Positions 1 through 37,061 of a stretch of 37,061 nt of DNA are shown here, in pieces. Below the pieces are notes generated by a model. That model ran no database searches, had not been told where the DNA came from, and saw only the letters and a list, made by a program, of their open reading frames with translations. The position numbers were made by a program, and so were the translations under genes. The stretch's first letter is position 1, and each line of letters opens with the position of its first letter. Source of the stretch: an uncultured Flavobacteriales bacterium (GTDB lineage Bacteria > Bacteroidota > Bacteroidia > Flavobacteriales_D > Parvicellaceae). The stretch spans positions 1 through 37,061 of the forward strand of contig CAJYBK010000004.1 of NCBI GenBank assembly GCA_913064955.1, written 5' to 3'.

Positions 1-2688
1 AATGGAAACACTTTCATTGGACAAAACCCACCTCCACAAAACTACAGCAGTTCTGGCAATTTTAATCCATCACTAACCGTTACTGCACTAAATGGATGTA
101 CCGATACTGAAACCCAATTAGTATCTATTTACGAATCTCCCGTGGTAGATTTCATACCTCAAAGTGTGTGTGCCAATACAACTGCAACTTTTACTGACCA
201 ATCTACTTCTTCACCTGGAGACCCTATAACATCTTGGTCTTGGGACTTTGACAATGGTCAAACTAGTAACGCTCAAAATCCGAATACCACCTATACCACT
301 GATGGCACCTACAACATCACACTTCAGGTAAACACCGCAAATTGTAACAACATAGCAACAATACCAGTTAGTGTGGAGCCGTTACCTAATGCTAATTTCA
401 CACAAGATGTATTCTCAGGCTGTACAGATTTGCAAGTTAACTTTACTAACACCAGTAGTGGAGCGGTAAGTTACACATGGGACTTTGGAGACAGCAACAA
501 TTCAACCACAATCGACCCAAGTAATATCTTTGTAAATAATGGAACAACAGATACTGACTTTATCACGACCTTAATTGCTAGCACCGCATTTGGATGCACG
601 GATACAGCTTTTTCCACTACCACTGTTTTCTTCGGAGTTGCTTCACAATTTACACATAATGGATTACCAGGGTGCGCGCCTCTAGATGTTGTTTTCACAA
701 ACCAAAGTTCAACCGGCCAAACATATGAGTGGAATTTTGGTGATGGTCAATCCGATATTAACTATAATACTACCCATCAATATATCAATACCTCACTTTT
801 TATTGACACCTATATAACAGAGTTAATTGTGACTTCATCCAATGGATGCGCTGATACTTCTAGTCAAGTAATTACCGTATATCCTTTGCCTGATTTTTCT
901 TTTGCTACTTTGCCTGATTCGGGTTGTAGCCCATTGCTTGTTGATTTCCCTTCGGTTGTTGGAGCGGTATCCTATGAGTGGGACTATGGAGATGGCACCA
1001 ATGGCGCAGGTCCTTCACCACAACACACATACAGCAATAGTACTACCAATGATGTTGTTTACGATATTCAACTCATAGCAACTTCTCCTTTTGGATGTAA
1101 AGACACAAACTATGGCCAGGTAAAAGTATTCCCTAATCCCACCGCCCAATTTACCTTACCAGTAAATCAGGGATGCGCGCCATTCCTAGCAACTTTTGAA
1201 AATACTTCAATAGGCGCTATATCTTATCAATGGTTTTATGGAGACGGAGACTCCTCCAGTGTCGACTCGGCAAGTCATAACTATACATATCTGAATTTTG
1301 GTCCAAATGTCCAAAATATGAATCCATATTTAGTGGCTACAACAGACCGTGGCTGCACCGACACCATGTTTCAATCTTTAGCAGTGTATCCAGAAGTTAC
1401 AGCTGACTTTATTGTAGATACGAGCGGGTGCCATCCATTTCATGGCTTTTTCACCAATCAATCTACCAACGCAACTATTTGGCAATGGGATTTTGACAAT
1501 GGATTTACGGATGTAGTTGCTAATCCTAATGAATTCTTTTTCAATTTAAGTAATAACGACAGTGTTTATAACGTCCAATTGATTGCATCATCCGTTTTCG
1601 GATGCACCGACACTTCCTATCAAGATATACTTGTTTTTGCCATTCCAAACGCCAATTTCACGGCAACACCAGTTAATCAAACGTATCCAAACACAACAAT
1701 ATCAATTAACAATGCCAGTACTTTAGGCTCTTGGGATTATGATTGGACATTTGGAGATGGATCAACTAACATTGGGTACAATCCTATTGATCATTCTTAT
1801 ACAACATGGGGTGATTTTACTATTCAACTTATTGTGTCAAGCACCTATTGCAGTGACACGTCCAGTCAAGACATTACTATCATTGCACCGCTTCCTATTC
1901 CTGAAGTATATGGATCTGGCTTTGGATGTAGACCAGTTACCATTCAATTTACGGATAGTTCGGAATATGTAGACTCTTATTATTGGGATTTTGGTGATGG
2001 TGGATTCTCAACTTTACCAAATCCTTACTACACGTATCATCAAGCAGGAACCTACGACATCAACTTAACGGTGACAGGACCTGGAGGTGTGCAAACTATC
2101 ACAATCACAGACTCAGTAGAAGTATATGAATATGCCAACGCATTTTTTCAACACGGACCAACTAACGTTTACGTTCCTTCTGAACCTGTTCAATTTTACA
2201 ATCTCTCAAGTTCAGCAAATACTTATATTTGGGATTTTGGTGATGGTGTGACTAGTAATGTTGCTAATCCTGAACACTTTTACACAGATGCTGGCACATA
2301 CGACATTCTATTGATTGCCAACAACGACAACAATTGTCCTGATACTATTTTTGTGCCCAATGCTGTATTTGCAGAGACTGGCGGAACTATAGACTTCCCT
2401 AATGCCTTCACTCCCAATACTAGCGGCTCAAACGGTGGTTATTACGACCCTAACTCAGTTGACAACGATGTGTTCTTTCCTGTCTTCAAAGGAGTTGAAG
2501 AATATAAATTAATGATTCTAAACCGATGGGGAGAGTTAATTTTTGAAAGTGAAGACCAGAATATTGGATGGGACGGATACTATAGAGACCAACTTTGCCA
2601 GCAAGATGTTTATATCTGGAAGGCCAAAGTCAAATTTACTAATGGAAAAGAAGAAACTTTTGTTGGAGAACTACATTTAATAAGATAA
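1..2688 (+). CDS. Large multi-PKD-domain surface protein with T9SS type-B (CHU_C / gliding motility-associated) C-terminal domain; 5' end truncated by window
   Basis: Frame 1 is open from base 1 (NGNTFIGQNPPPQNYSS...), so the tracked GTG start at 142 is internal. About nine PKD-like motifs (WDFDNGQ, WDFGDS, WNFGDG, WDYGDG, WFYGDGD, WDFDNG, WTFGDG, WDFGDGG, WDFGDGV). C-term 'FPNAFTPN...YKLMILNRWGELIFESEDQNIGWDGYYRDQLCQQDVYIWKAKVKFTNGKEETFVGELHLIR' is a typical CHU_C domain. Confidence 0.93.
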   Translation, partial: NGNTFIGQNPPPQNYSSSGNFNPSLTVTALNGCTDTETQLVSIYESPVVDFIPQSVCANTTATFTDQSTSSPGDPITSWSWDFDNGQTSNAQNPNTTYTTDGTYNITLQVNTANCNNIATIPVSVEPLPNANFTQDVFSGCTDLQVNFTNTSSGAVSYTWDFGDSNNSTTIDPSNIFVNNGTTDTDFITTLIASTAFGCTDTAFSTTTVFFGVASQFTHNGLPGCAPLDVVFTNQSSTGQTYEWNFGDGQSDINYNTTHQYINTSLFIDTYITELIVTSSNGCADTSSQVITVYPLPDFSFATLPDSGCSPLLVDFPSVVGAVSYEWDYGDGTNGAGPSPQHTYSNSTTNDVVYDIQLIATSPFGCKDTNYGQVKVFPNPTAQFTLPVNQGCAPFLATFENTSIGAISYQWFYGDGDSSSVDSASHNYTYLNFGPNVQNMNPYLVATTDRGCTDTMFQSLAVYPEVTADFIVDTSGCHPFHGFFTNQSTNATIWQWDFDNGFTDVVANPNEFFFNLSNNDSVYNVQLIASSVFGCTDTSYQDILVFAIPNANFTATPVNQTYPNTTISINNASTLGSWDYDWTFGDGSTNIGYNPIDHSYTTWGDFTIQLIVSSTYCSDTSSQDITIIAPLPIPEVYGSGFGCRPVTIQFTDSSEYVDSYYWDFGDGGFSTLPNPYYTYHQAGTYDINLTVTGPGGVQTITITDSVEVYEYANAFFQHGPTNVYVPSEPVQFYNLSSSANTYIWDFGDGVTSNVANPEHFYTDAGTYDILLIANNDNNCPDTIFVPNAVFAETGGTIDFPNAFTPNTSGSNGGYYDPNSVDNDVFFPVFKGVEEYKLMILNRWGELIFESEDQNIGWDGYYRDQLCQQDVYIWKAKVKFTNGKEETFVGELHLIR

Positions 2689-4247
2689 TGAAATCATTAA
2701 TTTACATAATCGTTTTATCAGCGCTTACTCTGACACATTATGGTCAAAGCTTAGATAAGCAAGGGCGTAAAAACTTAAAGCAAGCAAACTACTTTTTAGA
2801 AATGGAGGATTATGTTACAGCATACTTCAAATTTCAAGATTTAAAGGAGAATTACGAGTTAGATTTTGACATAGAGTTTGGATTAGGAAGGTGTAAACTA
2901 AGACAAAAAGGACATGAAAAAAATGCATTAGCCTATCTTGAGCCAATTCACAGCACAAAGAATTATGAGAACTTTTATTATTATTTAGGACTAGCGTATC
3001 ATTGGAACGGTAGGTTTGAAGAGGCTATTAATTGCTTTCAAACTGTTCTTATTGACAGAAATCGTACAATGGATGATGCCCCAGTTTTGGAAGCGCTCAA
3101 CAAAGCGTACAATTCTCAAGAATTAATCACAGCCAAAAGAAAAGTCGAAATTAATAATTTGGGAGCTGATATAAATACAGAAAACCAAGAATCGGTTCCA
3201 GTTGTTTTACCTAATAATGCGGGTATGTTTTTTACAGCACGAAGAGCTGATAACGTGAGTAATAAAAAGGATTACTTGGACTACAATTTTCAGGATATAT
3301 ACTTCTCCAAACTGCATCAATATAAATGGGAACAACCTGTAAACCTTAAAGATATTAATAGTGAATTACATGATGCAAGCGCCTCCATCTCTTCAGACGG
3401 AAGTCAATTCGTTTACTTCAAAACTAACCCAATAAAAGTGACAGGTGGAGACTTGTACATTGCAGATTGCGATTCAGCAGGAAATCTAACAAACAACCAT
3501 AAACTAAGTGATGAAATCAACACAGAATATATTGAATCTAGTGCTTGCTTTTCGCCAGATGGTAATACCATTTATTTTAGTTCTAATAGACCAGGTGGCT
3601 ATGGTGGATTTGACATTTACAAAAGTAATAAGCTTCCCAATGGAGAATGGGGAAAAGTAATTAACCTTGGCCCTAACATCAACACTAGGTTTAATGAAGA
3701 CGCTCCTTTTCTACATTACGATGCTACTACGTTATATTTCTCTTCAGATGGCCACTTGGGAATGGGTGGTTTCGATATTTTCTTCACTAAAATGAACAGC
3801 GCAGGTATATGGCGAAAACCAGAAAACATTGGCTATCCTATTAACACCATCAATCACGACATGTATATTACCGTTTTACCTGATGAGCGCTCTGCATATT
3901 TCTCTTCAGACAGAGAAGGTGGCTATGGTAATGATGATATTTATAAAGTTGATATATTGGACCATGAAAGTTTTAAAAAAGTAGTTAGGGGTACAGTCGT
4001 TGACATTTCAACTGGAAAAGCAATTACAACTAAGATTACCGTTATTAATGAAGAGGATCATAATTTAAATGGTATCTACAGGTCCAACCCAAATAATGGA
4101 AATTTCATCATGGTAGTAAGACCAATGGAATACTATCAGTTCATTGTAGAAGCGGCAGGATATCAAACTATGACCATTAACTTCTCCTATGAAGACTTGA
4201 ACGAAATTGAAGAATTAAACATTAATCTCAAACCAATTGTTGAATAG
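2688..4247 (+). CDS. TPR + PD40 (WD40-like beta-propeller) + carboxypeptidase-regulatory-like domain protein, PorE-like but with no OmpA domain
   Basis: N-terminal signal peptide; repeats 'FSPDGNTIYFSSNRPGGYGGFDIYKS', 'YDATTLYFSSDGHLGMGGFDIFFTK', 'LPDERSAYFSSDREGGYGNDDIYKV' are PD40; followed by 'GTVVDISTGKAITTKITV'. ATG overlaps upstream stop. Confidence 0.85.
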   Translation: MKSLIYIIVLSALTLTHYGQSLDKQGRKNLKQANYFLEMEDYVTAYFKFQDLKENYELDFDIEFGLGRCKLRQKGHEKNALAYLEPIHSTKNYENFYYYLGLAYHWNGRFEEAINCFQTVLIDRNRTMDDAPVLEALNKAYNSQELITAKRKVEINNLGADINTENQESVPVVLPNNAGMFFTARRADNVSNKKDYLDYNFQDIYFSKLHQYKWEQPVNLKDINSELHDASASISSDGSQFVYFKTNPIKVTGGDLYIADCDSAGNLTNNHKLSDEINTEYIESSACFSPDGNTIYFSSNRPGGYGGFDIYKSNKLPNGEWGKVINLGPNINTRFNEDAPFLHYDATTLYFSSDGHLGMGGFDIFFTKMNSAGIWRKPENIGYPINTINHDMYITVLPDERSAYFSSDREGGYGNDDIYKVDILDHESFKKVVRGTVVDISTGKAITTKITVINEEDHNLNGIYRSNPNNGNFIMVVRPMEYYQFIVEAAGYQTMTINFSYEDLNEIEELNINLKPIVE

Positions 4248-5238
4248 ATTTATTTACATATCATTGTTGTTTTTGACAAGTTGGCAAGTGAAGGCTCAAG
4301 ACCCACAGTTTACGCAGTTTTTTGCAGCATCCAATTATCTTAACCCGGCATTTGCAGGAGCTACTTTTCAAAACAGAGCTGCATTAAGTTATAGAAACCA
4401 ATGGCCTGGTGTACCAAAGGCATTTGTGAGTTACAATGCAGCGGTTGATATGAACTTTAACAAAATCAATACTGGAGTTGGACTTTCTGTCTATCGCGAT
4501 AAAGCAGGAACAGGAGGATTAAACACAACCAACGTAGCTTTACAAATATCTCATCAATTTAAAATCAATAGAGATTTATACATAAGACCAGCCATACAAT
4601 ATGGAATTTTTAATAAGTCATTAGACCTCAACTCTCTTACTTTTGGCGATCAATTAGTGCGAGGAAATGCTCCTACTTCAATTGAGCAAAATCAGATAGA
4701 ACCAATTACGAATTTTGACTTTGCAACCGGAACATTGCTCTATTCTTCTACGAAGTGGATAGGAATTTCTGTTCATCATTTAAATAAACCAAATGAATCT
4801 CTATTGGGAGATGAATCGGCTTTACCGATGCGATTTTCTGTTCACGGAGGTTGGAAAGTGTATATGGACCAAATCTTAAGAAACACTACTGATGACGCAT
4901 TGAATTTTGCTTTCAATTTTAAAAGCCAAGGAAAGTACGACCAACTTGACATAGGGGTTTACTACGAAAGAAAACCTGTCGTTTTCGGAATTTGGTACAG
5001 AGGCATTCCTGTTTTTAAAGCCTATCAGCCAGGATATCAAAATAATGATGCTATTGCACTGATGATAGGAGGTGAATTCAAGGCATTTAAAATTGGTTAT
5101 TCATACGACATCACAATAAGTAGATTGGCAACCAACACCACCGGGTCTCATGAGGTTTCACTGATTTACAATTGGGCCGGTAAAGACGCTCCTCCATTGA
5201 GCAAGCAATTGAGACAGGTTCCTTGTCCAAAGTTTTAA
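4237..5238 (+). CDS. PorP/SprF family type IX secretion system membrane protein
   Basis: 'QDPQFTQFFAASNYLNPAFAGATFQNRAALSYRNQWPGVPKAFVSYNAAVDMNF' is diagnostic for PorP/SprF. Overlaps the preceding gene (TTG start). Confidence 0.93.
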   Translation: MLNRFIYISLLFLTSWQVKAQDPQFTQFFAASNYLNPAFAGATFQNRAALSYRNQWPGVPKAFVSYNAAVDMNFNKINTGVGLSVYRDKAGTGGLNTTNVALQISHQFKINRDLYIRPAIQYGIFNKSLDLNSLTFGDQLVRGNAPTSIEQNQIEPITNFDFATGTLLYSSTKWIGISVHHLNKPNESLLGDESALPMRFSVHGGWKVYMDQILRNTTDDALNFAFNFKSQGKYDQLDIGVYYERKPVVFGIWYRGIPVFKAYQPGYQNNDAIALMIGGEFKAFKIGYSYDITISRLATNTTGSHEVSLIYNWAGKDAPPLSKQLRQVPCPKF

Positions 5239-5378
5239 GATGATTAATTTTTCAAAGCTAAAAACTAACTCATTTTGAGCTATCAAAACATAATTTATTT
5301 GTTTGGAAAAGCTATAATCTTGTTAAAACTCCACAAATAATTTTTAGTAGTGCAACCTTTTCTTTCTATCTTTAGTCT

Positions 5379-5942
5379 ATGTCTATAGAAAAGAAGGATA
5401 TGAGCAATGAGGAAATAATAGCAGCCTGTAAGAAGGGTGATGCTCGAGCTCAGAAACTTCTTTTTAACAAATTTGGCCCAAAACTATATGCTGTTTGTAA
5501 CCGATACTCCAGAAGTGAGGAAGCAGCGCAAGATATGTTACAGGATGGATTTGTGAAGATCTTTGAAAAATTGGTTTCCTACAAAGGAGAAGGTTCATTT
5601 GAAGGATGGATGAGAAGAATAATGGTGAATACCTGCTTGGATGAAATAAGACGGAGCAAAAAACACCTCAACAATGTTGATATAGATGATTATTCTTATT
5701 CTCTTTCTAATTATGAAACTGTACTAGATGAATTAGCTGCGCAAGATTTGCTCAAAATTCTCCAAGTACTACCCGTAGGTTACCGCACTGTTTTTAACCT
5801 GTATGTAATTGAGGGATATTCCCACAAAGAAATTGCAGAAGAATTGGAAATTACAGTGAGTACTTCAAAGTCACAATTCTCAAGGGCGAAAGCTATCTTG
5901 AGAGGAATTATTGACAAACAGAAAATAGGATATGAGTCTTAA
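5379..5942 (+). CDS. RNA polymerase sigma-70 family (ECF) sigma factor
   Basis: Region 2 'AAQDMLQDGFVKIFEKLVSYKGEGSFEGWMRRIMVNTCLDEIRR' and region 4 'LPVGYRTVFNLYVIEGYSHKEIAEELEITVSTSKSQFSRAKAILR'. Confidence 0.95.
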   Translation: MSIEKKDMSNEEIIAACKKGDARAQKLLFNKFGPKLYAVCNRYSRSEEAAQDMLQDGFVKIFEKLVSYKGEGSFEGWMRRIMVNTCLDEIRRSKKHLNNVDIDDYSYSLSNYETVLDELAAQDLLKILQVLPVGYRTVFNLYVIEGYSHKEIAEELEITVSTSKSQFSRAKAILRGIIDKQKIGYES

Positions 5943-7059
5943 AGACCAAAATATTGAAGAATTATTCAGATCAGGATTGGAAGATGCAGAACTTCCGGTG
6001 AATGAAGCTATGTGGAACAACATCAGCAATGGCATCAGTCAAAGTGCTGCTGCTACAACTGCTACTTCCACTGCAAAAGTTTTAACTTATATAGGTCTTT
6101 CTGGTGCTGCCTGTGCTTTTGGTGTAGCCGCTACCCTTTTCTTTGCTGACACTTCTAACTCCAAAATAGTTAATACTACTGAGCCGAAAAACATGACACC
6201 TAGTGAAGAAGTAACTACTGAAATCACTTCTCCTATTGCGGAGACTGAGGACAAAGAAATGGTAGACCAAATTGTACACAAAGAAGACATACAAAAAGAT
6301 CCTATTATTTCTGATGACGAAAAAATTAAAGAAACCAAAAAAGTAGTAACCGTTTCTGAAACAGAAAAAACTACCTACAAAGGTTCATGGGTTAATGATT
6401 TCTTAACTCCGAAAAAAGCACCAATTACGGAACCTACAACCGCTAGTGCAACTACTATTGCGGAGAGCACTCTCAATACAGAAGCTTTGGCAAACACTGA
6501 AGAACCTGTTAAACCTTCTATAACAGAAGAGATTGATAATGAAATTATAGCATCCATTGTGGCAATGCCGGTAGGTGGATATGCCCCTCTTGAAGTGTCT
6601 TTTGCTCACCATTCAGAAAAAGGAAATGCGCACTGGGACTTTGGAGACGGATTTGTAAGTATCGACAACGCAACTTCTCATACTTTTGAAAAAGTAGGTA
6701 AATATACCGTGACACTAACCATCACTAATTCAGATGGAAAAACTGTCCAAGACTTCAGAGTTATTGAAGTTCTAGCTAATAGTGCTTTAACGAAAATACC
6801 TAATGTATTCACCCCAAATGGAGATGGCACAAATGATTTTTTCAGAGTAGAAGGTAAAAACATAGATTCATTTTCTTTGGCCATTCTCAACACATCAGGA
6901 GAAATGATTTATCAGTCAACAGACATTAATCAAGAATGGGATGGTAAAGATAAGTTTGGAGAGTCTCTAACCACTGGCACCTACGTTGTCATCATTTCTG
7001 CCAAAGGAATAGATGGTAAAAAATATGAGCATTCAGGGACGGTAACTTTGAAAAGATAA
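5932..7059 (+). CDS. Membrane-anchored protein: anti-sigma-like cytoplasmic N-terminus, one TM, linker, PKD domain, T9SS type-B (CHU_C) C-terminal domain
   Basis: N-term 'IEELFRSGLEDAELPVNEAMWNNISNGI', TM 'VLTYIGLSGAACAFGVAATLFF', PKD 'HWDFGDGFVSIDNATSHTFEKVGKYTVTLTITNSDG', C-term 'IPNVFTPNGDGTNDFFRVEG...YQSTDINQEWDGKDKFGESLTTGTYVVIISAKG'. Overlaps the sigma gene by 11 bp. Confidence 0.85.
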   Translation: MSLKDQNIEELFRSGLEDAELPVNEAMWNNISNGISQSAAATTATSTAKVLTYIGLSGAACAFGVAATLFFADTSNSKIVNTTEPKNMTPSEEVTTEITSPIAETEDKEMVDQIVHKEDIQKDPIISDDEKIKETKKVVTVSETEKTTYKGSWVNDFLTPKKAPITEPTTASATTIAESTLNTEALANTEEPVKPSITEEIDNEIIASIVAMPVGGYAPLEVSFAHHSEKGNAHWDFGDGFVSIDNATSHTFEKVGKYTVTLTITNSDGKTVQDFRVIEVLANSALTKIPNVFTPNGDGTNDFFRVEGKNIDSFSLAILNTSGEMIYQSTDINQEWDGKDKFGESLTTGTYVVIISAKGIDGKKYEHSGTVTLKR

Positions 7060-7070
7060 TCTGACCTTTA

Positions 7071-7685
7071 TTACTTTATTATTTCAAACTGAAACCCCTT
7101 CTCCAATAAAGATTGAATAATTCGAGGTAAAGCAGCAAGCATTTTGTTTCCACACTTCTCATTGTCGTGCATTACAATAATAGATCCTGATTCTGTTTTA
7201 GAAATTACATTTTGAATTACAGTATCCACATTATTTTTAGGATCAAAATCCCCGCTTAGGACATCCCACATGATTATCTTATAACGCTTTTTAAGCACTT
7301 TTAACTGGCTTCTTTTCGCTTTACCATATGGAGGTCTAAAAAATTTAGAAGCGATAAACTGCTGGCACTTCTCTACATCCTCGAAATAAGTTTCGTTCTC
7401 TGTATTCCATCCCTTGGGGTGACTATATGAATGGTTTCCTATTTGATGTCCTTCAGATACAATTCTACTTAGAACCTCAGGTCTATTCTTCGCATTCTCC
7501 CCTACACAGAAAAAAGTAGCCTTTATATTAAACTCCTTTAAAATATCCAAACAATTTTCAGTTACGCCTTCTACAGGTCCATCATCAAAAGTGAGATAAA
7601 TCTTATTTTCAGAATTGGGTAAAAACCAAACTGCATCCCCATATAAGGAATGCAGTATTTTTGGTGTTTTAATAAAATAATTCAA
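7071..7685 (-). CDS. Polysaccharide deacetylase family protein (NodB homology)
   Basis: 'KIYLTFDDGPVEGVTENCLDILKEFNIKATFFCVGENAKNRPEVLSRIVSEGHQIGNHSYSHP' and 'FFRPPYGKAKRSQ'. Confidence 0.95.
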   Translation of the reverse strand: MNYFIKTPKILHSLYGDAVWFLPNSENKIYLTFDDGPVEGVTENCLDILKEFNIKATFFCVGENAKNRPEVLSRIVSEGHQIGNHSYSHPKGWNTENETYFEDVEKCQQFIASKFFRPPYGKAKRSQLKVLKKRYKIIMWDVLSGDFDPKNNVDTVIQNVISKTESGSIIVMHDNEKCGNKMLAALPRIIQSLLEKGFQFEIIK

Positions 7686-7690
7686 TCAGT

Positions 7691-10600
7691 TTATTTTTGA
7701 AGCAATAAACTACAGTTCCATAGAATTACTAAATCTCTTGGAAACTTCTGCGGATCTAAATACATATCCACATTTTTCATTTGTGTAGCCAAGAACCTCT
7801 CTTTCGCCTTAGCCATAACTTCAGCATAGTTTGTATTTTCCAAGAAACCTATGTTTTCAAAACTAGTTTGATCTCCATTTGCTTTGTACAAATCATTAGC
7901 GGCAGCCGCATCCTGCAACTGTGACACAAATGCTGCATCTAAAGCCTTGTCATCTTGATCATATTGATCTGGAGTTATACTTCCTTGCACTGCTTGATTA
8001 TATAACTCATTTTTCTTGTTACCATACCCTTGGTAAACCGAGTTAAACGAATAACTAAATTCCATCATTGCTTTTTGATCTGTATTAGACCTCAACATTT
8101 CAACCAAGTTCATCGCACGTCCAAATTCTGAAGCCATGCTCTCAAAGAAATATTCATTCTGAGACAAATAATAACTGATTTCATCTAATTTGATTTGCGC
8201 TAATTTCTGCGCTAAAGCATTTCCTTTTTCTGTTGCACCTGCGTCAAAGTAATTAGCACATAAATAATAACATATGTCATCTTCTGGCACTTTGCTATCT
8301 TCAATTGGCATTACTTCAAAAGTTCTGTCTAACACATCAATTGCTTTTTGGTTTTCACCCATTTCAATTAACTTATCAGTGAACAACATGATTTGAACTC
8401 TCAGATTTCTAACTTGTCTTAATGTGTAATAATCTACTAACACACCAGGTGCGTTCATATTACCCCATTTAAAGCCATTTTCTTTGTCCATCATCAAATT
8501 GTACATCTTATCAATATTAACCCCGCCTTTAGGGCCAAAATCGATTGGACAGAATTTGAAAGCTAACCCTTCAGACTGAAGGTACTTCATAATATTACTA
8601 TTAGCTTGCAGACCTTGTTGACTCGCAAAATAAATTGGTCTATCCCATTTATAGTTGCTAAACATGTCCAGTACGGCTAAATCAGATTTGTAAATCACAC
8701 CTCCAGAGATATCCCATGTAAGTGTATCTTTCACTTTAGACATTTGATCTTCCGTGATAATACCATTTTTCAACGCTGCTTCTTTATCTACGGTAATGTA
8801 GATTGATTTGAAATCCAAGAAAGCCTCTTCTTGACAAGTATTAAACTTATCTGCAGAAGCCATGTTAGCATCGTTCAACATAAAAGCCATTGCTTCTTTT
8901 AAAGAGTAGGAAACCTTAGGCCATTTACTCAAGTTGCCATCAATTTCTTGACTAATTTGTCCAAATGCACTTTCTTTTACCTTAGCCAAATTCTCAGCCA
9001 ATTGTTTTTTCTGTGCTTCGTCAGTTGCAGCGTTCAATTTTCCTGACTCACTCATAATGTAACCGTAGAAAGAATCTACCATTAACATATCTGTAGAATC
9101 CAACTTAGCTCCGTCAATTGCATTCACAACGGATATAGGCATACTCTTAGCAGCAACATCATTAGATTTATATTTCGCCCCAATTTCAGCAGCCTTTTTC
9201 AACCTAACCAATTCTCCGTAAGCCAGTTTCAATTCATTCACTGTCATTTTATTGACGCTTCCTAAAATATCCTGAGAGGTTTTATTGATTTGAACCCATT
9301 TCGCTCCACTTTTATACTTTTTAGCATCACTTTCTTGAAGGATAATATAATCACGAGTACCGTTTCTATAACTGAACTCATTCATAGTTATCGGCAATGG
9401 TTCAGACTCATACGCCTGACGCTTCATTTGATTAATATGCCAATCAGTCCCTAATAAACTCATATTAGCAACACGAACATCCGTTCTTTCTTCTTCAACT
9501 TCCTGTAAGTACCATAAAGGGAATGTGTCATTATCTCCATTTGTGAAAATAATAGCTCCTTTACCGCCTTCCGCTTTCTCATCGCAAGACAACAAGTAGT
9601 TGTAGGCAAAATCCCTTGCAGTTGACCTATTAGATCTATCATGGTCATCCCAGTTTTGAACACACAGTACAATTGGAATCACCAAACCTAAAACTGTTGC
9701 TAAACTTGAAGTAGCAACGTTATTCTTGAGTGTATCCCCAAGGAATCCAACCAACACATACACCCCTAGTCCTACAGCAGAAATGTACAAGACTCCATAA
9801 CTCCATGCATGAGAAGGATATTCACCTCCAACAACAGTCTCAGCCAAGTATAAGAATACTCCGGCACCAAATGAATATGCTGCAATCATTCCAATATTTT
9901 TCCAATTGAAGTTTCTTGCCGCATCAAACAAGGCATATACTCCTATACCTATCCAGACTGCAAAAGCATAAAAGGAAGCCGCATAAGCGTAATCTCTTTC
10001 TCTAGGCTCCATTGGTTTTTGATTAAGATAAATTACAATCGCAAATCCTGTTAAAAGGAATAGTAATAGTACAGAAACCATATCTTTTGGCGCTTTCACA
10101 ACATGGAAAATAAAACCAATCAATCCTAAGATCAGTGGCAGCATGTAGTACCTATTATAACCACTATTTTCAGAAATGAAAGCAGGCAAATTAGCTTGAG
10201 AACCTAAACGTTGCTCATCAATAAAATCCACACCTGTAAGCCAGTTACCTTCCAAATACATTTTACCACCGCCATTCAGACCATATCCTTGTAGATCATT
10301 TTGACGACCTGAGAAATTCCACATAAAATATCTCAAGTACATCCAACCAATCTGATATTTAAACATATAAGACACATTCTCATTCCAAAAGTTAGGCTTG
10401 TACATCCCGTCTTTGGCTAATTGATCCGCATAATTTTTATACTCCGTATTACCTGTTTCATTATACAAACTCAACAAATAAGAATGTTGCTCAGCTTTTG
10501 TATTTCCAGGCACTCCAATTCTTTGATCACCAGGTAAACTAAGGTCATGCGTATGCGAATTGTAATTAATCCAAGCCATATACTTAGATCCTTCACCCGT

Positions 10601-12181
10601 TCTATACATCCTAGGTAAGAAGGTATTGAATTCCGACATTGTTTTACGCTCACCTGCTTTACCAGCATAATTATTAACATACTCAGATTTCGCTTCTTGA
10701 TCTAACTTCAATTTAAACTGAACACCAGCTGCTGCTAGATCTTCATTAGCTGTAGCAACTTGTTTTTTATAAACTTCAAAGTCAAACAAATTCATAAAAG
10801 AAACCTCATAAGATAATGGATCATCCAATTCGTTTGCTAATCCTAAGTTAGGCTTCACATACTCCCCTTTATGCTTTACGTACTTCTTAAACTGAGGAGT
10901 TGATATACTATAAGCACCATCTTTAACCTGTATGATTAAAGGAATACCTAACGGAGAAACAATTTCTTGAATTTTTTCCTTATCAGCTGTGTTGACACCA
11001 CTTAAATAGGAGTGACCCAATTTAGCGACATATGCTTTGGAGTAAATCGCCTTTGGTGCTTCTAAATTTTCTGGTTTACAACCAGTATTCATTGCAGGAG
11101 AATTCCAATATTGACCGTATAATATTGGCCAAGATCCATATTGATCACGATTTAAATAGGATACAAATGAAGACAAAGTTTCAGGATTATTCTCATCTAG
11201 AGGTGTATTAGCGTTAGACCTAACCACAATCATTGCGAATGATGAATATCCAATTAGCAACATCGTTAATGAAACTATGATATTATTCCACAAAAACATA
11301 CCTTTTTTGGAGGTGTACTTTATACCAATTACTAATCCAGTGATTACCACTAACATAAATACAATAAACCCGGTATTGAATGACATGCCAAATGAATTAG
11401 TGAAAGTTCTTTCGAAAAAATCTGCCAACGTAGGAATCTTAGGAATAACTACAGACTGCACCACTCCTAAAGTCAATAATGAGATAACGCCTGCTAATAA
11501 AACTCCCTTCAACTCCACTACTTTTGTTTTCTGGAAGTAAATAACAAACCCGATTGCTGGGATAGCCAATAAATTCAAAAGGTGAACTCCAATAGAAAGT
11601 CCAACCATATATGCGATAAAAATCAACCATCTGTTAGGGTTAAAACTTGTAGGAAGTCCTTTTTGGATCGCCTCTTCATGTTTTTCTGTTTCAATTTCCC
11701 ATTTAAAAATGGCCCAAAACACCAATGCCGTAAAAAACGATGACATGGCATAAACTTCACCTTCTACTGCCGAAAACCAAAATGAATCTGTAAAAGTATA
11801 TGCCAAAGCCCCAACTGCTGCTGAACCGAAAATTGCAATTTTCTTACCTGTATCTAGTGCTCCGTCTTTCAATGCTAATTTCCTTACTAACATGGTAAGT
11901 GTCCAGAACAAAAACAAGATACAAAATGAACTTGACAATGCCGAAACAGCATTAACCATCATAGCCGCATTTTCCGGACTAGCAAATGCAGAAAACAATC
12001 TACCAACCATCATAAACAATGGCGCTCCAGGAGGGTGACCAACTTCTAGTTTATTAGCTGTAGTAATATACTCTCCACAATCCCACAAACTTGTGGTCTC
12101 TTCCATTGTAGATAGGTAAACAAAGGACGCAATCACGAAGACTATCCATCCAATAATGTTATTAATTTTACTATAATTCAT
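7691..12181 (-). CDS. DUF2723 (TMEM260-like) multi-TM protein, putative glycosyltransferase-like
   Basis: N-terminal '[43 protein letters not shown]', many TM helices, and '[44 protein letters not shown]'. Confidence 0.92.
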   Translation of the reverse strand: [1496 protein letters not shown]

Positions 12182-12226
12182 TTTTCAGTTCTTATATAAG
12201 TATGCGAAAATAAAAAAATAAAAAAC

Positions 12227-12261
12227 AAAAAGGCTAGAAACTCTAATTTCTAACCTTTTTT
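12227..12261 (-). terminator. Rho-independent-like terminator of ribBA
   Basis: Minus strand reads AAAAAGGTTAGAAATTAGAGTTTCTAGCCTTTTTGTTTTT: long stem (one mismatch) plus T tract, between the ribBA stop and the next gene. Confidence 0.75.
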
Positions 12262-12286
12262 AACGTCTTTTTTTGTTTTTTTAGGA

Positions 12287-13504
12287 TTAACCTTGATCCA
12301 TTTTCAAGGTGTGGCCCATTTTATCTTTTTTGGTTTGTAAGTAACTTTCATTATGTGTATTACAACCTACTTCAATTGGCACTGTTTCAACGATTTCCAA
12401 ACCATAGCCCATCAAACCTGTTCTTTTCTTTGGATTGTTACTCATCAATCTCATTTTTCTTACGCCTAATTTACGTAAGATCTGAGCACCTATTCCATAA
12501 TCTCTTTGATCAGCTTGAAAACCAAGTTTTAAGTTGGCTTCAACCGTGTCATAGCCCTCTTCTTGCAATTTATACGCTTGTAATTTATGTACTAAACCTA
12601 TTCCTCTTCCTTCTTGATTCATGTACAATACAACTCCTCTACCTTCCTCTTCTATCTTGTCTAAAGCATGTCCTAATTGGGGACCACAATCACATCTCAA
12701 AGAATCTAGAATATCACCTGTAAAACAAGATGAATGCACTCTTACTAAGACAGGGTCCTCTTCTTTCCACTCCCCTTTGAATATAGCCAAATGCTCTTCT
12801 CCAGTGGTTGTTTGTCTGAAAGCCTTCATTTTAAAATCGCCATGCTTTGTAGGCATTTTAATTTCTACAATTTCTTCTATCAAAGACTCATGTTTCAACC
12901 TGTAGTTTATCAAGTCTTCAATCGAAACGATTTTCATGTCAAACTTCTCCGCAATCTTCATTAACTCCGGCAATCTAGCCATTGTTCCATCCTCATTAAG
13001 GATTTCTACTATGACACCGGCAGGTTCAAAACCAGCCAATTTAGCTAAATCAATAGCTGCTTCAGTATGACCTGCCCTTCTCAAGACACCACCTTTCTTT
13101 GCTCTCAAAGGGAAGATATGCCCTGGCTTTCCTAATAATTTGGGATCTATGTTTGGATCCACTAATGCTTTTACTGTTTTACTTCTATCACTTGCAGAAA
13201 TTCCAGTGGTACAACCATCTCCAATAAGATCAACAGACACAGTAAAAGGTGTCTCGAACTCAGCGCTGTTATTTTGCACCATTAAGTCTAAACCTAATTC
13301 ATCACATCTATCTTCTACCAATGGAGCGCAAACTAATCCTCTTCCATGTGTCACCATGAAGTTGATCATTTCGGGTGTTACATTTCTAGCTGCTGTTAGA
13401 AAATCTCCTTCGTTCTCACGATCTTCATCATCTACAACGATTATTACTTTGCCATTCTTGATATCCTCAATGGCTTCCTCAATAGTGTTGAGTTTAAATT
13501 CCAT
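12287..13504 (-). CDS. ribBA: Bifunctional 3,4-dihydroxy-2-butanone-4-phosphate synthase / GTP cyclohydrolase II
   Basis: '[17 protein letters not shown]', '[36 protein letters not shown]', '[24 protein letters not shown]...NQEGRGIGL'. The tracked TTG start (13528) sits inside a -7 box; ATG at 13504 preferred. Confidence 0.96.
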
Positions 13505-13525
13505 TCTAATTAAAATTTGCTTTTG

Positions 13526-13533
13526 CAAAGGTA
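13526..13533 (-). promoter_or_regulatory. Bacteroidota-type -7 box for ribBA
   Basis: Minus strand TACCTTTG matches the TAnnTTTG consensus, about 22 nt before the ATG. No clear -33 element checked. Confidence 0.5.
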
Positions 13534-13592
13534 ATCTAAAATGGATGAAACAACGTCCATCGCTAAGGATATTCTAATAGAATTAAGTGAAA

Positions 13593-15179
13593 TTAAAACT
13601 TGGCCCTAACCGCCTTCATTGATTTTTGTTTAGAAATACTCATATGCTTTGGATATTTTATGGAAAAAGAAAGGTCTTTCTTAACTGATTTACCGCTCTC
13701 AGCAACTATTGACCAAGTTAATATCCCACTTTTTAGATCATGAACGGCACCATCTACAGTTACGACATCAATTACTATATCATCATCTCCAGATACAGGA
13801 ACTTGATCTTGAATTTCAATTTCTATGGGAGTGTTTCTTAAATTTTTAACCACCATTTCAAATTCCAAAATATCTTTCCTATTACTCCCCAGCACCTTAT
13901 TATGTGTATAATCTCTAACCTTAGTTCTTTCTATTGAAACTTTATTATCTCTACCCAAGGAAATATCTAAAGTATCAGCCACTCCAGATGTTTTGATGTA
14001 AGATTCACCCACATAACTTCCTCCAAAATAAATATTTGCATCACCCTCAATCAAATTTAGGTCTTCCCAACCAGAAATTCTCGCCAAAAGAAATACAGCC
14101 TGCTCAATTTTTGGCACTGCAAAATGTTTGTATGTTGCGTTCAATTCAAATTGCGTCACCTCAACCAAATACGGTTTTGCATCACTTGGAATGGAGTAAT
14201 CATCTTCTATCTTAAACTCCATACTCAATTCAGGAATATTTATTTCCTCGTAAACAATGCCGTCTTTTGTAATGCTTTTTCCATTGTTTTCGTGATTTGC
14301 TCCGCCAATACTACCATAGTCTTTTTCGTAACTATTATTCTTAATTACCCACGATTTTAAGGTTGGCTTAGTGGCAGACTTTCTTGGGTCTGCAGTGGAT
14401 AAAAAGAAGTTGACATTATTCCAATCTACACCTGTGTTATTGTACACTTGAGATTTATACTCCAAAATGATAGGCTTAGACAAATCGCTTACTCTTATAT
14501 CATAGGCTGGCACCCACCCTGCGCTATTTACTATGTATTCAATATCAAAATCTGCTGTTTGACTTGTTTTAGACTTTACGACCAAAACAATTTCTTTAAA
14601 AGATTTTGTCTTCACATTTTGATTAGATGAAAGATGATTTCTAAATTTATTGATTGCAGTTTCATTTCTTTTTAAACTTCTATCCAGTTGCGTTGTAACT
14701 CTATTCAACTCCAGCGTTCTTTTACCAAAATAATCTGCCAATTCTTTTAACTTTTCTACTGAAGAAATATCTTGCAAGGATAATTTCTGATTGACATCCA
14801 AAATACTTCTCTCCGCCATTAGGGCATCCAATCGATCCATTAAATCATCATTTTCCAATGTAAGAAAGTTGATTGAATCTTTAACCTCCTTAAGCATCAG
14901 ACCACTTGTTGTTTTGGTTAGATAATTTTTTCTGGTGGTGACAGACAGAACTTTTACCTCTGACTTTGTATTTATCCTTACCGATTGATCTTCCAACTTT
15001 TCCGATAGGCCGGTGATTACAATTTTTTGTTCACCTGCATTTAGTTTTAAATTAAGGTTCCTTTCTACTTTTGCACCATCCAAATAAAGGGTGATATTAT
15101 TTAATTCTGCGTCAACTGTTTTCTGTCCAAATAGGAAATTAGCAAGCCCTAGGATGATAATTAATATGATGTTTTTCAT
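13593..15179 (-). CDS. DUF4139 domain-containing protein (mucoidy inhibitor MuiA-like), exported
   Basis: Signal peptide MKNIILIIILGLANFLFGQ; 'NNITLYLDGAKVERNLNLKLNAGEQKIVITGLSEKLEDQSVRI' and 'VNSAGWVPAYDIRVSDLSKPIILEYKSQVYNNTGVDWNNVNFFLSTADP'. ATG at 15179 preferred over 15200. Confidence 0.88.
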   Translation of the reverse strand: MKNIILIIILGLANFLFGQKTVDAELNNITLYLDGAKVERNLNLKLNAGEQKIVITGLSEKLEDQSVRINTKSEVKVLSVTTRKNYLTKTTSGLMLKEVKDSINFLTLENDDLMDRLDALMAERSILDVNQKLSLQDISSVEKLKELADYFGKRTLELNRVTTQLDRSLKRNETAINKFRNHLSSNQNVKTKSFKEIVLVVKSKTSQTADFDIEYIVNSAGWVPAYDIRVSDLSKPIILEYKSQVYNNTGVDWNNVNFFLSTADPRKSATKPTLKSWVIKNNSYEKDYGSIGGANHENNGKSITKDGIVYEEINIPELSMEFKIEDDYSIPSDAKPYLVEVTQFELNATYKHFAVPKIEQAVFLLARISGWEDLNLIEGDANIYFGGSYVGESYIKTSGVADTLDISLGRDNKVSIERTKVRDYTHNKVLGSNRKDILEFEMVVKNLRNTPIEIEIQDQVPVSGDDDIVIDVVTVDGAVHDLKSGILTWSIVAESGKSVKKDLSFSIKYPKHMSISKQKSMKAVRAKF

Positions 15180-15297
15180 TGTTTTTTTTGAATAGGTCAA
15201 CTAAGGCATCATATTTCATAAAAATCTGTTTCAAAATTTTAGAAATTAATTCTGTACCTTTTTTTAATACTTGCATTACATGTTTAAAATCTACTTT

Positions 15298-16134
15298 ATG
15301 AAATACTTTGTTTTTCCATTTTCGATACTAATAAGCGTTTTCTGTTTTAGTCAACATGTAGAAAACAGAACTCAAATCATTAACTACCTTCAAGCTAAAA
15401 TAAATACCAACCAGCCTTTGGTAGCTCACATTTTAGTGCCGCTTTGCGACAATGAACATCAAGGAATTGTTCCAACTTCCGCCTCTATAGGTAATGGCAT
15501 GGACCCTGATCACAATCTGTATTGGGCAACTAGTAAAGGTGTTAAAAGGTATTTTAAAGAATTGAAAGACTGGAAAATGGAACGCCTCAGTTACGACATT
15601 GGAGATAACATTCTACAACGTGTGACTTTTAGTAAATCTTTCCCCAATGGAGCCAAGGTTTACTTGGTTGCCGATGCGTACCGAGGCGACAGGATGCCGG
15701 AATGTTTAGATGATTATTTCAATTCCTTATCTGACCACAAAACAGATACCTTAATAATTGGCAATGATACAATTGGCATTAATGGTGGAGCAGATTTAGT
15801 TGCCTTTAATGGACACAACGGATTGATGGATGAAAATACCAAATTTGAGAAGGCTACCTCTCAAACAAGACCAAAGGATGCGGTGAGTATTTCATGCGCA
15901 TCCAGAGGTTATTTCAAAATAAACTATTTAGAAACTAACAGTTACCCTTTGGTGCATACCACAAACCTTTTGTACCCAGGAGCATTTATACTTGAAGGCA
16001 TACTTAACAAGTGGGCAATGTTAGGCTCGGATATAGACTGCAAAAAAGCAGCAGGAGAAGCCTATTACAAACACAAGCCGAAGTCAGGGCCGAATGGATC
16101 TCAGAATTTGTTTGATTATGGATGGGGGAGTTAG
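15298..16134 (+). CDS. Secreted protein of unknown function; possible clan-CD cysteine-peptidase-like (caspase/gingipain fold) signature
   Basis: Signal peptide MKYFVFPFSILISVFCFSQ (ATG 15298 preferred over TTG 15271). Hydrophobic-strand plus His 'ADLVAFNGHNG' followed by hydrophobic-strand plus Cys 'AVSISCASRGYF'. Confidence 0.6.
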   Translation: MKYFVFPFSILISVFCFSQHVENRTQIINYLQAKINTNQPLVAHILVPLCDNEHQGIVPTSASIGNGMDPDHNLYWATSKGVKRYFKELKDWKMERLSYDIGDNILQRVTFSKSFPNGAKVYLVADAYRGDRMPECLDDYFNSLSDHKTDTLIIGNDTIGINGGADLVAFNGHNGLMDENTKFEKATSQTRPKDAVSISCASRGYFKINYLETNSYPLVHTTNLLYPGAFILEGILNKWAMLGSDIDCKKAAGEAYYKHKPKSGPNGSQNLFDYGWGS

Positions 16135-16194
16135 GGCGCCTTTCTGGCTTTTAGTTTATTACTAAATATATTCTCCATTTAAATACTTTGGTAA

Positions 16195-16230
16195 CTCCTC
16201 CCACCAGCCCCCTCCAAAGGGGGAGTTGAT
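16195..16230 (-). repeat. GC-rich palindromic repeat, copy A (orientation -)
   Basis: ctcctcccaccagccccctccaaagggggagttgat; near-identical to copy C and the reverse orientation of copies B/D. Confidence 0.85.
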
Positions 16231-16307
16231 TTTAATTCAATTTGTATGTATTGCTTTAAATGGAGTTGTTTTGGTGACCTAGTATTCTTAACAAGAAGCA
16301 CAATGTG

Positions 16308-16342
16308 ATTCCCCCTTCGGAGGAGGATAAAGGGGGAGGAAT
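16308..16342 (+). repeat. GC-rich palindromic repeat, copy B (orientation +)
   Basis: attcccccttcggaggaggataaagggggaggaat; directly abuts the 3' end of the DUF559 ORF. Confidence 0.85.
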
Positions 16343-16741
16343 CTAGATTTTATCTAAATCCCCTTTCTGTTCTTTTAAACTTTCTACTATATAACACAAG
16401 GACTCATACACATCATCAAATTGGTTCAGCACTACTCCCTCTTCAAACCTTACAACAGTATAACCTAGTTGCTCTAATTTTTCTTGACGAATAGCATCTT
16501 TTTCTGCCTTAAAGTAATGTGAATTGCCATCTATTTCTACAATGAGATTTAATTCAGCGCAAAAGAAATCTACTATATACTTATTGATAGGCCTTTGTCT
16601 TTTAAAACCATAACCCAATTGTTTTCTGCTCAAAGCTGCTTTCCAAATAAATTTCTCTGCTTTAGATACACTTTCTGTTCGCAGTACTCCTGCAAACTCT
16701 TTTAATTTAGGATTGTAGTGGTTGTTTTTATTTGGTTGCAT
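16343..16741 (-). CDS. DUF559 domain-containing protein (Vsr/PD-(D/E)XK endonuclease-like)
   Basis: 'KLKEFAGVLRTESVSKAEKFIWKAALSRKQLGYGFKRQRPINKYIVDFFCAELNLIVEIDGNSHYF...DAIRQEKLEQLGYTVVRFEEGVVLNQFDDVYESL'. Start MQPNK at 16741 preferred; the longer ORF N-term 'MCVNQLPLWRGLGGGNFVISK' is a translation of repeat copy C. Confidence 0.92.
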   Translation of the reverse strand: MQPNKNNHYNPKLKEFAGVLRTESVSKAEKFIWKAALSRKQLGYGFKRQRPINKYIVDFFCAELNLIVEIDGNSHYFKAEKDAIRQEKLEQLGYTVVRFEEGVVLNQFDDVYESLCYIVESLKEQKGDLDKI

Positions 16742-16789
16742 TTCGGGGGAATGATTATTAAAAATAATAAACATTTTTGAGATTACAAA

Positions 16790-16829
16790 GTTTCCTCCCC
16801 CCAGCCCCCTCCAAAGGGGGAGTTGATTT
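16790..16829 (-). repeat. GC-rich palindromic repeat, copy C (orientation -)
   Basis: gtttcctccccccagccccctccaaagggggagttgattt; matches copy A, just upstream of the DUF559 start. Confidence 0.85.
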
Positions 16830-16903
16830 ACGCACACTAGTAAACCATGCTTAAACCAGATATCTTTCCTTAGAAATATAAACTAAATTGAAAACACAAT
16901 TTA

Positions 16904-16939
16904 TTTCCCCTTTTAGAGGGGGATAAAGAGGGAGGAAAT
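16904..16939 (+). repeat. GC-rich palindromic repeat, copy D (orientation +)
   Basis: tttccccttttagagggggataaagagggaggaaat; matches copy B. Confidence 0.8.
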
Positions 16940-16960
16940 TCCAACTAAACAAAACTCAGA

Positions 16961-18343
16961 CTAGAGAGCATTCAACTTTCCTCTATTCATCATCCTTTTC
17001 AATCCAATTCTCAAGAAGTAAAAACAAACAGCGGCACTGAGAACATCCGCAACAGGAAAAGCATACCATATACCATTGATACCAAAAAACGATGGTAGAA
17101 TTAAGACAATTGGAACTAGGAAAAACAGTTGTTTCGTTAAAGTCAACAACAGAGCAGGAATAGCTTTGCCTAGTGCTTGATAATAGCTAGCTCCTACCAA
17201 TTGAAAAACAACTAAAAAGGATGCCATAAAAATATAAAAAATAGCATCTGCAGCAGAAGGTGTCAAAGCCCAATCCTTCTCACTGAGGAACAACTTAGGT
17301 ATTTGATAACTGCCTAAAAGAATTGCAGAACATAATCCTATACCTATTACAAATCCTACTTTATTGGACAAGTCAATTACTTCCTTGACACGATCAAATT
17401 TCTTTGCCCCATAATTATACCCAGCAATAGGAACCAAACCCTGAGCAATACCAATCAAAGGAAAAAATGCCATCATAGAAATACGGTTAATAATGCCATA
17501 AACAGAGATAGCGTTTTCCCCACCAATTCCACTTATTTCACCGTACTTTAGTAAAGAATGATTTAACACTATGGTTAGCAAACTAATCCCTCCTTGTCTC
17601 AATACACTGATAGAGCCGAGTGCTACTATCTCATTTACTATTTTCTTTTGAAACTTAAAATACTTTGGAATAATTTTCAACTCAGTTCTCCCGGATAGAA
17701 AATAAAAGACAATGTAAGCACCGGAAGAAAAATATGAAAAAGTAGTAGCCCATGCTGCTCCTTCCATCCCCCAGTCTAAATAAGCGATAAAAACGGCATC
17801 TAAAATCATGTTCAAGACTGACGGTATGAGCAAAACCATCATGGCTTGCTTAGCCTTTCCCTCTGCTCGAAGGTTATTATTACCTGTCATCGCCAATGAA
17901 AGAAATGGCACGCCAATCATAGTGATGTAATAATAAGTGTTGGTAGGCTCTATCAAGTCACCCTCAGTGCCAAAAGCAGCCAAAATAGGTTCCATAAAAA
18001 CAAAACTTATAACTGCAAAAAAACTGATGATAAGCACCGCTAAAGAAATCTGATTATTAAAAGCCACTTGGGCTTTCTCCTTATCACCTGCACCAAATGC
18101 TCTTGACACAATAGACGAACCTCCGATACCGATGGCCATACCAAAAGAAGACATCAAGAAGGCAATTGGGGTAACGATGCTAATCGCTCCAATAGCTAGG
18201 TTTCCTATATATTTACCTACAAAAATGGTGTCTACCACCATGTTGATAGACATCAAAGCAAACCCAATTGCTGCGGGAATAGCTTGTTGAGCTAATAATT
18301 TGGAAATTTTTTCCGTTCCTAGTGACTCGGATTTTGTACTCAT
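16961..18343 (-). CDS. MATE family efflux transporter
   Basis: Two repeats of six TM helices; 'NMVVDTIFVGKYIGNLAIGAISIVTPI', 'GIGGSSIVSRAFGAGDKEKA', 'GIAQGLVPIAGYNYGAKKFDRVKE'. Confidence 0.94.
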   Translation of the reverse strand: MSTKSESLGTEKISKLLAQQAIPAAIGFALMSINMVVDTIFVGKYIGNLAIGAISIVTPIAFLMSSFGMAIGIGGSSIVSRAFGAGDKEKAQVAFNNQISLAVLIISFFAVISFVFMEPILAAFGTEGDLIEPTNTYYYITMIGVPFLSLAMTGNNNLRAEGKAKQAMMVLLIPSVLNMILDAVFIAYLDWGMEGAAWATTFSYFSSGAYIVFYFLSGRTELKIIPKYFKFQKKIVNEIVALGSISVLRQGGISLLTIVLNHSLLKYGEISGIGGENAISVYGIINRISMMAFFPLIGIAQGLVPIAGYNYGAKKFDRVKEVIDLSNKVGFVIGIGLCSAILLGSYQIPKLFLSEKDWALTPSAADAIFYIFMASFLVVFQLVGASYYQALGKAIPALLLTLTKQLFFLVPIVLILPSFFGINGIWYAFPVADVLSAAVCFYFLRIGLKRMMNRGKLNAL

Positions 18344-19608
18344 TAAACTTGATTTGAATGAAGTTCAATAACTGTGATTTCAGGCCAAATACCCACACGA
18401 CCTGGTAAACCTAAAAATCCAAAACCACGATTAACGTACAATTTATGTTCGCCTTTTTCATATAAACCTGCCCAACGTGGATATCTATATTTTACAGGAC
18501 TCCATTTAATCCCCGGTATTTCTATACCAAACTGCATTCCGTGTGTGTGACCAGAAAGTGTCAAGTCTACTCTATTAAAATGATGAATTGTTTCTGAATC
18601 CCAATGACTTGGATCATGAGACATCAACAGGGTAAATTGGTCATCCACACCTTCCAACGCCTTATTCAAATCCCCATGTTGTGGAAAAGGAGGTAAACCC
18701 CAATTCTCTATTCCTAACAAATTAAAATAAGCATCCCCTTTTTTGATTTTGACATTCTCATTCATGAGAATATTAAACCCTAATGTGTCATGACGCTTTA
18801 AAAAGTTTTGAAAATTCTCTGCTTTTGCCTCTTCACTTTCCCATGCATGATAATCGCCATAGTCGTGATTTCCAGTAATACTGTAAATGCCATCTTTGGA
18901 TTTAATACTTTTAAAAACATCCACATAAGCATCCACTTCCTCAGCACGATCATTAACTAAATCACCTGTAAACAAAACCAAATCAGGATTTTGTTCGTTC
19001 AGCATATCAATGCCTTTTTGAACTTGCTCAGGACTATCAAAAGAACCTGCATGAATGTCGCTTATTTGCACAATTTTATACCCATCAAAAGCAGGGTCTA
19101 GATTGTCAAAAGACAAACTAATCTTCCTAACCTTATAGTTGTATTTCCCTTTCGTTATTCCATATAAAAAAGATGCAAAAGGTATGGCAGCAATTCCCAG
19201 TCCTATTTTAACCAAGAAACCTCTTCTACCTTCCAAACTAATTTCACCTGCATCGTCACTAGCCATTTTCACAACCTTATCGACTATCCAAAATAACAAT
19301 CTTGAAACATCTATTAGTAAAAATATAGAAGCTAAAATCAGTTTTGACACCAACAAGGCAAACGTAAATCCAATAAAGAGATTAGTCAACTGCGTTCTAG
19401 GGATAAATTCCTTTGTAATACTATTCATATTATAAACTAGCGAAACCAAGGCTAGCAAAACTAGTACAACACTAAACGTGTATAATCCATAGTACAAGAA
19501 ACTGTGCTTAGATTCGCGAATAATGATCCTCAAATTAAAGAAAACGTATAATTCTGAAAGTAGGTATACTAATAGAATCACCAAAACTATAACAACTCGC
19601 TGATTCAA
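18343..19608 (-). CDS. Membrane-anchored metallophosphoesterase
   Basis: 'YKIVQISDIHAGS...DLVLFTGDLVND...SITGNHDYGDY...LLMSHDPSHWD...LTLSGHTHGMQFG' calcineurin-like motifs; N-terminal TM helices. Confidence 0.94.
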   Translation of the reverse strand: MNQRVVIVLVILLVYLLSELYVFFNLRIIIRESKHSFLYYGLYTFSVVLVLLALVSLVYNMNSITKEFIPRTQLTNLFIGFTFALLVSKLILASIFLLIDVSRLLFWIVDKVVKMASDDAGEISLEGRRGFLVKIGLGIAAIPFASFLYGITKGKYNYKVRKISLSFDNLDPAFDGYKIVQISDIHAGSFDSPEQVQKGIDMLNEQNPDLVLFTGDLVNDRAEEVDAYVDVFKSIKSKDGIYSITGNHDYGDYHAWESEEAKAENFQNFLKRHDTLGFNILMNENVKIKKGDAYFNLLGIENWGLPPFPQHGDLNKALEGVDDQFTLLMSHDPSHWDSETIHHFNRVDLTLSGHTHGMQFGIEIPGIKWSPVKYRYPRWAGLYEKGEHKLYVNRGFGFLGLPGRVGIWPEITVIELHSNQV

Positions 19609-20237
19609 AAATTAATAAGAAATTCGTTCATTGTTTTTCTAACTTTTGGAAGGTGTTGATTAAGGTCATCAGCATGTCTGTAACCTACGGGAAGCATTAG
19701 TACAGGAAACAAATTTAATTTTTCCAGATCAAGAATTTCTGCTACCTGTTGCGGCACAAAGCCTTCCATAGGACAACTATCCACTTTTTCCAATGCACAG
19801 GCTGTCATCATGGTGCCAATTGTAATATACGCTTGCTTTGCAGCCCAATTGATTCTCTCCTCATCATCTGGCAAACCACCAATCCAACCATTTATCATGG
19901 ATTCAAAACCTGATAATTTCTCAGGTGACTGTTCCCGTGTATCAGCTACTCTTTTGATGTAACGCGCCACATTTTCTTTACTAAAATCTGCATCTACACA
20001 TAGTATCAACAAATGACTGGCATCTGTTACTTGCGTTTGATTGAAACTCGCTGACTTTATACTATCCCTTAAAAAAGGACTTTCTATATTCAGTATTTTT
20101 AATGGCTGAAAACCTAATGAGGTAGCTGATAATTTTCCCGCCTCTACAATACGCTGTAGCACTTCATTATCTACTTTTTTTAATCTATCAAACTTTTTAG
20201 TGGCATACCTCCACTCCATTGAATCTAAATACTCCAT
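19605..20237 (-). CDS. Nitroreductase family NAD(P)H-dependent oxidoreductase
   Basis: 'MEWRYATKKFDRLKKVDNEVLQRIVEAGKLSATSLGFQPLKILNI' and 'ACALEKVDSCPMEGFVPQQVAEILDL...LPVGYRHADD'. Confidence 0.92.
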   Translation of the reverse strand: MEYLDSMEWRYATKKFDRLKKVDNEVLQRIVEAGKLSATSLGFQPLKILNIESPFLRDSIKSASFNQTQVTDASHLLILCVDADFSKENVARYIKRVADTREQSPEKLSGFESMINGWIGGLPDDEERINWAAKQAYITIGTMMTACALEKVDSCPMEGFVPQQVAEILDLEKLNLFPVLMLPVGYRHADDLNQHLPKVRKTMNEFLINF

Positions 20238-20240
20238 GCC

Positions 20241-20693
20241 CTATCCTCTTATTTGATCTAACAGGGCTGACAATTTCTTCGCCTCCTTTTTAGTGATATA
20301 CTTCGAAAACTCTTTGGAAAGGTCAAAAGACTTGTCTGTATCCATCTTCTTCAAAAACTCTAAACCTTTTTTAGTGATTTGAACAAATACAACTCTTCGA
20401 TCTTCATCACATCTTCTCCTTTCGATGTACTCAGACTTTAATAGTTTATCTGCCAATCTTGTTGTATTTGGAGATTTCTCAATCATCCTACCTTTTACAT
20501 CATTCATAGCCATCCATCCTTTGGCACCTCTTAATATTCTTAAGATATTATACTGTTGAGTGGTGATATCGTATTTCTTCAATCCATCACTATGAATATT
20601 CTTCAACCAATTAGCTGTAAATAATACGTTAACTAACGCTCGCTGATGATCGGATTCGAATTTGCTTTTAATTTCTTCGTCTATACTTGGCAT
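20241..20693 (-). CDS. MarR family transcriptional regulator
   Basis: 'DITTQQYNILRILRGAKGWMAMNDVKGRMIEKSPNTTRLADKLLKSEYIERRRCDEDRRVVFVQITKKGLEFLKKMD' winged-helix pattern; operon with the nitroreductase (3-bp gap). Confidence 0.94.
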   Translation of the reverse strand: MPSIDEEIKSKFESDHQRALVNVLFTANWLKNIHSDGLKKYDITTQQYNILRILRGAKGWMAMNDVKGRMIEKSPNTTRLADKLLKSEYIERRRCDEDRRVVFVQITKKGLEFLKKMDTDKSFDLSKEFSKYITKKEAKKLSALLDQIRG

Positions 20694-20703
20694 AACTTTT
20701 CAT

Positions 20704-20724
20704 TTGATAAATCAAAGTTATCAA
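20704..20724. promoter_or_regulatory. Putative MarR operator overlapping the -7 box
   Basis: Perfect inverted repeat TTGATAA-N7-TTATCAA; the minus-strand -7 box TAACTTTG (20713-20720) lies within it; 11 bp upstream of the MarR start codon. Confidence 0.65.
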
Positions 20725-20772
20725 TTTATTTTACACGGAAAATAATATTTTTAAAATAGATTACGAAACTAA

Positions 20773-21762
20773 TTAAACTAATGCATTCTCAATTAAGTAT
20801 TCTGCTATCTGAACGGCATTAGTAGCGGCTCCTTTTCTTAAATTATCCGAAACAATCCACATGTTTAAACCAAAATCCACGGAACGATCTCTTCTTAATC
20901 TACCTACAAAAACTTCATCTTTTTGATGCGCTGTGATCGGCATTGGATAAATATTGTTTCTAAAATCATCCTGCACCTCAACTCCAGGTGTGGCCTGCAA
21001 TTGCTGTCTGATTGTATTCAGATCGAAATCCTTATTCAACTCAACATTAACTGATTCAGAATGACCTCCAACAACAGGGACTCTCACCACTGTAGCAGTT
21101 ATTTTGATTTTATTATCACCCAATATTTTATGGGTTTCATGCACCAACTTCATCTCTTCACTTGTATATCCGTCATCATAAAAATCTCCACCATGCGGTA
21201 GGCAGTTTTTATCAATGATATATGGATACACTTTTTTTCCGTCCACACCCGCTCTTTCATCCTCCAATTGTTTGATCGCAGCAACTCCAGTTCCAGTTAC
21301 ACTTTGATAGGTAGAAATGACCAATCTTTTGATACCATAATTCTCTTGTAGCGGCAGCAATGCCAGTACCATTTGAATTGTACTACAGTTAGGATTGGCT
21401 ATTATCTTATCTTCTTTTGTAAGTGAGGAAGCATTAATTTCTGGAACAATCAATTTTTTTGATTCATCCATTCTCCATGCCGAAGAATTGTCGATAACGG
21501 TTGTTCCAACTTCAGCAAATTTAGGAGCCCATTCCAAAGAAACGTTCCCACCAGCAGAAAATATAGCAATCTGTGGCTTGGCCTCAACAGCTTCTTGCAA
21601 TCCTACAACAGTTATTTCTTTACCATTCCACTTCACCTTATTGCCCTTACTTCTTTCAGAAGCTGCTAAAATAAGTTCTGTAATTGGTAAATTTCTCTCA
21701 CGTAATACTTCCAGCATTACATTTCCTACCATCCCTGTGGCTCCGATAACTGCTATTTTCAT
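20773..21762 (-). CDS. asd: Aspartate-semialdehyde dehydrogenase
   Basis: 'MKIAVIGATGMVGNVMLEVLRERNLPITELILAAS', 'IIANPNCSTIQMVLALLPL', 'YQSVTGTGVAAIKQLEDE', 'VRVPVVGGHSESVNVEL'. Confidence 0.96.
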   Translation of the reverse strand: MKIAVIGATGMVGNVMLEVLRERNLPITELILAASERSKGNKVKWNGKEITVVGLQEAVEAKPQIAIFSAGGNVSLEWAPKFAEVGTTVIDNSSAWRMDESKKLIVPEINASSLTKEDKIIANPNCSTIQMVLALLPLQENYGIKRLVISTYQSVTGTGVAAIKQLEDERAGVDGKKVYPYIIDKNCLPHGGDFYDDGYTSEEMKLVHETHKILGDNKIKITATVVRVPVVGGHSESVNVELNKDFDLNTIRQQLQATPGVEVQDDFRNNIYPMPITAHQKDEVFVGRLRRDRSVDFGLNMWIVSDNLRKGAATNAVQIAEYLIENALV

Positions 21763-21781
21763 CTATCTATTTTTACAAACA

Positions 21782-21789
21782 CAAATCTA
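21782..21789 (-). promoter_or_regulatory. Bacteroidota-type -7 box for asd
   Basis: Minus strand TAGATTTG (TAnnTTTG), about 20 nt upstream of the ATG. Confidence 0.5.
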
Positions 21790-21824
21790 ATCAGTAAATC
21801 AATTTATTTAATAAAATTCACCAT

Positions 21825-22976
21825 TTAATATTCAAAACCAACCACTAAGACATCGTCCGTTTGTGGCTCTGATTGTCTCCAGGTTTGAAAATAATACTTC
21901 AGCAAATCCTTTTGTTCAGCCAAATTTGTGCCGGATGAATTGACCAACATTTCCTTTAATTGCCCTTTTTTTAGTTTCTTATTATTCGGCCCACCAAACT
22001 GATCTGGATAACCATCTGTAAACATGTAAAACCTATCCCCTTTTTCTATTGGGATAATGTTATTATCAAATTTCTTTCTATCATCTTCATAAAAGCCACT
22101 AGGAAATCTAGAACCAAAGTGTTCCTTCAGTTCACCATTTCTAATGTGTATTAAGGGCATGAAAGCAACCGGAAAATGCAATTCGGTTGTATTTTTATAC
22201 AAAGTAATGAAGGCCAAGTCCATACCATCTCTAGCCACAAGTTTGCCATCTTTTGACATGGATAGTAAAAATTCAAAATCCAATCTCTGCAAAACTTCTC
22301 CTGGATTTGTAACACCTTCTTTTATGATGATATTTCTCAAAAGTGAATTCCCAACGATAGAAAGTAGCGCACCAGGGACTCCGTGACCAGTACAATCAAC
22401 AGACGCGATAGTTACTACTTCATCCGTTTCGTAATACCAGTGAAAATCACCGCTGACCACATCCTTGGGTTTGTACAAAATGAAAGCATCACTAAAGTAA
22501 TTCGAATATTTACTTTCCGAAGGGAGTATTACTTGCTGAAGCCTTTTGGCATAGTTTATACTGTCACTGATTTCTTCATTCTTTTCAACTATTGCCATAT
22601 TTTTTTGCGCTAAAGCAAATTCAATTTTCTTTTTATCTGAAATATCAGTTCCAATAGAGATTATAGTTCCATCAGTGGATAATGTTGTGTTCCACAAAAA
22701 CCATTTGTATGATCCGTATGAAGTTTTTACTTTTCTCTCTGTCTGAACTCCTCCATGAGATTTTGTTGCTAAAATACTACTCCCAACACTTAACTTCAAC
22801 TCACTTTCCACAGTATCTACCAATGTCTTCTCCCACCAGACATTCCCCATTAAATCTCTTGCTTCAAAACCTAATATTTTCTTTACAGATGGGCTCACGT
22901 AAAGCACTTCACTATCCGCATTTAAAACGAGTACAATGTTGTTTATTTGTTCAAGAATGGTTAAGATATTTTTCAC
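21825..22976 (-). CDS. PAS domain + SpoIIE-like (PP2C-type) serine phosphatase
   Basis: PAS: 'LVLNADSEVLYVSPSVKKILGFEARDLMG...GTDISDKKKIE'; SpoIIE: 'YKPKDVVSGDFHWYYETDEVVTIASVDCTGHGVPGALLSIVGNSLLRNI...GDRFYMFTDGYPDQFGG...TDDVLVVGFEY'. Confidence 0.93.
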   Translation of the reverse strand: MKNILTILEQINNIVLVLNADSEVLYVSPSVKKILGFEARDLMGNVWWEKTLVDTVESELKLSVGSSILATKSHGGVQTERKVKTSYGSYKWFLWNTTLSTDGTIISIGTDISDKKKIEFALAQKNMAIVEKNEEISDSINYAKRLQQVILPSESKYSNYFSDAFILYKPKDVVSGDFHWYYETDEVVTIASVDCTGHGVPGALLSIVGNSLLRNIIIKEGVTNPGEVLQRLDFEFLLSMSKDGKLVARDGMDLAFITLYKNTTELHFPVAFMPLIHIRNGELKEHFGSRFPSGFYEDDRKKFDNNIIPIEKGDRFYMFTDGYPDQFGGPNNKKLKKGQLKEMLVNSSGTNLAEQKDLLKYYFQTWRQSEPQTDDVLVVGFEY

Positions 22977-23277
22977 GATAAAAAGATAAAGAATTTATAA
23001 AAAGGACGATTGAAAGTTGTACGACTACTTAATAATAAGCATCGACATAAAATGCCAATAATGGCAATAGGTCCTTGATATTTTTGAAGAAATCTTCATC
23101 TTGGGTACAAATGTAATATTATTTCAAATATTGCAAATGACTTTTCATAACAAAAAAACATATTTATAGGTGCCAATATCTTTTTAGTTGGACCTTTTCT
23201 GATGAGTAAGGTTATTAATCCTTGCACATTATCCATTTCATTTCTTAATATACGTATCTTTGAGGACTGAAAAACAA

Positions 23278-24663
23278 ATGAGAAATCACCAAACTGAAGA
23301 TATAATCTGCGCCATTTCCTCACCACCAGGTGTAGGTGCCATTGCGTTGATTAGGTTAAGCGGAGCAGGTAGTGTGAACCTTGTAAATCAAGTTTTTACA
23401 AAAGATATTAAAGCAGCCAAAGGTTATTCTGTTCACTTTGGAAACATTATGAAACAGGACCAGCCTTTAGACGAGGTCGTAGTCACTATTTTCAGAAATC
23501 CACATTCATTCACAGGAGAAGAAAGTGTTGAAATTGCTTGTCATGGCTCTGTCTTCATACAACAAGAATTACTTTCTCTTTTAATGGCTCATGGATCTCG
23601 AATGGCTGAGCCTGGAGAATTTAGCAAGCGTGCATTTTACAATGGAAAAATGGATCTTACCCAAACTGAAGCCATAGCCGATCTTATTCATTCTGAAAGT
23701 GAAGGAGCTCACAGGCTTGCAATGCAGCAAATGAAAGGCGGTATTAGTAAAGAACTTGGTTCATTAAGAGATGAATTAATCAAATTTGCAGCCTTGGTAG
23801 AGTTAGAATTAGACTTTGCAGAAGAAGACATTGAGTTTGCGGATAGAGGTGAATTGATTGCACTGGTAAAAAGTGTTTTACTTAAAGTTAATAAATTAAG
23901 AGATTCATTTCAATTTGGATCAGCGATCAAGGAAGGTGTTAACGTAGCAATAGTAGGCAAACCTAACGCTGGAAAGTCTTCATGGCTCAATGCCTTAAGT
24001 GATGACGATGTAGCAATCGTTTCGGATATAGCAGGAACAACAAGAGACAAAATAGAAGTGCCTTTAATATTAGCAGGAACAAAATTCAGATTTATTGATA
24101 CAGCAGGTCTTCGCGAAACGCTTGATGTAATTGAGGGAATGGGAGTCGAAAGAGCCAAAGATGTCATTACAAAAGCAGAAATTGTTATTTACATGTTTGA
24201 CATTGCAGAAATTAGCCAAACATATTTGGATGATGCCATTAAATATGTGAAAAACTTAAATAATACTGCGGAAATCTTGCTTTTGGCTAACAAAGTAGAC
24301 ACATCAACCCAAAGCCTTGGTGCTTATGGCCATGAATATAGTCATTTCGCTAATTTGTATTTTGTATCTGCCAAAGACCCGGAAAGTGTTGAATTTGTTA
24401 AAAAAGAAATTGTGAGACTATTCAACCAAAATAAGGTAAGTTCCAACGACATTGTCGTTACCAATGCACGTCACTTTGAAGCCTTAAGGAATGCATCAAT
24501 TGACTTAGAAAAATCATTACAAGGTTTAGAAAATCAACTTTCAGGGGATTTTGTTGCAATGGACATAAGACAAGTCATTCATCATCTTGGAAGTATCACT
24601 GGAGAAATTACTCAAGACAATTTATTAGGGCATATTTTTAAGAATTTTTGTATAGGTAAATAA
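23278..24663 (+). CDS. mnmE: tRNA uridine-5-carboxymethylaminomethyl(34) synthesis GTPase MnmE
   Basis: 'DIICAISSPPGVGAIALIRLSG', G1 'GKPNAGKSS', 'DIAGTTRDKIE', 'FIDTAGLRET', 'NKVD', C-terminal CIGK. ATG 23278 preferred over TTG 23260. Confidence 0.97.
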   Translation: MRNHQTEDIICAISSPPGVGAIALIRLSGAGSVNLVNQVFTKDIKAAKGYSVHFGNIMKQDQPLDEVVVTIFRNPHSFTGEESVEIACHGSVFIQQELLSLLMAHGSRMAEPGEFSKRAFYNGKMDLTQTEAIADLIHSESEGAHRLAMQQMKGGISKELGSLRDELIKFAALVELELDFAEEDIEFADRGELIALVKSVLLKVNKLRDSFQFGSAIKEGVNVAIVGKPNAGKSSWLNALSDDDVAIVSDIAGTTRDKIEVPLILAGTKFRFIDTAGLRETLDVIEGMGVERAKDVITKAEIVIYMFDIAEISQTYLDDAIKYVKNLNNTAEILLLANKVDTSTQSLGAYGHEYSHFANLYFVSAKDPESVEFVKKEIVRLFNQNKVSSNDIVVTNARHFEALRNASIDLEKSLQGLENQLSGDFVAMDIRQVIHHLGSITGEITQDNLLGHIFKNFCIGK

Positions 24664-24719
24664 AACAGAAAAATACTCTTACTACAACAACAAGTAATTT
24701 CGCTCAGGATATTCTTCCA

Positions 24720-25328
24720 CTAAGTAGAAACAACTTTTACTCCTTTTCCAAATTGCACCAATTTTTTCTTAAATTTTGAAATATTCTTAACCTTAAATTG
24801 TAAAATTACATTTCCATTTTTCTTTTCTTGCTTAACTTTCTGTGACTTATGTAATGGCTTTTTCAATACTTTACTTTTAATAGATTTATCTACTTCTAAA
24901 ACAACCTTTTCTGTCACATTTGCCTTCTCTTCTTGAATTCCCACTTGCAGAATCTTCAGCCCATTCTCAAACTGACTGTAATAGGTAAAACCTTCATATT
25001 GAGCTATCACATCAAGGCATGCAAGAATCAACTTTTTATCATGAGTTGTTATGGGTAATTTTGTAATCGAAAAATTTTCATCCGTATAGCGATAATACTT
25101 TCTTTCATACACCTCAATTGGTGCATTGTAACCATTTTCTGAACTTCTCATCATCTGTATATCCAGTTGAATAGATCTCTTGCTAATTATCACCTCTTTG
25201 CCTTCAGCTATGCTTAACGCCTTAGAGCATTCATTGATTAAATCATCTAGACTCCAAGTTGCGTTTTTATTTTGCAAACATTTATCAATAGTCTTGAAAC
25301 GGATAAGGGAATTTTTATTTTGTGCCAT
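24720..25328 (-). CDS. WYL-family-like transcriptional regulator apparently lacking the central WYL domain (N-terminal HTH plus WCX-like C-terminus)
   Basis: N-term 'KNSLIRFKTIDKCLQNKNATWSLDDLINECSKAL...ISKRSIQLDIQMMRSSENGYNAPIEVYERKYYRYTDENFSITKLPIT' resembles the HTH half of Bacteroidota WYL regulators. C-term 'KPLHKSQKVKQEKKNGNVILQFKVKNISKFKKKLVQFGKGVKVVS' resembles WCX. 202 aa versus about 330 aa from memory. Confidence 0.72.
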   Translation of the reverse strand: MAQNKNSLIRFKTIDKCLQNKNATWSLDDLINECSKALSIAEGKEVIISKRSIQLDIQMMRSSENGYNAPIEVYERKYYRYTDENFSITKLPITTHDKKLILACLDVIAQYEGFTYYSQFENGLKILQVGIQEEKANVTEKVVLEVDKSIKSKVLKKPLHKSQKVKQEKKNGNVILQFKVKNISKFKKKLVQFGKGVKVVST

Positions 25329-25429
25329 ACTACAATAATATGAATTTACTAACTCCTATGCAAATCAATTGCGTACAAAAACCAAGTAATTAATTAAACA
25401 AAACTGCACATCTACTTGTTTGCAATGAT

Positions 25430-25897
25430 ATGAATATACTTAGATTAATCATTTTCACAATACTCAATTTTGGGTCATTAGGTCTGGGAGCCTATTTAAT
25501 GAATGGAGAAACAACTGGGGAATGGTACAACAACCTCAATAAAGCACCATGGACACCTCCAGGATGGGTTTTTGGCGCTGCCTGGTTTTCAATTATGTTA
25601 TTCTTTTCTATCTATATGTGGCGAATGATTGATGAAATGAAAAGCAAAGAGAAACAGTTTTTCTTACTGATTTACGCTACCCATTTGTTCTTGAATGTTA
25701 TCTGGAATCCCATTTTCTTCAATTGGCACATGACACTCTTTGGACTATTTGTAATCATTTCCTTATCTATACTAGTGCTTTACTTTTTAATAACTGGATT
25801 TAAAAGTAAATGGTATTATGGCCTATTAGTATTGCCTTATTTTATTTGGCTTTGCATTGCTACTTCCTTGAATGCTTATGCAGTTTTATACAACTAG
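25430..25897 (+). CDS. TspO/MBR family tryptophan-rich sensory protein
   Basis: 'GEWYNNLNKAPWTPPGWVFGAAWFSIMLFFSIYMWRM', 'FLNVIWNPIFFNWH', five TM helices. Confidence 0.95.
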   Translation: MNILRLIIFTILNFGSLGLGAYLMNGETTGEWYNNLNKAPWTPPGWVFGAAWFSIMLFFSIYMWRMIDEMKSKEKQFFLLIYATHLFLNVIWNPIFFNWHMTLFGLFVIISLSILVLYFLITGFKSKWYYGLLVLPYFIWLCIATSLNAYAVLYN

Positions 25898-27009
25898 ATC
25901 GACTGACCTATCTTCTTAAACCAACTCATCCAAGCCACATTCCCCCATCCTTTTCCAAATCTTACGATAATCATATTTTTGGAAGGATTCACAAACATCA
26001 ATTGACCTAGATGTCCTTGAGCGGCATAATTTAAAACTTGAGAGCCATACTCCGTTCGCTCCATCATCCACCATTGATTTTGGTATTGTGTATATTGCTC
26101 ACCTGGATCCAACTGTACTGACTTTCGAACCCATTCTTCAGGAACAACCTGTGTCCCTTTAAAATTCCCCATGTTTAAATAGAGTTTTGCAAACTTTGCA
26201 AAATCTTCAGCCACCCCGTTTATACAGCAAAATGCTTTTTCACGACCTTTTATTCTGTCTACTGACCACGAGGCATCGTGGGTTGTTCCTATTTTTGTCC
26301 AAATTTTTTCTTCACAATACGAACTAATATTTTGCCCAGTAGCTTCTTCTAAAATCACTCCTAACAACTCAGTTGCTATGCTGATGTATTCGAATTTTTC
26401 GCCTGGAGCACTTTTGATTTTAAGTTTACTAATGTGCCGATCTAAATTTCTACCGTAATAACCTGCTGCCACATTTCCAAATGGATTGTAATAACTTTCA
26501 TTGTAATCAATACCAGTTTTCATATCCAATAAATGCTGAATGGTTATTTGATCAAAACCTTCATTTTTAAATGATTTAATATAATTTGTTATTGGCTCAT
26601 CTAAACTTTTAATCTTCCCTTCATGCAAAGCAATTCCAACCATGGCCGAAATAACCGATTTAGACATTGAGAAAGAAGTTACCCAATCGGTTTCCTCCCA
26701 TTTTGGATCAAAATATTGGTATTTGATGGTATCGTTTTGAATCACCATAAACGCAACCGTCTTGTTGTCTTTGTGGAACTGATTTAACTCTTCATGATTG
26801 GAATACAAAGAACTTGTTGCATTAGAAAACATAAAATCATCCGTGATAACTTTTTCAAACGCAAAAGGAGAATCACTTGCCTTAATTTCTCTTTCTTGGA
26901 ACTTTTTATAATCACGAAGATTGGCAAAATTATACACAAAAAAACGTCCAATATGGCACGAATTAAAAAGCGCAAGTAATGCAACGAAAATAAAAACATT
27001 TTTAGTCAT
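25894..27009 (-). CDS. Serine hydrolase (beta-lactamase class C / penicillin-binding-like), probable lipoprotein
   Basis: SxxK motif 'SFSMSKSVISAMVG', 'YNESYYNPFG', lipobox-like 'LLALFNSC'. Confidence 0.9.
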   Translation of the reverse strand: MTKNVFIFVALLALFNSCHIGRFFVYNFANLRDYKKFQEREIKASDSPFAFEKVITDDFMFSNATSSLYSNHEELNQFHKDNKTVAFMVIQNDTIKYQYFDPKWEETDWVTSFSMSKSVISAMVGIALHEGKIKSLDEPITNYIKSFKNEGFDQITIQHLLDMKTGIDYNESYYNPFGNVAAGYYGRNLDRHISKLKIKSAPGEKFEYISIATELLGVILEEATGQNISSYCEEKIWTKIGTTHDASWSVDRIKGREKAFCCINGVAEDFAKFAKLYLNMGNFKGTQVVPEEWVRKSVQLDPGEQYTQYQNQWWMMERTEYGSQVLNYAAQGHLGQLMFVNPSKNMIIVRFGKGWGNVAWMSWFKKIGQSI

Positions 27010-27028
27010 ACCCGAAAATTAGTGAAAT

Positions 27029-27757
27029 TTACTTTACTGAACCTTTCTTATTGGTAAACCAACCATATTTCAAAATACAAATAATTGCCCTTACACCATC
27101 TTTCCATCCAATTTTCTTCCCTTCTTCACTTGTTCTAGGGATATAGGTAATAGGAACTTCAGCCCATTTCAAGTTTTTAAGCTTCGCTAATTTGGCTGTA
27201 ATTTCTGGCTCAAAACCAAACCGTTGCTCCACCAATTTAAGTGACTGAAAAATAGGTGTTGGCACCAATTTATAACATGTTTCCATGTCGGTAATTTTTG
27301 TTCTAAAAACAAAATTACTTAACCAAGTAAGGAATCCGTTGGCCATTTTACTCATAGCAGCACCTTCTTTCTTTTTGTTCAAAAAACGAGAACCGTAAAC
27401 AATATCAGCCTTACCATCTAAAACAGGTTGAATGATTATATTAAACTCATTAGGATCCAACTCCAAATCTGCATCTTGAATAATTGTATAGTCTCCTGTT
27501 GCAGATTTTATTCCAGTGTGCAGTGCTCCTCCTTTACCCGTATTGACAGGATGTGAAACATATTTTACAATTGGATTTTTTGTTTCTGAGAGATATCTTT
27601 CCACTTCTTTCCCGCTATCATCTGAAGAAGTGTCATTTACAACTATGATTTCCTTCTCAATTCCATCTGTCAGCTTTACATTATTCACTTTCACCAACAC
27701 ATCATAAATGGTTGTTTCTTCATTGTAGACAGGAATAATAATGGAAAGTTTTTTCAT
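27029..27757 (-). CDS. Family 2 glycosyltransferase (dolichyl-phosphate glycosyltransferase-like)
   Basis: 'KLSIIIPVYNEETTIYDVLVKV...KEIIVVNDTSSDDSGKEVE...GKGGALHTGIKSATGDYTIIQDADLELDP'. Confidence 0.94.
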   Translation of the reverse strand: MKKLSIIIPVYNEETTIYDVLVKVNNVKLTDGIEKEIIVVNDTSSDDSGKEVERYLSETKNPIVKYVSHPVNTGKGGALHTGIKSATGDYTIIQDADLELDPNEFNIIIQPVLDGKADIVYGSRFLNKKKEGAAMSKMANGFLTWLSNFVFRTKITDMETCYKLVPTPIFQSLKLVEQRFGFEPEITAKLAKLKNLKWAEVPITYIPRTSEEGKKIGWKDGVRAIICILKYGWFTNKKGSVK

Positions 27758-27798
27758 GATAAATTATTAATCAGAATAGAAACGCAAAAATTTAGAAT

Positions 27799-30441
27799 TT
27801 ATTGATTTAAAATAGTCTTTGCTTTTTCAATAGCACTTTCGATACCATCAGCATTTTTACCTCCTGCAGTAGCAAAGAATGGCTGACCTCCGCCTCCTCC
27901 GCCAATCTCCTTAGCCAATTCACGGATAATATTCCCAGCATGCAATCCTTTGCTTGCCACTAAATCATCAGAAATCATAATAGTCAGTAGCGCTTTTGGT
28001 CCATCATAACTTCCAATAATCAGGAAGAAGCTTTCCAATTGTCCTTTGATTTGATACGCAATATCTTTTACACTACCCGCGTCCAATGCCACTTTAGTGC
28101 TAATAAAGTTAACACCATTTATTACCTCTACTGCCTTTAACAGGTCATCCTTGAGTCCAAGTGCTTTTTCTTTTTTTGATGCTTCTATTTCTTTCTGCAT
28201 TCCCGCATTTTGCGCAATCAAATCTTCGATAGCTTTCTGAATACTTTTTGGATTCTTCAATAATACACTGACTTCATCCAATAACGATAATTGACCATTG
28301 ATATAATCATCTGCCGCTGCTGAAGTAATAGCCTCAATCCTTCTTATTCCAGCCGCAACAGAACCTTCACTTATAATCTTGAAGTTTCCTATTTGAGAAG
28401 TACTTTTTACATGAATTCCACCACATAACTCTTTAGAATCTCCAAACTGAATCATTCTAACTACGTCACCATACTTTTCACCGAAAAGCATCATTGCACC
28501 TGCTTCCTTTGCTTTTTCAAGTGGCATGTTTCTGAATTCTTCCAAAAGATGATTACTTCTAATTTCGGTATTCACCAATTGTTCTACTTCTTTTAACTCC
28601 TCATCCGTCACCTTACTAAAATGAGAGAAATCAAATCTCAATGACTTATCTGTTACCAATGAACCCTTCTGCTCTACATGATCTCCCAATACAGCCTTTA
28701 AAGCAGCGTGAACCAAGTGAGTTGCACTGTGGTTATTTGCCGTAGCATTTCTTTTGCCTTCATTCACCACTGCATGAAATCCTTGAGATAAATCCTCAGG
28801 CAGTGTTGCCACATAATGAAGAATCAAGTTGTTCTCTTTTTTAGTATCTACTATGTAAAATTTTTCGCCAGCGCCTTCTATATATCCTTGATCTCCAATT
28901 TGACCTCCACCTTCTGGATAGAAAGGAGTGTAATTAAAAACCAATTGATAAACTTCTTTATCTTTGACAACGACTTTTCTGTACCTCGTAATGTGAACAG
29001 TTCCCTCCGTGTAATCATACCCAATAAATTCTTCTACATCGTCCTCTTTGACAACAATCCAATCAGATGTATCTGTTTCGGCCGCCTTACGAGACCTATT
29101 TTTCTGCTCCTCAAGTGCTTTATCAAAACCTTTCTGATCGATACTCATTTCGTATCCACGAGCAATTAAATCAGTTAAATCTATAGGAAATCCAAAAGTG
29201 TCATACAATTCAAATACCGCTTCTCCTGGCACTACATTTTTACCCTCCGCATTTAAATTAATACAAATTTGATCTATTCTCTTTAAGCCTGTTTCTAGCG
29301 TTCTAAAAAATGAGTTCTCCTCTTCTCTAATTACTTTTTCAATTAATGTTTTTTGACTAACTAATTCCGGAAAAGCTTCTCCCATTTGGTTCGCCAATGT
29401 AGGCACCAAGCGACACAAAAACGGTTCTTTCAAGTTGAGTGTCTGGTAACCATACCTCACTGCTCTTCTTAATATTCTTCGAATCACATACCCTGCTCCT
29501 GTGTTACTTGGCAATTGACCATCTGCAATAGAAAAAGAAATGGCTCTAACGTGATCTGCTATAACACGCATTGCGATATTAACTTCAAGTGCTTGTTTGT
29601 GCTTATTCTCATCAACAGGTTTATAACCTAACCCAGATAAGTCTTCAATTTTACTGATTAAAGGAGTGAATATATCCGTATCATAATTGGATGTTTTTCC
29701 CTGCATTGCCATAGCAAGCCTTTCAAACCCCATTCCAGTATCAATGTGCTTATTTTTTAAAGGAACCAAACTCTTATCCTTCAACCTATTGTATTCCATG
29801 AATACATTATTCCAAATTTCTACAACTTGCGGATGATCTGCATTGACTTCTAACTTTCCGTCTTTCAATGCTCTCTCTTCATCCGATCTCAAATCAATGT
29901 GAATTTCAGAACAAGGACCGCAAGGACCAACATCTCCCATTTCCCAGAAGTTATCCTTCTTGTTGCCCATTAAAATTCTATCCTCATCAATATATTGCTT
30001 CCACAAATCAAAAGCTTCTTGATCATACTCCAGCCCTTCCGAAGCGTCTCCTTCAAAGACAGTTACGTAAAGTCTGTCTTTAGGAAGTTTGTATACTTCA
30101 GTTAACAGTTCCCAGGCCCATTGAATCGCTTCTTTTTTGAAATAATCTCCAAAAGACCAGTTCCCCAACATCTCAAACATAGTATGATGATAAGTATCCA
30201 CTCCTACTTCTTCAAGGTCATTATGCTTTCCGGATACTCTAAGACATTTTTGAGAATTCGCTACTCTCGAATCTTTTATTTCAGAATTACCCAAAAACAA
30301 ATCCTTAAATTGATTCATCCCGGCATTATTAAACATCAAAGTTGGATCATCCTTCACCACCATTGGCGCGGAAGAAACAATTTTATGTCCTTTTGATTCA
30401 AAAAAATCTAAAAAAGTTTTACGAATATCTACTGATTTCAT
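27799..30441 (-). CDS. alaS: Alanine--tRNA ligase
   Basis: '[51 protein letters not shown]', '[24 protein letters not shown]', editing motif '[11 protein letters not shown]', '[17 protein letters not shown]', '[17 protein letters not shown]'. ATG 30441 preferred over 30489. Confidence 0.98.
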
Positions 30442-30469
30442 GTGCTTGTTTGGTTCATGTTTAAGGTCG

Positions 30470-30477
30470 CAAATGTA
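30470..30477 (-). promoter_or_regulatory. Bacteroidota-type -7 box for alaS
   Basis: Minus strand TACATTTG (TAnnTTTG), 29 nt upstream of the ATG. Confidence 0.5.
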
Positions 30478-30579
30478 ATTAATTAGCACTAATAAAAATA
30501 ATACACCAGAGAAACATTTATTGATATCAATTTATTAAATCTAGAATTATTTACTTTGTAGAATTAAAAGTCGCAATAA

Positions 30580-31422
30580 ATGTCAGTTAATACTTTCAAG
30601 ATATTTCTTACCACAATTCTTTTGACGCTTGCATTTTCAGGCTTAACTCAGCAAAAAGATACTTCTAAAGTTAAGAAACATAATTTCTATTTGTTCTGGG
30701 GATATAACCGAAGTGCGTATACGAAAAGTGACATCACGATGAAAGCAGATAACTACAACTATACACTTCATAATGTGGTTGCGCATGACAGGCCCTCCCC
30801 TTTTGAGACTAAAGTTTATCTCAATCCAGCAAAGTTAAGCATCCCTCAATTCAACATCAGAGCCGGATATCAATTGAATGAAAAATGGTGGATAAGTGGA
30901 GGATATGACCACATGAAATATGTAGTAGACGCCTATCAAAACACCACCATTAGTGGTACCATTGACTCTTCTGCTTCAAAATTATATGCAGGCACTTATG
31001 ACAACACTCCACTGGTATTGGATGACAGAGATTTTCTCCACTTTGAACACACAGATGGCTTAAATTTTATTACTATAGATGCGGAATACACTTCTACTTT
31101 GTGGCAATCTAAAAACACGAATTTCAGTTTTGAGCATATTGCTGGAGGAGGCGCTGGCTTCCTATATCCAAGAACAGACGTTACTATTTTCGGCATAAAA
31201 AACGCCAATATATTTAACCTTGCTGGAATGGGAGTTTCATTAAAAAGTCAACTTAGAGTTAATCTTTGGAACATTGTATTTATCCAAGCAGCAGGTAAAG
31301 TAGGAGGAATAACAATGCCACGGATTACCACGAGTGGGTTCAACAAAGACTACGCTAAACAAAGCTTTCTTTTCGGAGAGTTTTATTGGGTGCTAGGATG
31401 TAAATTTGGCTTTGGAAAATAA
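30580..31422 (+). CDS. Exported protein, predicted outer-membrane beta-barrel, unknown function
   Basis: Signal peptide 'FKIFLTTILLTLAFSGLTQ', alternating amphipathic strands ending in 'FLFGEFYWVLGCKFGFGK' (aromatic-rich C-term). Confidence 0.65.
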   Translation: MSVNTFKIFLTTILLTLAFSGLTQQKDTSKVKKHNFYLFWGYNRSAYTKSDITMKADNYNYTLHNVVAHDRPSPFETKVYLNPAKLSIPQFNIRAGYQLNEKWWISGGYDHMKYVVDAYQNTTISGTIDSSASKLYAGTYDNTPLVLDDRDFLHFEHTDGLNFITIDAEYTSTLWQSKNTNFSFEHIAGGGAGFLYPRTDVTIFGIKNANIFNLAGMGVSLKSQLRVNLWNIVFIQAAGKVGGITMPRITTSGFNKDYAKQSFLFGEFYWVLGCKFGFGK

Positions 31423-31428
31423 AGTTTC

Positions 31429-32232
31429 TTAGTGTTCGAATGCAAAGTTAATTTCAGTATCTCCTGAGGAGATAAGTCCTAAATTGTCACAAGTTCCATT
31501 GCCAAAATCTAAAATTTGAGAATTACCTTCAGCGTCTTCAATTTCCGTGATACCTGTGGCATACCAGTTGCAAGAAAAATTTCTTTTCAATTGTGTGCCA
31601 ATTGTTTGTACTAACGCTCCAAATCGATCCACCAACATTCCCGTCTCATCTACTTCCAATTGATTGTCGTAAAGTAAACTAGAGGCACTGCCTGTCCCCA
31701 TATTACAAGTTAAGACACCTTGATATGAAATTTGACGGGTGCCAATAAACACTTTAAAATTATTTGTTTTGATTTCAAACTGATTACTACCAATTCTTTT
31801 AACCGTCATAGTACCAGAAACAATATGATTATTAATAGAAAAATCTGTCATACTGATACTACACTCTGCGCTATCGATATCAAAATAATTATCAAACTCT
31901 ACAATTAGGGATCCATTTTTAAAAGCCTCATCAATATCAATACTTTGCGTGTAAAGTATCTCAAAGATTACATTTTCATTGGCTATGTCAACTGTGTCAC
32001 CTGAAATATAATTATAAACTCCTGTGGCATTCAAAGTATCCATATTTGACCTCATTCTCTCTATAAAATAAGCCTGAGACTGTATCGTATGAATAACCAA
32101 AGGAGCAATATAGGAAATGTTAGTTTGCACCAAAGCAAAGTCTTTTGATGCTTGGACATTCTTCTCCTTAGACTTTACACAACTGCTAAAAACCAAAAGA
32201 AGAGTAATAAATATGAAAGATAATCTTATCAT
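31429..32232 (-). CDS. Hypothetical lipoprotein
   Basis: Lipobox 'ITLLLVFSSC'; no further family recognised. Confidence 0.7.
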   Translation of the reverse strand: MIRLSFIFITLLLVFSSCVKSKEKNVQASKDFALVQTNISYIAPLVIHTIQSQAYFIERMRSNMDTLNATGVYNYISGDTVDIANENVIFEILYTQSIDIDEAFKNGSLIVEFDNYFDIDSAECSISMTDFSINNHIVSGTMTVKRIGSNQFEIKTNNFKVFIGTRQISYQGVLTCNMGTGSASSLLYDNQLEVDETGMLVDRFGALVQTIGTQLKRNFSCNWYATGITEIEDAEGNSQILDFGNGTCDNLGLISSGDTEINFAFEH

Positions 32233-32301
32233 GTATACAAATTTACAAAAAATACATTCATTAAATTTCGAAAAGTATTCTTATGCAGCTACTTTTGTCA
32301 T

Positions 32302-33036
32302 ATGGAAGAGGAAAAAGAATGGTTTGAAGAGTGGTTTGACACTGCTTATTACCACAAGCTATACAACGACAGAAATTTTGATGAAGCGGAAGCTTTTATC
32401 AAGGTGCTTTCCAAGCACATGAACCTTTCTCCAAACTCTTACATTTTGGACTTAGCTTGTGGTAAAGGTCGACATGCGCTTCAACTTAATCAATTAGGGT
32501 ATAAAGTAAAAGGTGTTGACTTATCCGCAAACAGTATTCAAGGAGCAAGTAAAAATTGCAATGAAAATTTGGAATTTAGTGTGGCAGATATGAGAGAACC
32601 ATTAAACGAGAAATTCGATGCGGTTTACAATCTATTTACCAGTTTTGGATATTTCAACTCCACAAAAGAAAATCTAAAGGTCTTAAATGCCATTAGTATC
32701 ATGCTCAAACCGGGCGGAAAATTTGTGATAGACTTCATGAACTGTGATAAAGTAATAGCCAATATAAATCCTCAAGAAACCCTTAGAAAAGAAGGAATTG
32801 ACTTTCATATTTCTAAGAAAATTGAAAACGATCAAATCATTAAGTCTATTGAATTTAATGATAAGAATGAATCATTCAAATTTGAGGAAAGAGTGCAGGC
32901 ATTGACCAAAAATGATTTTGAGAAACTCATTTCACAAACAGATTTAAAGATTGAGGAAACCTTTGGAGACTATCTACTTAGTCCATTTGATAACAAACAG
33001 TCTGATCGACTTATCATAATTGGAAGCAAGCAATAA
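32302..33036 (+). CDS. Class I SAM-dependent methyltransferase
   Basis: 'SYILDLACGKGRHALQLNQLGYKVKGVDLSANSIQGA...FSVADMREPLNEKFDAVYNLFTSFGYF'. Confidence 0.94.
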   Translation: MEEEKEWFEEWFDTAYYHKLYNDRNFDEAEAFIKVLSKHMNLSPNSYILDLACGKGRHALQLNQLGYKVKGVDLSANSIQGASKNCNENLEFSVADMREPLNEKFDAVYNLFTSFGYFNSTKENLKVLNAISIMLKPGGKFVIDFMNCDKVIANINPQETLRKEGIDFHISKKIENDQIIKSIEFNDKNESFKFEERVQALTKNDFEKLISQTDLKIEETFGDYLLSPFDNKQSDRLIIIGSKQ

Positions 33037-33960
33037 TTATTGACTAATTATCATCTCTAAACCTCTTAAGCCCATATCAACTACGGTATCTCCATCCAAC
33101 GGCTCGTAAATTCCATTTTGATTATCATCAGACCACTCAAAACTATTATTTGTAGACAATGACAGTGTCATTGTGATGCTTTCCGTTTCATTACCTGTTA
33201 TAGTAAATGGTGCATCAAATTCTCCAGTTACAACACATGAACCTGCCGGAACAGGAGAAGTGGCAGACAATGGGTTCGGAACCGTTGTTGCAGGTGCTTG
33301 ACCTTCCGTAACATTACCTAATGTTTCAAATCCCCAATACCCTTGAAGTTTATTAGCGTTGACTGCAACAGATTGACTATTGATGGTGTAATCAGAAATG
33401 TAAGTATTAAACCCAACAAAAGACGCAAGCCTCCCGGTTAAGTCAAAACCATTCGCTTTAAACTTAATGTCATAATTTTGATAGGTCAAAGACACTCTCA
33501 ACCAATTATAAGTATCTGGCGAAATGGAAGATAAAGGCAATTCTAAAAACACTTCTTCATTTCCTTTTACAATTGCTTGACTGAAATCAACTGCATTTGA
33601 ACCTCCAACATTTGTTTCTTCGCCTGTAAATATGATTTCTCCATTACCCAATTGTGTTATAGAGCTCTGCGCCAATTCAATATAATGTGCGCTCATACCA
33701 TGAAAAACTGGAGACTGTGCGGAGTTTCCAGCAGGCATTGTTGCCGGCTGACCAAAATTATCTAATCTTGTTTGCGTAGAGTCGAATTTTAATTTAATGA
33801 TTAACAAAGGCTCATCCTGCTCAACCACTGGATAAGTACAAGAGTTATTTTCTTTTTTCGCATTGACATCATAATTCATTGCCAAAGGATCTGTACAACC
33901 TTTTTTACAAGAGTTAAACACCAGTACAGGTGCAATTGCAAGGAGAAGTAATCTTTTCAT
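33037..33960 (-). CDS. Lipoprotein with GCTDPxAxNY Cys motif, uncharacterised
   Basis: Lipobox 'APVLVFNSC', then 'KKGCTDPLAMNYDVNAKKENNSCTYP'; the remainder is beta-rich secreted sequence. ATG 33960 preferred. Confidence 0.75.
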   Translation of the reverse strand: MKRLLLLAIAPVLVFNSCKKGCTDPLAMNYDVNAKKENNSCTYPVVEQDEPLLIIKLKFDSTQTRLDNFGQPATMPAGNSAQSPVFHGMSAHYIELAQSSITQLGNGEIIFTGEETNVGGSNAVDFSQAIVKGNEEVFLELPLSSISPDTYNWLRVSLTYQNYDIKFKANGFDLTGRLASFVGFNTYISDYTINSQSVAVNANKLQGYWGFETLGNVTEGQAPATTVPNPLSATSPVPAGSCVVTGEFDAPFTITGNETESITMTLSLSTNNSFEWSDDNQNGIYEPLDGDTVVDMGLRGLEMIISQ

Positions 33961-34022
33961 AATTATCATTAATTCTTGCTAAGATAGCAAACTTTACAAA
34001 TACTTTTATTCATCTTTGTAAT

Positions 34023-34628
34023 GTGACAAGACAAGAAGCGTTGATATTAATAGGTGCTGAAGAGGCTGATTTTGAAGAAATTGTGATTCATCAAATTTTC
34101 GAACACAAACAGTTCTTGCTCAAATCTGCTATTACTCCTCAAGTTTTCAGAACTAGAGCGAAAAAGATTGCCATACTCAACGAAGGTTATAAATTCCTGA
34201 TTGGAAAAAGCGATACAATTAGAGAAAATGTGGAGTTAAAAACGTTGCATATAGAGAACATTTCGATCGAAGCACTTTTAACATTCTATCGCAATTACGA
34301 ATCTTTAATGAGTCAATTCAAACTATCCTTCATGCAACTAAATGACCCTTACGAAGTAAGTTACTTTTGTCATCAATTAGCTAATTTAGAACATCAAAAA
34401 CTGTTGCAAATTAATGACGCAACACTTTCTATCAAAATCAACTCGCTTATGGATGTTAAAATTTCTGACTTTGTAAATTCTGGTGAGGTGATAAATGAAT
34501 TAAAATCAACGGAATCAGGGCAAATTGCAACAGATAACATCATCAATTTCCCTTCTTTACTTAAAGACAGCTGTATGTCGAGGAAATATGCGAATTTTAC
34601 GAAATTAAAGGAAGAAAAAAATGCTTAG
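34023..34628 (+). CDS. Hypothetical cytoplasmic, alpha-helical protein
   Basis: Open frame (GTG start), no signal/TM segment, coupled to the downstream gene by an 8-bp overlap. Confidence 0.65.
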   Translation: MTRQEALILIGAEEADFEEIVIHQIFEHKQFLLKSAITPQVFRTRAKKIAILNEGYKFLIGKSDTIRENVELKTLHIENISIEALLTFYRNYESLMSQFKLSFMQLNDPYEVSYFCHQLANLEHQKLLQINDATLSIKINSLMDVKISDFVNSGEVINELKSTESGQIATDNIINFPSLLKDSCMSRKYANFTKLKEEKNA

Positions 34629-35040
34629 AGAATTATGGTATAGTGGTACATGGGGAAGGATAGCGGCCAATGTAATTGTTGGGGTTAGTGCTTTTGTTGC
34701 TCTTTACCTACTTTACGTTGGATATCGAAAGTTAATCGCCATCTATGGCAGAGGTAAAAGAAAAAAAATAACAGTAAAATATGCGGACGTATTTGAACTG
34801 AAACCACCTTTTGCAAAGGGAACTGTTCAGTTTGGATTTGAATTAAAGGAAGAAACTAACGTAGAGTTTAATATTTTAGATAGAAATGATCAATTAGTTG
34901 AAAATCTGTTCAAGGGAACACTAAAAGAGGGTATTCATCCGTTTATATTTGACAGTACTAAGTATAAAAACAACATATACTACTATCAATACCTCTCAGA
35001 TGTTCAGAAAATCAGTAAAAAATTTATAATTGACAACTAG
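34621..35040 (+). CDS. Hypothetical single-TM protein with extracytoplasmic beta-sandwich-like domain
   Basis: TM 'IAANVIVGVSAFVALYLLYVGYRKL', basic stop-transfer 'GRGKRKK', then 'GTVQFGFELKEETNVEFNILDRNDQLVENLFKGTLKEGIHPFIFDSTKYKNNIYYYQYLSD'. Confidence 0.7.
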   Translation: MLRELWYSGTWGRIAANVIVGVSAFVALYLLYVGYRKLIAIYGRGKRKKITVKYADVFELKPPFAKGTVQFGFELKEETNVEFNILDRNDQLVENLFKGTLKEGIHPFIFDSTKYKNNIYYYQYLSDVQKISKKFIIDN

Positions 35041-35680
35041 ACTTGCCATACTATTCCTAAGCATCATTTTACTTTCCTTCGGTACAATTAAGGCGCAGAA
35101 AGAAGGTGAACCAACTCCACATATTTTTAAAATTGATTTTAAATTACCTACTGCAACTGCCAATAGAAGTTTCAAAGGCGTAATGAGTGGTTTAGCAGAT
35201 ATTGACTTTTGTTACCAATATCAATTCAAAGAAATAGGACTTTTTATTAATGGAGGAATGAAATATAGTTATTGGAATCTTGAGTCCACACTTTTTTCAG
35301 GAACTGTAGTTACCGGTAAACTTGAAATATTGCAGCCATTTGGCAGCATTGGTTATAGACATGAATTCTCTGACAAAGTATTCCTAGAGTCTGAACTAAA
35401 AGGAGGCTACTCGTTTGTAAACTCCAATGCTAACACATTAACCTCAACTTATAAGCAAAAAGCACTTGCAATAGAACCTAAATTTGGCTTTTACTACAAA
35501 AGTTCTGACCTCACCGCAGTTGGATTAACTTTGAACTACAATATCATTACGACTAATTTTACACCAGATAACATTGGGCAGCCCAATTTCCCTGGTATGA
35601 CTCCAGATGCTAGTAATGGAAATTACCAATACTTCTCCATCGGGTTTGGTATTTATGGTATTATCCCTACGTTCAAATAG
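35030..35680 (+). CDS. Predicted outer-membrane beta-barrel protein, unknown function
   Basis: Signal peptide 'LAILFLSIILLSFGTIKAQ', amphipathic strands to 'YQYFSIGFGIYGIIPTFK'; overlaps the upstream gene (TTG start). Confidence 0.68.
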   Translation: MTTRLAILFLSIILLSFGTIKAQKEGEPTPHIFKIDFKLPTATANRSFKGVMSGLADIDFCYQYQFKEIGLFINGGMKYSYWNLESTLFSGTVVTGKLEILQPFGSIGYRHEFSDKVFLESELKGGYSFVNSNANTLTSTYKQKALAIEPKFGFYYKSSDLTAVGLTLNYNIITTNFTPDNIGQPNFPGMTPDASNGNYQYFSIGFGIYGIIPTFK

Positions 35681-35689
35681 GTAATTCAC

Positions 35690-35697
35690 TATATTTG
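35690..35697 (+). promoter_or_regulatory. Bacteroidota-type -7 box upstream of the M23/LysM gene
   Basis: TATATTTG (TAnnTTTG) 17 nt before the ATG at 35715. Confidence 0.45.
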
Positions 35698-35714
35698 CCT
35701 CTGTAAATTTCATT

Positions 35715-36656
35715 ATGCTAAGATCATTTATTACCTGGACTATTCTATCATTAACTTTGGTTGCAAACGCACAAGAAAAGGGAAACAAGAGAATATTAGA
35801 CACTCTTATGGCAGGAAACGATTCAATCGTCATATTCGCAGACAAAAGTTGGGAATATATCAAAATGTTGAATTTTGACGGAGTTACCAACCCCTATTTA
35901 AGTGCTTTAGCCACTGAACTCGGATGGAAAGAAGACTGGGTTAATAACGTTCCCTATACTTATGATAATGATCTATCTAAATTAGAAGACACTGTATGGC
36001 TTTGTATTGTAGATGATGACAATAATGAATTCTGCATGCCGCACCCTGGAATGGTCACTTCGACCTTCAAGTATCGAGGTAAAAGATTCCACTATGGAAT
36101 TGATGTAGACCTAGACACTGGAGACACCTTGGTTTCCGCTTTTAATGGAATTGTAAGGTATGCTCAATTCAACGATGGAGGGTTTGGTAATTTGATTATC
36201 ATTAGACATTACAACGGTTTAGAAACCTATTATGCTCACTTATCTAAATTACTTGTCTCGCCTAATCAAGAAGTAAAAGCTGGAGATCCGATTGGTTTAG
36301 GAGGAAATACTGGAAAGTCTTATGGAGATCATTTGCATTTTGAAGTAAGATTATATGGTAATGCGCTTGACCCAGAAACAATTATTGATTTCGAAAAAAA
36401 CGAACTTAAAAAGAATAACCTCTTGATAAACGGTCAAATGTTTAGTTATAGTAAATCAAGTAAAAGCTATTCTTCAAGTTCTTCTAGCAAGAGTTCCTCA
36501 ACGGACAAAAACGCTTCAGTTCACAAAGTAACTTCAGGTGATTCACTGTATTATATCGCATTGAAATATGGTACTACGGTAGACAAACTTTGCAAATTAA
36601 ATGGCATTAAGAAAACCGACATTCTTCATATTGGTGATAAGATTAAATTGAAGTAG
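35715..36656 (+). CDS. M23 family metallopeptidase with C-terminal LysM domain
   Basis: 'FHYGIDVDLDTGDTLVSAFNGIVRYAQFNDGGFGNLIIIRHYNGLETYYAHLSKLLVSPNQEVKAGDPIGLGGNTGKSYGDHLHFEVRLYG'; LysM 'HKVTSGDSLYYIALKYGTTVDKLCKLNGIKKTDILHIGDKIKLK'; Ser-rich linker. Confidence 0.95.
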   Translation: MLRSFITWTILSLTLVANAQEKGNKRILDTLMAGNDSIVIFADKSWEYIKMLNFDGVTNPYLSALATELGWKEDWVNNVPYTYDNDLSKLEDTVWLCIVDDDNNEFCMPHPGMVTSTFKYRGKRFHYGIDVDLDTGDTLVSAFNGIVRYAQFNDGGFGNLIIIRHYNGLETYYAHLSKLLVSPNQEVKAGDPIGLGGNTGKSYGDHLHFEVRLYGNALDPETIIDFEKNELKKNNLLINGQMFSYSKSSKSYSSSSSSKSSSTDKNASVHKVTSGDSLYYIALKYGTTVDKLCKLNGIKKTDILHIGDKIKLK

Positions 36657-36711
36657 ATGCTTGATGCTTGATGCTTGATGCTTGATGCTTGATGCTTGAT
36701 GCTTGATGCTT
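36656..36711. repeat. Heptanucleotide tandem repeat (gatgctt)8
   Basis: Eight perfect copies counted, starting at the last base of the TAG stop of the M23 gene, followed by 'ga'. Confidence 0.95.
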
Positions 36712-36776
36712 GAAAGATTGTCATTTGTTTTTTTAGGGATACCCTATATGGGAAAATATCTATCACGAGTTTTCAA

Positions 36777-36813
36777 TAAAAAAATCCCCAACCAACTAAA
36801 TGATTGAGGATTT
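36777..36813 (-). terminator. Rho-independent-like terminator for mscL
   Basis: Minus strand AAATCCTCAA-loop-TTGGGGATTT followed by a T tract: 10-bp stem with one G-U pair. Confidence 0.75.
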
Positions 36814-36835
36814 CTAATTAAAACTAATTGAAATA

Positions 36836-37061
36836 TTACTTCTTAAGTAAATCTCTAATCTCTCCTAAAAGAACTTCTTCTTTAGATGGTGCTGGTGGAG
36901 CAGCTGGTGCTTCCTCTTTCTTTTTCTTTGTTTTGTTGTATGCTTTTACAATCATAAACAATACAAATCCAACGATAATTAAACTGATAATAGTATCAAT
37001 CCAAGCCCCATATTGTAACAAGTTAGCTGGTACCGCTTCAACAGCTGCAACTGCCTCTACA
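36836..37061 (-). CDS. mscL: Large-conductance mechanosensitive channel, C-terminal part (truncated by window)
   Basis: '[60 protein letters not shown]' is the MscL TM2 plus C-terminal bundle. The frame stays open to the window edge. Confidence 0.9.

Follow-up and report, generated by a model that had tools for sequence, protein, structure and literature searches.

Results

The locus and its palindromic units

The window, meaning the whole 37,061-nucleotide stretch of an uncultured Flavobacteriales genome analysed here, carries a gene of the DUF559 family in the interval between a secreted-protein gene and a MATE gene, enclosed by two inverted pairs of short GC-rich palindromic units. Each unit consists of a hairpin and a tail, and the features are as follows.

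16126-16985, no strand: interval holding the cassette, bounded by the aligned flanking genes and measuring ~861 bp here and ~71 bp in the related genome G028
16195-16341, no strand: element A-B, a 147 bp inverted pair (tail-hairpin-spacer-hairpin-tail), non-autonomous and MITE/REPIN-like, with an interior homologous to a dispersed copy on contig C111
16195-16223, minus strand: unit A, with C-run tail 16195-16207, hairpin 16208-16223 and a short linker
16311-16341, plus strand: unit B, with hairpin 16311-16326 (one mismatch), tail 16327-16341 toward the gene and a long linker
16343-16741, minus strand: DUF559 gene, 132 aa, predicted Vsr/homing-endonuclease-like PD-(D/E)XK nuclease
16791-16939, no strand: element C-D, an inverted pair of 149 bp whose ends form the terminal inverted repeat TTTCCTCCC / GGGAGGAAA
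16791-16820, minus strand: unit C, with tail 16791-16804 toward the gene and hairpin 16805-16820
16907-16939, plus strand: unit D, with decayed hairpin 16907-16922 and tail 16923-16939

The arrangement of four GC-rich units in two inverted pairs around the gene is thus as the earlier note had described it, and the duplicated geometry that it gave as about 148-150 bp per pair is recovered with the spans listed above. Over 37 nt, units A and C share 97% identity, and they lie 597 nt apart, start to start. That these are the sole GC-rich palindromes of the window, and that they stand at the nuclease, is accurate for A and C, which alone across the 37 kb form stems with an arm of at least 6 and at least 80% GC; B and D are related to them and more decayed. 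By inspection, the ends of C-D are terminal inverted repeats, and unit C fits the three-segment layout of the BoxC/PIT/TM repeats, with a C-rich arm, a loop, a G-rich arm, a short linker and a second G-rich segment that could serve as third strand.

The open reading frame at 16343-16837 on the minus strand was identified as DUF559 (PF04480) by profile search (E 1.4e-27), and the window protein scores 96.2 bits against a curated cut-off of 20.6. As had been noticed before, the extended frame translates copy C. Because the GTG extension to 16837 merely reads through that copy, the ATG at 16741 is favoured from the sequence as the likely true start, and the part of the long frame that translates copy C is probably non-coding.

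The nuclease

Four residues (E29, E69, D71, and H75) are invariant and a fifth, D58, nearly invariant in 56 DUF559 sequences, and all five are kept in the 132-residue window protein. A structure model built from an alignment of the window protein with the loci of the scan described below reached a pLDDT of 89.7. Its structural matches were 3hrl (NGO0050; E 6e-7), 3r3p, the homing endonuclease I-Bth0305I (E 1.3e-3, Foldseek probability 1.00), and, weakly, 1vsr (Vsr; E 0.05). The sequence profile search returned matches at E 7e-33 and 1e-6, the latter again to I-Bth0305I. As modelled, the window protein has a Vsr/EDxHD-type PD-(D/E)XK nuclease fold, and cleavage activity is predicted for it.

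Copies in the host genome and an empty orthologous site

A pattern search of the 3.45 Mb host genome for the repeats, set beside its single DUF559 gene, recovered four recognisable inverted unit pairs. Two of them bracket the DUF559 gene, and the others lie at C111:8490-8636 and C305:3201-3298. By simple arithmetic, the probability of two among four elements placed at random landing within ~0.2 kb of a single gene of 0.4 kb is estimated at below 1e-6. Aligned with each other, the interiors of A-B and of the C111 pair score 66, where shuffled sequences reach at most 25, and the homology runs along their length; A-B is therefore one dispersed element rather than two palindromes that arose by accident. 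The host-genome pairs have a short linker (CAG/CTG/CTAG) at one end and a long linker (TTAAT/ATAAA) at the other. Matches to Y1_Tnp in this genome lie on contigs C79 and C16, and none was found on the repeat-bearing contigs C4, C111, and C305.

In G028, a complete genome of the same genus, the secreted-protein and MATE orthologues are adjacent, with the aligned flanks ~71 bp apart and no cassette between them; the empty site that the earlier note had envisaged in a close relative is therefore present. The two genomes are ~68% identical around the site, so an insertion junction or target-site duplication is not placeable there, and the comparison would fit either a gain of the cassette at the window site or its loss from G028. 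This relative has two DUF559 genes at other places. Its only two matches to the strict core of the repeat lie together, ~0.7 kb from one of these genes, which is surrounded by further GC-rich palindromes. Terminal inverted repeats, dispersed homologous copies, and an empty orthologous site are together what is expected of MITE-like elements.

Association of DUF559 genes with palindromes across bacteria

Species genomes were scanned at the protein level with an alignment of stand-alone DUF559 proteins. This yielded 80 stand-alone loci from many phyla, a sample biased toward relatives of the query, with 402 open reading frames from the same loci as crude controls. A hairpin with a 5' C-run and a 3' G-run lies within 150 bp of 66 of the 80 DUF559 loci and of 40 of the 402 control frames (10%); hairpins stand on both sides in 32 of 80 and 4 of 402, respectively. 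Stem density is 5.97 per kb at 0-100 bp from DUF559 and 0.10 per kb past 2 kb, and the 80-locus scan found zero stems of opposite polarity at 0-100 bp. No unit was found nearby at 14 of the 80 loci at the thresholds applied. The unit consensus is approximately (T)ACACACCCCTAA-CCCCTCT-loop-AGAGGGG-AAT, with a ACACACCCC-type C-run tail in the consensus of 86 units. Among 86 cases with a decided orientation, 69 have the tail of the nearest unit pointing toward the stand-alone gene.

That DUF559 genes lie closer to such repeats than random genes do is borne out by these counts. Equal repeat density at unrelated genes, which would have counted against a special link, was not seen, and the repeats concentrate at DUF559 genes. 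We regard the existence of the association as practically beyond doubt. The nuclease-plus-palindrome cassette proposed earlier for Bacteroidota is thus supported, but its confinement to that phylum is not: examples were recovered in Acinetobacter tandoii, Haemophilus parainfluenzae, Neisseria gonorrhoeae, Synechocystis, Picosynechococcus, and Photobacterium, as well as in Escherichia coli (below).

Stem-loops are common near gene ends, and copy B abuts the stop codon, as would suit palindromes that acted on the DUF559 gene simply to terminate its transcription or as regulatory hairpins. Units also stand upstream of the gene, however, are dispersed elsewhere, keep a strict C-to-G polarity, and in relatives lie inside coding sequence; moreover, earlier studies that PMC4666352 cites found TM/PIT repeats to have neither promoter nor terminator activity. 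We consider such a role very improbable, and on polarity, both-side placement, and dispersal we reject both terminators and chance as explanations.

Several individual loci show rearrangement. Tandem duplication of a DUF559 gene together with its palindromes was observed, as in a Pedobacter locus (L148, 6357-6700) where the flanking pair is duplicated along with the gene. In one complete genome with 11 DUF559 matches (G092), distinct copies have distinct palindromes. A frameshift-broken DUF559 gene lies between two units at L241 (1032-1465; G342:C3), as expected for decaying mobile elements, and at L244 (1401-1937; G275:C45) a tandem array reading MCTISTTMCNVYTN lies between two units of the same orientation. 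On two cyanobacterial plasmids (L259, 586-1053; L260, 571-936), DUF559 and its palindromes adjoin a DUF1156 gene in differing order, as though the cassettes had been inserted into one shared gene neighbourhood.

Repeat load, DUF559 copy number, and RAYT transposases

Repeats were counted in 346 Bacteroidia genomes with a degenerate unit pattern, the strict core pattern (matched in 16 of the 346) being too narrow, and the counts were set against those of DUF559. Of the 41 genomes with at least 20 repeat matches, 38 have DUF559 and three are without it (Fisher p 1.2e-10), in genome-level counts only partly corrected for phylogeny; at the level of genera the link holds with p 8.6e-10 (at least one match). 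Median repeat matches are 0, 2, 4, 14, 17, and 52 at 0, 1, 2, 3, 4, and at least 5 DUF559 copies, figures that overstate copy number because overlapping matches are included. When 19 stretches were picked by their repeats, four held DUF559 by profile (one known beforehand, one frameshifted). The partial rank correlation with repeats is 0.48 for DUF559 and 0.16 for Y1/RAYT transposases. RAYT was rejected as the driver, being a weak predictor once DUF559 is counted, with the Y1 genes of the host off its repeat contigs. It seems quite probable that DUF559 drives the spread of the repeats, by way of predicted cleavage and transposition. The earlier suggestion of a selfish system resembling REP/RAYT with a different nuclease fold accordingly stands on linkage, the empty site, and repeat load relative to copy number; mobilisation by the nuclease is the step that we infer.

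A separate pattern appears in genus g58 (G223, G245, G266, G199, and G146) and in g54 (G143), where the control backward-unit pattern is abundant (up to 63 matches) and the true pattern rare. These repeats are an unrelated GC-rich family of opposite polarity.

Co-evolution and a proposed tail-arm triplex code

On a tree of DUF559 from 56 loci, four arm types (CCCCC, CCCCT, CCCT, and GTCCCC) require 11 changes; 500 shuffles gave 22.9 +/- 1.7 with a minimum of 18, and shuffling within phylum gave 20.9. For host phylum the same tree needs 24 changes, and 24.6 after shuffling. Arm type tracks the DUF559 tree and host phylum does not; nuclease and palindromes therefore travel together across phyla.

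The tail, in turn, mirrors the arm, with C opposite C and A or T opposite T, a pairing that corresponds to the G.GC and T.AT/A.AT triads of a purine-motif triplex. The tail-arm match to this rule is 0.916, compared with 0.805 for reshuffled arms (z 11.4), and z is 0.2 under a control rule. When each locus contributes a single unit, the match is 0.911 against 0.806 (maximum 0.850). C-run lengths of tail and arm are also correlated (rho 0.67). A third-strand segment that covaries with its duplex arm across phyla suggests natural selection on a DNA triplex.

BoxC/PIT/TM repeats and ycjD in E. coli

BoxC/PIT/TM repeats have been known in E. coli since the 1990s and were later found in more than 260 genomes, without a function or a known means of spreading. 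The palindrome described here is this already known intrastrand-triplex repeat (PMC4666352). Holder et al. (2015) described its three-segment intrastrand triplex and listed 23 BoxC-type copies in E. coli MG1655, of which five are inverted pairs; triplex formation was shown in vitro, for the E. coli motif alone, no triplex was found at the E. coli repeats in vivo, and mobility functions were never found near triplex repeats in that study (PMC4666352). The window units share the layout with another arm sequence: their arms are of the CCCCCT/AGGGGG type and not the E. coli CCCTCNCCC consensus, and they fail the E. coli pattern CCCTCNCCCN3-6GGGNGAGGGN3GGGNGAGGG.

The E. coli gene ycjD (b1289) is a PF04480 member (E 1.4e-49) and ends 168 bp from copy no. 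9 of the published list (PMC4666352). It was found in 3,366 of 5,426 complete E. coli genomes. A clean empty site for ycjD was not found in the two ycjD-negative E. coli strains read, which have other genes there, and a Haemophilus DUF559 gene used as a DNA query gave no E. coli match. Repeat presence varies among strains: MG1655 has the whole BoxC pair between hrpB and mrcB, two strains have it collapsed to a single hairpin, and others lack it; between alx and sstT one strain keeps a single tailless hairpin. Two small E. coli records, apparently plasmids (NZ_CP117961.1, 231 kb; NZ_CP074792.1, 155 kb), have BoxC-type copies, and the repeats thus occur off the chromosome too. The named E. coli control genome gave no PF04480 match despite the K-12 YcjD value above; the control strain, or the filter of the first look, may miss ycjD.

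The single-hairpin collapse products resemble replication slippage, and they lend some weight to a reading in which DUF559 is a repair or structure-processing, Vsr-like nuclease, kept by the palindromes to deal with hairpins or triplexes, as RAYT, slippage, or recombination spreads the repeats. The modelled Vsr-like fold would suit such a role. So would the Caulobacter DUF559 protein VsrA, which accounts for a DNA-damage response in cells that lack a methyltransferase and has been proposed as a mismatch-repair nuclease (PMC12907096). On the other side, Y1/RAYT adds little beyond DUF559 in the repeat counts and the host Y1 matches lie off the repeat contigs. A mobile pair also accounts better than a housekeeping repair gene for how closely gene and palindromes are linked, co-evolve, and move together across phyla. 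We therefore think a repair role improbable as the account of the association.

In-frame cassettes in housekeeping genes

The window copy is intergenic, and in diverse Bacteroidota DUF559 and its palindromes also occur as in-frame inserts within conserved genes. About 68 (by eye) of the ~150 listed Bacteroidia DUF559 matches lie in open frames of at least 600 codons. The in-frame cases that were read (L083-L112), the top-scoring matches and not a random sample, include two sites in the leucyl-tRNA synthetase LeuRS, one in IleRS, two in methionine synthase (MetH), and one in RecG. Occupation is recurrent, the LeuRS, IleRS, and MetH sites being filled in different families, and also reciprocal: in L108 the first LeuRS site is filled and the second empty (16 aa), and in L095 the reverse holds (18 aa at the empty site). 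Stems flank the in-frame cassettes on both sides in 14 of 20, with tails outward. Tail direction thus differs between contexts, being mostly toward the gene at stand-alone loci and outward in the in-frame cassettes and in the dispersed pairs of the host genome, a difference that speaks against a firm assignment of the mobile unit. The nuclease cassette apparently often invades tRNA synthetases, methionine synthase, and RecG in frame. The MetH activation domain of L103 (G275:C198) holds a 26-aa stretch (SLSFGEGPGVRS) that appears to be a solo palindrome in frame, with no DUF559 there.

Such recurrence, with its reciprocal empty sites, is what would be expected of homing, in which DUF559 would cut a specific unoccupied sequence and recombination would copy the cassette in, the palindromes being cassette boundaries and the dispersed gene-less units by-products. 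In sequence and fold DUF559 also matches the homing endonuclease I-Bth0305I, which points the same way. The recurrence could, however, also come from horizontal transfer of whole genes, and units and gene-less pairs occupy many unrelated intergenic sites (23 in E. coli; PMC4666352), a dispersal that plain homing leaves unexplained. Homing is the main rival to the interpretation given below. As a general explanation we hold it to be unlikely, and it may have been a route of entry into conserved genes.

Discussion

Our preferred interpretation is that DUF559 nucleases and BoxC/PIT/TM-type triplex palindromes are the two halves of one selfish mobile system, in which the nuclease would recognise the unit and nick, and the host would copy; we put its probability at roughly 0.6. 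The association, the co-evolution, the dose relation between repeats and nuclease genes, and the presence or absence of units at orthologous sites are the observations behind it, and from these we infer recognition, nicking, and copying. Also in its favour are the tail-arm covariation, the dispersed homologous element of the host genome, the tandem duplications, the in-frame cassettes with reciprocal empty sites, the homology to I-Bth0305I, and the position of ycjD beside a BoxC copy. Against it weigh the 14 of 80 loci with no unit nearby, the three repeat-rich genomes that lack DUF559, the differing tail directions, and the published failure to see a triplex in vivo at the E. coli repeats (PMC4666352). 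The unit, a hairpin with a tail able to lie along it as a third strand, would mark the ends of the element. Most likely, the nuclease recognises its cognate folded unit on single-stranded DNA and nicks beside it, after which host replication and repair would copy the element to new places. Structure-specific nicking would then be the key step, a proposal to which we would give even odds. Gene-less inverted pairs could be spread in trans as non-autonomous passengers, much like MITEs or REPINs. In the window, where the gene lies between two pairs, the cassette would have arrived between the secreted-protein and MATE genes, unless the relative lost it.

More broadly, and at somewhat short of even odds, DUF559 may define an unrecognised, bacteria-wide class of mobile element with triplex ends, whose nuclease would read a tail-arm code, spread BoxC-type repeats in trans, and persist as an in-frame domain in essential genes of many lineages. 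DUF559, a widespread and largely uncharacterised family, would thereby gain a biological role. Since the candidate driver ycjD is present in E. coli K-12 itself, the spread of triplex repeats is directly testable. A literature search found no report of a link between DUF559 and palindromes; most subscription papers lie outside that search, and priority elsewhere is possible.

The comparison with known systems begins with the repeats themselves. BoxC/PIT/TM repeats resemble the window units in having a C-rich arm, a G-rich arm, and a second G-rich segment, in being intergenic, and in forming inverted pairs with two linker types, the type A and type B pairs of E. coli being similar to the short-linker and long-linker ends of the host-genome pairs. 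They also share with the present units a wide bacterial spread and presence in some E. coli strains and absence from others. In the published study they had no associated mobility gene, whereas the present units are tied to DUF559. Among proteins, E. coli YcjD, N. gonorrhoeae NGO0050 (3hrl), and Caulobacter VsrA belong to the same Pfam family as the window protein and share its modelled fold, and ycjD and the gonococcal gene have BoxC-type units nearby, as the window gene does. These proteins are known as uncharacterised, endonuclease-like, or proposed mismatch-repair nucleases, with no repeat link reported in the literature searched. I-Bth0305I (3r3p) is likewise a selfish nuclease with a related catalytic domain, but it is intron-encoded and lacks palindromic triplex ends and non-autonomous derivatives.

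Rickettsia palindromic elements (reviewed in PMC10969869) are ~150 bp long and lie in frame inside genes, like the in-frame cassettes of relatives. They differ in having no nuclease gene inside and in being restricted to Rickettsia and its relatives, and the window copy is instead intergenic. A parallel in organisation is that of REP and REPIN sequences with RAYT (Bertels & Rainey, 2011; PMC3116915), which likewise have palindromes in inverted pairs, dispersed non-autonomous copies, an enzyme gene flanked by cognate units, and co-evolution of enzyme and palindrome. The RAYT enzyme, however, is a Y1 HUH transposase, and that of the window a DUF559 protein of predicted PD-(D/E)XK, Vsr-like type. 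REP sequences have a GTAG/GTGG-type tetranucleotide by the stem, in place of which the consensus of the present 86 units has a triplex-competent C-run tail; and the DUF559 system, unlike REP/RAYT, invades housekeeping genes in frame.
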